Origin: Erysipelotrichaceae bacterium
GTDB taxonomy: Bacteria > Bacillota_I > Bacilli_A > Erysipelotrichales > Erysipelotrichaceae
Direction of reading: 5' to 3'
NCBI GenBank assembly: GCA_030525525.1
Contig: JAUNEN010000005.1
Location: 25,459 to 80,231 of the forward strand
DNA: 54,773 bases
Numbering within the stretch: the stretch's first letter is position 1; each line of letters opens with the position of its first letter. Both the position numbers and the translations under genes were made by a program. This document shows positions 1-54,773 of the stretch, piece after piece. Below the pieces are notes generated by a model. That model had not been told where the DNA came from, ran no database searches, and was given only the letters and a program-made list of their open reading frames with translations.

Positions 1-788
1 CGCTTGATGCAGGCATCATTGGCATCATGGATGATTTCATCAATCTTCTGTCTGCGCATTTCGCCGATTGCTTCAATTGTTGTGCCGCCTTTGGAACAGA
101 CTTCATCAATGAAATCGCTGATCGGTGTTTTGCGGTTGCGCTTGAGGAGGTTCGCGGAGCCGATGAATGTCTGAACGACGAGATCTCTTGCATCAAGATC
201 ATCAAGTCCTCTTTCAGCCGCATCATTGACAAGTGCTTCAATGAAGTAATAAACATAGGCAGGTACACTTCCGGAAACTGCCACAATCTCATCCATTCTG
301 CTTTCGGGAATGGTTCTTGTGACACCCATCGAGTTGAACATCTGGAAAACGAAGTCATATTCATCCGCCTTGCAGTTTTCCGACATGCATAATGCAGTTG
401 CGCCTTCATTGATCTGAAGCGGTGTATTCGGCATTGCTCTCATGACCGGGCAGTTATTGAGCTTTGACTGCAGGTAAGCGATGGATACACCGGTCACGAT
501 GGAGAGAAGATTGGAGATGTTTGTGTCTTTGAGTTCATCAAGGACTTCGTCAAGCTGCTGAGGTCTGACTGCCAGAAGAGCAATGTGAGCTGCTTCAGCG
601 ACTTCTTTTGCACTCTCCATGACAATGAAATTTTCTTTGGCACATGCTTTGCGTACTTCTTCGGAAGGGTCATAGACACAGATCTGGAAGCGCTCAAGAT
701 ATTCCTTGGCAACAGCGCCTCTGGCAATTGCCATGCCCATATGGCCGCAGCCGATAAAGCCGAGCAGATACTGTTTTGTTGTTCTCAT
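1..788 (-). CDS. proC: Pyrroline-5-carboxylate reductase (partial, 3' end outside window)
   Basis: Catalyses the last step of proline synthesis, NAD(P)H-dependent reduction of pyrroline-5-carboxylate, in the cytoplasm. The minus-strand frame opens MRTTKQYLLGFIGCGHMG, whose GFIGCGHMG is the Rossmann dinucleotide loop. Further in are VRPQ, MRAMPNTP and the C-terminal catalytic stretch SGSVPAYVYYFIEAL, all typical of ProC. About 262 codons are visible; the family is about 265-280 residues, so only the last few are missing. The start has AAGGAG 7 nt upstream and overlaps the proA stop as ATGA, so the two are translationally coupled. No proB is visible in the window. Confidence 0.93.
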   Translation of the reverse strand, partial: MRTTKQYLLGFIGCGHMGMAIARGAVAKEYLERFQICVYDPSEEVRKACAKENFIVMESAKEVAEAAHIALLAVRPQQLDEVLDELKDTNISNLLSIVTGVSIAYLQSKLNNCPVMRAMPNTPLQINEGATALCMSENCKADEYDFVFQMFNSMGVTRTIPESRMDEIVAVSGSVPAYVYYFIEALVNDAAERGLDDLDARDLVVQTFIGSANLLKRNRKTPISDFIDEVCSKGGTTIEAIGEMRRQKIDEIIHDANDACIK

Positions 789-2026
789 CTGATTTCTCCT
801 TTTCCTTCGATCTGATAAAGATAAGTTGTCAGCTCACGCAGTCCCATCGGGCCTCTGGCGTGCAGCTTCTGGGTTGAAATACCGATCTCGGCACCGAGTC
901 CGAACTCAAAGCCGTCGGTAAAGCGTGTGGACGCATTATGATAGAGACACGCACTGTCAATTCCTCTGAAGAAAGCTTCCTTGGATTCTTCGTTTTCTGT
1001 GACAATGCAATCGCTGTGATGGGTGCCGTATGTTTCAATATGATCGATTGCTTCATTCACATCTTTGACAATCACAAGATTCATGATGAGATCATCATAT
1101 TCGGTTGCCCAGTTTGTTTCGTTTCCTTCTCTTGCTTCACTTACAAGTTTACACGTTTCCGGATTGCCGTAAATGAGTACACCGTGTTCTTTCATCACTT
1201 CTGCAATCATCGGTACAAATGTCCCGGCAATCTTTTCATGGACAAGAAGGGTTTCCATGGCATTGCATACGCTCGGCCTTGAGCATTTGGCATTGATGAT
1301 GATTTTCTTTGCCATTTCAAAGTCGGCGCTTTCATCGACAAATGTATGGCAGATGCCTGCTCCTGTTTCAATGACAGGGACCTTTGCATTTTGAACGACT
1401 GCCTGGATCAGACGGGAACTTCCCCGCGGAATCAGCAGGTCGACATATTCACGGCATTTCATGAATTCAGCCGTTTCTTCGTGGCTCGGCTTTTCGGCGA
1501 GCATCACCGCATCCGGTGTCACATCATTTTTGATGAGCGCTGCCTTCATGACATCGACAATCGCTTTGCATGAGCGGTAGGATTCTTTACCGCCTTTGAG
1601 GACGCAGGTGTTACCGCTTTTGAAACACAAAGCGGCGCAATCCGCAGTAACATTGGGACGGGATTCAAAGATGATACCGATCACACCGATTGCAGATGAG
1701 ATTTTCTTCAGATGAACGCCTGAGGCAAGCACACGCTCTTCCAATACTCTGTTCAGCGGATCTTCAAGCTGTTCAACCTGAAGAACGCCTTCGGCAATCT
1801 GATCGATTCTGCTCTGATTGAGCATGAGCCGGTCAAGCATGGCTTTGCTCATACCGTTTGCTTCGGCTTCCGAGAGATCGAGGGCATTTGCTTCGATGAT
1901 CGTATCTGCATTTTCAACGAGTCCGTAGGCAAACTCGCGCAATACTTTGGAACGGATTTCATTTGTAAGAGTTCTGACACTGCGGCTGGCTTTTTTTGCT
2001 GCCGCGGCAAGGCTGATCAGATCCAT
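785..2026 (-). CDS. proA: Gamma-glutamyl phosphate reductase
   Basis: NADPH-dependent reduction of gamma-glutamyl phosphate to the semialdehyde, second step of proline synthesis. It has the aldehyde-dehydrogenase-like fold with the catalytic cysteine in RPSVCNA (about residue 254), preceded by ETGAGICHTFVD, and the conserved LGAEIGISTQKLHARGPMG near the C-terminus. At 413 residues it is normal length. The frame is open to a GTG at 2035, but the ATG at 2026 is preferred because GGAGG lies 8 nt before it and the GTG abuts that site. It is the first gene of a proA-proC operon divergent from priA. Confidence 0.95.
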   Translation of the reverse strand: MDLISLAAAAKKASRSVRTLTNEIRSKVLREFAYGLVENADTIIEANALDLSEAEANGMSKAMLDRLMLNQSRIDQIAEGVLQVEQLEDPLNRVLEERVLASGVHLKKISSAIGVIGIIFESRPNVTADCAALCFKSGNTCVLKGGKESYRSCKAIVDVMKAALIKNDVTPDAVMLAEKPSHEETAEFMKCREYVDLLIPRGSSRLIQAVVQNAKVPVIETGAGICHTFVDESADFEMAKKIIINAKCSRPSVCNAMETLLVHEKIAGTFVPMIAEVMKEHGVLIYGNPETCKLVSEAREGNETNWATEYDDLIMNLVIVKDVNEAIDHIETYGTHHSDCIVTENEESKEAFFRGIDSACLYHNASTRFTDGFEFGLGAEIGISTQKLHARGPMGLRELTTYLYQIEGKGEIR

Positions 2027-2117
2027 ATGAGGCACCTCCGTGTTTTTGTATATTATTGCATAAATTCAGCCTGCCATGCACCGTTTGTCTGTATGTTGTA
2101 CAATGAAGAAGGTGAAA

Positions 2118-4283
2118 ATGATGTATATACTTGAATGCTGGATCGAGCACCCGGTCAGGAGTCTCGACAGAACATTTACATATTTAAGCGAAACTGAAGT
2201 GAAAAGGGGATGCCGTGTTCAGGTTGTTTTCGGTGTGAAAACACTGATCGGCTTTGTGGATTCATGCACGCAAACGGATGAAACACCCGCAGAGATTGAA
2301 ACAAGACTCGGCATGAAACTGCGTTTTATTGAAAGTGCAGTCGATGAAGAACCTTTGATTACCGATGAGCTTTATGAAATGGCGCTGGCCATGAAAGAGG
2401 CAACTCTTTCCACATCCATTTCATGCTTTTCAGCGATGCTGCCGGCAAAGATCAAACCGGCAACTTCAAAACATAAAATCGTTCAGGAGACATGGGTGAA
2501 ATTAAGCGATCGTGAAGTTACCCTGACGCCCCGTCAGCTGCAGGCATGGACCTATGTCAAAGACCATGCCCCGCTGCGCTACAGCGATCTTAGAAAAGAA
2601 TTTCCGAATCAGGCAAGAGCACTTGTGACAAACGGCGCCATTGAGCTGTTTGATTGCGAAAAGAAGGGATCAGTGCATATTGAGCGCGGTACGGCAGAAA
2701 AGCCGGTATTGAGCGAACTGCAGGAAAAGGTGCTGAAGGAAATCAATGAAAGCAATGATACGGTTTATCTGATCCATGGCGTCACCGGCAGCGGCAAAAC
2801 CGAAATCTATCTGAGACTAGCCGAAAAGGCACTCGATGAAGGAAAGCAGGTACTCATTCTTGTACCTGAAATTGCCCTGACGCCGCAGATGATCGAGCGG
2901 GTCAGTGCGAGATTCAAGGATCAGCTTGCCATTTATCACAGCGGCTTAAATGCCCAGGAAAAATATGAACAGTACAGGATGGTCATGAACAATGAAGCAC
3001 AGGTTGTCGTCGGCACCCGCAGCGCTGTCTTTCTGCCGTTTGCGGATCTCGGCGTGATTGTGATGGATGAAGAACATGATCCTTCCTACAAGCAGGATTC
3101 ACAGCCTTCCTATCACTGTCGGGATGCGGCTTTGTACAGAGCCGGATATCATCACTGCAAGCTCATTCTTGCTTCAGCGACGCCGACCCTTGAATCCTAT
3201 GCAAGAGGACTCAAGAATGTCTATCATCTGATCACGATGAGCGAAAGAATCAATAAAACCATGCCTGAGGTTCATGTTGTCCCGATGAAGGATTCGATCC
3301 GCAAGGGGGAATCCTATATGATTTCCGATCTTCTGAAGGACAGAATCAAAGACCGTCTTGAAAAGAAGGAACAGGTGATTCTGCTGCTTAACCGCAGAGG
3401 CTATCACGCAAGGATCAAATGCAGATCATGTCAGGAAGTCATCAGATGTCCGCACTGCGATCTTGCGATGAGCTGGCACCGCGATACCGGTCTGCTCAAA
3501 TGTCATACATGCAATCATGAAATGAAAGTGATGAAGGTCTGCCCGTATTGCGGCAGCACGGCCGGCTTTGCAACATATGGTTTCGGCACCGAAAAGCTCG
3601 AACATGAGCTGCTGAAAATGTTCCCTGAGGCAAGGCTGCTGCGCATGGACGCCGATACAACCGTACGCAAGAATTCCCATGAAAAGATACTCAAGGCATT
3701 CGCCGAGCATAAAGCGGATATTCTGCTCGGCACCCAGATGATTGCCAAGGGACTTGATTTTGCGGATGTGACACTGGTCGGAATCATCAACGGCGATGAC
3801 GGGCTTGCCAGAACCGATTTCAGAAGCTGCGAAACAACATTCGATCTTCTGATGCAGGCTTGCGGACGCAGCGGCCGCGGGGATAAGGAAGGTGAAGTTA
3901 TCTTCCAGGTCTATGATCCTGATCACTATGCCGTCACTTCGGCTTTAAGACAGGATTATGAATCCTTCTTTGCCAATGAAATGCGTTTCCGCCATGCCGG
4001 TCAGTATCCTCCCTATACATATATGATCTCTTTGACGTTCTGTTCACTGAAGGAAGACGAGAGCAAACGCACGGCAGAGCAGTTTATGAGCGGTCTTTCA
4101 GGTGACTTCAAGATCATCGGCGTCATTACGCTTCTGAAGATTCATGATCAGTACAGAAGCCGTATTATTCTCAAGGGAAAGAACCTCGATCTGATGCGGC
4201 AGACTCTCAGAGAGTATATGGAAAGCTCAAAAATCTCCTTAAAAGGCTTGCGGATTGATGTCAATCCGATGTATCTTGATTAA
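2118..4283 (+). CDS. priA: Primosomal protein N' (replication restart helicase PriA)
   Basis: Superfamily 2 helicase that reloads the replisome at stalled forks. The N-terminal DNA-binding domain is followed by Walker A GVTGSGKTEIYL, the DEAH-box variant DEEHD, and the paired zinc-binding cysteines of the family (CRSC, CPHC, CHTC, CPYC) before the C-terminal helicase lobe with TQMIAKGLDF. The frame is open upstream to about 2076, but GAAGG at 2108-2112 points to the ATGs at 2118 or 2121 (MMYILECW). It heads a long plus-strand operon with rsmB starting 3 nt after its stop. fmt, often next to priA in Firmicutes, is not here. Confidence 0.96.
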   Translation: MMYILECWIEHPVRSLDRTFTYLSETEVKRGCRVQVVFGVKTLIGFVDSCTQTDETPAEIETRLGMKLRFIESAVDEEPLITDELYEMALAMKEATLSTSISCFSAMLPAKIKPATSKHKIVQETWVKLSDREVTLTPRQLQAWTYVKDHAPLRYSDLRKEFPNQARALVTNGAIELFDCEKKGSVHIERGTAEKPVLSELQEKVLKEINESNDTVYLIHGVTGSGKTEIYLRLAEKALDEGKQVLILVPEIALTPQMIERVSARFKDQLAIYHSGLNAQEKYEQYRMVMNNEAQVVVGTRSAVFLPFADLGVIVMDEEHDPSYKQDSQPSYHCRDAALYRAGYHHCKLILASATPTLESYARGLKNVYHLITMSERINKTMPEVHVVPMKDSIRKGESYMISDLLKDRIKDRLEKKEQVILLLNRRGYHARIKCRSCQEVIRCPHCDLAMSWHRDTGLLKCHTCNHEMKVMKVCPYCGSTAGFATYGFGTEKLEHELLKMFPEARLLRMDADTTVRKNSHEKILKAFAEHKADILLGTQMIAKGLDFADVTLVGIINGDDGLARTDFRSCETTFDLLMQACGRSGRGDKEGEVIFQVYDPDHYAVTSALRQDYESFFANEMRFRHAGQYPPYTYMISLTFCSLKEDESKRTAEQFMSGLSGDFKIIGVITLLKIHDQYRSRIILKGKNLDLMRQTLREYMESSKISLKGLRIDVNPMYLD

Positions 4284-4286
4284 ACC

Positions 4287-5483
4287 ATGAGTGCAAGAGA
4301 AACGATTCTGAATATTCTTGAGAGAGTATTCAGCGAAAACGGATATGCTTCATTGATGATGAGGCACATGAAGGCGGATGAAAAGGATACCGCCTTTATT
4401 GCCGAAGTGGTCTACGGAACACTGCGCAATTATTCACTTCTTGAATACCAGTGGCGCTCCAAAGCAAAAAAGACGAAACAGAGGACTGCATTGTTGCTGG
4501 ATATGAGCATCTATCAGCTCTTCTTTATGGATGTGCCGGGCTATGCAGCAGTCAATGAAGCTGTTTCATTAAGCCCGAAACATGAAAAGAAATTCGTCAA
4601 TGCAATTCTGCGTCAGGTATCTGACAGAGGTCTTGTGACACCGGAAGAAAGTGAAATCCGTTACTCCCATCCGAAATGGATTTTTGATCTATGGAGTGCG
4701 CATTATGGCAAAGACAATGCGCTGGCCATCATGGAATACAACCAGAAAAAGCCGGTTTCCTACGGCCGGATCAATACGCTTCTCTATTCAAAGGAAGAAG
4801 CTGAGCAGAATGAGAATCTGCACTTCATTGATGACATTGCATTCCGCTATGAAGGGGCGCTGCAGAAAAGCGATCTTTTCCGCGCTGGCAGAGTCATCAT
4901 TCAGAATTACAGCTCTCAGCAGATTGTGAAATATCTCGATGTGAAAAGCGGCATGAATGTTCTAGATGCCTGCGCAGCGCCGGGCACAAAGACGCAGGAA
5001 ATCGCCATGTATATGAACAACTCGGGCAGAGTGATTGCCGGCGAGCTTCATGAACACCGTGCAAAGCTGATTGATGAGCTGATGGAAAGAACCGGAACAG
5101 AGATTGTCGAATCAAAGGTGATGGATGCGTCGGTAAAAGGGCAGTTTGAAGCAGAAAGCTTTGACAGGATTCTGCTGGATGTTCCGTGTTCTGGCCTGGG
5201 AGATCTTTCTCATAAGCCGGAAATCCGCTGGCACTTAAAGCCGGAAGATCTTGATCACCTGACCCATTTACAGAGTGCAATTCTTGAAGCCAATGCGCCG
5301 TATCTTAAAAAGGGCGGCATTCTTGTCTACAGCACCTGCACCCTCAACCGCAAGGAAAACGAAAACAGAATCCGTGACTTCATGAAGAAACATGAAGATT
5401 ACGGATTACTGGAAGAACATACATATTTTCCGTTTGTCACTGAGAGCGACGGCTTTTATGCGGCGAAACTGACACGGAAATAA
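4287..5483 (+). CDS. rsmB: 16S rRNA (cytosine-967-C5)-methyltransferase RsmB
   Basis: S-adenosylmethionine-dependent m5C methylation of 16S rRNA. The N-terminal roughly 130 residues resemble the NusB RNA-binding fold (VYGTLRNYSLLEYQ, VNAILRQV). The Rossmann methyltransferase follows with the SAM loop VLDACAAPGTKTQEIA, the motif IV catalytic cysteine region DVPCSGLGDL and the second catalytic cysteine in YSTCTLNRKENE. Its 398 residues are slightly short of the usual 430-450. The start lies 3 nt after the priA stop with no strong Shine-Dalgarno of its own, so translation is probably coupled. Confidence 0.94.
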   Translation: MSARETILNILERVFSENGYASLMMRHMKADEKDTAFIAEVVYGTLRNYSLLEYQWRSKAKKTKQRTALLLDMSIYQLFFMDVPGYAAVNEAVSLSPKHEKKFVNAILRQVSDRGLVTPEESEIRYSHPKWIFDLWSAHYGKDNALAIMEYNQKKPVSYGRINTLLYSKEEAEQNENLHFIDDIAFRYEGALQKSDLFRAGRVIIQNYSSQQIVKYLDVKSGMNVLDACAAPGTKTQEIAMYMNNSGRVIAGELHEHRAKLIDELMERTGTEIVESKVMDASVKGQFEAESFDRILLDVPCSGLGDLSHKPEIRWHLKPEDLDHLTHLQSAILEANAPYLKKGGILVYSTCTLNRKENENRIRDFMKKHEDYGLLEEHTYFPFVTESDGFYAAKLTRK

Positions 5484-5543
5484 ACAAAAAGCACAAAGGC
5501 TGCCCGTATTTTGAAAAATTGGGCGGATTAGGTAACGTTATGG

Positions 5544-5557
5544 TAAAATGCCTGTGT
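5544..5557 (+). promoter_or_regulatory. Extended -10 promoter directly upstream of rlmN
   Basis: TATGGTAAAAT contains TGn plus TAAAAT (5544-5549), an extended -10. The rlmN ATG at 5558 lies 8 nt after it and no ribosome binding site lies between, so the transcript would start at or within 2 nt of the start codon. Confidence 0.45.
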
Positions 5558-6604
5558 ATGCAGACGATTTATGATCTGAATCTGAAACAGATGGAAGAAA
5601 TGCTGGCCGCTCACGGTCAGAAGTCATACCGCGCAAAGCAGCTTTTCAGCTGGCTGTACAGAAAGCGGGCAGAAACATTTGAAGAAATGAGCGATCTTCC
5701 CAAAGCGCTGATCGAACAGCTTGAGGAAGAGTATTTCATGATGCCTTTAAAGGAAATCGACAGGCAGGTTGCCAGAGATCAGACAACCAAATATCTGTTT
5801 GAAATGAAGGACGGGGCAAGCGTGGAAGCAGTGCTCATGCATTTTCATTTCGGCGAATCCTTATGCATCTCCAGCCAGATCGGCTGCAACATGGGCTGCA
5901 AATTCTGCGCATCGGGTCTTCTGAAAAAACAGAGAGACCTGAGTGCAGGGGAAATGGTAGCCGAAGTTCTTTATGTCCAGAAGGAACTCGATGCACTGGG
6001 GAAACGGGTCGACAACATTGTCATCATGGGAACCGGTGAACCGTTTGACAATTATGACAATGTGATGCGCTTCTGTGAAATCGTCAATTCCGATCACGGA
6101 CTTGCGATCGGGGCAAGACATATCACAATCTCCACATGCGGGATTGTGCCGCGCATCTATGACTTTGCGGCTGCCCATTATCAGTACAACCTTGCCGTCA
6201 GTCTTCATGCGCCGACGGATGAATTGCGCAATACGCTGATGCCGGTCAATCAGGCATATCCCCTTGATGAACTGATGAAAGCTCTTCATGCCTACAGCGA
6301 AGACAATCACAGACGGCTGACATTTGAATATATTCTTCTTCATGAAGTCAACGATACCGATGCCCATGCAAAGAAGCTTGCGGATCTGATCCGCGGCATG
6401 AATGCATATGTCAATCTGATTCCCTACAATCCGGTTGATGAGAACGGCTATCAGGGAGTGAGCGAAAAGAAGGCTCTTCACTTTTACGACATTCTGATGA
6501 AAAACGGAGTCAAGGCAACGCTGCGTCAGAAACACGGTGACGATATTGACGCCGCATGCGGACAGCTGCGCGCCAGACACGAGAGGAACAGGCAGAACGG
6601 ATGA
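5558..6604 (+). CDS. rlmN: Dual-specificity RNA methyltransferase RlmN
   Basis: Radical-SAM enzyme making 2-methyladenosine at 23S rRNA A2503 and tRNA A37. The N-terminal accessory domain (MQTIYDLNLKQMEEML, YRAKQLFSWLYRK) precedes the cluster motif CNMGCKFC, then GTGEPFDNYDNV and STCGIVPRI. The C-terminal cysteine of the catalytic pair is in DDIDAACGQLR. Earlier in-frame starts exist (TTG 5519, ATG 5540), but ATG 5558 gives the family N-terminus. It has no Shine-Dalgarno and an extended -10 ends 8 nt upstream, so the mRNA may be leaderless. The stop overlaps the next start as ATGA. Confidence 0.94.
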   Translation: MQTIYDLNLKQMEEMLAAHGQKSYRAKQLFSWLYRKRAETFEEMSDLPKALIEQLEEEYFMMPLKEIDRQVARDQTTKYLFEMKDGASVEAVLMHFHFGESLCISSQIGCNMGCKFCASGLLKKQRDLSAGEMVAEVLYVQKELDALGKRVDNIVIMGTGEPFDNYDNVMRFCEIVNSDHGLAIGARHITISTCGIVPRIYDFAAAHYQYNLAVSLHAPTDELRNTLMPVNQAYPLDELMKALHAYSEDNHRRLTFEYILLHEVNDTDAHAKKLADLIRGMNAYVNLIPYNPVDENGYQGVSEKKALHFYDILMKNGVKATLRQKHGDDIDAACGQLRARHERNRQNG

Positions 6605-7344
6605 AATATTACGGTGTAACGGACAGAGGTCTTGTCCGTAAAAATAACCAGGACAGCTATGTCATCGCAACCAACCGGGGCGGTGATCTTTTCGCGATTG
6701 TCGCGGACGGAATCGGCGGAAATCTCGGCGGCGATATTGCCAGCCGGATGGCAGTTTCCTATTTCTCAAAGGTATTTTCGGAAACTGAAGCATTCACTTC
6801 CGAATCAAAGACAAAAGACTGGATTACCACCCATGTGACAGCCGCCAACCAGCAGATTTATGAATATGGCGTCAAGAGACCCGGTCTTAAAGGAATGGGA
6901 ACGACACTCTGCGGCGCAATGATTACAAAAAAGGGCATCTTTATTGTCAATATCGGCGACAGCCGTGCCTATACATGGCATAATGACGCCCTGAAGCAGA
7001 TTACGATGGACCATACACTTGTCAACGATATGCTGATGCACGGACAGCTGACGGCCGAAGAAGCAGCCAACTTTCCCCGCCGCAATGTGCTGACAAATGC
7101 ACTCGGGGTCTGGGAGAATGTCAGAAGCGACATCGATGTCCATCATGAAAAGATGAGCGGCATCCTGCTGTGCAGCGACGGTCTGCATGGATATGTGGAT
7201 GAAAGCAGAATATCATCAATTGTACTGAGCAGGGATATGGATCCGACACAGCGCTCAAGAAAGCTGCTCAAAGCGGCACTTGATGCGGGCGGATATGACA
7301 ATGTGACGGTAGTGCTCATTGATTTCACGGGAGACAGCGAATGA
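6601..7344 (+). CDS. stp: PP2C-family serine/threonine protein phosphatase
   Basis: Metal-dependent phosphatase that reverses phosphorylation by the adjacent kinase. PP2C motifs run in order: TDRGLVRKNNQDSY, VADGIGGNLGGDIAS, GMGTTLCGAM, NIGDSRAY, CSDGLHGYV and GGYDNVTVVLI, including the metal-binding aspartates. It is 247 residues, typical of bacterial Stp/PrpC. The frame runs open upstream into rlmN, but ATG 6601 with GAGAGGA upstream gives the family start MKYYGVTDRG. It overlaps rlmN and prkC by 4 nt each (ATGA at both ends), the standard Firmicutes phosphatase-kinase pair. Confidence 0.94.
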   Translation: MKYYGVTDRGLVRKNNQDSYVIATNRGGDLFAIVADGIGGNLGGDIASRMAVSYFSKVFSETEAFTSESKTKDWITTHVTAANQQIYEYGVKRPGLKGMGTTLCGAMITKKGIFIVNIGDSRAYTWHNDALKQITMDHTLVNDMLMHGQLTAEEAANFPRRNVLTNALGVWENVRSDIDVHHEKMSGILLCSDGLHGYVDESRISSIVLSRDMDPTQRSRKLLKAALDAGGYDNVTVVLIDFTGDSE

Positions 7345-9077
7345 GCAGAAAGAATGTGATTGCCAACAGATATGAAGTTGTACAGCACATCGGACAGGGA
7401 GGAATGGCCGATGTCTTTCGTGGTGTTGACACCATTCTGAACAGAGAGGTTGCGATCAAGATTCTGCGCGCCGATCTTTCTACCGACGCTGTCAGTATCC
7501 TGCGCTTTGAAAGAGAAGCACAGGCTGCCACTGCCCTGAATCATCCCAACATCGTTGAAATCTATGATGTGGGCGATTATAAGGGACACCATTATATCGT
7601 CATGGAATTCGTGCCCGGCAGAACCCTCAAGCAGGTCATTCGTGCAAGAGGACCGCTGCTGAAGGAAGAAGCGGTCGATATTATGAAGCAGCTGACTTCG
7701 GCTGTTGCCGAAGCACATTCAAAAGGAATCATACACCGTGATATCAAGCCGCAGAATGTCATCGTCAAGGCGGACGGATCGGTGAAGATTCTCGACTTCG
7801 GTATTGCCACAGCCAAGGGCTCCATGCAATTGACGCAGGCCAACAACGTCATGGGTTCCGTCCACTATCTTGCCCCTGAGCTTGCCAAAGGCGAGACAGC
7901 CAGTGCGCAGAGCGACATCTATGCGCTCGGTATCGTTCTTTACGAAATGCTGGCAGGAGATGTTCCTTTCAAAGCGGATCAGGCTGTTCAGGTTGCCTTG
8001 CGCCATATGCGCGATCCGATGCCTTCGCTGCGCGAAGCAAATCCCACCGTACCGCAGTCAATTGAAAATATCGTGATCAGGGCAACTGCCAAAGATCCGA
8101 AGAAGAGATATAAAAACTGCAGCGAGATGTGGCGCGATCTTTCAACCTGCTTAAGACCTGAAAGGGCTAAGGAAGCAAAGCTGATCATCGAATCGCCGCC
8201 CGCACCGAAAAAGGATACTTCTTCGCAGAACAAAGCCAAGCCGGTCAGAACCGAAACCCCTGCACCGAAGAAAGAAGTGCGCCCGGAAGTTCATACAAAG
8301 AAAAAAGTCCAGGAAGAAAAGCCGAAGAACAAGCTTGTTCCCTGGCTCATCGGCATCATCGCCTTTGTGGCGGTGTGCGGTATTGTCGCAGCGCTAATCT
8401 TCTCGGGTGTGATCCCTATCGGACCGCGAACCGTACAGATTCCCGATATTGAAGGCATGACAATCCAGCAGGCCAGGGATATGTGCGATGAATCGGAGCT
8501 TGTGCTTGATACGATCAATGTCGAATATACTCTGACCGAAAATGTGGAAAGAGGTCTCATCATCGGCGTGACGCCTTCAGTCGGCGATGAGGTTGAAAAG
8601 AATACGGAAGTCAAAATCATCGTATCCAACGGCATCGGCGTCAGGATTGAAGACTTTGCGGCCAGCGGCATGAGTATCTCCAAAGCTGAAGAATATATTG
8701 CCGAAAATTATAAGCTGATGAGAGTTACGGCAGTTGAGGAAGACAGCGGTCTGCCGCCGGGAACGATCATCCGTCAGGAAGGTCTGGAGCCCGGTACGCT
8801 CTTTTCAACGGATCTGGCATCCAATATCACTCTTGTCTATTCACGCTATCCGACCGTGGTCATTCCCGATGACATCATCGGCAGACCGATCAATGATGCG
8901 ACGGCTGAGCTTGAGGCGATGGGTATTGCCGTGCGTACCAGCAATATGGATATTTCAGGCATGACCCAGGAGGAAATCGATCAGCTTCAGTTCGGCGTTG
9001 TGATTTCATCCGATCCTGCGGTCGGTACTCCGTATACACAGAAAGATGATAACTATGTCATTCTTTACTACTATTGA
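7341..9077 (+). CDS. prkC: Membrane Ser/Thr protein kinase with PASTA repeats
   Basis: Senses peptidoglycan or muropeptides outside and phosphorylates cell-wall and division proteins inside. The kinase domain (about residues 10-270) has the glycine loop IGQGGMADVF, lysine in VAIKIL, catalytic HRDIKPQN, DFG in ILDFGIA and the APE-like LAPEL. A Pro/Lys-rich linker leads to one membrane segment (about 333-357, WLIGIIAFVAVCGIVAALIF) and then three extracellular PASTA repeats. The 578-residue length is typical. It is translationally coupled to the phosphatase gene. The PASTA domains match in type those of the separate protein at 34511-35233. Confidence 0.96.
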   Translation: MSRKNVIANRYEVVQHIGQGGMADVFRGVDTILNREVAIKILRADLSTDAVSILRFEREAQAATALNHPNIVEIYDVGDYKGHHYIVMEFVPGRTLKQVIRARGPLLKEEAVDIMKQLTSAVAEAHSKGIIHRDIKPQNVIVKADGSVKILDFGIATAKGSMQLTQANNVMGSVHYLAPELAKGETASAQSDIYALGIVLYEMLAGDVPFKADQAVQVALRHMRDPMPSLREANPTVPQSIENIVIRATAKDPKKRYKNCSEMWRDLSTCLRPERAKEAKLIIESPPAPKKDTSSQNKAKPVRTETPAPKKEVRPEVHTKKKVQEEKPKNKLVPWLIGIIAFVAVCGIVAALIFSGVIPIGPRTVQIPDIEGMTIQQARDMCDESELVLDTINVEYTLTENVERGLIIGVTPSVGDEVEKNTEVKIIVSNGIGVRIEDFAASGMSISKAEEYIAENYKLMRVTAVEEDSGLPPGTIIRQEGLEPGTLFSTDLASNITLVYSRYPTVVIPDDIIGRPINDATAELEAMGIAVRTSNMDISGMTQEEIDQLQFGVVISSDPAVGTPYTQKDDNYVILYYY

Positions 9078-9089
9078 TGAGGGCTGCGA

Positions 9090-9953
9090 ATGATTGCACG
9101 GATCGTCAAAATTGTATCCAAGGAATATACGCTCCTCAAAGATGACGGGGAGCGGGTCAAGGCAGTTCTGATGGGCAAGGTGCGCCGTCAGGATGCACCG
9201 GCAGCCGGTGATCTTGTCGAGGCTGAACTGGTTCACAATCAGTATGTCATCCAGAAAATCCTGCCCCGCAAAAACCGTCTTTACAGACCTTATGTGGCAA
9301 ATGTCGATCAGGCAATCATTGTCATGAGTGTTGTCGATCCGGACTTCTCCAGTTCGCTTGTCGACAGGCTCAGCATTCTGATCCGCAATGCCGGAATCAC
9401 ACCGCTGTTATGTGTGACAAAGTGCGACCTCGGTATCAGTGAAGAAACCGAAGAGCGCATCCGCGAATATGAAAGAGGGCCGATGAAAGTGATCCGCACT
9501 GCAAAGGGAACACTTGAGCCCTCTCTTGCCTCAATTCTCGAAGGAAAGATTTCGGTACTCACCGGGCAGAGCGGAGCCGGCAAGAGCACATTGCTCAATG
9601 AGCTTGAACCGACATTTCATCTGGCAACCCAGGAGATTTCAAAAGCACTGGGACGTGGCAAGCACACAACCCGCCACAATGAACTGCATCCGGTGGCAGG
9701 GGGACTTGTCGCAGATACGCCGGGATTCAGCTCGCTTGACTTCAGCCGCATCTCCGCAAGGGAGCTCGGCGAGGATGTTATCGACTTTGAACCCTATATC
9801 GGCAGATGCCGCTTCAATGACTGCGTTCATCAGAACGAGCCCGGCTGTGCAATCAAAGAGGCAGTCGAAGCGGGAATCATTCCTCTGATCAGGCATCAGA
9901 ATTACCTCTCTGTATTAGAACTGATCCAGCAAAGAAGGGAGAAATATATATGA
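9090..9953 (+). CDS. rsgA: Small ribosomal subunit biogenesis GTPase RsgA
   Basis: Circularly permuted GTPase that checks late 30S maturation. An N-terminal OB-fold (MIARIVKIVSKEYTLL) precedes the G motifs in permuted order: TKCDL (G4), then GQSGAGKSTLLNEL (G1) and DTPGFSSLD (G3). The C-terminal zinc knuckle is CRFNDCVHQNEPGCAI. It has 287 residues, normal size. It sits 12 nt after prkC, and its stop overlaps the rpe start as ATGA, the usual prkC-rsgA-rpe order of Firmicutes. Confidence 0.95.
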   Translation: MIARIVKIVSKEYTLLKDDGERVKAVLMGKVRRQDAPAAGDLVEAELVHNQYVIQKILPRKNRLYRPYVANVDQAIIVMSVVDPDFSSSLVDRLSILIRNAGITPLLCVTKCDLGISEETEERIREYERGPMKVIRTAKGTLEPSLASILEGKISVLTGQSGAGKSTLLNELEPTFHLATQEISKALGRGKHTTRHNELHPVAGGLVADTPGFSSLDFSRISARELGEDVIDFEPYIGRCRFNDCVHQNEPGCAIKEAVEAGIIPLIRHQNYLSVLELIQQRREKYI

Positions 9954-10633
9954 TCATATCACCATCTGTACTTGCAATGGATTATTCAAAAATGAAGGAA
10001 CAGACCGAAGAACTCAACAAATCGCAGGCTGAGTGGATTCACTTCGATGTCATGGACGGACATTATGTACCCAACCTGTCTTTCGGTCCCGATCTTCTCA
10101 GAGGATTTGACAAACTCTCTGATCTGACCATGGATGTGCATCTGATGGTCACCGACCCCGGCAAATTCATCAAGCCGTTTGTCGATGCCGGAGCGGATAT
10201 CATCACCGTACATGAAGAAGTTCTCCATGAATATGAAAAGGTCATGGAGATGCTTGAATACATCCATTCATTCGGCGTCAGGGCAGGTCTTGCCATCAAC
10301 CCGATGACCGATGTCAGAAGACTGCAGGCTTATCTGAAGCACTGCGATCTCTTCCTGATCATGTGCGTTGAACCGGGATACGGCGGCCAGCCGTTCCGTC
10401 CTGCATCTCTTTCCAAAATCAAGAATCTGCGCAGATGGATCGACAATACAGATTCGAAAGCACTGATCTCGGTGGATGGCGGCATCAAGCTGGATACCGG
10501 AAGGGAATGTGCTTTATGCGGTGCAGATGTTCTGGTAGCCGGTTCCTATGTATTCAAGGATGATATCGGAAAGGCGGTAGATAGTCTTGTCCACTGCACT
10601 GATCGCACTCAGACTGACAAAGTCTCTGCCTGA
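9950..10633 (+). CDS. rpe: Ribulose-phosphate 3-epimerase
   Basis: Interconverts ribulose-5-phosphate and xylulose-5-phosphate in the pentose phosphate pathway. The TIM barrel is recognisable from SPSVLAMDYSKMKEQ, the metal/catalytic HFDVMDGHYVPNLSFGP, DVHLMV, MCVEPGYGGQPF and VDGGI. It has 227 residues, normal size. The start is the A of an ATGA shared with rsgA and is preceded by AAGGGAGAAA. The last 47 nt are also the beginning of the thiN frame. Confidence 0.95.
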   Translation: MIISPSVLAMDYSKMKEQTEELNKSQAEWIHFDVMDGHYVPNLSFGPDLLRGFDKLSDLTMDVHLMVTDPGKFIKPFVDAGADIITVHEEVLHEYEKVMEMLEYIHSFGVRAGLAINPMTDVRRLQAYLKHCDLFLIMCVEPGYGGQPFRPASLSKIKNLRRWIDNTDSKALISVDGGIKLDTGRECALCGADVLVAGSYVFKDDIGKAVDSLVHCTDRTQTDKVSA

Positions 10634-11204
10634 AATTGACTGTGATTATATCGGCGCCGATTACGGCGCCTTTGTACTTGCAGAAAACAAAAAAAGGATG
10701 AAGCTGGCGGTCGGCGATTTCGATTCGGTCAGCCCTGAACAGATGGATCTGATCCGTGCGTTTGCGGATGAGGTCTGTGTCCTCAATCCAATCAAGGATG
10801 ATACGGATTCCGAATCCGCGCTCAGCCATGTGCTTGCCCTTGGCTATGATCATGTGATCATGTGCGGTGCGCTCGGGGGCCGCAGCGACCATTCGCTTGT
10901 CAACCTAAGGCTTGTCTATCTTCATCCTCAAGTTCTGACATTGTATGATGAGAACAATCTCATCGAAGCATATGAAAAAGGGGAGTATTCATTTGCGAAG
11001 GATGAATGGAAATATATTTCCTTCTTCACATTCGATCATGCGAAGATTTCCCTTACAAATATGAAATATCCCCTGAATGGAAGGGTTCTGACACCGCTTG
11101 ATCTTTATACGCTTTCAAATGAAGTGGAAAAAGATCCGGGCATTCTGAAAATTCATGAAGGAAGGGTTCTGGTGATCCGCAGCAGGGATCGCAGAAAACA
11201 ATAA
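10587..11204 (+). CDS. thiN: Thiamine pyrophosphokinase
   Basis: Transfers pyrophosphate from ATP to thiamine to make thiamine diphosphate. Family motifs are DYIGADYGAF, LAVGDFDSVS, KDDTDSESAL, MCGALGGRSDHSL and the C-terminal LTNMKYPLNG. Its 205 residues are close to normal. The only in-frame start giving a full-length protein is TTG 10587, inside the end of rpe, with a purine-rich AAGGCGG region upstream. The usual N-terminal glycine pair is not seen; the protein begins STALIALRLTKSLPE. A hairpin terminator follows directly. Confidence 0.88.
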   Translation: MSTALIALRLTKSLPEIDCDYIGADYGAFVLAENKKRMKLAVGDFDSVSPEQMDLIRAFADEVCVLNPIKDDTDSESALSHVLALGYDHVIMCGALGGRSDHSLVNLRLVYLHPQVLTLYDENNLIEAYEKGEYSFAKDEWKYISFFTFDHAKISLTNMKYPLNGRVLTPLDLYTLSNEVEKDPGILKIHEGRVLVIRSRDRRKQ

Positions 11205-11230
11205 AAAAGATCACGGAAGTGATCTTTCTT
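11204..11230. terminator. Hairpin terminator between thiN and rpmB
   Basis: GATCAC (11209-11214), loop GGAA, GTGATC (11219-11224), flanked by an A-run on one side and TTTCTT on the other. It could serve both thiN (plus) and rpmB (minus), which converge here. Confidence 0.8.
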
Positions 11231-11249
11231 ATTAACAGCAAGTTTAAGA

Positions 11250-11465
11250 TTACTCAGCAGAAGCGGTCTTGGCAGCTTTCTTTGCCTGACCCTTGAGAGT
11301 CTTCAGCGCACGCGCAGAGATCTTAACGGTCTGGGGCTTGCCATCGACGATCATATGAACCTTCTGCAGATTGACATTCCACTTACGGCGTGTAGCACGA
11401 AGTGAGTGGGAACGTCTGTTTCCTGACATTGCTTTCTTACCGGATACGGCACAAACTCTGGACAT
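11250..11465 (-). CDS. rpmB: 50S ribosomal protein L28
   Basis: Structural protein of the large subunit. The sequence [20 protein letters not shown] continues with [11 protein letters not shown] and [11 protein letters not shown]-like residues, the L28 signature. It has 71 residues. The frame extends upstream, but ATG 11465 has AAGGAGG 7 nt before it. It is a single gene with its own promoter (TTGCAT-17 nt-TAGAGT), convergent with thiN and divergent from ftsA. Confidence 0.95.
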
Positions 11466-11496
11466 ACCATAACCTCCTTCACACAATTGCTAAAAA

Positions 11497-11525
11497 ACTC
11501 TAACACAGAATAAATTCAAATGCAA
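11497..11525 (-). promoter_or_regulatory. rpmB promoter
   Basis: On the minus strand, -35 TTGCAT (11525-11520), exactly 17 nt, -10 TAGAGT (11502-11497), about 30 nt upstream of the rpmB start. Confidence 0.65.
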
Positions 11526-11578
11526 CTGATAAATCGTCATTTCTTCGACCCACTCATGCATAAATACAGGGGGAATCT

Positions 11579-11608
11579 TTGTTTTTCTGCATTGAAATGT
11601 GATATCAT
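11579..11608 (+). promoter_or_regulatory. ftsA-ftsZ promoter
   Basis: TTGTTT (11579-11584), 18 nt spacer, TATCAT (11603-11608) preceded by TGA, an extended -10. The ftsA ribosome binding site AAGGAG is at 11625-11630. Confidence 0.5.
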
Positions 11609-11635
11609 AAATAACGTTAATCGAAAGGAGATGTC

Positions 11636-12910
11636 ATGGCCAGTGAAAAGCAGATTTTTGCGGCAGTAGAAGTCGCAGATCATGAAGTCAGGCTGATTGT
11701 AGGCGAGTTCTTCAACACCAGATTCAACATCATCAAAGTCGAACGGGTTCCTCTTTCCGGCATGTCTTATGATAAGGTGACAGATCCTGAGGAAGTTACG
11801 AAAGCAGTCCGCACGGCAGCTGACAATGCAAAGAAGATGATCAGCGCCGAAGTGCAGAAAGTAATATTGGCAATTCCTTCATTCAGAACAAAGAGATATT
11901 CCTTCAAATCCACCGTGGATGTGGAAGGAATCGACGGAGTTGTCACAATTCAGGATGTCAGAAATGCAATCAAGAAAGCAGAATCAATGGATATCGGCAG
12001 AGCATACGCTCTCATTCAGACAGTCTGCGTCAAGTATACAGTCAACGGAATTTCAGCCAGAAGAATTCCGCTCGGAGAAAGGTGTTCGCAGCTGACAGTT
12101 GATATCGATCTCTTATGTGCCGACAGACAGCTTGCATATGATCTTGTCACGTGTGTAGAGAATGCAGGCCTTTCCGTAATGGATATCTTCCTTGATATCT
12201 ACGGCGTCGGAAAGGAATCAGCTCTCTTCGAACAGGCAATCGACCATCAGGTTGTCATACTCAAGATGGAGCGCGAAGCAACGACGCTCGGCCTTCTGAG
12301 AAAAGGAAGACTCACATCAAGTGCACTCATGCCGGTGGGTCTGGGAACGATTGCTTCGGCAGTCAGTGAAAAATACGACGGCATCCGCACCGATATGGCG
12401 GTCGAATTGCTGAAGTACAGTGTCCGGCTGAATGAGGAAAATCCTTCCCTCAACCCGGTTCACATCTGGGCAACGGAAGGCGAAACACATACGATCAACG
12501 AGCGCGAACTTCTTGAATGTGTACGTCCGGGAGTCACAAGATGGCTCGAAGCGATCCAGAAAACATGTGTTCCAATCTTGCAAGCGGGCAAAACTACTGT
12601 TATGATAACAGGAGAAGGCGGCGAGACGCAGGGACTGGACTCTCTTTTGAGCAGCATTCTCGGCGTTCCGGTGACATGTTACATACCGGATACGCTCGGC
12701 GGCCGGAATGCCGGTCTTACAGCCTGCCTTGGATTATTCTACGCATATCAGGACAAACTGCCCGTCACAGGTCAATCCGACGACAGCCTGGACATGGATG
12801 CGTTTATCAAAGCAGTATCCTATCGGGATAAGAAGCCATCTGATGGGAACCGTGAAGACACTCTGACAAACAAACTCAGAGGTTTGTTCACAGAAAACAA
12901 AAGAAACTAA
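11636..12910 (+). CDS. ftsA: Divergent cell division protein FtsA with degenerate ATP-binding site
   Basis: Actin-like protein that tethers FtsZ to the membrane. Order, length (424 residues) and landmarks fit FtsA: N-terminal LIVGEFFNTRFNIIKVERVP, the 1C-like region, VTCVENAGLSVMDIFLDIYG, LTSSALMPVGLG and the C-terminal amphipathic helix DTLTNKLRGLFTENK. The ASKHA nucleotide motifs are lost: the phosphate-1 loop (usually DIGTS) reads VEVADHE, the phosphate-2 loop (usually DIGGGTT) reads LKMEREATT, and the adenosine loop reads ITGEGGETQG. ATP binding is therefore doubtful. The gene has AAGGAG 5 nt before ATG and is followed 15-24 nt later by ftsZ. Confidence 0.88.
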   Translation: MASEKQIFAAVEVADHEVRLIVGEFFNTRFNIIKVERVPLSGMSYDKVTDPEEVTKAVRTAADNAKKMISAEVQKVILAIPSFRTKRYSFKSTVDVEGIDGVVTIQDVRNAIKKAESMDIGRAYALIQTVCVKYTVNGISARRIPLGERCSQLTVDIDLLCADRQLAYDLVTCVENAGLSVMDIFLDIYGVGKESALFEQAIDHQVVILKMEREATTLGLLRKGRLTSSALMPVGLGTIASAVSEKYDGIRTDMAVELLKYSVRLNEENPSLNPVHIWATEGETHTINERELLECVRPGVTRWLEAIQKTCVPILQAGKTTVMITGEGGETQGLDSLLSSILGVPVTCYIPDTLGGRNAGLTACLGLFYAYQDKLPVTGQSDDSLDMDAFIKAVSYRDKKPSDGNREDTLTNKLRGLFTENKRN

Positions 12911-12934
12911 ATCAAGTGGGAGAGGATGAAGTTT

Positions 12935-14026
12935 ATGGCAGATTTAACTTACAACCAGGTTGCAAAGATCAAGGTATTCGGTGTCGGCGGCGCCGGAAGC
13001 AATGCGGTGAATCGTATGGTGCAGGAAGGTGTTCAGGGTGTCGAATTCTATGTTGCAAATACTGACCTTCAGGCACTTGATATTTCACCGGTCGCAAACA
13101 AAATTCAGCTCGGCAGAGAAGGCTTAGGTGCAGGCGGAAATCCTGACAACGGACGCAAGGCTGCAGTTGAGAGCGAAGATGAAATCCGCAGATCCATGGA
13201 AGGCGCAGACATGATCTTCCTTACTGCAGGTCTTGGCGGCGGTACAGGTACCGGTGCGTCACCTCTGTTCGCAAAAATCGCGAAGGAACTCGGATGCCTC
13301 ACAGTCGGTATCGTTACAAAGCCGTTCTCCTTCGAAGGAAGAAGAAGAATGGTTCAGGCTGAACAGGGTCTCGAACAGCTCAAGGAATATGTTGATTCAC
13401 TGATCATCATTTCAAATAACAAGGTTCTCGAAGTTATCGGACACATTCCGTTCGAAGATGCATTCAAGGAAGCTGACAACATTCTGCGTCAGGGTGTTCA
13501 GACAATCACTGACCTGATCGCTGTTCCGGCAATGATCAACCTCGACTTCGCAGACATCAAGTCCGTTATGGAAGGCCAGGGATCCGCTCTGTTCGGAATC
13601 GGTATGGCTGACGGCGAAGACAAGGCGAAGGAAGCAGCTGAACGTGCAATTCAGTCACCGCTGCTCGAAGCTCAGATCAAGGGTGCAAAGAGCGCTATTA
13701 TCAACGTCACCGGCGGCGCAAGCATGAGTGCTTATGACGCAAGTGAAGCTGTCGATTATATCCGTGACGCTGCAGGCAATGATATCGATATCATCTTCGG
13801 TGTCGCAATCAATGACAAGATCGGCGATTCCATCATCGTTTCCGTCATCGCTACAGGATTCGATCTTCCGAAGCCGACCATGATCGAAACAGACGGACCT
13901 GCAGAAACAAAGAGTCCTGTCAGTTCCAGACAGGTCGCAGGCGTTGTTCAGGATGCAGATGATGATCTGTCATTCTCAACAGATGATGACGACAACGTAA
14001 TTCCGGGCTTCTTCAGAAGAGGCTGA
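12935..14026 (+). CDS. ftsZ: Cell division protein FtsZ
   Basis: Tubulin-like GTPase that forms the division ring. It shows FGVGGAGSNAVNRM, the signature GLGGGTGTGASP, NFDF-type T6/T7 residues in MINLDFADIKSVM, and a short C-terminal linker ending in the acidic DDDDNVIPGFFRRG peptide that binds FtsA/SepF-type partners. It has 363 residues, normal. The frame also allows ATG 12926 (MKFMADLTY), but AGAGG at 12921-12925 abuts that codon, whereas ATG 12935 has a 9-nt spacing. A strong terminator follows, so ftsAZ is a two-gene unit away from the usual dcw cluster. Confidence 0.96.
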   Translation: MADLTYNQVAKIKVFGVGGAGSNAVNRMVQEGVQGVEFYVANTDLQALDISPVANKIQLGREGLGAGGNPDNGRKAAVESEDEIRRSMEGADMIFLTAGLGGGTGTGASPLFAKIAKELGCLTVGIVTKPFSFEGRRRMVQAEQGLEQLKEYVDSLIIISNNKVLEVIGHIPFEDAFKEADNILRQGVQTITDLIAVPAMINLDFADIKSVMEGQGSALFGIGMADGEDKAKEAAERAIQSPLLEAQIKGAKSAIINVTGGASMSAYDASEAVDYIRDAAGNDIDIIFGVAINDKIGDSIIVSVIATGFDLPKPTMIETDGPAETKSPVSSRQVAGVVQDADDDLSFSTDDDDNVIPGFFRRG

Positions 14027-14052
14027 TTGATCAGCAGAAATGCATAAACTTA

Positions 14053-14079
14053 AGGCAGATCATTCGATCTGCCTTTTTG
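14053..14079 (+). terminator. ftsZ terminator
   Basis: AGGCAGATC (14053-14061), loop ATTC, GATCTGCCT (14066-14074), then TTTTG. It is a perfect 9-bp stem with a T-run. Confidence 0.9.
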
Positions 14080-14113
14080 TTTGGATTTCTGTCGGTTTAT
14101 ATAATCGGGAAAC

Positions 14114-14145
14114 ATAAAAATCAGCTTCTGATGCGAAGCTGATTT
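14114..14145 (-). terminator. Terminator of the polysaccharide deacetylase gene
   Basis: Read on the minus strand: AAATCAGCTTC, 6-nt loop, GAAGCTGATTT followed by TTATG. An 11-bp perfect stem directly after the minus-strand stop codon. Confidence 0.85.
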
Positions 14146-15059
14146 CACTTGTTGACCATGGAGCTTTCATAGAAGAGCGGCAGGAATATATAACCCTGAT
14201 CCTGCAGTCCTTCGATGATCTCCGGCAGGGCGGCCAGTGTATTGGCGCTGTAGTCATGCATCAGAACAACAAGAATGTTTCTGCCGCCGGTTTTGTTCAG
14301 AACGTTATCGCGGTATTCGGCAGGTGTCATCATCTGCACCCCGTCCCCGGTTGCCGAGTTCCAGTCGACATATCCATAACCCAGTTTACGCAGCTCTTCA
14401 ACAATTGCAGGTTTGGATGCTCCGGCTGAAGGAGAACCGCCGGGAAAGCGGAGAATGTTTGTGGTGATGCCGAGCTTTTCTTCGATGAATTCGCGGTTTC
14501 TGATCACATCGCTGATGAAATAATCAACACCCCGGTAAATGCCGTTTCTGATCTGATGTGAGTAGGTGTGATTTGCGACCGTATGACCTGATTCATAGAC
14601 TCTGCGGTAAACGGGATCAAGCTCTTCGGCAGGTCTGCCGATCTGAAAGAATGTCGCAAGGATGCCGTACTGATCAAGCACATCAAGATATTTTCCGGTG
14701 GTATTCAGATAAGGACCGTCGTCAAATGTCAGATAGGCAATTTTGCATGAAGCCTGACCGCCAATAACGGCGTCTTCGAGCTGCCTGGCGACTTTATAAT
14801 AGTTTTCCTTTGCGGCTGCGGCAGTTTCTTCCATCTGTCTGATGTGGCCGATATCAGTTGTCTGCGACAGAACCTCCTGCTTTTTCGCCAGAATATTGTT
14901 TTGAATCTCTTTGTTCTGCTCTTTCAGTTCTGCGATCCTGCTTTCAAGTTGAGCTTGTTCGGAATTCTGCTGTTCGATCCGGTATGCGAGAAACAGACCG
15001 CAGGCAAGAATCAGGATCAGGGCAGATATTTCTGCAATTGTTCTGTTCTTTCTGACCAT
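14145..15059 (-). CDS. Membrane-anchored polysaccharide deacetylase (NodB/PgdA-like)
   Basis: Predicted extracytoplasmic deacetylase of N-acetyl sugars, likely peptidoglycan. It has an N-terminal membrane anchor (about residues 8-26), a coiled-coil stalk (about 30-95, many Gln/Glu/Leu) and a NodB domain: TFDDGP (111-116), metal-binding histidines in HTYSH (164 and 168), RFPGGS (204-209) and LMHD (266-269). All catalytic residues expected of the family are present. It starts inside the end of the upstream minus-strand gene (43-nt overlap) with GAGGAA before its ATG, so the two are co-expressed. The substrate is inferred, not shown. Confidence 0.88.
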   Translation of the reverse strand: MVRKNRTIAEISALILILACGLFLAYRIEQQNSEQAQLESRIAELKEQNKEIQNNILAKKQEVLSQTTDIGHIRQMEETAAAAKENYYKVARQLEDAVIGGQASCKIAYLTFDDGPYLNTTGKYLDVLDQYGILATFFQIGRPAEELDPVYRRVYESGHTVANHTYSHQIRNGIYRGVDYFISDVIRNREFIEEKLGITTNILRFPGGSPSAGASKPAIVEELRKLGYGYVDWNSATGDGVQMMTPAEYRDNVLNKTGGRNILVVLMHDYSANTLAALPEIIEGLQDQGYIFLPLFYESSMVNK

Positions 15060-15289
15060 GTTTCATATTCCTCAATGAAAGGCGCTGCGGCTTCTCTTTC
15101 AACGGCGAGCTGTTCCTCATTTGCTTTGTAAATGCTGTTTTGTTCTTCCAGCTCTTCATTCAGTCTGTTCTGTTCGGCTTCAAGTTTTTGTACTTCTGCT
15201 TTCAGCAGGCAGGTTTCTTCATTGTTTCTGTAAAGATAATATGCCGGAATACATAAAAGCATAGCGAGCAGTATGATTAATTTTTTCAT
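15017..15289 (-). CDS. Small membrane-anchored coiled-coil protein, function unknown
   Basis: Not a family I recognise. 90 residues: a short N-terminal hydrophobic segment (KKLIILLAMLLCIPAYYLY) followed by an acidic, Glu/Gln/Leu-rich heptad region (CLLKAEVQKLEAEQ to about residue 70), so a single-pass protein with an external coiled coil. A GTG at 15304 is in frame, but it forms part of GAGGTG, the likely ribosome binding site for ATG 15289. It overlaps the deacetylase gene by 43 nt. That protein has the same layout of anchor plus coiled coil, so the two may interact; this is inference. Confidence 0.6.
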   Translation of the reverse strand: MKKLIILLAMLLCIPAYYLYRNNEETCLLKAEVQKLEAEQNRLNEELEEQNSIYKANEEQLAVEREAAAPFIEEYETWSERTEQLQKYLP

Positions 15290-15353
15290 ATTTCCATTAA
15301 ACACCTCATCAGGAGTGAATGACAGCTTTTTTATGTTTCACCTCTGTCTTGCT

Positions 15354-15383
15354 GAAAAAACAAAACACGCATTTCAGCGTGCT
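15354..15383 (-). terminator. Terminator of the methionine sulfoxide reductase gene
   Basis: On the minus strand AGCACGC, loop TGAAAT, GCGTGTT, then TTGTTTTTTC. Five perfect pairs with one mismatch above, and a T-rich tail, 22 nt after the stop codon. Confidence 0.65.
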
Positions 15384-15404
15384 GTTGTTTCGGTTCGTAT
15401 CGGA

Positions 15405-15866
15405 TTAAATGATCTGCCAGCCTTTTCTGATGAATTCTGCGGCGATATCAGCTGCGGCCTGTTCCATTTCAGCCACCTCATCAATGCCGAATCGTTCTTT
15501 GAAGGGAGAGTCAAGATCAATCTCGGCAATGACGTTGCCTTCAGCAATGACAGGGACGCAGAGTTCGCTGCGGCTTGCACTGTCGCATGCAATGTGACCG
15601 GGGAAAGCAAGAACATCATCGATTCTCTGGCTTGCCTGATCTCTGTAGCATTTTCCGCAGACGCCTTTGTCAAACGGAATGTGCGTGCAGGCTGTCTTTC
15701 CCTGGAAAGGTCCCAGGACAAGTTCGCCGTTTTTGACAAGATAGAATCCCGCCCAGTTGAGACGGTCGTAGTTTTCATTGATGCAGGCACTGATATTTGC
15801 AAGTGCCGCAATCAGATCCTCTTCTTCAAGAAAGGATCTGATCTGTGCGTTTATGTATTTATTCAT
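15405..15866 (-). CDS. Free methionine-R-sulfoxide reductase (GAF domain)
   Basis: Reduces the free amino acid methionine-(R)-sulfoxide to methionine, using a GAF-fold active site. The family landmarks are present: NWAGFYLV, GPFQGKTAC (Cys60), DKGVCG (Cys70), AFPGHIACDSASRSE (Cys94) and the C-terminal IDLDSP. These are the three cysteines of the fRMsr catalytic and resolving set. It has 153 residues, normal. The frame is open upstream to 15965, but MNKYINAQ at 15866 matches the family. It lacks a ribosome binding site and an extended -10 ends 6 nt before the ATG. It is divergent from metQ, a methionine importer gene, which supports a role in methionine salvage. Confidence 0.9.
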   Translation of the reverse strand: MNKYINAQIRSFLEEEDLIAALANISACINENYDRLNWAGFYLVKNGELVLGPFQGKTACTHIPFDKGVCGKCYRDQASQRIDDVLAFPGHIACDSASRSELCVPVIAEGNVIAEIDLDSPFKERFGIDEVAEMEQAAADIAAEFIRKGWQII

Positions 15867-15872
15867 GGCTTC

Positions 15873-15881
15873 AGTATAACA
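15873..15881 (-). promoter_or_regulatory. Extended -10 promoter giving a leaderless mRNA
   Basis: On the minus strand TGT-TATACT (15881-15873), then six bases GAAGCC, then the ATG at 15866. Normal -10 to start-site spacing puts +1 on the A of the ATG. No matching -35 was seen, as expected for an extended -10. Confidence 0.5.
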
Positions 15882-15982
15882 TAACGGCTTTGGTACACCC
15901 CCGCAGGATGCATATAGGTAAAAACTATAACCGAGCATATCAATCCCGTATGTATGCATGCACACAAAATGGCTGAGAATGA

Positions 15983-16010
15983 TTGATTTTATCAGAAATG
16001 AAAGTATGAT
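15983..16010 (+). promoter_or_regulatory. metQ promoter
   Basis: TTGATT (15983-15988), 16-nt spacer, TATGAT (16005-16010). Predicted transcription start near 16017, giving a leader of about 60 nt. Confidence 0.5.
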
Positions 16011-16020
16011 TGATGAGCCG

Positions 16021-16055
16021 GCATTTTTATTCAGATCAAAGTGTCATAAAAATGC
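16021..16055 (+). promoter_or_regulatory. Inverted repeat in the metQ leader
   Basis: Perfect 10-bp arms GCATTTTTAT (16021-16030) and ATAAAAATGC (16046-16055) around a 15-nt loop. It sits just after the predicted transcription start and before the GGGAGGG ribosome binding site (about 16066-16072). It could be a 5' mRNA hairpin or a repressor operator. It does not resemble an S-box or T-box. Confidence 0.5.
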
Positions 16056-16076
16056 AGCATGAACAGGGAGGGAATT

Positions 16077-16970
16077 ATGAAAAATATTACTAAAGTACTC
16101 GCATGCGGAATCCTTGCACTGGGCCTGGCAGCCTGCGGTGCAAAACAGGAGTCAGAGTCTGAAACTCCTGCTGAGACAGCCGGATGCAATCCGAACGGAT
16201 ACCAGATCACACCGCTTGAAGCGGCTCAGCTGCCTTTAAGCCTGCCGGATCTTGATGCCGGAGTGATCAACGGCAACTACGCACTTGAATCGGGTCTCAA
16301 TACATCAAACCCGGCAGTTTCGATTGAAGAGTTCAATGCAGAAACAAGTGTTCTGAGAACAAACTATGTCGCAGTCAGGGAAGGAACCGAAGATTCTCTG
16401 AAGATCAAAGCACTGGTCGCCGCACTCACTTCCGGCGAAGTCAATGACTATATCAGCAGCACCTACAAGGGAAGCGTCATTCCGTCATTCATCGACGAAA
16501 ACGGAAAAGAAGTCGCATCTTCCTCAATCCCTGAAGCGGATGGCGACAATGTGATCTCGGTCGGCGCTACTGCCGTTCCCCATGCAGAGATCCTGAAAGA
16601 TGTTGTCAAAGGTCTGCTTGAAAAGCATGGCTGGGAGCTTGATGTTGTTGAATATACAGATTATGTACAGCCCAATACAGCTCTTGAAGCAGGCGATCTC
16701 GATGCCAACTATTTCCAGACACTCGGCTATATGAACAATGAGAATGCATCGAGAGGTCTTCATCTGAAGGCTGCCGTCGGTGTTCATATCGAACCGATGG
16801 GAATCTATTCCGAAAAGGTCACTTCACTGTCAGATCTGAAACCCGGCGCAAGCATCGGTGTTCCCAATGATACCGATAACTACGGCCGTGCCATTCAGCT
16901 GCTCAACGATCTCGGGCTTCTGAAAGACGCACCGCTTGATCCTGAAAAGATCAAAGAAATCAACGGCTGA
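16077..16970 (+). CDS. metQ: Methionine ABC transporter binding lipoprotein, circularly permuted MetQ/NlpA
   Basis: Binds methionine outside the membrane and delivers it to MetNI. The signal peptide ends in LGLAAC (lipid-modified Cys20). The order of the domain is swapped. Residues about 43-138 (LEAAQLPLSLPDLDAGVING, NYALESGL, YKGSVIPSF) correspond to the C-terminal part of ordinary MetQ. Residues about 158-283 (ISVGATAVPHAEI, TDYVQPNTALEAGDLDANYF, HIEPMGIYS, GVPNDTDNYGRAIQLL) correspond to the normal N-terminal part. A hydrophilic linker (about 139-157) joins the old C- and N-termini. Total length (297) equals one full domain, nothing missing. ATG 16077 follows GGGAGGG; an in-frame ATG at 16059 lacks such a site. 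Confidence 0.92.
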   Translation: MKNITKVLACGILALGLAACGAKQESESETPAETAGCNPNGYQITPLEAAQLPLSLPDLDAGVINGNYALESGLNTSNPAVSIEEFNAETSVLRTNYVAVREGTEDSLKIKALVAALTSGEVNDYISSTYKGSVIPSFIDENGKEVASSSIPEADGDNVISVGATAVPHAEILKDVVKGLLEKHGWELDVVEYTDYVQPNTALEAGDLDANYFQTLGYMNNENASRGLHLKAAVGVHIEPMGIYSEKVTSLSDLKPGASIGVPNDTDNYGRAIQLLNDLGLLKDAPLDPEKIKEING

Positions 16971-16988
16971 TCAAAATCGGTTAAAATG

Positions 16989-17022
16989 AGATGCAGCAGT
17001 GTTTATAAAACCTGCTGCATCT
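16989..17022 (+). other. Strong intercistronic hairpin between metQ and the acyltransferase gene
   Basis: AGATGCAGCAG (16989-16999) pairs perfectly with CTGCTGCATCT (17012-17022). Inside, GTTT and AAAC pair around a 3-nt loop with a single bulged T, giving about 15 bp. No T-run follows (next bases GATTGTGAGG), so it is more likely an mRNA processing or stability hairpin or a weak terminator, favouring metQ over the downstream genes. Confidence 0.7.
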
Positions 17023-17040
17023 GATTGTGAGGGGGTCACG

Positions 17041-18933
17041 ATGAGTACAAAAAGGGAAGGTACTTATATCAGCGCTCTGAGCGGCCTCAAGGCACTTGCG
17101 GCTTTGATGGTTGTTTTTTATCATCTGCGGTTTCCGTTTGCACAGGGCGGACTTCTCGGTGTGACGGTTTTCTTTGTGATTTCCGGCTTTACGATTGCAA
17201 GAAGTCTTCTGAAGGAAGCCGAACAGAAAAATTCGGTTGATTTCGGAAATTTCTGGTTAAGGAGAATCAAAAGGATTCTGCCCGGTCTGATTGTTCTGAT
17301 TTCGGTTACTGTCGTTTTGAATGCGATCTTCAGCAGAGTTCTTTTTACAAAGGAGTGCCGTGATATTGTTTCCGTTCTGACCGGTACCAACAACTGGTGG
17401 CAGATTTTCAACAATGTTTCCTATTTTGAAAATGCCGGTGCTCCTTCACCTTTAACGCATACATGGTCGCTGGCGATTGAGATCCAGTTTTATCTTGTCA
17501 TCTCATTGATGGCTGTTCTGACTGCACGCTCTCAAAGCCGCAGAAAAATCCTCGGGATTGCATGTTCGGCGATCAGTATTGTCTCAATGGCGCTGATGGT
17601 CATCCTGTTTGATCCTTCCAAAGATCCCAGCCGTGTCTATTACGGAACAGATACAAGAATCTTTTCTTTAATGGGCGGTGCCCTGATTGCCATATATGAA
17701 GACAGAATCAGAAAACTGTTTGCTCAGCCCTTACCTGCAGAAGGGGCCGGATGGCTCAGTCTTTCAGCACTTGGCTTTATGATGGTCACGATCAGCGGCT
17801 ATGATGCCTTTATGTACAGGGGCGGACAGATCATAGCGAGCGGTTTATGCTGCGTGCTTGTGATGTCTTTGCTCAATCAGAAGACTTTGATTTCAAAGCT
17901 GCTGTCGCTTTCACCTTTGACATGGTGCGGCACATACAGCTACGGGATTTACCTCTGGCATTATCCGCTTATGCTGTTAATTATGAATGGCGAAAAAGCA
18001 GGCCTTCTGAAGTCGCTTTGTGTCATTGTGCTGAGTGTCATCATGTCACTTCTGTCAGATCTTCTGTTTGAAAGACCTGTGAACAAAGGCAGCTATGCAA
18101 AAGCACTGAATGCAATAAGAACGGTTCCGAAAACTGAAAAGGGAAAGCGCCGGAAGAAAGCAGCTTCTGCATTCTTGATGCGCTCGGCTTTGATGAATGC
18201 TGTACTGATCCTTTCCGCAGGTTTATGCATTGCGCTTGTCCCGCGGCAAAGTGCAGTTGCCAATATTGATGAGCTGGAAAAGCAGGCGGAAAAGGCATCT
18301 GAAATGACAGCTCAGAAAATCAAAGAACGCGAAGAAGCCGCCGCATCAACTCCCGTAACAGAGCCTTCCGGGACTGAAGAACCTGTGAGCAGTGCTGAGC
18401 CCGTCAAAGAGAAAACCGATGAAGAAATCCTGAATGAAATCGATCTGCTTTTAATCGGTGATTCGGTAGCGCTCGGCGCATCGGAAGCGTTCTATGAAGT
18501 TTTCCCTAACAGCATCTGCGACGCTGCTGTCAGCCGTTATACGACAGAGAGCTTTACGATTTATGACATCTGGCGCTATGAGCACGGCTGGAACGGATAC
18601 GGCGTAATCTTTGCTCTCGGTGCAAACGGCATGCTGTATGATTCGCTGCCGACATTAAGAGAGATGATCACACCGGAAAGACCTTTCTTCCTGTTAACGG
18701 CAAGAGCGCCTCATACCGAGTGGGGAGACATCAACAACGAAGAGATGCATAAATTTGCATCCGAACATGAAAACACATACATCATCGACTGGTATGCATA
18801 CAGCGAAGGTCATCCGGAATACTTCATTGAAGACGGAACGCATCTGACGCCTGAAGGCACAAAGGCATATGCCGAATGCATCAGACAGGCTGTTCTTGAA
18901 GTTTACAGAGCCCGTGAAAAGGAGAATGCTTAA
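17041..18933 (+). CDS. OatA-type acyltransferase with SGNH domain
   Basis: Predicted O-acetyltransferase of cell-wall sugars. The N-terminal acyltransferase-3 membrane domain (about residues 1-400) begins ISALSGLKALAALMVVFYHL with the conserved histidine, followed by FFVISGFTIARSLL, RRIKRILPGL and THTWSLAIEIQFYL. A charged Glu/Lys/Ala linker leads to an extracellular SGNH esterase-like domain (about 465-630) with LLIGDSVALGASEAF (block I Ser) and DGTHLTPEG (Asp/His pair). Its 630 residues fit OatA. ATG 17041 has GAGGGGG 5 nt upstream; the frame is open to 16999 but that part is the hairpin. It lies between metQ and metN, an unusual position. Confidence 0.88.
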   Translation: MSTKREGTYISALSGLKALAALMVVFYHLRFPFAQGGLLGVTVFFVISGFTIARSLLKEAEQKNSVDFGNFWLRRIKRILPGLIVLISVTVVLNAIFSRVLFTKECRDIVSVLTGTNNWWQIFNNVSYFENAGAPSPLTHTWSLAIEIQFYLVISLMAVLTARSQSRRKILGIACSAISIVSMALMVILFDPSKDPSRVYYGTDTRIFSLMGGALIAIYEDRIRKLFAQPLPAEGAGWLSLSALGFMMVTISGYDAFMYRGGQIIASGLCCVLVMSLLNQKTLISKLLSLSPLTWCGTYSYGIYLWHYPLMLLIMNGEKAGLLKSLCVIVLSVIMSLLSDLLFERPVNKGSYAKALNAIRTVPKTEKGKRRKKAASAFLMRSALMNAVLILSAGLCIALVPRQSAVANIDELEKQAEKASEMTAQKIKEREEAAASTPVTEPSGTEEPVSSAEPVKEKTDEEILNEIDLLLIGDSVALGASEAFYEVFPNSICDAAVSRYTTESFTIYDIWRYEHGWNGYGVIFALGANGMLYDSLPTLREMITPERPFFLLTARAPHTEWGDINNEEMHKFASEHENTYIIDWYAYSEGHPEYFIEDGTHLTPEGTKAYAECIRQAVLEVYRAREKENA

Positions 18934-18977
18934 ACACAGGGAACAGATATCAGCCGGTACTGAAAAGAGGAATTGCA

Positions 18978-19943
18978 ATGATTATACTGAATGAAGTTGT
19001 CAAAAACTTCGGTGATCTGAAAGTTCTCAAAGGAATTTCGATCACAATTGAAGATCACGAAATATACGGGATTATCGGCCAGAGCGGCGCCGGCAAATCG
19101 ACCCTGCTCAGATGCATCAACGGCCTGGAATCCTATCAGTCGGGCACCATTACCGTAAACGGGGAAACGGTCGATCTGAATGACAGGAAAAAGCTCAGAC
19201 TGCTGCAGAAGGAAATGGGAATGATCTTCCAGAATTTCAATCTGCTCAACAGACTTGATGTCTATGACAATGTCGCTTTGCCGATGAAATTCTGGGGCTT
19301 AAAGACAAAGACACCGGAAGCGCATCAGAAGATCATGGATCTTCTCGATCTTGTCGGTCTCAAAGACAAGGTACATGCCCGCCCAGGCGAACTTTCCGGC
19401 GGTCAGAAACAGAGAGTCGCAATTGCCCGTGCGCTTGTTCTTGATCCGAAGATCCTTTTATGCGATGAGGCAACCAGTGCACTTGATCCGGGAATCACCC
19501 GTGAAATCCTGGCACTGCTGCAGAAGATCAACCGGGAGATGGGAATCACGATCATCGTTGTCACCCATCAGATGGAAGTGGTCAAGCAGATCTGCGAAAA
19601 GGTGGCGTTCATCAAAGACGGCAGCGTGATCGCCGAAGGCAAACCGGAAGATCTGTTTGTGCGTCCTTCAAGCGAAGTCAAGGCATTCCTGCAGGAGGAA
19701 AGCGATCATCTTCCTGAAGACGGCGTCAATATTCAGCTCTTCTTTACCGAAGAAAGCTCGGATGATCCGGTCATTACAATGATGGCAAGGGAACTCGGCA
19801 TCGATTTCTCGATCTGCTGGGGAAAGCTAGAAGATTTCCGTTCGAATGTTTACGGCAGTCTGATCATCAACATCAGAAAAGAAGATCAGGAAAGGGTGAT
19901 TTCCTACCTTTCCGAACGTCATGTTATTTCGGAGGTGCTCTGA
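18978..19943 (+). CDS. metN: Methionine ABC transporter ATP-binding protein MetN
   Basis: ATPase of the MetNIQ importer. It has Walker A GQSGAGKSTLLR, the Q-loop MGMIFQNFNLL, signature LSGGQKQRVAIARAL, Walker B ILLCDEATSALD and the H-loop VTHQ. The C-terminal NIL (ACT-like) domain that senses methionine in this family spans about residues 245-321 (VNIQLFFTEESSDDP, LIINIRKED). It has 321 residues, slightly short of the usual 340. AAGAGGA precedes the ATG. The stop is one base before the metI start, so the two are coupled. Confidence 0.95.
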   Translation: MIILNEVVKNFGDLKVLKGISITIEDHEIYGIIGQSGAGKSTLLRCINGLESYQSGTITVNGETVDLNDRKKLRLLQKEMGMIFQNFNLLNRLDVYDNVALPMKFWGLKTKTPEAHQKIMDLLDLVGLKDKVHARPGELSGGQKQRVAIARALVLDPKILLCDEATSALDPGITREILALLQKINREMGITIIVVTHQMEVVKQICEKVAFIKDGSVIAEGKPEDLFVRPSSEVKAFLQEESDHLPEDGVNIQLFFTEESSDDPVITMMARELGIDFSICWGKLEDFRSNVYGSLIINIRKEDQERVISYLSERHVISEVL

Positions 19944-19944
19944 T

Positions 19945-20580
19945 ATGTGGGAAACAATACTGAATGCGTCGGTGCAGACACTGACGATGGTGTTCTGGTC
20001 AACATTGATTTCAGTCATTCTCGGATTCATTCCGGCAGTGATCATGACACTGACGGCACCGGATGGATTAAGACCGAACAAACCTGTCTATGAAACGCTC
20101 AGCCTGATTGTCAATGTATTCCGTTCCTTTCCGTTCATCATTCTGATGATTATCATGATTCCTTTTACAAGAATGCTGATCGGCAAGGCCATCGGTACAG
20201 CCGCTGCGATTGTGCCTCTGACTGCTTCGGCAATTCCATATATTGCCCGCGTGTTTGAGACAAGCCTCAGAGAAACCGATCCCGGTGTCATTGAAGCGGC
20301 AAGAAGCTTCGGTGCAAGCGACTGGCAGATCATCTTCCGTGTCTATGTCAAGGAATCCATTCCCCGCATGGTCAACGGCATCATTCTTCTGATTATTTCA
20401 TTAATCGGCTATTCGGCAATGGCCGGAACGATGGGCGGCGGCGGCATCGGCGATGTCGCGGTCAGATACGGCTATCAGGGATACAAGCTGTCCTATCTTG
20501 TTGTCTGCTCAATCGTACTGATTGTCTTTGTACAGGCCGTACAGATGATCGGCAACTGGCTGTTCAGAAAACTGTCTTGA
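19945..20580 (+). CDS. metI: Methionine ABC transporter permease MetI
   Basis: Membrane subunit of MetNIQ, five membrane segments predicted from hydrophobicity. It shows FRSFPFIILMIIMIPFTRML, the coupling-helix (EAA) motif VIEAARSFGASDWQII, and GGGGIGDVAVRYGYQ, typical of MetI. It has 211 residues, normal. ATG 19945 lies one base after the metN stop with GGAGG 9 nt upstream. A clear terminator follows, ending the metQ-oatA-like-metN-metI unit. Confidence 0.95.
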   Translation: MWETILNASVQTLTMVFWSTLISVILGFIPAVIMTLTAPDGLRPNKPVYETLSLIVNVFRSFPFIILMIIMIPFTRMLIGKAIGTAAAIVPLTASAIPYIARVFETSLRETDPGVIEAARSFGASDWQIIFRVYVKESIPRMVNGIILLIISLIGYSAMAGTMGGGGIGDVAVRYGYQGYKLSYLVVCSIVLIVFVQAVQMIGNWLFRKLS

Positions 20581-20582
20581 TC

Positions 20583-20608
20583 AAAACTGCAGAAAATGCA
20601 GTTTTTTT
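20583..20608 (+). terminator. metI operon terminator
   Basis: AAAACTGCA, loop GAAAA, TGCAGTTTT and further T residues: a 9-bp stem with a T-run, 3 nt after the metI stop. Confidence 0.9.
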
Positions 20609-20677
20609 GATTCACGCTCTGACAGATGGTTTACAAAAATGAGGATGCCGGCATACCGGTCGGGTGCAAAGCTGATT

Positions 20678-20705
20678 TTGTATTTGCAGACATTTATGGT
20701 AGAAT
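20678..20705 (+). promoter_or_regulatory. Promoter of the CorC/HlyC-like pair
   Basis: TTGTAT (20678-20683), 16 nt, TAGAAT (20700-20705), with TGG just before the -10 (extended -10). Confidence 0.55.
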
Positions 20706-20736
20706 GTTGCTCGTGATTGGAGAGTGATAAAACTTT

Positions 20737-22029
20737 ATGGATGATGGCGGTAGCAGTATATCGTGGCTCATAACAGTGATTATTCTTATTTTATGCGCAA
20801 TGTTCTTTGCGATGGTGGAAACTTCATTTGCTTCGGTTTCCGAAACAAGACTGAAGGCTCTTTCAGACAAAGGCAGAACAGATGCGAAAAAAGCGCTTCA
20901 GATCACAGATCATTTTGACCGTGCAATCACGACAATTCTGATCTGTACAAATATTGTTCATATCGCCGCCGCTTCGGTGGTGACAGTTAACGTAACCCGT
21001 ATGTGGGGAGTATCGGCAGTAACTCTGTCGACATTGATCACAACGATCGCTGTATTCTTTTTCGGTGAAATGCTGCCGAAAAGCATTGCCAGAAAATACA
21101 GCGAGAGGATCGCTCTGTCCACGGCGGGCATTTTGCATTTCCTGATGACTGTGCTGACGCCTGTCAGTGCACTTCTGACATGGATCGGAAATGCTGCAAG
21201 CTCACTCACCAAAGGGGACAGCGATGTTTCCGTTACAGAAGATGAAATCTATGACATCATTGAGGATATGACCGAGCAGGGAACGCTTGATGAAGATCAG
21301 GGAGATCTGATTTCATCTGCTCTGATGTTCCAGGAAGTGACGGCTGAAAGCATTCTGACAAGCCGTGTGGATCTGGCCGCAATCGATGTGTCGATGAGTC
21401 AGGAACAGATTCTCGAATATATCAAGAAGGTCAACCACAGCCGTCTGCCGGTTTATGAAGGAACGATCGATCATATCATCGGTATTCTTTCAATCCGCAA
21501 ATATATCCGTACATATCTTCTTGAAGGTGAAGTCAAGGATGTCAGGGAACTTCTGGATGAAGTTCTGTTTGTCCATCAGTCTTCAAAGATCGATGATCTG
21601 TTTACGGAAATGACCGAAAAGAAACTAAATGTCGCTGTTGTGACAGACAACTATGGCGGAACACTGGGTATTGTGACAATCGAAGATATCCTTGAGGAAC
21701 TGGTCGGTGAAATCTGGGATGAAGATGATCTTGTCGAAGAAAATATCGTGAAAATTTCCGACAATCTTTACAGTGTCAATGCCAATGAACATGTCATCGA
21801 TGTACTTGATGATCTCGGTATTCATTACAGCGATGAAGAAGAACAGAAAATCACAAACAAGCTGATGAGCCAGCTGGCTTTTGAAGCTTTTACACAGATT
21901 CCGAAGGAAGGCGATTCTTTTGAATATCTGAATACACTGATTACGATTCAGATCATGAAGCAGAACCGCATTATCAGACTGAAAGTCAAAATCAATAACA
22001 GCAGCGAGAAAGGAGAGAACACATTATGA
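20737..22029 (+). CDS. CNNM/CorC-HlyC family membrane protein, copy 1
   Basis: Likely divalent-cation (Mg/Co) transport or efflux protein. An N-terminal CNNM/DUF21 membrane domain (about residues 1-180: MFFAMVETSFASVSETRLKAL, FFGEMLPKSIARKY) is followed by a CBS pair (SRLPVYEGTIDHIIGILSI, LNVAVVTDNYGGTLGIVTIE) and a C-terminal CorC_HlyC domain. Its 430 residues are typical. GGAGAG lies somewhat far upstream (about 14 nt). Its stop overlaps the next start as ATGA; the next protein is a paralogue with the same layout. Confidence 0.9.
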   Translation: MDDGGSSISWLITVIILILCAMFFAMVETSFASVSETRLKALSDKGRTDAKKALQITDHFDRAITTILICTNIVHIAAASVVTVNVTRMWGVSAVTLSTLITTIAVFFFGEMLPKSIARKYSERIALSTAGILHFLMTVLTPVSALLTWIGNAASSLTKGDSDVSVTEDEIYDIIEDMTEQGTLDEDQGDLISSALMFQEVTAESILTSRVDLAAIDVSMSQEQILEYIKKVNHSRLPVYEGTIDHIIGILSIRKYIRTYLLEGEVKDVRELLDEVLFVHQSSKIDDLFTEMTEKKLNVAVVTDNYGGTLGIVTIEDILEELVGEIWDEDDLVEENIVKISDNLYSVNANEHVIDVLDDLGIHYSDEEEQKITNKLMSQLAFEAFTQIPKEGDSFEYLNTLITIQIMKQNRIIRLKVKINNSSEKGENTL

Positions 22030-23285
22030 CAGTGGTTTATCTTTGTATCGCGGCTGTTGTCGCATGCGTGATCGGCTCCGCTTTCTTCTCGGCAAGTGAA
22101 ATGTCCTATTCTTCCTGCAACAGAATCAGAATTGAGAATGCGGCGGAAGAAGGGGATGTGAAAGCAAAAAGAGCTCTTAAGATCACCGAGAATTACGATG
22201 ATGCGCTTTCCGCAATTCTGGTCGGAAACAACCTCGTCAATATTGCCGGTTCTGCACTCGGTTCAGTGGCAGTCCTGCTGTCGCTTGGAGAGGAATATGC
22301 GTGGGTATCCACCGCTGCCGTAACAGTGGCAGTCATCATATTCGGTGAAACAATCCCGAAGATCACCGCCAAAAAGAATGCGACAAGATTTGCTTTAAGC
22401 TTCTCCGGACTGACGCGTTTTCTGATGATTGTATTAAGACCGGTTACCTGGGTTGTTGTATCACTTGTTGATTTGATTACGAGCGGCATGAAAGGCGAAG
22501 TGATTGAAGATGAAGATGCGGCAGTCGAAGAGCTGCACTCCATCATTGAAACTGCCGAAGATGAAAATGTCATTGACGAAGATTCATCCGAACTGATCAG
22601 TGCAGCCATTGATTTTGCGGATATTTCCGTATCCGAAGTCATGACGGCAAGAGTTGATATCGAAGCGATCGATATCGATGATACATGGGAAGACATCATG
22701 GAGATCATCGCATCTTCACCGTTCTCAAGAATTCCTGTCTATGAAGACAGCATCGACAATGTCATCGGTATTCTTTCACTGAATCATTTCTACAGAGCTG
22801 CCATCGACAATGAAAAGGTCGATATCAGAGAATTACTGATGCAGCCGTACTTTGTCTATAAGACAATGAAACTGCCCAATGTCCTCGGACTGCTCAGAGA
22901 TTCCCAGCAGCATCTTGCCGTTGTTTCCGATGAATACGGCGGAACGCTTGGTGTGGTGACGATGGAAGACGTTCTTGAAGAGCTGGTCGGCGATATCTGG
23001 GATGAAACCGATAAAGTCGAAGAAGAAATCCAGGTGATTGATGACGGTGTCTTCAGAATTGACGGCGATACGCCGGTTCATGAACTGATGGAATTGATGA
23101 ACTGGGACGAGGCTGTCTTTGACTTTGAAAGTGAAACAGTCGGCGGCTGGTGCATCGAGATGCTTGAAACCTTCCCAGATGCAGGTTCATCCTTTACATT
23201 CCGCAATACCCTTGTGACAGTCACGGAAGTGGAAGAGCGCCGGGTGACCAAGGTGGAAGTGAAGGTCTTAGAAGATCAGGAATAA
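22026..23285 (+). CDS. CNNM/CorC-HlyC family membrane protein, copy 2
   Basis: Same domain order as its neighbour: CNNM/DUF21 membrane part (GSAFFSASEMSYSSCNRIRI, IIFGETIPKITAKKN), CBS pair (SRIPVYEDSIDNVIGILSL, HLAVVSDEYGGTLGVVTMED) and the CorC_HlyC tail (DTPVHELMELMNWD). It has 419 residues. The SASE and GETIPK motifs of the transmembrane metal site are visible. AAGGAGAG precedes the ATG, which overlaps the stop of copy 1, so the two are made together and may form a heteromer (inference). rsmE follows 2 nt later. Confidence 0.9.
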   Translation: MTVVYLCIAAVVACVIGSAFFSASEMSYSSCNRIRIENAAEEGDVKAKRALKITENYDDALSAILVGNNLVNIAGSALGSVAVLLSLGEEYAWVSTAAVTVAVIIFGETIPKITAKKNATRFALSFSGLTRFLMIVLRPVTWVVVSLVDLITSGMKGEVIEDEDAAVEELHSIIETAEDENVIDEDSSELISAAIDFADISVSEVMTARVDIEAIDIDDTWEDIMEIIASSPFSRIPVYEDSIDNVIGILSLNHFYRAAIDNEKVDIRELLMQPYFVYKTMKLPNVLGLLRDSQQHLAVVSDEYGGTLGVVTMEDVLEELVGDIWDETDKVEEEIQVIDDGVFRIDGDTPVHELMELMNWDEAVFDFESETVGGWCIEMLETFPDAGSSFTFRNTLVTVTEVEERRVTKVEVKVLEDQE

Positions 23286-23287
23286 CT

Positions 23288-23998
23288 ATGCAGCAATACT
23301 TTATCGAGCCCCTGATGAAACAGGGAGAAATCTATACATTTACAAAGGAACAGGCACATCATTTACGTGATGTGCTTCGTTTGAATCATGAGACAGTCCG
23401 CTTAGTCGATCCAAAGCACGCCTGGTTTGCGGAATGCTACAGCGAGGGGAAGGATTTTGTTGCGCTGATCAAAGAAGAAGATCCACGCATCAATGAGCCT
23501 TCGATTGACATCACACTTGCCATGGCACTGATCAGACGCGAGAAGTTTGAACTTGTGCTGCAGAAGGCAGCGGAGCTTGGCGTAACGAAAATCGTTCCGT
23601 TTGAATCTTCCCGATGCGTCGTTAAGGCAAAGAGTGAAAAAAGCGAAAAGCAGAAAGAGCGCTACCGCAGTATTGTTCTTTCCGCCAGCGAGCAGTGCAA
23701 GCGCAATATTGTCCCGGAAGTGACGGATGTTGTGAAGCTCTCTGAACTTGATCGGTATAAGTCGGAAGCATCTCTGGCTGCCTATGAAAATGCATCGGTT
23801 CATTCAGTGAAGATTTCCGAAAGACTGAACGCCCGTTCGGTTACGGTTGTGATCGGTCCGGAAGGCGGCTTTTCGGAAGACGAAGTCAATGAACTGATCG
23901 AGATGGGATATGAGCCGGTGACCCTTGGCTCAAGAATCCTGAGAGCTGAAACAGCGGCGCTTTATGCATGCAGCGTGATCGCGGAAGGAGCGTTCTGA
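23288..23998 (+). CDS. rsmE: 16S rRNA (uracil-1498-N3)-methyltransferase RsmE
   Basis: SPOUT-class methyltransferase acting on 16S rRNA U1498. The N-terminal PUA-like part (HHLRDVLRL) precedes the knotted SAM site: KIVPFESSRCV, VVIGPEGGFSEDEV and LGSRILRAETAALYA. It has 236 residues, normal. It starts 2 nt after the preceding stop, and its own stop overlaps the next ATG (TGATG). Confidence 0.95.
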   Translation: MQQYFIEPLMKQGEIYTFTKEQAHHLRDVLRLNHETVRLVDPKHAWFAECYSEGKDFVALIKEEDPRINEPSIDITLAMALIRREKFELVLQKAAELGVTKIVPFESSRCVVKAKSEKSEKQKERYRSIVLSASEQCKRNIVPEVTDVVKLSELDRYKSEASLAAYENASVHSVKISERLNARSVTVVIGPEGGFSEDEVNELIEMGYEPVTLGSRILRAETAALYACSVIAEGAF

Positions 23999-25293
23999 TG
24001 AAATTTTCAATCTGCAATCTTGGCTGCAAGGTCAATGCCTACGAAGCTGAATCCGTTGCATCCCTGCTTGAGAAAAAGGGATGGGAACGGGTTGATTTTG
24101 ATGAACAGGCAGACGCTGCATTGATTTTCACATGTGCAGTCACAAATACAGCTGCTTCCAAAAGCCGCAAAATGATGCACAGAATCAAAAGAAACTTCCC
24201 GGAGTGCGCAGTCGCAATGGTCGGCTGCTATGCCCAGATTGATGACGGCATGCTGAAGGATGCCGAGATCATTGTCGGCAGCTCCCATAAAAAGGACCTT
24301 CCGCAGTATATCGATGAATATTTTGAAACAAAGAAACCGGTTCGTGTTCTTGATGATCTCAAGGATACACCGTTTGAAACATTAAGTGCGGACGGCTTTG
24401 ATTCAAGAGCCCGCGCCTATCTGAAAATCCAGGATGGCTGCAATCAGTTCTGCACCTATTGCGTAATTCCGTATGTGCGGGGCAGAGAGCGTTCCATGGC
24501 ACCTGATACAGCCGTCAAGGAAGCGGTCCGCATTTCAAAGGATTACCGTGAAATCGTACTGACCGGCATCCATACCGGCAGATACGGCCGTGAATACGGT
24601 GTGAGTCTGGCTGAGCTCATGGAACGCATTCTGAATGAAGCAGTGAATCTTGAGCGCTTAAGGATTTCTTCGATTGAGATCACGGAGATCGATGATCATC
24701 TGATTGAGCTCATGAAAACCAATAAACGCATTGCCCGCCATCTGCATATTCCGCTGCAGGCCGGCAGCGATGAGATCCTTTCAGCAATGGGAAGACCTTA
24801 TACAACGGATGAATATTTCGAAAAAATCGAAGCGATCAGAAAAGAGCTTGACGGTGTTTCCGTCTCATGCGATCTGATTACAGGATTCCCCGGCGAAACC
24901 GATGAGATGTTTGCAAGAACTCTGCAGTTTATTGAAAAATGCAGATTCTCATTCCTGCATGTCTTCCCGTATTCGCCGCGCGTGAATACGGTTGCGGCAG
25001 CCATGGATCATCAGATTTCTCCGGAAGTCAAAAAGAAACGGACTTCCGAAGCAATGCAGCTGTCGCAGAAGCTGGCTGATGAATTCAGAACGGCAAGACT
25101 CGGAAACAAAGCAGAAGTCATGTGCGAGGAAAGCGAAGACGGCTATACGAAAGGATATACTTCTGAATATATTCCCGTCAGGATCAAAGGTGTGCTGCCC
25201 CATGGTACAATGGCAGCAGTCAGGTTAAGTGAATACAGGGATCATATGATGTACGGAGAGGTGATAAACAATGAAACTGACACAATTGTTTGA
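23998..25293 (+). CDS. mtaB: tRNA N6-threonylcarbamoyladenosine(37)-methylthiotransferase MtaB
   Basis: Adds a methylthio group to t6A37 of tRNAs using two 4Fe-4S clusters. It has the MTTase N-terminal domain (CNLGCKVNAYEAE, TCAVTNTAASKSRK, VGCYAQ), the radical-SAM motif DGCNQFCTYCVIPYVRGRERS (CxxxCxxC), PLQAGSDEIL and FPGETDEMF, and a C-terminal TRAM-like part. It has 431 residues. The start at 23998 has GGAAGGAG upstream and shares a base with the rsmE stop. NLGCKVN rather than TYGCQMN points to MtaB instead of MiaB or RimO. Confidence 0.92.
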   Translation: MKFSICNLGCKVNAYEAESVASLLEKKGWERVDFDEQADAALIFTCAVTNTAASKSRKMMHRIKRNFPECAVAMVGCYAQIDDGMLKDAEIIVGSSHKKDLPQYIDEYFETKKPVRVLDDLKDTPFETLSADGFDSRARAYLKIQDGCNQFCTYCVIPYVRGRERSMAPDTAVKEAVRISKDYREIVLTGIHTGRYGREYGVSLAELMERILNEAVNLERLRISSIEITEIDDHLIELMKTNKRIARHLHIPLQAGSDEILSAMGRPYTTDEYFEKIEAIRKELDGVSVSCDLITGFPGETDEMFARTLQFIEKCRFSFLHVFPYSPRVNTVAAAMDHQISPEVKKKRTSEAMQLSQKLADEFRTARLGNKAEVMCEESEDGYTKGYTSEYIPVRIKGVLPHGTMAAVRLSEYRDHMMYGEVINNETDTIV

Positions 25294-26737
25294 AAATGTG
25301 CCTGATATCGAAATCAAAAGTCTGATGTCGGACAGCCGCAAGCGGAAGAAGGATTCCATCTTCTTCTGTCTGAAAGGCATGATGTTTGACGGCCACAAGT
25401 TCGTCGAACAGGCAATCGCCAACGGGGCAAGGGTCATCGTCCATTCCGAGCCGATTGAGGATATGCATCCGGATGTGACATATATCCGTGTCAAGGATGT
25501 TCTCGGCGTCTTCAACAAAGTTGCGGATGCTTTCTACGGATATCCGAGCCATAAGCTGCTGATGTTTGCCGTGACCGGTACAAACGGAAAATCATCAATC
25601 GCCTGCATCATCCGCGATATCATGAATGAATTCCATCCGACCGGTTATATCGGAACGATTGCGATCGAATACGGCAGCGTCAAACTGCCGCCGCTGTTGA
25701 CAACACCGGACATCGATGATCTGCACGGAATCCTGCACGAGATGGTGGATGCCGGTATGGAATGCTGCGCACTTGAAGCCAGTTCGATCGGCATTGAACA
25801 AAGACGTGTTGACGCAATTGATTTTGATGTTGCTGTCTTCACCAATCTGACCCATGATCATCTGGATTACCATGGAACAATGACCAACTACTTCTTGGCA
25901 AAGAAGCAGCTGTTTGACAGACTGAAGCCGGAAGCTGTTGCAATTGTCAATGCCGATGATCCTTACGGCAGGAAGATCGTTGAAGACTGTCCGTGCCGTG
26001 TGGTGACATATGGTATCGATCATGAAGCTGATTACCGTGTTACCAAATATCAGCTGATGAAGGACAAGACACGCTTCACGCTGAAGATTGCAAACATGGA
26101 ATATGAGCTGGAAACAAACCTGGTTGCCCGCTTCAATATCTCAAACCTGCTGGCAGCGATTGCTGCGCTTCATGTCAAGGGAATCTCCATTACCCAGATG
26201 ATGCCGCACATCCGCGATCTCAATCAGATCGAAGGACGCATGCAGAGAATCAATGACGGCCAGCCGTTCAATATCATCGTTGACTTTGCACATACTCCCG
26301 ACGGAATCGAGAAGGTCTGCCAGTATGCCAGTGCAATTACGCCGAAGGGAAAGAGAATCATTGCCTTAACCGGAAGCGCCGGCAAGCGCGATACTGAAAA
26401 AAGACCTGTATTCGGACAGATTCTCGACAAATATTGCGATATGATTATTCTGACAGAAGATGATCCCCGCAATGAGAAGCCAAGAGATATTGCCATGGAG
26501 ATCGCAGCCGGCATCAAAAAGACGCCGTATATCATCATTGAAGACCGCTATGACGCAATCCGTCAGGCAGTCGAACTGGCTGATCCCAATGACACAATCA
26601 TCATTCTCGGCAAAGGTGATGAAAAATTCATCTACCGTGAATTCGGCAGAGAGCCGTATGAAGGGGATGACACCATTGTCCATGAAACTCTGAAAAAATA
26701 CTATTTCAGCACAGGAGGAGATTATGAAGAGCAGTAA
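25271..26737 (+). CDS. murE: UDP-N-acetylmuramoyl-tripeptide synthetase (MurE)
   Basis: Adds the third amino acid of the peptidoglycan stem peptide. It has N-terminal [16 protein letters not shown], the ATP loop [20 protein letters not shown], the region of the carbamylated lysine [28 protein letters not shown], and [11 protein letters not shown]. The amino-acid recognition position, DNPR in diaminopimelate enzymes, reads EDDPRNE, so whether it adds diaminopimelate, lysine or another residue is not settled. It has 488 residues. It starts 23 nt inside mtaB with GGAGAGG upstream and overlaps deoC by 14 nt. Confidence 0.92.
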
Positions 26738-27359
26738 GTACATCGACCACACCCAGCTTAAGCCGGATGCGACAGAAGAAAAGATTATCGCTTTATGCAA
26801 AGAGGCTGCCGAATACGACTTTGCTTCTGTATGCGTCAATCCATGCTGGATTCCGCTCTGCCGTGAGCAGTTAAAGGGAACAGATGTCAAAACATGTACA
26901 GTGATCGGGTTCCCGCTCGGCGCAATGAGCACAAATGCAAAAGTCTTTGAAACAAAAGATGCGATCGAAGCAGGGGCTGAAGAGATTGACATGGTGATTA
27001 ATGTCGGCAAGCTCAAGGACGGCGATGATGCATATGTCACAGAAGAAATCAGACAGATTAAAGAGGCCTGCGGAGACCTGATTCTCAAGGTCATCATCGA
27101 GGCATGCCTGTTAAGCGATGAAGAAAAGGTCCGCGCATGCAAGGATGCCGAAAAGGCAGGAGCTGACTTTGTCAAGACAAGCACCGGCTTCTCAACCGGC
27201 GGCGCAACCGTGGAAGATGTGAAGCTTATGAGAGCCAGTGTTTCCGAAGCTGTCAAAGTCAAGGCAGCCGGCGGAATCCGCGACAAGGAAACATTTGAAA
27301 AGATGATCGCAGCAGGTGCTGAAAGAATCGGCACCAGCTCCGGCGCAAAGCTGATCTGA
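26724..27359 (+). CDS. deoC: Deoxyribose-phosphate aldolase
   Basis: Cleaves 2-deoxyribose-5-phosphate to glyceraldehyde-3-phosphate and acetaldehyde. It begins [12 protein letters not shown], continues with [20 protein letters not shown] and [12 protein letters not shown], has the Schiff-base lysine in [15 protein letters not shown], and the second lysine in VKAAGGIRD. It has 211 residues, normal. AGGAGGAG lies 4 nt before the ATG. The 14-nt overlap with murE is odd because the two pathways are unrelated. Confidence 0.96.
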
Positions 27360-27373
27360 ACTCTAAAAACAAA

Positions 27374-27402
27374 TTGATTTTTACAGATTGCTTTGCTATG
27401 AT
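27374..27402 (+). promoter_or_regulatory. rpsU promoter
   Basis: TTGATT (27374-27379), 17-nt spacer, TATGAT (27397-27402), about 35 nt upstream of the rpsU start. Confidence 0.65.
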
Positions 27403-27437
27403 TACTCGTGCTTGTGAGATGAGAGGAGGTGACACAG

Positions 27438-27620
27438 ATGTCAAGAGTTGTGGTCAGAGAAAACGAAAGTTTTGATGATGCATTACGCCGTTTCAAACGT
27501 ACAGTATCCCGCAACGGAATCCTCATGGAAGTCCGCAAGAGAGAGTACTACGTCAAGCCGGGAGTCGCCAGAAGACTGAAGGCTGAAGCAGCACGCAGAT
27601 CCAAGAAAAAGGCCAGATAA
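27438..27620 (+). CDS. rpsU: 30S ribosomal protein S21
   Basis: Small-subunit protein involved in initiation. The sequence [20 protein letters not shown] continues with [20 protein letters not shown], the S21 signature, and ends in a Lys/Arg tail. It has 60 residues. ATG 27438 follows GAGGAGGTG; an in-frame codon 9 nt earlier lies in that site. It has its own promoter and terminator. Confidence 0.97.
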
Positions 27621-27627
27621 AGCAAAG

Positions 27628-27661
27628 CGCACGGAATGGAGTTCCGTGCGTTTCTTTTTTT
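27628..27661 (+). terminator. rpsU terminator
   Basis: CGCACGGAA (27628-27636), loop TGGAG, TTCCGTGCG (27642-27650), then TTTCTTTTTTT. It lies between converging rpsU and the RpiR-type gene. Confidence 0.92.
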
Positions 27662-27665
27662 GTTC

Positions 27666-28427
27666 TTATTTCTGATAGAGGAATGAATACTCTTCAGCAA
27701 TCAGAGAAGCAGCCATCAGAAGTGTATAGGGATGAGCTTCCCGTTTTCCGTCCGATTCAAATGTGAGTGTGCGGTTGACAAACCACGGGACAACCTTGGT
27801 GCCTCCGGCAATCATCCAGATCTTCGGCAGAAGCAGATGCTTTTCCTTTTCACGGAAGGTGTGAGAGGTAAAGTAGGAACCGGTATAGGAGAAGATCAGA
27901 ATCAGATCATCTTTTCCGGCTCTTGAAATTGTATCGATCTGTTCTTTGTAGGCTGTATTTGTCAGGATGATTTTTCCGGCCATCGAAAGATCCGTCTGCA
28001 GGGATACGGCTGCGCTTTGTGCTTTGAGAAGACCGAATGCATAGACATTCTGATAAGAATGAATGTCTTCACAGAGTTCATGAACTGCATTCATATCAAT
28101 CGAATGCACGGTTTTTGACAGTGAATCCGTAATGTATGCAAGCAGATCTTCATTCCTGTTTTCACCCGTGAATGAATGATTCATTGAAAAATCTGCTTCC
28201 GAAAGCAATGCCCTCAGTTCGCTGAAATCCGTCAATCCGATTTCCCTGACAAATCTTGAAACAGATCCTGTTCCCACATAGCATGCTTCGGCAAGATCCT
28301 TAATTCCCATATGGACCGCCTCTTCACGGTGGGTGAGGATATATGAAGCAATCAGATGATTGGTTGAATTGCTTTTTTCAGATGCCATTGTGCTGAGCAG
28401 CACAACCGGGAGTTTGTCATAAATCAT
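27666..28427 (-). CDS. RpiR-family transcriptional regulator (HTH plus SIS domain)
   Basis: DNA-binding regulator of the sugar-phosphate-sensing RpiR type. The N-terminal HTH_6 region (about residues 15-80) has IASYILTHREEAV, IKDLAEACYVGTGSVSRFVREIG. The C-terminal SIS-like domain (about 110-250) has VYAFGLLKAQSAAVSLQTDL and DDLILIFSYTGSYFTS, a weak match to the usual ISYSG loop, so the bound ligand may differ. It has 253 residues. TATAAT on the minus strand (28455-28450) and AAGAGAA upstream of ATG support the start. Regulated genes unknown; the minus-strand neighbours are the DJ-1 proteins. Confidence 0.85.
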   Translation of the reverse strand: MIYDKLPVVLLSTMASEKSNSTNHLIASYILTHREEAVHMGIKDLAEACYVGTGSVSRFVREIGLTDFSELRALLSEADFSMNHSFTGENRNEDLLAYITDSLSKTVHSIDMNAVHELCEDIHSYQNVYAFGLLKAQSAAVSLQTDLSMAGKIILTNTAYKEQIDTISRAGKDDLILIFSYTGSYFTSHTFREKEKHLLLPKIWMIAGGTKVVPWFVNRTLTFESDGKREAHPYTLLMAASLIAEEYSFLYQK

Positions 28428-28469
28428 AAGCTGTTCTCTTTTCAGCTTAATTATAAAGATTCTGAATGA

Positions 28470-29039
28470 TTAATGATATGCTCTTCCGCCGGCTTCCCGA
28501 TAAAGAAGGCGGCTTTCAATTTTGGCAGGATCGATGCCGAGAACTTCCAGGATTTTAAATGCAAAGGGAAGCGGTGTGGCAGGTCCCTGGGAAGTGATCA
28601 CATTCTGATCATAGACTGTGAGCTCATTGACAAAATCTGCACTGACAAGCTTTGCTTCATAGCCTGTATAGCCGGTTGCTTTTTTGCCTTTGAGCACGCC
28701 TGCTTCTTCAAGCACAACCGTACCGGAGCACATGCCCCCAATCAGCTTTCCGTTTTCATTGAACCATCTGAGTGTATTCATGAATTCTTCATCAGCGATG
28801 AATTTTGCGGCACATGTACGACCGCCGGGAACGATGATGATGTCATAATCCTTCACTGCTTCAGAAAAGCGCTCATCGCTTTTCACAGTGATATTCTGCA
28901 TTCCTTTGACATAAGGATCATCCTGAAAGCGGAATGTACGTGCATCGACACCTCCGCGTTTAAGGATATCGACAATCTGGATTGTTTCACTTTCTTCAAA
29001 GCCGTCGATCATCATAACGGCTGCTTTTAATGTACTCAT
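28470..29039 (-). CDS. DJ-1/PfpI family protein, copy 1
   Basis: Member of the DJ-1/PfpI/ThiJ superfamily. It has AAVMMIDGFEESETIQIVDIL, DIIIVPGGRTCAAKFIADEE, and the nucleophile-elbow cysteine in IGGMCSGTVVLEEAG, followed by TGYTGYEAKL and VITSQGPATPLPFAFKI. The precise reaction of such proteins (protease, glyoxalase/deglycase or chaperone) cannot be told from the sequence. It has 189 residues. Of three overlapping ATGs, 29039 has the best spacing (7 nt) from AAGGAGG. Its start shares a base with the stop of copy 2. Confidence 0.88.
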   Translation of the reverse strand: MSTLKAAVMMIDGFEESETIQIVDILKRGGVDARTFRFQDDPYVKGMQNITVKSDERFSEAVKDYDIIIVPGGRTCAAKFIADEEFMNTLRWFNENGKLIGGMCSGTVVLEEAGVLKGKKATGYTGYEAKLVSADFVNELTVYDQNVITSQGPATPLPFAFKILEVLGIDPAKIESRLLYREAGGRAYH

Positions 29040-29599
29040 CATTCATCCTCCTTCACATCAAATGCATTGAAATAGATCATTCTCTTTTTGACACAGAGAC
29101 TGTCTGCGCCGAGTGCATCGGCGATCTTATAGGCAAATGCATAGGAAAGGGCAGGGCCTTTGGCAGTGATGAGATTGCCGTCAGAAACCATCTTCTCACT
29201 GACGCAGTTTCCGTGTCTGCATTCTCCTGCCACGGTCGGATAGCATGTATATGTCTTTCCTTCCAGAAGTCCGAACGTTTCCAGTGCAGTCGGTGCTGCA
29301 CAGATTGCGGCAATCAGTTTTCCTTCGTCATTTCTCTTTGTGAGGATTCTTCTTAACAGTTCGCTTTCCTTCATTGCATCAACTCCGCCATATCCGCCCG
29401 GCAGAATCACGACATCCGGATCGCTTTCTTCACTCAATACTTCATCGCAGCGTATGACAATATCATGCGCGCCTTTGATTTCTTCTTTGCCAAGACCCGT
29501 TGCTTTGACATCAATCTCACATCTTCTCAGAATGTCGATGATTGTCAGAGCTTCGCCTTCTTCACAGCCTTCAGCCAGTATCACTGATGCAGTTCTCAT
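29039..29599 (-). CDS. DJ-1/PfpI family protein, copy 2
   Basis: Paralogue of its neighbour with ASVILAEGCEEGEALTIIDI, DVVILPGGYGGVDAMKES, the nucleophile cysteine in IAAICAAPTALETFG and ITAKGPALSYAFAYKI. The CAAPTAL elbow is nearer to classical DJ-1 than the CSGTVVL of copy 1. It has 186 residues. The frame is open to 29686, but ATG 29599 has GGAGG 9 nt before it and gives the family start MRTASVILAEG. It is transcribed first and coupled to copy 1 by TGATG. Redox or glycation protection is the usual inference. Confidence 0.88.
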   Translation of the reverse strand: MRTASVILAEGCEEGEALTIIDILRRCEIDVKATGLGKEEIKGAHDIVIRCDEVLSEESDPDVVILPGGYGGVDAMKESELLRRILTKRNDEGKLIAAICAAPTALETFGLLEGKTYTCYPTVAGECRHGNCVSEKMVSDGNLITAKGPALSYAFAYKIADALGADSLCVKKRMIYFNAFDVKEDE

Positions 29600-29651
29600 A
29601 TGTTTTTTCCTCCGCTTTTCTGATATAAACTTAATGGAAAAACGAAACAGC

Positions 29652-29677
29652 TTCCAGTGTTTTCCAGAATCTGGAAA
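29652..29677. promoter_or_regulatory. Palindromic candidate operator between divergent genes
   Basis: TTTCCAG-AAT-CTGGAAA (29661-29677) is a perfect 7+3+7 palindrome. A third half-site TTCCAG lies at 29652-29657, exactly 10 nt (one helical turn) from the TTCCAG at 29662. It lies between the DJ-1 pair (minus) and the YoaK-like gene (plus), 53 nt before the former's start. Confidence 0.5.
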
Positions 29678-29733
29678 TTGATTCAAAAGAAACTGTTGTG
29701 TGTCATAAACTGTTAAGGAAAGAGGTGGGATTT

Positions 29734-30408
29734 ATGGCTGTGATCAAAGGAAGTACAAGACTTGAGACTGCGGTTCTCCTGACACTTTGCGGAGGATATC
29801 TTGACGCTTATACATATTCAGTCAGGGGAGGTGTATTCGCCAATGCGCAGACCGGCAATATCATCAAGCTCGGCATTCAGATCGTTAACGGCGACTTGTC
29901 TGCCTGCATCCGCTATCTGATTCCGATCGGTGCATTTATACTTGGTGTCATCATTGCAATAGCGATCAGGCTCTATATGGAAAAGAATGATCTTCATGTG
30001 ATCAGAAGGGGCGTGTTACTGACTGAAATGGCGGCACTTGCGGTAGTCAGCTTCATTCCGGAAGCAGAAGAATATAATCTGCTTGCCAATACGCTTGTAT
30101 CGTTTGCCTGTGCCATGCAGATGGAGGCTTTCGGCAGCTTTGTCAACCAACCGATCGCAACGACCGTCTCAACTGGCAATCTGCGCAAACTCGTCGAGTA
30201 TCTTGTGAAGGGGTTTTATGAAAAAGATAAAGAAGCATTTAAAATTGCCGGAATCTATTTCCTGATCGTTTCACTGTTTATACTCGGTGTCATTTTCGGA
30301 ACGCTCTGTTCGGACTATATGGGAATTCATTCTGTCTGGATTGTCATCATCATGATGTTTATGGCCTTTATCGTGATCACAACAAAAATGAAGATTACAA
30401 ATGATTAG
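29734..30408 (+). CDS. YoaK/DUF1275 family membrane protein
   Basis: Integral membrane protein of unknown function. The family start TRLETAVLLTLCGGYLDAYTY is clear, followed by VFANAQTGNIIKLGI (the conserved TGN), FACAMQMEAFGSF and TTVSTGNLRKL (second TGN). About six hydrophobic segments, 224 residues, typical. The frame is open to 29698, but ATG 29734 has GAGGTGGG upstream. The stop overlaps the -35 of the following gene's promoter. Confidence 0.85.
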   Translation: MAVIKGSTRLETAVLLTLCGGYLDAYTYSVRGGVFANAQTGNIIKLGIQIVNGDLSACIRYLIPIGAFILGVIIAIAIRLYMEKNDLHVIRRGVLLTEMAALAVVSFIPEAEEYNLLANTLVSFACAMQMEAFGSFVNQPIATTVSTGNLRKLVEYLVKGFYEKDKEAFKIAGIYFLIVSLFILGVIFGTLCSDYMGIHSVWIVIIMMFMAFIVITTKMKITND

Positions 30409-30409
30409 T

Positions 30410-30437
30410 TTGCACAAACGCCGTTTTTACCTATAAT
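30410..30437 (+). promoter_or_regulatory. Promoter of the cell-surface locus
   Basis: TTGCAC (30410-30415), 16 nt, TATAAT (30432-30437), ahead of the AGGAGGG ribosome binding site of the lipoprotein gene. Confidence 0.7.
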
Positions 30438-30458
30438 ATAAATTTAGGAGGGTGCCCC

Positions 30459-31451
30459 TTGAAACAGATGAAGAGATTCAGAAATGGTATTCTGATCATA
30501 TTTCTGATCATAACAGCTGTTCAGAGTGGATGTATCTTCCGAAAACCTCTGACTGAAGACAAAACAGAAGAGAGTTCCCTGCCTGAGGTAACAGAACCCG
30601 TCACAACTGAAGATCCGGCAGATACCGGGACATTCGGTGTTCGCGCTGCACTGAAGAGTCATGAAGTATACCGTCTGGATGATCTCAGCTTCACGTTTGT
30701 GATTGCAGTTTTTGATATCCACGCACCGGCAGGGGAAACAATTACCCTGGATCATTTCCATACGGATGAAGGAATTTATCTTGACCGTATTCAGGAATAT
30801 GAAACAGAACTTGAAGAACATTCGTACTATCCCGGCAGAAAGAATGTGATGTTTTCACTTGTCTCTGCAAAGGAAGATTACGAAGCAGCACTTCTGATTC
30901 CTGTCGCTGACAAAGCAAAAAAGAGCCTGACACTCATCTGTGATCTGGAAGGAATCGGAGACTTCACGATTGATCTGGAAAAGAACGTCATCACCGACGG
31001 CTCTTCTCTTTATGCTGAGAAGGGCAAGACTGAAGTCATCAGCGATGATGAAACATACAGTCTGATCGTGAATGATGCTCTGGAGATTACCGACGAACTG
31101 TTCTACATGACGGATGGCGAAGGAAACCGGATTGACTATACGATTCCTTCGGCAGTCAGGGTATATGCATTTGAGATCGAAGCACGCCGTCTCGGTGATG
31201 ATTCAGTCGTCATTTCCGATGCGCTTTTCATACCGGAAGGCTATGAAGAAGGGTATCATGCAATGAACGGTGCCATTCGGTCGATGAAAGAATCAAATAT
31301 GATCGGACGCTCAATTCAAAAGGAAGACAGGGGATTCCTGTTTTTCGAAGTGTACGGACCTGAATACAGTCCCGTCACTTACAATGGCGTCCTTTATCTT
31401 TTTCTGGAAGGTAAGGACGAACCTTTAAGCATTCAAGTGAATCTGAATTGA
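30459..31451 (+). CDS. Predicted lipoprotein of unknown function
   Basis: Not recognised. 330 residues with an N-terminal hydrophobic signal (FRNGILIIFLIITAVQSGC) and a lipobox-like end at Cys25 that has Gln instead of Leu at -3. A Thr/Glu/Pro-rich spacer (about 30-60) follows, then a soluble domain with many beta-type stretches. The start is TTG 30459, 6 nt after AGGAGGG; the in-frame ATG at 30468 is 15 nt away. It is first in a unit with the glucosaminidase (10-nt gap) and the PASTA protein, so an envelope role is likely. Confidence 0.6.
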   Translation: MKQMKRFRNGILIIFLIITAVQSGCIFRKPLTEDKTEESSLPEVTEPVTTEDPADTGTFGVRAALKSHEVYRLDDLSFTFVIAVFDIHAPAGETITLDHFHTDEGIYLDRIQEYETELEEHSYYPGRKNVMFSLVSAKEDYEAALLIPVADKAKKSLTLICDLEGIGDFTIDLEKNVITDGSSLYAEKGKTEVISDDETYSLIVNDALEITDELFYMTDGEGNRIDYTIPSAVRVYAFEIEARRLGDDSVVISDALFIPEGYEEGYHAMNGAIRSMKESNMIGRSIQKEDRGFLFFEVYGPEYSPVTYNGVLYLFLEGKDEPLSIQVNLN

Positions 31452-31461
31452 GGACAATACT

Positions 31462-34400
31462 ATGAACATAATCCATAAGCTTCTGCTGGTGCTGACTGTG
31501 GCCGCCGGTTCTTTTGAGATTACGGCAGGCAATACAATCACACTCAGCGCCAAAGAAGATGCGGATCCATATCCAATGGCCTGCAAAGCCTATGAAGTCG
31601 ACAATGTCAATTCTTCGGGAGGGTTTGACAAAGTCAGCTGCCATAATCAATATTCATCTGCGCTTGACGCAATGAAAAAACTCGGGGATGACGGAGTAGT
31701 GAGACATGTCTCATCTCTTTCACCGACAAAAATCATTGCCATGAACAACGGTATGGCTTTTGCATACCCGTTCAGAGGCGGATCAAGTCTGCTTGTCTAC
31801 TATCAGGATCCGTCTTTTTCAAGCGCGTATGCAACGACCTATTCCGGTCAGCATTATCAGATGAAATACTTTGAGACGGTTGCCTATGATGGATCAGGCA
31901 GCGGAACCGTCAGGATCAATCTGAATGGATTTGAAGGCTATGCGCAGCTGAAGAATGTCGATCTTGTTCCGCTGAAGTTCTTCACAGACGGTCTGACAAT
32001 CAGCCTTGGCGGCAACGAGACGTTCTATAACACGCCTGAAGAACCTTTCTCACTGATCCCCAGAATGAATACGTTTGTCTGTGTCAGACGGGGCAATTAC
32101 AAGGAACTGCTCTTTAATTCCTGGTATGGCTGGAGTGAGGATGGCGTCAATGCGGTGCAGCTTAACAGAAATCTCAGTCTGCCGGCAGCAGAGTGGATGA
32201 CGGAGGGAACCGTTTATTACAGCTATAACGGAACTGATTACTATACCGATCAGGCTTATAAAAACTTTGCAGGTCAGTATTTCAACTACTACCAGTTTCT
32301 GCCGTTAAGAACAAAGACAGAGATCAAAGCGGAAACATTCGATGCTTTCCTGAAGGCAAACAATATTCCTTCAACTTCAAAGCTCTATGGCAATGCGCAG
32401 GCGTTCATCGATGCCCAGAATGAATACGGTGTCAATGCACTCATGGTCTATGCCATGGCCTGTCTTGAATCGGCTTACGGCACAAGCTACTACGCAATCA
32501 ACCGCAACAACTTCTTCGGCTGGGGTGCCTATGACACCAATCCCAACGAAGCCGCTTCATTCAAAACCGTGGAAGAGGGCATCAGAAGACAGATGTCGGA
32601 AAATCTTGCCGGATATCTTGATATGAATGACTGGCGCTTCTACGGATCGATCATCGGCAACAAGGGTTCAGGATTCAATCTCAAATATGCTTCAGCAGTC
32701 TACTGGGGCATGCAGATTGCTTCCATTGCCTATCGGATCGATAAACTGTCATGCAATGAAGACGGAAACCTGACCGATTACAACCGTGTGAACATCGGTA
32801 TTGTGAAAGATTCATCAGCTTATGCGTCTTTGACAAAAGGCGGCAAGGCAGCCTATGACATCACAAGTGGTAACGGCAGATATGTTCCCATCTATCCGGT
32901 GGCAGTCTTAAGCGAAGAAGACGGCTATTACAAAACACAATGCACAAACTACGTTGTTGACGGAAAGCTCTGGTTTATCAAAGGAAAGGAAGACGTCAGA
33001 AGCTATGACTGGGAAAACAGCGTCGGCTGGTTTGCAAAAGATGCAGTCGAGCTGATCAACACCGCTGAAGTTCCGCATGAAGAAGCACCTGTCATCGGCG
33101 AGGCGGTTGAAACACTCGATGCACTCAGCCTTGAAGGCACAGTCCTGAAATTCAGCGGCAGCAGCTATCGCGAAGGTGTGAAGATTTTTGAAGAGAATCA
33201 GCCTTCCGTGAAGCTGGTCATTGAAAACAGCAGATATGAACCGGCCGCAGAAATCGCTGCGAAAACAGAGACGGATGAAAACGGCAGGGTTTCATACAAT
33301 GCGCAAGCTGATCTTGCTGATCTGACTCCCGGAACATACTTCTTCAGAATTGCATATGAATATGCCGCTGCAAAGGAATACAGTTCCGAGTTCTATCTGA
33401 AGACAGAAGAGCTTCCGGAAGGATTCATCCTGAATCAGCGTGCCTATGAATTTGCAAAGGATTCGAAGAACTTCCTGTCACTTACAATCGCTGAGATCAC
33501 CTGCGGCGCAGGTACGCATTATGACGAAGAAGCCAAAGGCTGCATCGTTGATGTGCCTGTGAAGGAATACAGCGAAGTTCCTGAAGATGATATGCGCTTA
33601 ATGAGAGGCGTTGATGAAATCACATTTGACGAAGAAACAAAGACAGTGAAACTGAACGGTCTTGCATTCTTTAAACAGATGGATGCACGTGCCGGTGAAA
33701 TTGTTCATGAACTGGTTCTTGTCAACACCGAGAAAGATCAGGAATATGCATTAAGCGCTGCGACAAATGATTACGACGGCTTGATGAAGGGATCGCCTTA
33801 TGATCTGAGTGATGTCGGCTTTGAAGCAGATCTTGATCTCAATGAAATCGAAAGCGGCAATTATTATCTGCGTATCAGGACGATCAATCCTGAGAGAACA
33901 GGGGAAGGCGCACTCTTCAGCAACCTTGAAAATACAACCTTCACGATCGTCAATGATCATGGTGAAACAGTACGTTTCTTCGCCAATCCGCTTTCAAACT
34001 ACAGACTTGAGGTATCAGTCGAAAAACAGTCGCTGAGCCTTGATGATGTGAAAAAGCCTTCGAGAATGACGAGCCTCTTCGGCTATCAGTCATTGAAGAC
34101 GGAAGATTCGCATCTGAAGATGGACGGTCTCGGAATTCTTTATCAGGCAGCGATGCGTGAAAGCGATCAGGTCGCTTACCGCGTCCACCTGCAGGATGAA
34201 GAAGGAAATCTTTACAGCTATGATGCCGGCGGCAGATCCAGCAATATGGATTTCGCTCCGGTTCTCAGATCATCATTCGAGCTGACATATGTCTCGTTTG
34301 ATCTCGACGCAGATCTGAGTGAACTGCCGTGCGGGACATACCGGATGTATCTGGAAATCACAACTTCCGAATATCATGATCTCTTCGAAATGTATTCAAT

Positions 34401-34509
34401 CACTTCCGATTCGTATACAGCAGATCTTGAGGACGGCAGAAAACTCACAGTCTCGACAACCGATGTCAGAAGCAGATATGAACTGACAATTTCAGAAAGG
34501 GAGGCCTAA
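31462..34509 (+). CDS. Large secreted glucosaminidase-domain cell-wall hydrolase
   Basis: Predicted peptidoglycan N-acetylglucosaminidase, 1015 residues. It has a signal peptide (about residues 1-29), an N-terminal region of unknown fold (about 35-290), then the glucosaminidase domain (about 300-430) with NEYGVNALMVYAMACLESAY, where Glu336 is the expected acid, and GTSYYAINRNNFFGWGAYD. An SH3b-like stretch (about 445-535) ends GWFAKDAVELIN. The C-terminal 480 residues look like repeated beta-sandwich segments (STLEG-type, LADLTPGTYFFRIAYEY, DLNEIESGNYYLRIRTI, DADLSELPCGTYRMYLEIT). GAGGA precedes the ATG. There is no sortase motif or membrane anchor, so it may be held by its tail repeats. Confidence 0.82.
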   Translation: MNIIHKLLLVLTVAAGSFEITAGNTITLSAKEDADPYPMACKAYEVDNVNSSGGFDKVSCHNQYSSALDAMKKLGDDGVVRHVSSLSPTKIIAMNNGMAFAYPFRGGSSLLVYYQDPSFSSAYATTYSGQHYQMKYFETVAYDGSGSGTVRINLNGFEGYAQLKNVDLVPLKFFTDGLTISLGGNETFYNTPEEPFSLIPRMNTFVCVRRGNYKELLFNSWYGWSEDGVNAVQLNRNLSLPAAEWMTEGTVYYSYNGTDYYTDQAYKNFAGQYFNYYQFLPLRTKTEIKAETFDAFLKANNIPSTSKLYGNAQAFIDAQNEYGVNALMVYAMACLESAYGTSYYAINRNNFFGWGAYDTNPNEAASFKTVEEGIRRQMSENLAGYLDMNDWRFYGSIIGNKGSGFNLKYASAVYWGMQIASIAYRIDKLSCNEDGNLTDYNRVNIGIVKDSSAYASLTKGGKAAYDITSGNGRYVPIYPVAVLSEEDGYYKTQCTNYVVDGKLWFIKGKEDVRSYDWENSVGWFAKDAVELINTAEVPHEEAPVIGEAVETLDALSLEGTVLKFSGSSYREGVKIFEENQPSVKLVIENSRYEPAAEIAAKTETDENGRVSYNAQADLADLTPGTYFFRIAYEYAAAKEYSSEFYLKTEELPEGFILNQRAYEFAKDSKNFLSLTIAEITCGAGTHYDEEAKGCIVDVPVKEYSEVPEDDMRLMRGVDEITFDEETKTVKLNGLAFFKQMDARAGEIVHELVLVNTEKDQEYALSAATNDYDGLMKGSPYDLSDVGFEADLDLNEIESGNYYLRIRTINPERTGEGALFSNLENTTFTIVNDHGETVRFFANPLSNYRLEVSVEKQSLSLDDVKKPSRMTSLFGYQSLKTEDSHLKMDGLGILYQAAMRESDQVAYRVHLQDEEGNLYSYDAGGRSSNMDFAPVLRSSFELTYVSFDLDADLSELPCGTYRMYLEITTSEYHDLFEMYSITSDSYTADLEDGRKLTVSTTDVRSRYELTISEREA

Positions 34510-34510
34510 G

Positions 34511-35233
34511 ATGAAACGGATCAGATACGGAATTATGTATTGCGCCGCATGTACGGCAGCTGTCTTTGCCGGTGCATTCGGCGGAACGCAGTACTACGCA
34601 GTGACACACCCGGCCGAAGTGATTTCATTCGAAGGAAAGAATGTCACAATCGCAAAAGACTGGGCAAATAAAAACAGAGTCAGTGAACAGGTCGATTTCA
34701 TCTATGAATATGACGAAGAAGCTGACGAGAACACGATCATGAGCCAGTCCCTTGAAGAAGGAACAGTCATGGGAAGATATGAAATCCTCTCACTGACTGT
34801 TTCACTCGGTGCCGATCCTGAAAAGGAATTCAGAATCATTGACTTTACAGGGAAAAAGGAAGAAGAAGTCCGCGCCTGGTTTGATGAGCACGGTTTCAGG
34901 AATGTGACATATGAATACCGCCATACGGATGATGAAGCATTTACCGAAGGCATGTTCATGGAAGTTGTCCCGGCAGCCGGCTCAACCGTGAAGCGTTCAG
35001 AAAAGATCAATGTCACAATCGCAACAAAGAAGAGCGAAGACATCATTGTGAGTGATCTGACTCTCTATACCTTTGACAACCTGTCCGCATGGGCGGATGA
35101 AAACAGACTGACGCTCAATGTGACCTGGGTATTTGATTCATCACCGTACGGAACAGTCATCTCATTTGATCCGGAAGCCGGAAGTATTGTACATACCGGC
35201 GACAGCATCAATGTGACGTTTAAAAAAGTATAA
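34511..35233 (+). CDS. Membrane-anchored PASTA-repeat protein, possibly truncated
   Basis: 240 residues: an N-terminal membrane or signal segment (YGIMYCAACTAAVFAGAFGG) and about three PASTA-like repeats (IIDFTGKKEEEVRAWFDEHG with EVVPAAGSTVKRSEKINVTI; VSDLTLYTFDNLSAWADENR with ISFDPEAGSIVHTGDSINVT). PASTA repeats bind peptidoglycan or muropeptides; here there is no kinase domain. It begins one base after the glucosaminidase stop, so the two are coupled. The frame ends at TAATAATAA and then stays open for another 165 codons, so the present protein may be a shortened form of a longer surface protein. Confidence 0.75.
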   Translation: MKRIRYGIMYCAACTAAVFAGAFGGTQYYAVTHPAEVISFEGKNVTIAKDWANKNRVSEQVDFIYEYDEEADENTIMSQSLEEGTVMGRYEILSLTVSLGADPEKEFRIIDFTGKKEEEVRAWFDEHGFRNVTYEYRHTDDEAFTEGMFMEVVPAAGSTVKRSEKINVTIATKKSEDIIVSDLTLYTFDNLSAWADENRLTLNVTWVFDSSPYGTVISFDPEAGSIVHTGDSINVTFKKV

Positions 35234-35239
35234 TAATAA

Positions 35240-35734
35240 AAAGAAAACAACGACTCCGACAGGGAAGTCCTCGCAGCTGATGCATCACGTTCAATCACAC
35301 CGACCATGGAGCCTGCTTCAATGGTGAACCCGCAGAAAACACCTTCACCGACTCCCGTTCCGACTTTAAGGCCGACACCTGTTCCGACACATAAGCCGAC
35401 CCCGGCACCGACACCCGTACCCACCCCGGTACCTACACCTGTTCCGACTCCGGTTCCGACTCCCGTCCCGACCCCGGTGCCTACACCGGTACCGACACCC
35501 GAACCGGTTGAGGAACCTGTCACGGGCGGCTGTCCGGTTGCGATCATCTCATCGATTTTCACAAACGGAACTGCTGAAGATGTCATCGGCTATTACGGCA
35601 GCGAAGGGTGCACATGGAACGTCGTCACTTATGGCGATCCTTCCACCAATCCCAACAACTACATGGGCGTTGCCGGCTATACGCAGACTTCACCCTCAAA
35701 CGCAACTCTGACGATGTATGTCAGATGGCAGTAA
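35240..35734 (+). pseudogene. In-frame proline-rich tail beyond the triple stop
   Basis: After TAATAATAA (35231-35239) the same frame continues open: [18 protein letters not shown], then a PT-rich linker with seven consecutive PVPT units, then about 70 residues with two cysteines ([35 protein letters not shown]). The ATGs at 35306 and 35321 lack a ribosome binding site, so independent translation is doubtful. The third codon positions of the PVPT units vary, which suggests the protein sequence was recently under selection. It reads as the detached C-terminal part of the PASTA protein. The C-terminal domain is not one I recognise. Confidence 0.6.
35343..35510 (+). repeat. Degenerate 12-nt tandem repeat encoding PVPT units
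   Basis: Repeats of CCnGTnCCnACn with changing third bases; nine PVPT units, seven of them consecutive. It is a protein-level repeat rather than a perfect DNA repeat. It produces an artificial Val-Gly-Thr-Gly frame on the other strand. Confidence 0.85.
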
Positions 35735-35762
35735 CGGCTCAAAAATCAGATCAATACAAAAC

Positions 35763-35812
35763 AGAGTTCTCCGTCCTTCATGCACAATGCAGAATATGGA
35801 GAGCTCTTTTCA
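35763..35812 (+). terminator. Terminator of the cell-surface locus
   Basis: AGAGTTCTCC (35763-35772) pairs with GGAGAGCTCT (35798-35807) with one T-G wobble; the apical region holds TGCA-CAA-TGCA. TTTT follows. The large loop makes it less certain. Confidence 0.55.
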
Positions 35813-35961
35813 TTTCCGGTGAGCATGTAACATAAAAGACAAAATTCGGAATCTGTAATGTTACTGAAGCAAAATTTATTAGTTGAAAATACCAATAATA
35901 TGAGTCTTCAATTATCTGTGAAAAAATCGTGAAATAATTCAAAAAAACTTAAAGTCTATCC

Positions 35962-35990
35962 ATTGAAAGCGCTTACTCAGAGTGATAATA
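35962..35990 (+). promoter_or_regulatory. mglB promoter overlapped by a CcpA cre site
   Basis: -35 TTGAAA (35962-35967), 17 nt, -10 TAATAT (35985-35990) preceded by TGA. TGAAAGCGCTTACT (35963-35976) matches the CcpA operator consensus at all but the last position and covers the -35 and spacer, so repression during growth on preferred sugars is predicted. Confidence 0.75.
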
Positions 35991-36038
35991 TTCTATTGAA
36001 GATTGATGTTCATTAGAACATGTTTACAGGAGGGAATA

Positions 36039-37079
36039 ATGAAAATTAAATCTTTAATCGCAGCAGGATTGACTCTTGCTATGCTCGCTGGCTGCTCTAA
36101 CGGTGAAGCTCAGGGACAGACAGAAGGCGGAACAGAAGGCGGCGGAGAACAGGCCACAACAGAAGCTAAGACATACAATGTCGGCGTTGCAATCTACGAC
36201 TTCAACGATGCCTTCATGACACTCTACAGAAACGAGATCGAATCCTATTTCGCTTCTCTGGAAACAGACGAAGTCAAGTACAAGATCTCCATGGTCGACG
36301 GTAAGAACGACCAGAATGAACAGGGCAACCAGATCGACACATTCATCGCTCAGCAGATGGACGTCGTCATCCTCAACCTGGTTCAGACATCATCCGCAGA
36401 TTCTGCAATCCAGAAACTCGTTGACGCAAATATCCCGGTAGTCCTCATCAACCGTGAACCGATGGGCGACAACGGCGATGAATCCTATGCAGGAATCCTC
36501 GACAATGCTACAGTCTGCTATGTCGGTGCAGATGCTCGTCAGTCCGGAACAATCCAGGGCCAGATCATTGTTGATCTCGAAAACCATGGCGATGTAAACG
36601 GCGATGGCGTTGTTAAGTACATCATGGTTCAGGGTGACCCTGAAAACAGCGATGCTCAGTATCGTACAGAATACTCAATCAAAGCTCTTGAAGAAGCAGG
36701 AATCAAGGTTGAGAACCTCTATGACAAGCCTCAGGTTGGTAACTGGAAGCGTGACCAGGGCCAGACAATTGCTGCTAACGCACTGGCTCAGTTCGGTGAT
36801 GATATAGAAGTTATCTTCTGCAACAACGATGACATGGCTTGCGGTGCTGCAACATCTATCGAAAACGCTGGACGTAAAGTCGGCGAAGACATCTACCTCG
36901 TTGGTGTTGATGCAATCCAGGATGCTGTTGATCTGATTGAGCAGGGCAAGATGACCGGTACAGTTCTGAACGACCACATCGGTCAGTCCCACACGGCAGT
37001 TGATGTAGCTGTTAAGCTCCTCAATGGTGAAGCAATCGATAATTATTACTGGGTTGACTACCTGCCGATTACAGAATAA
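36039..37079 (+). CDS. mglB: Galactose/methyl-galactoside-type sugar-binding lipoprotein
   Basis: Periplasmic-binding-protein type 1 receptor of a sugar ABC importer. The signal ends in LAMLAGC (lipid Cys19), followed by a Gly/Glu/Gln-rich spacer. The mature part has VGVAIYDFNDAFMTLYRNE, VVILNLVQTSSADSAIQKL, VCYVGADARQSG and IFCNNDDMACGAA. DVNGDGVVKYIMVQGDPE matches the EF-hand-like calcium loop of galactose-binding protein, which supports an MglB rather than ribose-type call. It has 346 residues. ATG 36039 follows AGGAGGG; the frame is open to 36003. First gene of mglBAC, under a cre-overlapped promoter. Confidence 0.9.
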   Translation: MKIKSLIAAGLTLAMLAGCSNGEAQGQTEGGTEGGGEQATTEAKTYNVGVAIYDFNDAFMTLYRNEIESYFASLETDEVKYKISMVDGKNDQNEQGNQIDTFIAQQMDVVILNLVQTSSADSAIQKLVDANIPVVLINREPMGDNGDESYAGILDNATVCYVGADARQSGTIQGQIIVDLENHGDVNGDGVVKYIMVQGDPENSDAQYRTEYSIKALEEAGIKVENLYDKPQVGNWKRDQGQTIAANALAQFGDDIEVIFCNNDDMACGAATSIENAGRKVGEDIYLVGVDAIQDAVDLIEQGKMTGTVLNDHIGQSHTAVDVAVKLLNGEAIDNYYWVDYLPITE

Positions 37080-37101
37080 TTACTGTTGAATTGACATTAT
37101 G

Positions 37102-37134
37102 GGGCGAGTCTCACAGGCTTGCCCTTTCTTTTTT
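37102..37134 (+). terminator. Attenuating terminator between mglB and mglA
   Basis: GGGCGAGT (37102-37109) and GCTTGCCC (37117-37124) form an 8-bp stem with two wobble pairs, followed by TTTCTTTTTT. It probably lets only part of the transcripts reach mglAC. Confidence 0.75.
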
Positions 37135-37168
37135 AGATTAATTGATTTGGGATAGACAGGAGAAACAT

Positions 37169-38680
37169 ATGTCTGAATTTGTATTGGAAATGAAAGATGT
37201 TTATAAAGCTTTCCCCGGTGTCGTCGCATTAAATCATGTCAAGCTTCAGCTCAAGCCCGGAACCGTTCATGCACTCATGGGGGAGAACGGTGCAGGCAAA
37301 TCGACTTTGATGAAATGCATGTTCGGCATTTACAGCATGGATGAAGGGGAAATCTTTATCGACGGACAAAAGGTTGAGATTCATAATCCAATGGATGCTT
37401 TGACAAAAGGAATCGCCATGGTTCATCAGGAACTGCAGCCGATTCCGGCACGAACAATCGGTGAAAACATCTATCTCGGCCGCTACCCGCTCAAGAGCTA
37501 CGGACCGTTCAAAGTGGTCGATCATGAAAAACTGTACAGCGACGCTGCTGCAGTACTGAAAGAAGTCCGCATGGATTTCGATCCGAAGATGAAGCTCGGC
37601 GAACTCAGCATTTCACAGATGCAGTCAGTTGAAATTGCAAAAGCTGTTTCTGCCAACTGCCGTGTTCTGATTCTCGACGAACCGACATCTTCACTTACTC
37701 AGAATGAAGTTGAAACACTTTTTACCATCGTGAATGATCTGAAGGCAAAAGGTGTTGCTATAGTTTATATCTCCCATAAGATGGATGAAATCCTCAGAAT
37801 CTCCGATGAAGTGACCATCATGCGTGACGGTCAGTATATCGGTACCTGGGAAGCAAAAGGTCTGACCACTGACTTTATCATTACCAAGATGGTCGGCCGT
37901 GAACTGACAAATCTCTATCCGCCGCGTTCCAACGTGCCCGGTGAAGTTGAATTTGAAGTTGATGACTTCACTTCCATCAACCCGAAGAGCTTCCGCCACT
38001 GCTCATTCAATGTACGCAAGGGTGAGATTCTTGGTGTTGCGGGTCTGGTTGGCGCACAGAGAACCGAACTCATGGAAGGTATCTTCGGTATCCGTTCAAA
38101 GACAAGCGGAACCGTACGCTTACGCGGTCAGGAACTGAAGATCACCCAGCCGAAAGATGCGATTGACCATGGCGTTGCGATGCTGACGGAAGACAGAAGA
38201 GGAAGCGGTATCCTCGGTGTTCTCTCGGTTGCCGATAATATTTCCATCGCATCGCTGAATAAGTATCTGGAACACGGATTCCTTCTGAACAACAAGAAAA
38301 TCGAAGAACTCGTGCAGGAAAATATTCAGCAGATGAATACAAAGACACCCTCTTCGAAAACACCGATCCAGTCGCTCTCAGGTGGCAACCAGCAGAAGGT
38401 GCTGATCGGCCGCTGGCTGGCGAATGATCCTGACGTGCTCATTCTCGATGAGCCGACCAGAGGTATTGACGTCGGTGCGAAGTATGAAATCTACACAATC
38501 ATTGCAGATCTGGCGAAGCAGGGAAAATCCATTATCATGATTTCCTCCGAAATGGCTGAACTCATCGGTATGTCCGACAGAGTCATGGTCATGTGCGATG
38601 GCCGTATCACCGGATTCATCGACGGAAAAGACGCTACACAGGAAAATATCATGGAACTTGCAACACAGTTTGAATCTTGA
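37169..38680 (+). CDS. mglA: Galactose/methyl-galactoside ABC importer ATP-binding protein
   Basis: Double-cassette ATPase of the sugar (CUT2) class. The N-terminal cassette has MGENGAGKSTLMKCMFG, LSISQMQSVEIAKAV and VLILDEPTSSL. The C-terminal cassette has the reduced Walker A LVGAQRTELMEGIFG usual for this class, LSGGNQQKVLIGRWL and VLILDEPTRGIDVGAK. It has 503 residues, normal. ATG 37169 has AGGAGA upstream. It follows the attenuator and precedes mglC by 19 nt. Confidence 0.94.
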   Translation: MSEFVLEMKDVYKAFPGVVALNHVKLQLKPGTVHALMGENGAGKSTLMKCMFGIYSMDEGEIFIDGQKVEIHNPMDALTKGIAMVHQELQPIPARTIGENIYLGRYPLKSYGPFKVVDHEKLYSDAAAVLKEVRMDFDPKMKLGELSISQMQSVEIAKAVSANCRVLILDEPTSSLTQNEVETLFTIVNDLKAKGVAIVYISHKMDEILRISDEVTIMRDGQYIGTWEAKGLTTDFIITKMVGRELTNLYPPRSNVPGEVEFEVDDFTSINPKSFRHCSFNVRKGEILGVAGLVGAQRTELMEGIFGIRSKTSGTVRLRGQELKITQPKDAIDHGVAMLTEDRRGSGILGVLSVADNISIASLNKYLEHGFLLNNKKIEELVQENIQQMNTKTPSSKTPIQSLSGGNQQKVLIGRWLANDPDVLILDEPTRGIDVGAKYEIYTIIADLAKQGKSIIMISSEMAELIGMSDRVMVMCDGRITGFIDGKDATQENIMELATQFES

Positions 38681-38699
38681 TCAATAAGGGTGAAAGAAT

Positions 38700-39710
38700 A
38701 TGAATGAAAAAAAGAATTTTGGGCAGATAGTCATTGATTATGCAAAATCAAATCCGATTGTAATTCTGCTTGTCATTGTCTCTATTTTTGTCGGTCTGAC
38801 GACAAAGAACTTCTTCTCATGGGGAAACTTCAATAACCTCGTCAGCAACACTGCAGTCCGTTTCATTATCGCGCTCGGTGTTTCAGGCTGTCTGATTACA
38901 AAGGGTACTGACCTTTCTGCAGGACGTCAGGTCGGTCTCTCCGCTTGTATCGCTGGTATTCTCTGCCAGCGCGGTGACTACAGCGGCAAAATCTTCCCGA
39001 ATGTTCCGGAAATGAGCATCTGGGTTGTTCTTCTGATCGTCATTGCAATCGGCGCAATCATCGGTATCATCAACGGTCTGATCATCTCCCGTCTGAAGGT
39101 TCCGCCCTTCATCACAACACTGGGTACACAGACAATCGTTTACGGTCTCGCTCTTGTCGTTACAAATGCGCAGCCGGTCGGCGGTTTCCAGAGTGCTTAT
39201 ACAAGCTTTGTTGCAGGGAAGTTCGGTTCGGCAAACGGCTTCCAGATTCCGTATCTGCTGATTATCGCTCTCTTGTTCGGTCTGTTCTTCTGGGTACTCT
39301 ACAACCAGATGAGACACGGCAAATACATGTATGCAATCGGCGGAAACGAAATCGCAGCTGAAGTTTCCGGTGTCAACACCAAGAAGACAATCACTCTGAT
39401 CTATATGACAGCCGGTATCATGTATGCTGTTGCAGGCTGGCTGGTCGCTGCAAAGTCAGGCGGTGCTTCCTCCGCGATGGGTCAGGGCTATGAGCTTGAA
39501 GCAATCGCCGGATGTACAATCGGTGGTATCTCCACAACCGGCGGTATCGGTACTGTTTCAGGCGTTCTTGTCGGTGTCCTCGTATTCGAACTTCTGAAGA
39601 TCGTCCTTCAGTTCCTCGGTGTCAACCCTTACTACAACTTCATCGTTCAGGGTATCGTCATCGTCGTCGCTGTCGCCCTCGATATCAGAAAGAACATCAA
39701 GAAGAAATAA
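38700..39710 (+). CDS. mglC: Galactose/methyl-galactoside ABC importer permease
   Basis: Membrane subunit of the CUT2 sugar importer, about eight to ten hydrophobic segments. It has GVSGCLITKGTDLSAGRQVGLSA (split motif GTDLSAGR), LKVPPFITTLGTQTIVYGLA, GKYMYAIGGNEIAAEVSGVN and the C-terminal LEAIAGCTIGGISTTGGIGT. The N-terminus NEKKNFGQIVIDYAKSNPI is typical of MglC. It has 336 residues, normal. AGGGTGAAAG precedes the ATG and a strong terminator follows the stop. Confidence 0.93.
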   Translation: MNEKKNFGQIVIDYAKSNPIVILLVIVSIFVGLTTKNFFSWGNFNNLVSNTAVRFIIALGVSGCLITKGTDLSAGRQVGLSACIAGILCQRGDYSGKIFPNVPEMSIWVVLLIVIAIGAIIGIINGLIISRLKVPPFITTLGTQTIVYGLALVVTNAQPVGGFQSAYTSFVAGKFGSANGFQIPYLLIIALLFGLFFWVLYNQMRHGKYMYAIGGNEIAAEVSGVNTKKTITLIYMTAGIMYAVAGWLVAAKSGGASSAMGQGYELEAIAGCTIGGISTTGGIGTVSGVLVGVLVFELLKIVLQFLGVNPYYNFIVQGIVIVVAVALDIRKNIKKK

Positions 39711-39728
39711 TCATTGCTTCTCATTCAG

Positions 39729-39759
39729 GGTACTCTGAGAAATCAGGGTACCTTTTTTT
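39729..39759 (+). terminator. mglC terminator
   Basis: GGTACTCTGA, GAAA tetraloop, TCAGGGTACC (10-bp stem with one wobble), then seven T. Confidence 0.93.
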
Positions 39760-39777
39760 GCGGCAGAGAAGTAACAT

Positions 39778-40320
39778 ATGTGTATGAAACTTTACGTATG
39801 CGATCTCTCATATGCTGCCTCACATGAGAGCAAACTCAGAAAACTGAGACTTGCCGGCAATATGATTGCTTTGTGTTCTGACTTCAACCGTCAGGCGCTG
39901 ATGAGAAAATACAGAACGCTTGCCAATTACTATATTGCAGACCATGGCGAATTCGCTTTCAGCGGATGCTATATCCTGTTTGAAGAACGCAGTCCCGATA
40001 CAGGGAAGGTGATTGAGCTCCTTGAAGAACACCATATCTCATACCGGTTTGCCTATCCGTATACCAATGCGTGCGGAGGCCAGGATGTGAAGTATGCAAG
40101 CGACCGGTCTCTTTCCAATGAATATTTCACCTATGCAATTCATTTTGCTTCGGGTGAAACAAAAGAAGAGATGAGAAAAATACTGGGACCGTATTGCGTG
40201 CTTGCCGAAGCAGGGGATGAATGCGGACTCTGTTTCCGCTCTGCTTCATATGAAAAGGCACTCAAAGCGATCATGGAACATGAATCGGTTGATGAAGAAA
40301 ATATTGTATTTCTGTGCTGA
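39778..40320 (+). CDS. Degenerate Cof-type HAD-like protein
   Basis: 180 residues resembling a Cof-family HAD phosphatase that has lost its catalytic residues. The start MCMKLYVCDLSYAAS corresponds to the DxDGT motif I but has no second Asp or Thr. ALCSDFNRQALMRKY and NYYIADHGEFAF resemble the motif II and anchor regions. EKALKAIMEHESVDEENIVFLC aligns with the stretch before motif IV, and the protein stops exactly where GDxxND should follow. It is probably a non-catalytic remnant or binding protein. It starts 19 nt after the mglC terminator with a weak GAGAAG site and no clear promoter, so expression depends on read-through. Confidence 0.5.
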   Translation: MCMKLYVCDLSYAASHESKLRKLRLAGNMIALCSDFNRQALMRKYRTLANYYIADHGEFAFSGCYILFEERSPDTGKVIELLEEHHISYRFAYPYTNACGGQDVKYASDRSLSNEYFTYAIHFASGETKEEMRKILGPYCVLAEAGDECGLCFRSASYEKALKAIMEHESVDEENIVFLC

Positions 40321-40343
40321 GCAGGACAAAAGAACTCCTTTCT

Positions 40344-40371
40344 TTGCAACATGAGCACATTGTTTTAAAAT
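40344..40371 (+). promoter_or_regulatory. phoH promoter
   Basis: TTGCAA (40344-40349), 16 nt, TAAAAT (40366-40371); the AAGGAG ribosome binding site follows at 40380-40385. Confidence 0.65.
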
Positions 40372-40389
40372 GGAGTCACAAGGAGAATC

Positions 40390-41355
40390 ATGAATTTGGA
40401 TACACAGGTAACTATTGAGCTTGAAGGAATGAGTGAAGCGGAAGCGATGGAGCTGATCGGCTCGCGCGATAAAAATCTGGAAGCACTCCAGAAAGCTTTT
40501 TCAAAAAATATATCATTCCGTGACAATACATTTTTCATTTCCGGATGCGATCAGAAAACTTCCGGACAGATTGAAAAGGTTCTGCACGCTCTTTACACAC
40601 AGGTGAAGAAGGGCATCCGGATCAATGAACAGGATGTCAACTATGCATCAAGACTTGCACAGAGAAATGAAGAAATCAGATTTGAAGAACTGGATAAAAC
40701 AGTTGTCGGCAGAACCGCAAACGGCAAAGCGATCGTCCCGAAAACCCTGGGGCAGAAAGCTTTCGTCGATGCGATGAATGAGAATCCGATTGTATTTGCG
40801 ATCGGACCGGCCGGAACCGGCAAAACATATCTTGCGGTTGTACAGGCAGTCACAGCACTCAAGAAAGGCGAAGTCAAAAGAATTGTTCTGACAAGACCTG
40901 CCGTTGAAGCAGGTGAAAACCTCGGCTTTCTGCCCGGCGATCTCAAGGAAAAGGTTGATCCGTATCTGACACCGCTTTATGATGCACTCCACGATATGCT
41001 CGGAAACGAGCAGACGGAAAAACTGATGGAGCGCGGCAATATTGAAGTGGCACCTCTTGCCTATATGAGAGGCCGTACGCTCAATGATTCCTATGTCATC
41101 CTTGATGAAGCGCAGAATACAACCAGCTCGCAGATGAAGATGTTTTTAACAAGACTGGGCTTCCATTCAAGAATGGTCATCACCGGCGACATCACCCAGA
41201 TTGACCTTGACCGCAGAACGCCAAGCGGCTTAATCGAAGCATCTGAGATTCTCAAAGGAATTGAAGGAATTCATATCATGCGCTTAAGCGCAGATGATGT
41301 CGTGCGCCATCCGTTAGTGCAGAAGATCATCGAAAAATATGCTGAACATGAATAA
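40390..41355 (+). CDS. phoH: PhoH-like ATPase
   Basis: Cytoplasmic ATPase, often linked to RNA metabolism together with YbeY. An N-terminal KH-like part (TIELEGMSEAEAMELIGSRD) is followed by the P-loop AIGPAGTGKTYLAVVQAV, TRPAVEAGENLGFLPGD, DEAQNTTSSQMKMFLTRLG and MVITGDITQIDL. It has 321 residues, typical of the PhoH/YbeZ type. AAGGAG precedes the ATG. ybeY lies downstream, the common pair, here with a terminator and a second promoter between them. Confidence 0.94.
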   Translation: MNLDTQVTIELEGMSEAEAMELIGSRDKNLEALQKAFSKNISFRDNTFFISGCDQKTSGQIEKVLHALYTQVKKGIRINEQDVNYASRLAQRNEEIRFEELDKTVVGRTANGKAIVPKTLGQKAFVDAMNENPIVFAIGPAGTGKTYLAVVQAVTALKKGEVKRIVLTRPAVEAGENLGFLPGDLKEKVDPYLTPLYDALHDMLGNEQTEKLMERGNIEVAPLAYMRGRTLNDSYVILDEAQNTTSSQMKMFLTRLGFHSRMVITGDITQIDLDRRTPSGLIEASEILKGIEGIHIMRLSADDVVRHPLVQKIIEKYAEHE

Positions 41356-41357
41356 AA

Positions 41358-41380
41358 GACGCTGAACAAGCGCCTTTTTT
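41358..41380 (+). terminator. phoH terminator
   Basis: GACGCT, loop GAACA, AGCGCC (five of six pairs), then TTTTTT. A modest hairpin directly after the stop. Confidence 0.6.
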
Positions 41381-41395
41381 CAGCTCTTCACCATC

Positions 41396-41424
41396 TGTAA
41401 ACGGCAACCCAAAAGCGCTATAAT
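41396..41424 (+). promoter_or_regulatory. ybeY operon promoter
   Basis: -10 TATAAT (41419-41424) with a weak -35 TGTAAA (41396-41401) at 17 nt. Confidence 0.5.
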
Positions 41425-41445
41425 ACGAATGCATAAGGAGCTATT

Positions 41446-41898
41446 ATGGAAATCACACTTTACAACAGAACCAACACTGACGTATCCGGATACGAACCCT
41501 ATTTTGAAAAAATCGCAGACAGCGCAAAAAAGATTCTTTCCCTGAAAGAGGATTATCTGCTTTCGGTGACATTTGTGCGCTCAAGAACAATCCATACGAT
41601 CAACCGTGACTACCGCAATATTGACAGACCGACGGATGTCATCACCTTTGCGGCAATGGATGATGCGGATGTCTTCTTTGAAGAAGAGGAAAAAGACCTC
41701 GGCGATATTTTCATCAACATCGACTATGCAAAGCGGCAGGCGAAGGAATACGGACATTCCTATGACAGAGAGATCTGTTTCCTCTTTACGCATGGACTGC
41801 TGCATTGTCTTGGATACGATCATATGAATGAGAAGGATGAGAAGGTCATGTTTGATCTGCAGAAGAAGATTCTTGACCCGATCGTTGCCAGGAAATGA
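41446..41898 (+). CDS. ybeY: Endoribonuclease YbeY
   Basis: Zinc-dependent endoribonuclease for 16S rRNA 3'-end maturation and rRNA quality control. The metal-binding motif HGLLHCLGYDH has the three histidines (116, 120, 126), preceded by the conserved DRPTDVITFA and GDIFINIDYA. It has 150 residues. AAGGAG lies 6 nt before the ATG. The stop overlaps the dgkA start as ATGA. Confidence 0.95.
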   Translation: MEITLYNRTNTDVSGYEPYFEKIADSAKKILSLKEDYLLSVTFVRSRTIHTINRDYRNIDRPTDVITFAAMDDADVFFEEEEKDLGDIFINIDYAKRQAKEYGHSYDREICFLFTHGLLHCLGYDHMNEKDEKVMFDLQKKILDPIVARK

Positions 41899-42236
41899 AA
41901 GAAAAATTCGGACCGGCATGGAGCGGGCTGATTCTCGGACTCAAAGATCAGAGCATCCGGATTCAGTTTATCCTCGCATTTCTTGCCTGCATTGCCGGCT
42001 TTGTGCTGAAACTGACACTTTCGGAGTGGGTTGCGGTTGTCATCTGCATTGCCCTTGTCATCAGCACCGAAATCATGAATACATGTGTTGAAAAAGTGTG
42101 TGACTTATATTCAGAAGAAACAGATGAGAGGATCAGAGTCATCAAGGATCTGGCAGCCGGTGCTGTTTTATGCGCAGCTTTCGGTGCCTTGATCACAGCT
42201 CTTCTGATTCTGATTACCCATCTTAGAGGAGGTTGA
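41895..42236 (+). CDS. dgkA: Undecaprenol/diacylglycerol kinase (DgkA family)
   Basis: Small membrane lipid kinase; in Gram-positive bacteria it mainly phosphorylates undecaprenol for cell-wall synthesis. It has three membrane segments with the family core STEIMNTCVEKVCDL and KDLAAGAVL in the active-site region, and the N-terminal amphipathic GPAWSGLILGLKDQSIRIQ. It has 113 residues, normal. It sits between ybeY (4-nt overlap) and cdd (1-nt gap), a standard Firmicutes order. Confidence 0.93.
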   Translation: MKEKFGPAWSGLILGLKDQSIRIQFILAFLACIAGFVLKLTLSEWVAVVICIALVISTEIMNTCVEKVCDLYSEETDERIRVIKDLAAGAVLCAAFGALITALLILITHLRGG

Positions 42237-42237
42237 A

Positions 42238-42639
42238 ATGGAAAAGGAACAGCTGATCGCGGAAGCGTTCAAGGCAATGAAAAATGCTTATGCACCATAT
42301 TCGAACTATCATGTCGGAGCTGCAATTGAGACAAGCGACGGCAAAATCATCTATGGTGCAAATATTGAAAATGCGTCATTCGGCGCAACCAACTGCGCTG
42401 AAAGAAGTGCAGTCTTTGCGGCATATTCCAACGGCTACCGCAAGGATACAATCAAAGCGCTCGCCATTGTTTCGGACGGCGACAGGATCGCTGCCCCATG
42501 CGGCATCTGCCGTCAGGTTTTGTGCGAGCTTGTGGACGGGGAAATGCCGATCTATCTTTCCAACGGCAAAGATGAATGCGTCACAAATATCAATGAACTG
42601 CTGCCAATGCAGTTCAAAGAAGAGGACGTGCTTCGATGA
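42238..42639 (+). CDS. cdd: Cytidine deaminase
   Basis: Zinc enzyme that deaminates cytidine and deoxycytidine to uridine and deoxyuridine. It shows NAYAPYSNYHVGAAI, the zinc/catalytic motif TNCAERSAVFAA (Cys and Glu) and PCGICRQVLCEL (two further zinc cysteines). It has 133 residues, the short tetrameric form. GAGGAGG precedes the ATG; the stop overlaps era as ATGA. Confidence 0.96.
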   Translation: MEKEQLIAEAFKAMKNAYAPYSNYHVGAAIETSDGKIIYGANIENASFGATNCAERSAVFAAYSNGYRKDTIKALAIVSDGDRIAAPCGICRQVLCELVDGEMPIYLSNGKDECVTNINELLPMQFKEEDVLR

Positions 42640-43535
42640 GAAGCGGATTTGTGGCACTTGCCGGCAGACCGAATGCCGGTAAAAGTACATTGATCAATTC
42701 GCTTGTTGCCGAAAAGATTGCGATTGTTTCAAACCGTCCCCAGACAACAAGAAGTGAAATCCGCGGCATTCTGACAACCGAAGAAGGTCAGATTATCTTT
42801 ACCGATACACCCGGCATCCATAAGCCCAAATACAGACTGGAAACCAGAATGAACGCCCAGGCAGCCGATGTCATGAACGGCGTCGATCTGATTTATCTGG
42901 TCGTGGACGGCAGCGTGCCGTTTTCAAAGGGCGATGAATTTGTTCTGAACATGGTTAAGAATACAGGTCTGCCTGCTTTTCTGATTCTCAACAAAATCGA
43001 TCAGATGAAAGAAGCACAGGTGCTCAAAAATCTTGAATCATGGCAGAAGCGCCATGACTTTGAAGAATACTTCCCGATCAGTGCCAAATTCCAGAAATCT
43101 TTCAAAGATCTGATCGAAACGACCCTGAAGTATCTTCCCGAAGGGGATCTGCTTTATCCTGCTGATATAGTTTCAGATGGGGCCGAAGATTTCAGAATTG
43201 CCGAACTGATCCGTGAAAAGGTACTGATCTGCACCGATGAGGAAGTTCCTCATGCGACTGCTGTCAAAATTGAAAACAAGGAGTTCCGCAAGAATGCATG
43301 CTACATCCAGGCGGTGATCCTTGTCGAAAAGCAGTCGCAGAAACCGATCATGATCGGCAAACAGGGTTCCATGCTCAAAAAGATCGGCAAACTGGCAAGA
43401 GAAGATCTCGAAAAGCTGCTCGGCAGAAATGTCTATCTTGAACTGTTTGTCAGAGTTGAGGATGAATGGCGCTCAAAGGATGCCCGCATCACTGAATACG
43501 GATACGGCATCTCCGGGATGAATTTTGATGAATGA
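42636..43535 (+). CDS. era: GTPase Era
   Basis: Essential GTPase for 16S rRNA processing and 30S assembly. G1 is AGRPNAGKSTLIN, G2 PQTTRSEIRGI, G3 DTPGIHKPK, G4 NKID. The C-terminal KH domain carries IMIGKQGSMLKKIG and LFVRVEDEWR. It has 299 residues, normal. The start overlaps the cdd stop and the end overlaps the recO start region by a few bases. Confidence 0.97.
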   Translation: MRSGFVALAGRPNAGKSTLINSLVAEKIAIVSNRPQTTRSEIRGILTTEEGQIIFTDTPGIHKPKYRLETRMNAQAADVMNGVDLIYLVVDGSVPFSKGDEFVLNMVKNTGLPAFLILNKIDQMKEAQVLKNLESWQKRHDFEEYFPISAKFQKSFKDLIETTLKYLPEGDLLYPADIVSDGAEDFRIAELIREKVLICTDEEVPHATAVKIENKEFRKNACYIQAVILVEKQSQKPIMIGKQGSMLKKIGKLAREDLEKLLGRNVYLELFVRVEDEWRSKDARITEYGYGISGMNFDE

Positions 43536-44286
43536 TACGGTAAGTGCATTGATACTGAGTCAGGCTGACTTTCGCGAGAGCGATGTGATCATCCGTGTTC
43601 TGACGAAAGAATACGGACTGCTCAGCTTTATTGCCAAGGGGGCAAGAAAGATGACCAGCAAAAATGCCGGTTCCATCATTCCTGTCACCAAAGCGGAAAT
43701 CCAGTTTGACTACAAAGATGGACAGACGATGTTCCGTCTCAAAACAGCCAGAACAAAAAAGTTCTACCGCCGCATCCATGAAGATCTGAAACTGACGGCA
43801 GCTTCAAACATGTTATGCGATGTATGCGCAGGCATGGCGCATGAAGCTGCCGTGTCAGATGAAGAATTTGATCTTCTGGAACATGCATTTGATCTGCTGC
43901 AGGAAGGAAAGGATCCCGATACACTCATATCGCTTTATATTTCAGATATGATGAAGCTCTTCGGAATCCAGGCGGATGCGGATGAATGTGTACGCTGCGG
44001 CAATACGACGGTCACGGCACTCAGTGCAAAAGACGGCGGCTTTCTCTGTCACGATTGTGCCGCAAAGGCAGGTGTCAGAGAGATTCCGGCCGAAGATCTC
44101 AAGCGCTTCAGGCTGATTGTCAAAGGGAGCCTGAGACACATTGATCTGATCATGAATGCGGCACCGGCAGATACGGGACAGCTGGGTGTTTTAATTGATA
44201 TGCTGAGAATTCACGCAGGGCTGCAGCTGCGTTCTTTTGCGTTTTATAAAGCACTGTACTACAAACGCTATGCAACTATTGAATAA
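43528..44286 (+). CDS. recO: DNA repair protein RecO
   Basis: Mediator that loads RecA and anneals strands in recombinational repair. It has an N-terminal OB-fold (ALILSQADFRESDVIIRVLT, YGLLSFIAKGARK), a helical middle and a C-terminal zinc site with CVRCGN and CHDC. It has 252 residues, normal. ATG 43528 is preceded in frame by TTG 43525; the ribosome binding site is weak (GGGATGA), fitting coupling to era, whose stop overlaps by 8 nt. Confidence 0.92.
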   Translation: MNDTVSALILSQADFRESDVIIRVLTKEYGLLSFIAKGARKMTSKNAGSIIPVTKAEIQFDYKDGQTMFRLKTARTKKFYRRIHEDLKLTAASNMLCDVCAGMAHEAAVSDEEFDLLEHAFDLLQEGKDPDTLISLYISDMMKLFGIQADADECVRCGNTTVTALSAKDGGFLCHDCAAKAGVREIPAEDLKRFRLIVKGSLRHIDLIMNAAPADTGQLGVLIDMLRIHAGLQLRSFAFYKALYYKRYATIE

Positions 44287-44307
44287 GTGCTCAAACGGTG
44301 CTATAGT
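44279..44307 (+). promoter_or_regulatory. glyS promoter
   Basis: TTGAAT (44279-44284), 17 nt, TATAGT (44302-44307). The leader is only about 30 nt, too short for a T-box. Confidence 0.7.
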
Positions 44308-44343
44308 AATACAGATTATGTAAACTTGGGAGGTTATACGCTT

Positions 44344-45720
44344 ATGGACAAGACATTTGATCTGATCGTCTCGCATGCCAAGAACACCGGCTTCGTTTTT
44401 CAGGGTTCTGAAATCTACGGCGGGTTAAGCAATACATGGGATTTCGGTCCTTACGGAGTCATGCTCAAAGACAATATCAAACGTGCATGGCAGAAAAAAT
44501 TCATTCAGGAAGATCCGAATAATGTGGAGATTCAGGCTGCGATTCTGATGAATCCGAAAGTCTGGGAAGCATCCGGACATCTGAAGGGATTCTCCGATCC
44601 GCTGATGGATTGCAAAGAATGCAAAACAAGACACCGTGCCGACCAGCTGATTGAAAACTGGAGCGAAGGCAAAGTGACATGTGAGGGCTGGTCCAATGAG
44701 CAGATGGAAAAGTTCATTGAAGAGAATCAGATTCCCTGTCCCGACTGCGGCAAGCACAACTTCACACCGATCCGTCAGTTCAATCTGATGTTCAAGACAT
44801 TCCAGGGAACACTGGAAGACGGAAAGAGCACAATTTATCTGCGTCCCGAAACAGCGCAGGGTATGTTTGTCGACTTCAAGAATGTGCAGCGTGCATACAG
44901 AAAGAAGCTGCCGTTCGGAATCGGTCAGATCGGTAAATCCTTCCGCAACGAAATCACTCCCGGAAACTTCATTTTCAGAACCCGTGAATTCGAGCAGATG
45001 GAAATGGAATTCTTCTGCAAACCCAATGATGATGACAACTGGTTCCCTTACTGGCGCAACTTCTGCATGGAATGGATTCTGAGCCTTGGCGGAAATAAGG
45101 AAAACCTCCGCTTCCGCGACCATGAGAAGGAAGAACTCAGCTTCTATTCAAAGGCAACCACTGATATCGAATATAAATTCCCGTGGGGCTGGGGCGAGCT
45201 CTGGGGAATCGCTGACCGTACGGATTATGACCTGACTCAGCATCAGATCACTTCCGGCAAGGATATGAGCTATCTCGATCCGGTCACAAATGAAAAGTAC
45301 ATCCCTTACGTCGTTGAACCGGCAGTCGGTGTCGAAAGACTGTTCTTCATGTTCTTCACCGATGCCTATGACGAAGAGGTTCTTGAAAACGGCGACAAGC
45401 GTGTTGTCATGCGCTTCTCACCGATCCTCGCTCCCGTCAAGGCAGGCATCCTGCCGCTCAAGAAGAAAGATCACGGCGAGAAGGCAAAGGAAATCTACAA
45501 AGAGCTCTCCTATGACTTCAACGTACAGTATGACGAAGCCGGCTCCATCGGCAAGAGATACCGCCGCATGGACGAAATCGGAACACCGTACTGCATCACC
45601 GTCGATGATCAGACATTAGAAGACGGAACGGTTACAATCCGCTTCCGTGATTCCATGGAACAGGAAAGAATGAGCGTTGAAGAGGTCCGCGCAAGGATCC
45701 TCAAAGACATTCGTTTCTGA
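44344..45720 (+). CDS. glyS: Glycyl-tRNA synthetase (dimeric class II type)
   Basis: Charges tRNA-Gly. The single-chain alpha2 type is shown by [20 protein letters not shown], the motif 2 region [39 protein letters not shown] and motif 3 [15 protein letters not shown], with a C-terminal anticodon-binding part ([19 protein letters not shown]). CKEC and CPDC cysteines form a zinc site. It has 458 residues, normal. The frame is open to 44287, but ATG 44344 matches the family and has GGGAGG about 10 nt upstream. Confidence 0.96.
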
Positions 45721-45742
45721 TAGTTAACTGAAGCAGGTGAAG

Positions 45743-47491
45743 ATGGTCAGAATCAGTGAAGAGGAAATACAGGCAGTCAGAAGCAGGGCCGATATTGTCG
45801 ATGTTGTTTCGCATTATCTGCAGATCCACCGCAAGGGGAAACAGTATCGGGCAGTCTGTCCGTTTCATGATGACCATGATCCTTCCATGAACATCAATCC
45901 TGATCTTCAGATTTACAAATGCTTTGTATGCGGCGCCGGCGGCAATGTCTTCTCGTTTGTTCAGAACTACGAAAAGATTTCATTCCCCGAGGCGGTCGGC
46001 AGGGTGGCATCCTTAATCGGATACAATCTCTCCGTAACCCCGGAAGCATATACGGCAAAAAGCGATCCTCACAAAGAGAATCTCTACAAAATACTGAATG
46101 AAACGATCCGTTTCACTTCTTATCAGCTCAATTCACAGGAAGCACTCAGTGCCAAGGATTATCTGCATAACCGCGGGCTTGACGATGAGATCATCGCAAA
46201 GTTTGAAATCGGCTATAATCCGGGCAATGACTCTCTCTACCGGTTCCTGCATGCAAAAGGCTACAGCGATGCTGCACTCAATGCGGTCAATGTCGCCCGT
46301 ATGACGGAAAGCGGCATCCATGATGTCTTTTCGCAGAGAATCACATTTCCGATTCATGATGCACACGGCAACCCGATCGGTTTTTCGGCAAGGGCACTCA
46401 ATCCTGAAAATACCAGCAAGTATATCAATACAAATGATACCGAGCTGTTTACCAAGGGAGATATTGTCTATAACAGCCACAGAGCCAGAACAAGTGCACG
46501 CCATGAAGGAAAGATCTATGTCTGCGAAGGCGTGACCGATGTCATCGCATTTGCAAAAGCAGGGATCGAAAACGCAGTCTGTACGCTGGGAACATCCTGT
46601 ACGACGCATCAGATTTCTCTGTTGAGAAGTCTTGCTGCCCGCATCGTCTTCTGCTATGACGGCGACGCGCCGGGTCAGGCGGCTGCCTACAGAGCGGCAC
46701 GCATGGCAAGAGATGCCGGCTGTGATGTGTCAGTGATCCTGAACAAAACCGGTCTTGACCCGGATGAGATTGTCCGTTCGCAGTCTGCCGAAGCACTCAA
46801 AGAAATGCTGAAGCAGGAAGTCTCCTGGATGGAATTCGTGCTGAATTATCTTTCGGACCGCTACAACCTGAACAGCTACCTTGAAAAGAAGCAGTTTGTT
46901 GAAGAAGCTCTGAAGGAAATCAATCAGCTGACTGATGAAACCGACAGACGATACTTCACAGATGAAATCAGCCGGATTTCCGGTATGCGTGTAGAGTTCA
47001 GAAAGCGTGATCAGTCTGCGGCGGTTCAGCCTCTGAAAAAGCTGAGTGTCAGAAACGGGGCAGACCAGGCAGAAGAGATGATTCTCAGCATGATGATGAA
47101 CAGCCCTGAGGCAGCAATCAAATTTGAAGAGGAACTCGGATATCTGAACAAACCCGAACATCAGACGCTGGCAATGATGATTCTTGACGCACGTCATACA
47201 AACGGAATCTGCACGCCGAGCGGATTAATCGATATGAGTTCGGATGAATCGATCAGAAATCTGATCACTTCAATTGCGACCGGCAGCGACTTTGCAAAAC
47301 CCTATGATGAGAAAGTGATGAACGGAGCGATCCGCAAGGTGAAAATCACCGTGCTGAACAGCGAGGCAGATGCATATAAGCAGCAGCTGAATGCGGACCT
47401 GAACAGTGTCAGCCGTCAGCTGATCCTGAACAAATATGCAAATTGTCTGAGAGAATTACGGAGGTATATTGATGAAGAAAACAGTCAGTGA
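45743..47491 (+). CDS. dnaG: DNA primase
   Basis: Makes RNA primers for replication. The N-terminal zinc finger is [16 protein letters not shown] with CFVCGAGGN. The RNA polymerase core with TOPRIM motifs carries [16 protein letters not shown] and [15 protein letters not shown], and the C-terminal helicase-binding part is helical. It has 582 residues, normal. A GTG at 45737 is in frame, but ATG 45743 ([20 protein letters not shown]) fits the family. It overlaps rpoD by 20 nt. Confidence 0.96.
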
Positions 47492-49142
47492 AGAAGCAGC
47501 GAACGCTGAAGAAAAGAACATGAAGAAAACAACCAAGAAAACAGGAACGAAGAAATCCTCCGGAACAAAAGCGGCAGACGAAACAGATGTTTCAGCTGCA
47601 GCAGAAAACAAAGCTGCAAAGCCGGCAAAGAAGTCATCCGCAAAGAAAGCTGCGGAAGCTGCCGGTGAAACAGTGAATGAAACTGCCGCAAAGAAAACAA
47701 CCCGTAAAAAGGCAAGTGAAACAGAAGAAACAAAACAGCCTGAAGTGACTGAAGAAAAACCGGTCAGAAAAACTTCCAGAAAAAAGGCTGATGAAACAGA
47801 AAGTGCTGCACCCGCAAAGAGAACATCCAGAAAGAAGGCTGCCGAAAAGACAGCGGCACCTGATGCGATCGAAGTTGCGGCTGCAAATGCATCCGGCAAG
47901 GCAGTCATCGACCGTTCGATGATGCGTGAAAAGAAGACAGCCATCGATGTCTATAAGCGTGAAGGAAGACTGAAGGAACTCAAGAGCCTTGATGAACTCA
48001 AAGCAGATTACCGTGAAGTCTACCGCATTGACGGTGCAATCTATCAGAAAGACATTATGGCAAGTCTTGATCATCTGGATCTTTCCGATGAAGACCTTGA
48101 TCAGCTGTGGGACTGGTTCTCAAATGAGAACATCCCGATTTCGGAAGATGAAGACATCGCCGAAATGACAGCCGAAGAGGAAGAAGTCGATCTTGATGAT
48201 ACGGATGACATCGATTCCAACATCGATGACACAACCGAAAACAGCGATGATGAGTATTCCGCAAATCTCATCCCCGATCTTTCTCTGTATACCCGCTCCA
48301 CAAACATCCAGCTCAACGATCCGGTCAAGATGTATCTCAAAGAGATCGGCCGCGTTCCTCTTCTGAAGCCTGAAGATGAACCGGAAATCGCAAAGCGGAT
48401 TGAAGCAGGCGATGAGGAAGCACGCAATATTCTGATTTCATCCAACCTCCGTCTGGTTGTATCGATTGCGAAGAAATATGTCGGCAGAGGCATGCTGTTC
48501 CTTGATCTGATCCAGGAAGGAAACATGGGTCTTGTCAAGGCTGTCGAAAAATTCGATTATACAAAAGGCTTTAAATTCTCAACATATGCGACATGGTGGA
48601 TCCGTCAGGCAATCACCCGTGCCATTGCCGACCAGGCAAGAACCATCCGTATTCCTGTCCATATGGTCGAAACCATCAACAAGCTGACAAGAGTACAGCG
48701 TCAGCTCGTTCAGGAACTCGGCCGTGATCCGAGTGCCGAAGAAATTTCCGCACGAATGGACGGCATCTCTCCCGAAAAGGTCCGTGAAATCCAGAAGATC
48801 GCCCTTGAACCGGTATCCCTGGAAACTCCGATCGGTGAAGAAGATGATTCACATCTGGGCGACTTTATTGAAGACAAGGAAGCTCTCAGCCCTGACCAGT
48901 ATGCATCAAACCAGTTGCTCAAGGATGAGATTAACAGTGTTCTCTCCGGTCTTACCGACCGTGAAGAAAAGGTTCTGCGTTTAAGATTCGGTCTTTACGA
49001 CGGACGCACCAGAACACTGGAAGAAGTCGGCAAGGAATTCAACGTCACCAGAGAACGTATCCGTCAGATCGAAGCAAAGGCTCTGCGCAAGCTGAAGCAT
49101 CCGACCAGATCCAAGCGTCTCAAGGACTTCTTCGACAAATAA
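47472..49142 (+). CDS. rpoD: Primary RNA polymerase sigma factor with long basic N-terminal extension
   Basis: Housekeeping sigma-70. The conserved part has region 1.2 [16 protein letters not shown], region 2 [39 protein letters not shown], region 3 [13 protein letters not shown] and region 4 with the helix-turn-helix [20 protein letters not shown]. The first roughly 150 residues are Lys/Ala/Thr-rich with three copies of a T[ST]RKKA block, resembling histone-H1-like tails, before a region 1.1-like domain and an acidic stretch. It has 556 residues against about 370 for Bacillus SigA. GGAGG lies 7 nt before ATG 47472, inside dnaG. Confidence 0.95.
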
Positions 49143-49143
49143 G

Positions 49144-49809
49144 ATGAACCTGCGGATTGCAAAAATCGCAGACATGGTGAAACCGGGCGTGATCGCAGCT
49201 GATATCGGCACTGATCACGCCTTTCTTCCGATTCTTCTGATGCAGAAGAAAACAGCGGAGAAGGTCTATGCCTGCGACATCAATGAAGGACCTCTGAAAG
49301 CGGCGCAGCGCAACATCGCAAAAGAAGGTCTTTCCGATCACATCACAACAATTCTCTGCAGCGGCTTTGACAATGTTCCGGCCGATGCGGATTGTGCAAT
49401 CATTGCCGGCATGGGTTTCTACACATGCCGTGACATCCTTGAAAAGGCAATGAACCGTCTGCCTGATTTCAGACAGATCATCGTTGAAGTCAACCGCAAC
49501 ACGCCTGATATGAGAAAGTGGATCAGCGACCATCATTTCACAATTGACAATGAAGTGCTGATTCACGAAAAGGGATTTGATTATATAGCCATCAGTTTTA
49601 CTGTAAACCCGCACGAAGAACTTAATGAAGAAGAGATCCTCTGCGGAACAGATCTTCTGGTTAAGAGCGAAGGGTATGAAGAATACTGTGAGCGCATGAT
49701 TGCAAAGATTGATGAAATCCTGAAGGTATACAAAAAAGAAGATGTCCGCAAAGAACATCTTCTTCTTGAAAAAAGCATGTGGCAAAAAGCCAAAGATAAA
49801 ACGCGGTGA
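49144..49809 (+). CDS. trmK: tRNA (adenine-22-N1)-methyltransferase TrmK
   Basis: Methylates A22 in the D-arm of tRNAs. It has LRIAKIADMVKPGVIAADIG, TDHAFLPILL, VYACDINEGPLKAAQRNI, IIAGMGFYTCRDIL and the C-terminal helical part, the TrmK order. The usual GMGG loop reads GMGF. It has 221 residues. It starts one base after the rpoD stop, as commonly in Firmicutes. Its stop codon lies in the loop of the following terminator. Confidence 0.9.
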   Translation: MNLRIAKIADMVKPGVIAADIGTDHAFLPILLMQKKTAEKVYACDINEGPLKAAQRNIAKEGLSDHITTILCSGFDNVPADADCAIIAGMGFYTCRDILEKAMNRLPDFRQIIVEVNRNTPDMRKWISDHHFTIDNEVLIHEKGFDYIAISFTVNPHEELNEEEILCGTDLLVKSEGYEEYCERMIAKIDEILKVYKKEDVRKEHLLLEKSMWQKAKDKTR

Positions 49810-49821
49810 CCCGCGTTTTTC
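49798..49821. terminator. Terminator between trmK and rpsT
   Basis: AAAACGCGG, loop TGAC, CCGCGTTTTT, then CTTCT. With A-runs and T-runs on both sides it can serve trmK and the converging rpsT. Confidence 0.88.
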
Positions 49822-49827
49822 TTCTAT

Positions 49828-50091
49828 TTACTGAATTGAGTTGACAGCTTTCGCGAGTCTTGACTTCTGACGTGCAGCGTAGTTGGCTTTCTTGATATGA
49901 GAGACAACCGCCTTATCCAGAGACTTGTTCGCAGCGTCATATGCCTTGACAGCAGCTTCTTTGTCACCGGCGTTGACAGCAGCGAGGACTTTCTTGATCG
50001 CAGTCTTGAGCTCACTCTTCTGACCTGCATGAGCATTCTGTCTCTTCAGGTTTGTGAGAGCACGCTTTTTCTGAGACTTGATATTCGCCAT
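49828..50091 (-). CDS. rpsT: 30S ribosomal protein S20
   Basis: Small-subunit protein binding 16S rRNA. The sequence MANIKSQKKRALTNLKRQN is typical, followed by SELKTAIKKVLAAV and IKKANYAARQKSRLAKAVN. It has 87 residues, normal. AGGAGGTG precedes the ATG and a strong promoter (TTGCAT-17 nt-TATAAT) lies upstream. It is divergent from fmt. Confidence 0.97.
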   Translation of the reverse strand: MANIKSQKKRALTNLKRQNAHAGQKSELKTAIKKVLAAVNAGDKEAAVKAYDAANKSLDKAVVSHIKKANYAARQKSRLAKAVNSIQ

Positions 50092-50125
50092 GAGAACACC
50101 TCCTGTTCATTCTTCAGCAGACTGA

Positions 50126-50154
50126 ATTATAGCAAACGCACTTTTAAAATGCAA
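50126..50154 (-). promoter_or_regulatory. rpsT promoter
   Basis: On the minus strand -35 TTGCAT (50154-50149), 17 nt, -10 TATAAT (50131-50126). It has the same -35 and spacer length as the rpmB promoter. Confidence 0.8.
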
Positions 50155-50171
50155 TAAAAACAGTATTTAGG

Positions 50172-50177
50172 TATAAT
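50172..50177 (+). promoter_or_regulatory. fmt-lepA-hemW promoter -10
   Basis: TATAAT at 50172-50177 with AGGAGG at 50190-50195 before the fmt ATG. The -35 position at 17 nt falls on 50149-50154, the same bases as the rpsT -35 on the other strand, and is a poor match. Confidence 0.5.
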
Positions 50178-50202
50178 AAAACCCGAAACAGGAGGAATTG
50201 CC

Positions 50203-51141
50203 ATGGAAAATCCCCGGATTGTCTTTTTCGGCACCCCCGCATTTGCGGCGTCGATGCTGAAAGTCCTGATTGAAATGAACTATCACGTCGTACTTGCTGT
50301 CACTCAGCCTGATAAGCCGGTAGGACGCAAAAAGATTATACAGAGAACACCGGCTGCGAAACTCGCTGATGAAAACGGAATCCCTGTGCTTCAGCCGGGC
50401 AAACTGAAGGAGGGCATTGACGAGATTCTTGCTTATCAGCCTGATCTCATCGTAACATGCGCATACGGACAGTTTGTGCCTTCCCGCATTCTTGAAGCGC
50501 CAGCCCTTGGATGCATCAACATTCATCCTTCGCTTCTGCCCCGTTACAGAGGCGGCGCCCCGATCCAGAGAGCGATCATGAACGGCGACAGTGAAACAGG
50601 TGTGTGTCTGATGGAAATGACGAAGGCGATGGATGCCGGACGCGTCTATGCCAGAGCATATTGCGATATTGACCCGGATGAAACCGGCAGCGAGCTTTTC
50701 GCAAAGCTTGAAAAGGTCAGTGCCGATCTTTTAAGAAATAACATCGCCGCCTATATTGACGGAAAGCTGGAAGGTATCCCGCAGGCAGAAGAAGGCATTG
50801 TGATTGCGCCGAACATCGCCCGTGAAGAAGAAAAGGTATCCTTCTTAAATGAAGATGTTGATACAATCTATAACCATATGAGAGCCCTGATTGAAGAGCC
50901 GGTCAGCTATGGCATGATCGAGGGAAAAAGAATCAAGTTTGCCAAAGTCCGCAAGGAAAAGGCAGATCATGAAATTCCCGCAGGAACGCTTGTCGGCTTT
51001 GAGAATCACGCCATGAAGATTGCGGCGAAAGGCGGATATATCCTGGCGTATGAAATTCAGCCGGAAGGCAGGAGCCGCATGAGTGCGGATGCGTTTGCAA
51101 ACGGCGCCGGACGGGCACTTTTGAACAGACGTTTTGAGTAG
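50203..51141 (+). CDS. fmt: Methionyl-tRNA formyltransferase
   Basis: Formylates initiator Met-tRNA with 10-formyltetrahydrofolate. It has VFFGTPAFAASMLKVLIE, QPDKPVGR, the catalytic Asn/His region INIHPSLLPRYRGGAPIQRA, METGVCLM-type residues in SETGVCLMEMTKAMDAG and a C-terminal tRNA-binding domain. It has 312 residues, normal. AGGAGG precedes the ATG. Usually next to def or between priA and rsmB; here it lies between rpsT and lepA. Confidence 0.96.
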   Translation: MENPRIVFFGTPAFAASMLKVLIEMNYHVVLAVTQPDKPVGRKKIIQRTPAAKLADENGIPVLQPGKLKEGIDEILAYQPDLIVTCAYGQFVPSRILEAPALGCINIHPSLLPRYRGGAPIQRAIMNGDSETGVCLMEMTKAMDAGRVYARAYCDIDPDETGSELFAKLEKVSADLLRNNIAAYIDGKLEGIPQAEEGIVIAPNIAREEEKVSFLNEDVDTIYNHMRALIEEPVSYGMIEGKRIKFAKVRKEKADHEIPAGTLVGFENHAMKIAAKGGYILAYEIQPEGRSRMSADAFANGAGRALLNRRFE

Positions 51142-51147
51142 GTGAAT

Positions 51148-52959
51148 ATGAATCAGAAGAATATCAGAAATTTCTGCATTATTGCGCATATCGACCACGG
51201 CAAGTCTACACTGGCCGACCGCATTCTGGAAATGACCGATACTGTCAGTGAGCGCGATATGAAATCGCAGCTGCTCGATGATATGGATCTCGAGCGTGAA
51301 AGAGGCATTACAATCAAGCTCAATGCCGTTCAGCTGTCCTATCATGCAAAAGACGGTCAGGAATATATCTTCAACCTGATCGATACCCCGGGCCATGTCG
51401 ACTTCACTTATGAAGTATCAAGATCTCTTGCCGCATGCGAAGGTGCACTGCTTGTGGTGGATTCCACCCAGGGCGTACAGGCACAGACTCTTGCCAATAC
51501 ATATCTTGCTCTGGACAATGATCTTGAAATCCTTCCCGTCATCAACAAGGTTGATATGAACAACGCCCAGCCTGATCATACAAAGAAGGAAATTGAAGAC
51601 ATCATCGGCCTTGATTGCGAAGATGCGCCTTTGATCAGTGCAAGAACCGGTCTGAATGTCGATCAGGTTCTTGAACAGATTGTCACAAAAATCCCGGCAC
51701 CTTCAGGCGATAAGAATGCACCTCTGCAGGCGCTTGTCTTTGACTCGTTCTATGATCCTTATCGTGGCGTCATTGCGCTTGTGAGAGTGCGCGAAGGGAC
51801 ACTGAAGCCGGGCGACAAAATCCGCTTTATGGCAACCGGAGCTTCCTATGAAGTTCTTGAAACAGGTATCCGCAATCCCCGCGAAGTCAGAGTGAACGGA
51901 CTTCCGGCAGGAGATGTCGGCTGGTTTGCGGCATCGATCAAATCGATCCAGGACGTACGGGTCGGTGACACGGTCACAAGCGATACAAACCCGGCTGCCG
52001 AGCCGCTTTCCGGCTACCGCAAGCTCAATCCGATGGTTTACTGCGGTCTCTATCCGAGCGATGCGGCCAAATACGAAGATCTGAGAGACGCCCTTGACAA
52101 GCTTCAGCTCAATGACGCATCGCTTCATTATGAAGCAGAAACTTCCCAGGCACTGGGGTTCGGTTTCAGATGCGGCTTCCTTGGACTTCTGCATATGGAT
52201 GTCATTCAGGAAAGACTTGAAAGAGAATACAATCTGGATCTGATCTGTACGGCACCTTCGGTTATCTATCATGTCTATCTCAGCGACGGCTCGATGCTTG
52301 AAATCGACAACCCTGCAAAGATGCCGGATGCGTCAAGAATCGATCATGTCGAAGAGCCTTATGTCAGAGCAAGCATCATGGTTCCCGATGAATTTATCGG
52401 AGCGGTCATGGAACTGTGCCAGAATAAGCGCGGCATTTACTACTCGATGGACGTCATTGACGAAGGCAGAAATACGATTGTCTATGACATGCCGCTTTCC
52501 GAAATAATCTATGACTTCTTTGACAGACTCAAGTCCTGTTCAAAGGGATATGCTTCACTGGACTATGAACTGACAGGCTACCGCAAGGAAGATCTTGTCC
52601 GTATGGATATTCTGCTCAACGGCGAAACGGTCGATGCGCTTTCCGTCATTGTCCACCGCTCGGAAGCTTATAAGCGGGGCAGCGGCATCACCATCCGCCT
52701 TAAGGAACTGATCCCCAAGCAGCAGTTTGAAATTCCTGTTCAGGCAGCCATCGGCGGCAAAGTCATCGCCCGCACCAACATCAAGTCGCTGCGCAAGAAC
52801 GTCCTTGCAAAGTGCTATGGCGGCGATATCTCCAGAAAGAAGAAGCTGCTTGAAAAGCAGAAGGAAGGCAAGAAGCGCATGAAGGCAGTCGGCTCCGTGG
52901 TCATTCCCCAGGAGGCGTTCATGTCGGTTCTTTCAATGGAAAATGATCCTCAGAAATAA
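51148..52959 (+). CDS. lepA: Elongation factor 4 (LepA), back-translocating GTPase
   Basis: Ribosome-associated translational GTPase. G1 is [14 protein letters not shown]2 RERGITI, G3 DTPGHVDF, G4 NKVDM. The LepA-specific C-terminal region carries [17 protein letters not shown] and the near-terminal [12 protein letters not shown]. It has 603 residues, normal. A GTG at 51142 is in frame; ATG 51148 fits the family, with GTAGGTGA before it overlapping the end of fmt. Coupled to hemW by a 17-nt overlap. Confidence 0.97.
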
Positions 52960-54046
52960 ACCTGAATATCTTTATGTCCATGTGCCTTTCTGTGCATCAA
53001 TCTGCGCATACTGCGATTTTGCCCATACGGTCTACCGCACTTCAACCGTCAGATCATGGCTTGATGCACTCAGAAAGGAAATTCAGGCAAAGGAAATACG
53101 CAGGGATCTCAGAACCATCTATATCGGCGGCGGCACTCCGACTTCTCTGTCATATGAGGAGCTTAAAGAACTGCTTCAGATGTTATCGCCTTACAGCGAA
53201 CAGGTGATTGAATATACATGCGAAGTCAATCCCGAAACGATGGACACTCAGAAAGCAGAACTCATGGCAGAATATGGAATCAACCGGATTTCGATCGGCT
53301 ATCAATGTTCGCAGCCTGAACTTCTGAAGCTGCTCGGCCGTCACCACAGTTCAGAGACTGTTGAAGAAACGATGAAGGTATTCGCTTCATGCGGGATTGA
53401 CAATATTTCGCTTGATCTGATGTATTCACTTCCGACGCAATCGATGGACATGCTGAAGGAATCGGTCGAAAAAGCAATTGCCATGAATCCCGATCATCTT
53501 TCCTTATATTCACTGACGGTTGAAGAGAATACGGTCTTTTATAAAAAGCATCTCTCATCCCTTGATGAAGATACCGAAGCGGATATGTATGAATATATCT
53601 GTTCTTATTTGCCAAAGAGGGGATACGAACAGTATGAAATCTCCAACTTCGCAAAAAAGGGAAGGCAGTCGCTTCATAACCGCGCCTATTGGACCTACCG
53701 CGATTTTATAGGCATCTCATGCGGTGCCAGCGGCAAGGAAGGCATGAGGCGCTATGATCATACGAGATCTCTGAAGGAATATATCAATGATCCTTTGAAA
53801 ACCGAAGACATCCTGTTAAGCAAAGAGGATGCCATGTTTGAAATGGTCATGATGAATCTGAGACTTGTGGAAGGAATGTCGCTGAATCTATTTGAAGAGA
53901 CATTCGGTGTTTCCTTTGAAGATGCATTCAGGGGAAGATATGAAGAAATGATTGAGCGTAAGCTGCTGAGAATCAGCGACGGTATGATTGCATGTACAAA
54001 AAAAGGATATCCCATCCTGAATGACATTCTTTCCGATCTGCTTTGA
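52943..54046 (+). CDS. hemW: Radical SAM heme chaperone HemW (HemN-like)
   Basis: Radical-SAM protein that handles heme; homologous to coproporphyrinogen III dehydrogenase. The cluster motif is [10 protein letters not shown] (CxxxCxxCxF; HemN proper differs in its N-terminus and length), followed by [37 protein letters not shown] and [13 protein letters not shown]. It has 367 residues, the short HemW form. The usual GxQS after RISIG reads GYQCS. The start lies 17 nt inside lepA with a weak ribosome binding site. The lepA-hemW order is common in Firmicutes. Confidence 0.92.
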
Positions 54047-54101
54047 AGATTGAAGAGGGTTCATTCTTCTGATATGATTTTGAACATCGGGAGTAAATAA
54101 C

Positions 54102-54479
54102 ATGGCACAGAAACTCAAAAAAAGCAAAGTGAGAGCACGCTCCGCAAGAGCGATCGAAATGGAAGAAAAGAAGAACCAGGCGATCGCTGCCCATGAAGCG
54201 GAGATCAATAAAAAGCAGAAGGCAAAGCGCGACACGCTGACAACACTGTTCTGCTGGTATTCATTTGTCTCATCCATCTTCTCCATCTTCCTTGGATTCT
54301 GGGGAATCTTCTCCATTATGGCGGTCGGTTTCGGTATCGCCGGACTGAATCTGATGAAGAAGCAGGAGAGCGGAAACAAGCTCGATAAGTATGCTGCAAT
54401 CGCAGGTATTGTCATCGGCGTCATCTGGCTGATCGTACAGATTTACTATATGGTTGTGCGTCTGAATGCAGGGGCTTGA
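54102..54479 (+). CDS. Small membrane protein (DUF4190-like)
   Basis: 125 residues. The first 45 are highly charged ([20 protein letters not shown]), followed by two hydrophobic segments (about 50-80 with [19 protein letters not shown]; about 98-118 with [19 protein letters not shown]). The pattern of [15 protein letters not shown] and AAIAGIVIG resembles DUF4190-type proteins. GGGAGT lies 9 nt before the ATG, and an extended -10 (TGA-TATGAT, ending 54078) precedes it. Function unknown. Confidence 0.6.
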
Positions 54480-54495
54480 TTCATTGCGCTTTTGA

Positions 54496-54586
54496 TGCTA
54501 ATATAACTAAGCTTTCGGTCTGGGATTCCGCCTCCTCAAACGGCTTCTCGGTCCGGAACGTAAAAAGAAAGAAGAGGAAAAAAGAG
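54496..54586 (+). promoter_or_regulatory. rpsO promoter and structured leader
   Basis: TGC-TAATAT (54496-54504) is an extended -10. The roughly 75-nt leader that follows contains complementary blocks (TTCCG at 54526-54530 with CGGAA at 54554-54558; GCC with GGC inside), which could form an S15-binding hairpin for autoregulation. Pairing was judged by eye. Confidence 0.4.
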
Positions 54587-54773
54587 ATGTTAACAAAAGA
54601 AAAGATTGCTGAAATCGCTAAGAACTACGGACGCAGCGAAGGCGACACAGGTTCTGTTGAAGTACAGGTCGCTCTGCTGACTGAACAGATCAACGTTCTG
54701 ACTGAACACATGAAGAACAACAAGAAGGACTACTCCTCCAACAGAGGTCTGCTCAAGATGGTCGGCCGCAGAA
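54587..54773 (+). CDS. rpsO: 30S ribosomal protein S15 (partial, 3' end outside window)
   Basis: Primary 16S rRNA-binding protein of the platform. The visible 62 codons read [41 protein letters not shown] and [13 protein letters not shown], clear S15. About 27 residues are missing beyond the window edge. A GAGG-containing purine tract precedes the ATG. Confidence 0.96.

Follow-up and report, generated by a model that had tools for sequence, protein, structure and literature searches.

Natural circular permutation of a binding lipoprotein has been described in Treponema pallidum, where TpMglB-2 (Tp0684) is a circularly permuted glucose-binding lipoprotein with a proposed 'Type Ic / Cluster Bc' assignment, and its authors also speculate on an adaptation to tethering (PMC4990184). 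Biosensors make use of periplasmic binding proteins with artificial permutations or domain insertions (PMC6335823), and lipidated MetQ was found to be needed for interaction with the transporter MetNI (PMC8416018). No description of a permuted MetQ was found in the open-access literature, which accords with the earlier note on this DNA, whose author knew of none. To our knowledge, clear natural circular permutants with unpermuted sisters at ~60-64% identity in the same bacterial family are rare.

The gene analyzed here lies in a window of 54,773 nucleotides (the whole stretch of DNA studied) from a gut bacterium of the Erysipelotrichaceae. As the earlier note had read it, a single intact frame of 297 codons with an LAAC lipobox stands at exactly the coordinates given below, and in the encoded protein no Pfam family other than PF03180 (NlpA/MetQ) exceeds its cut-off; the match falls into two stretches (223 bits, E 3e-66). 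With a probability of roughly 0.9, the gene encodes a working circular permutant of MetQ that serves MetNI with a shifted tether point; this type of permutation is named CP-A. No ribosome-binding site is evident for an in-frame ATG further upstream, at 16059, and the ATG at 16077 is directly preceded by GGGAGG, which is Shine-Dalgarno-like. The gene is built as follows:

16077..16970, forward strand: permuted metQ gene, 297 codons plus TGA, with PF03180 in two swapped stretches
16077..16136, forward strand: putative lipoprotein signal peptide and lipobox LAAC (codons 17-20), assigned from the sequence, with M1 and C20 the same in all 23 orthologues
16188..16490, forward strand: old C-terminal segment, now first (residues 38-138; PF03180 positions ~140-236; E. 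coli MetQ ~172-268)
16491..16547, forward strand: joining stretch that connects the old termini (residues 139-157)
16548..16925, forward strand: old N-terminal segment, now second (residues 158-283; PF03180 positions 1-123; E. coli MetQ ~31-156)
16926..16967, forward strand: new C-terminal tail DAPLDPEKIKEING, made of native residues on one side of the opened loop

The swapped segment order is real and far beyond chance. A profile search of the genome placed PF03180 positions 140-236 upstream of positions 1-123 within one frame and without stops, and in a phmmer search against solved structures the two halves matched separately and in swapped order (4ib2, 4k3f, 4qhq and others). In Smith-Waterman alignment with L087, the closest normal MetQ and the alignment reference, the native order scored 429 over 142 residues, and rotation in silico raised the score to 763 with 158/248 residues identical, compared with 53 for the best of 100 shuffles. 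Rotation also raised the score against E. coli MetQ, the sequence of which was verified against 4yah, from 232 to 334. Profile order and rotation scores thus bear out the reversed order that had been proposed, and the rotated alignment, a halves-swapped comparison of the kind the earlier note had suggested, agrees with permutation.

The junctions were compared with normal MetQs. The distance from VI.SF to VGAT is 32-33 residues in 23/23 CP-A sequences. Within the joining stretch, the first ~8 of 19 residues resemble the C-terminal tail of normal MetQs (FIDENGKAIN) and the final few resemble the normal mature N-terminus ([A/G]DKTIKVGAT); in normal MetQs the old C-terminal tail reads VITSFIDENGKAIN, and in CP-A it leads via the joining stretch into DKTIKVGAT. 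This stretch, initially taken for a 19-residue linker, does join the old termini, but only ~8-10 of its residues are new, the rest being remnants of the old C-tail and of the old mature N-terminus; the assignment is based on its near-constant length in 23 CP-A sequences and on comparison with normal MetQ tails. At the new ends, the native loop was opened once, at E. coli MetQ residues ~157-171, with the loss of ~3-4 residues. The cut region of the unpermuted sister L087 is FLNGTDNETVLNGSKELNPHGYVITPIEAA, in which the loop reads LNGTDNETVLNG-SKE-LNPHGYVITPIEAA, and NPNG..EAAQ and DPEKIKEING are its two sides; an example of CP-A has the C-terminus LLNGAPTDPEKITEING and the start C...NSVNPHGYEITPIEAA. 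These end traces, which the earlier note had regarded as a mark of duplication, are the native sides of the loop without overlap, and a duplicated overlap or partial second copy, sought at both CP-A ends, does not remain. The tether from Cys to fold spans 12-25 residues in CP-A versus 14-24 in normal relatives.

The CP-A order was found at full length in 23 genomes across three genus groups. The same genus contributes 17 of its 70 genomes, with the other 16 proteins showing 62-85% identity to the window protein, and six further genomes belong to two other genera of the family. Outside the family, CP-A was found neither among the order's other genomes nor among 392 genomes from the phylum. A second PF03180 gene was sought in all 23 CP-A genomes and none was found, so that the permuted gene is the sole MetQ-family gene in each. 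In addition, dN/dS ranged from 0.085 to 0.163 among the tested CP-A pairs, indicating that the protein is under purifying selection. An artefact of assembly or binning, or two partial genes taken for one, might be suspected in a draft genome of 212 contigs, yet the permuted order appears as one stop-free frame in 23 genomes, including Erysipelotrichaceae bacterium NK3D112, a public record without a MAG label, and both the near-constant joining stretch and the selected codons speak against such an error, the probability of which is negligible. Misassembly and a pair of separate genes are ruled out by the 22 orthologues from other genomes, and this survey of relatives, also suggested beforehand, agrees with permutation.

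The surroundings of the gene and the residues it retains bear on its function. The relevant features are:

16269..16271, forward strand: Asn65, equivalent of E. coli MetQ Asn202 (VIN), invariant in 23 CP-A sequences
16362..16364, forward strand: Asn96, equivalent of E. coli MetQ Asn229, the conserved methionine-binding Asn, invariant in 23 CP-A sequences
16887..16889, forward strand: Arg271, equivalent of E. coli MetQ Arg144 (NDPTNLGR), invariant in 23 CP-A sequences
18978..19943, forward strand: metN, methionine ABC transporter ATPase with a C-terminal NIL domain
19921..20580, forward strand: metI, permease, the start of which may be ATG 19945

The best NCBIfam match of the window MetI is the methionine permease model, at a score below that model's cut-off. 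Both metN and metI adjoin nearly every permuted locus examined with enough flank, and in L136 metI only is present up to the contig end. T-box leaders precede CP-A operons in L140, L141 and L151, normal metQ operons in L154 and L156, and in L132 an operon of the type named CP-B2 below. The specifier-loop region of four aligned leaders reads GAACAUGGUC, in which AUG is the apparent specifier codon. In the window itself, the Rfam search found no T-box or other Rfam leader before metQ. Altogether, the operon, the NIL domain, the conserved residues and the T-boxes of relatives lend support to a predicted role in methionine import.

Members of PF03180 can bind ligands other than methionine, and a functional permuted protein with such a ligand is conceivable, as FQH of E. 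coli MetQ is replaced by FQT in the window protein. However, FQT is common to permuted and unpermuted MetQs of the genus alike (e.g., L084, P0001) and was therefore not caused by permutation. The invariant equivalents of N229, N202 and R144, the NIL domain of MetN, and the leaders of relatives with AUG at the apparent specifier likewise argue against another ligand, which is considered improbable. Methionine is thus retained as the most likely substrate.

Several further observations concern the architecture of these operons. An OafA/SucT-like acyltransferase gene (PF01757; window 16999-18933) separates metQ from metN; a gene of this kind has the same position in G054 (L150), and the other CP-A operons examined are arranged metQ-metN-metI without it. 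A SAM riboswitch (RF00162) at L140:8393-8480 closely follows the T-box/metQ-metN-metI operon on its downstream side. Fusions of the MetI permease with MetQ, in single frames of 506-520 codons beside metN, occur in other families of the class (L129:2102-3619 in G329 and L130:1786-3345 in G556). A 520-codon frame at L131:2633-4192 (G046), beside metN and metI and reaching the contig end, carries an apparent amino-acid-type binding protein domain ahead of a normal MetQ domain.

Permutation of MetQ extends beyond CP-A. In other genomes, a family profile scan found PF03180 split and reversed elsewhere, with positions 99-236 followed by 1-98. This second cut point, named CP-B, occurs in 25 genomes, with a mature start near IxIGIPDDATN or ITIAIPNDTTN and an end near YSKKxxSLDELKEAAGKK or YGGKQTSLDAI. 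CP-B1 comprises 9 genomes from three genera, with the order metQ-metN-metI in the 4 loci examined, and CP-B2 comprises 16 genomes from three families of the class, two of them other than Erysipelotrichaceae (G549, G522), with the order metN-metI-metQ in the loci examined. CP-B2 and a normal metQ occur together in four genomes, G002, G008, G017 and G040 (L143-L146), in which each CP-B2 copy has its own metN-metI.

Descent was examined with order-normalised trees, in which matched residues are put in profile columns regardless of chain order. In the careful tree (101 rows, LG+C20), CP-A forms one clade (100/99), as do CP-B1 (100/99) and CP-B2 (100/98), and the starred branches force three changes. 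A single origin of CP-B1 and CP-B2 was rejected (delta lnL 94, p-AU 0.0027). In the quick tree (131 rows), CP-A is nested within normal MetQs of the same family, and its sister is formed by normal genes of genus group g52 together with L086/L087 (support 89). The MetN and MetI proteins of CP-A operons are nested in the corresponding region of the transporter tree; there the CP-A partners do not form one clade, and one clade is not rejected (p-AU 0.187). Thus, permutation of MetQ has occurred at least three times, with the permuted genes falling into three distinct clades among normal MetQs. The tree alone does not separate gain from loss of permutation, and three independent gains are the simplest reading because the alternative needs exact reversals to the normal order. 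This recurrence is the most surprising part of the finding and was absent from the earlier note.

With regard to origin, CP-A descended from a normal metQ standing before metN and metI. A short linker now connects the old termini, and a surface loop (E. coli MetQ ~157 to ~171) has been cut, which leaves the signal peptide and the lipid-bearing Cys ahead of the old C-terminal segment. Tandem duplication of metQ followed by trimming is a plausible route to this arrangement. The same permutant could have arisen by fission and fusion or by cut-and-paste, both of which have been described as routes to circular permutation (PMC3320104); this alternative concerns the route only, and it gains from the absence of a duplicated overlap or partial second copy at the ends. 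Against it, a tandem pair of normal metQ genes stands upstream of metN-metI in the same genus (L142:7686-8684 and L142:9079-9996 in G002), and a second genus of the family has a neighbouring normal pair (L047, L062), so that the intermediate needed for the duplication route does exist. Moreover, none of the examined loci contained a split metQ. Fission and fusion or cut-and-paste is therefore judged the less likely route, although it keeps a sizeable minority share, and duplication with trimming is preferred.

Structure prediction with AlphaFold2 yielded a pLDDT of 77 and a pTM of 0.73 for the CP-A window protein, and 86 and 0.79, respectively, for a CP-B2 protein. Residues 36-187 of the CP-B2 model, its first half, superposed on residues 128-273 of E. 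coli MetQ, which form the second half of the normal protein (144 residues, 2.3 A, Z 13.5). Foldseek and VIA-align are both sequential aligners; in Foldseek the CP-A model, which is of modest quality, gave only partial matches to MetQ (4k3f, 136 columns, 47% identity), as would be expected of a permutant and also of a poor model. In VIA-align its best rows were other binding proteins, several of them end to end and most at 4-10 A rmsd, and the CP-B2 model too aligns end to end with other binding proteins. Such end-to-end matches may reflect the pseudo-symmetry of the lobes, with the segment swap exchanging lobe roles, and this exchange may be why the fold tolerates permutation.

The protein would most likely fold as a two-lobed MetQ, bind methionine and pass it to MetNI as usual. 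The general topology of proteins of this kind would place both cut points in the second lobe, so that the tether would have moved there from the first. Relative to MetNI, as gauged by alignment to E. coli MetQ, the membrane would thus be reached from a different point, probably on lobe 2 instead of lobe 1. The membrane leash of this protein appears to have shifted repeatedly during evolution. It is a tentative and rather doubtful extension that a pseudo-twofold symmetry of the lobes tolerates the exchange and that permutation represents selected, convergent re-anchoring instead of a neutral accident. The reading of the gene as a permuted MetQ, advanced in the earlier note, is upheld by nested phylogeny, operon, purifying selection and binding residues, and the duplication route and the tether shift that accompanied it stand on weaker ground.

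MetQ hence provides three independent permutants within one protein family, and those present as the sole copy must carry the MetQ function. The matched natural pairs make it possible to test how genes become permuted and whether tether position affects docking on an ABC transporter. In practical terms, permuted MetQs score below the NCBI whole-protein MetQ cut-offs and may serve as a warning: CP-A reaches 121.6 versus 374 bits for NF008285 and 115.8 versus 228.85 for TIGR00363, a shortfall to which the split match contributes and in which the models may also be narrow.

Among known systems, the closest is the ordinary MetQ of MetNI. CP-A is homologous to MetQ/NlpA (PF03180; E. coli MetQ, 4yah; N. 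meningitidis lipo-MetQ, 7mbz) over the whole fold, with both halves matching the family (profile 1-123 and 140-236), common descent with normal MetQ in the order-normalised tree, and ~60-64% identity to the most similar normal MetQs in its bacterial family. Like ordinary MetQ, it has a lipobox (LAAC, with Cys20 in 23 orthologues as the predicted lipidation site), metN with its NIL domain and metI as neighbours, as in a MetNI-MetQ importer, and the key pocket residues, including the Asn229 equivalent. Unlike ordinary MetQ, its segments are reversed and its termini and lipid anchor lie at another loop. As the reversed halves break the collinear full-length match to PF03180, CP-A is classed as a permuted derivative of the family instead of an ordinary member. 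Engineered biosensor proteins show that binding-protein folds accept new termini (PMC6335823); unlike CP-A, none of them is the lipoprotein of a native transporter. The permutation itself is most closely paralleled by TpMglB-2, likewise a natural circularly permuted, lipid-tethered ABC substrate-binding protein, but one from the sugar-binding Type I / Cluster B family, which is unrelated to MetQ, and with a permuted part that is poorly conserved and possibly derived from another gene (PMC4990184). CP-A lacks the homology to the sugar-binding Type I family that membership of Cluster Bc implies, and, unlike in TpMglB-2, both of its parts show clear homology to normal sister genes, and permutation has recurred.
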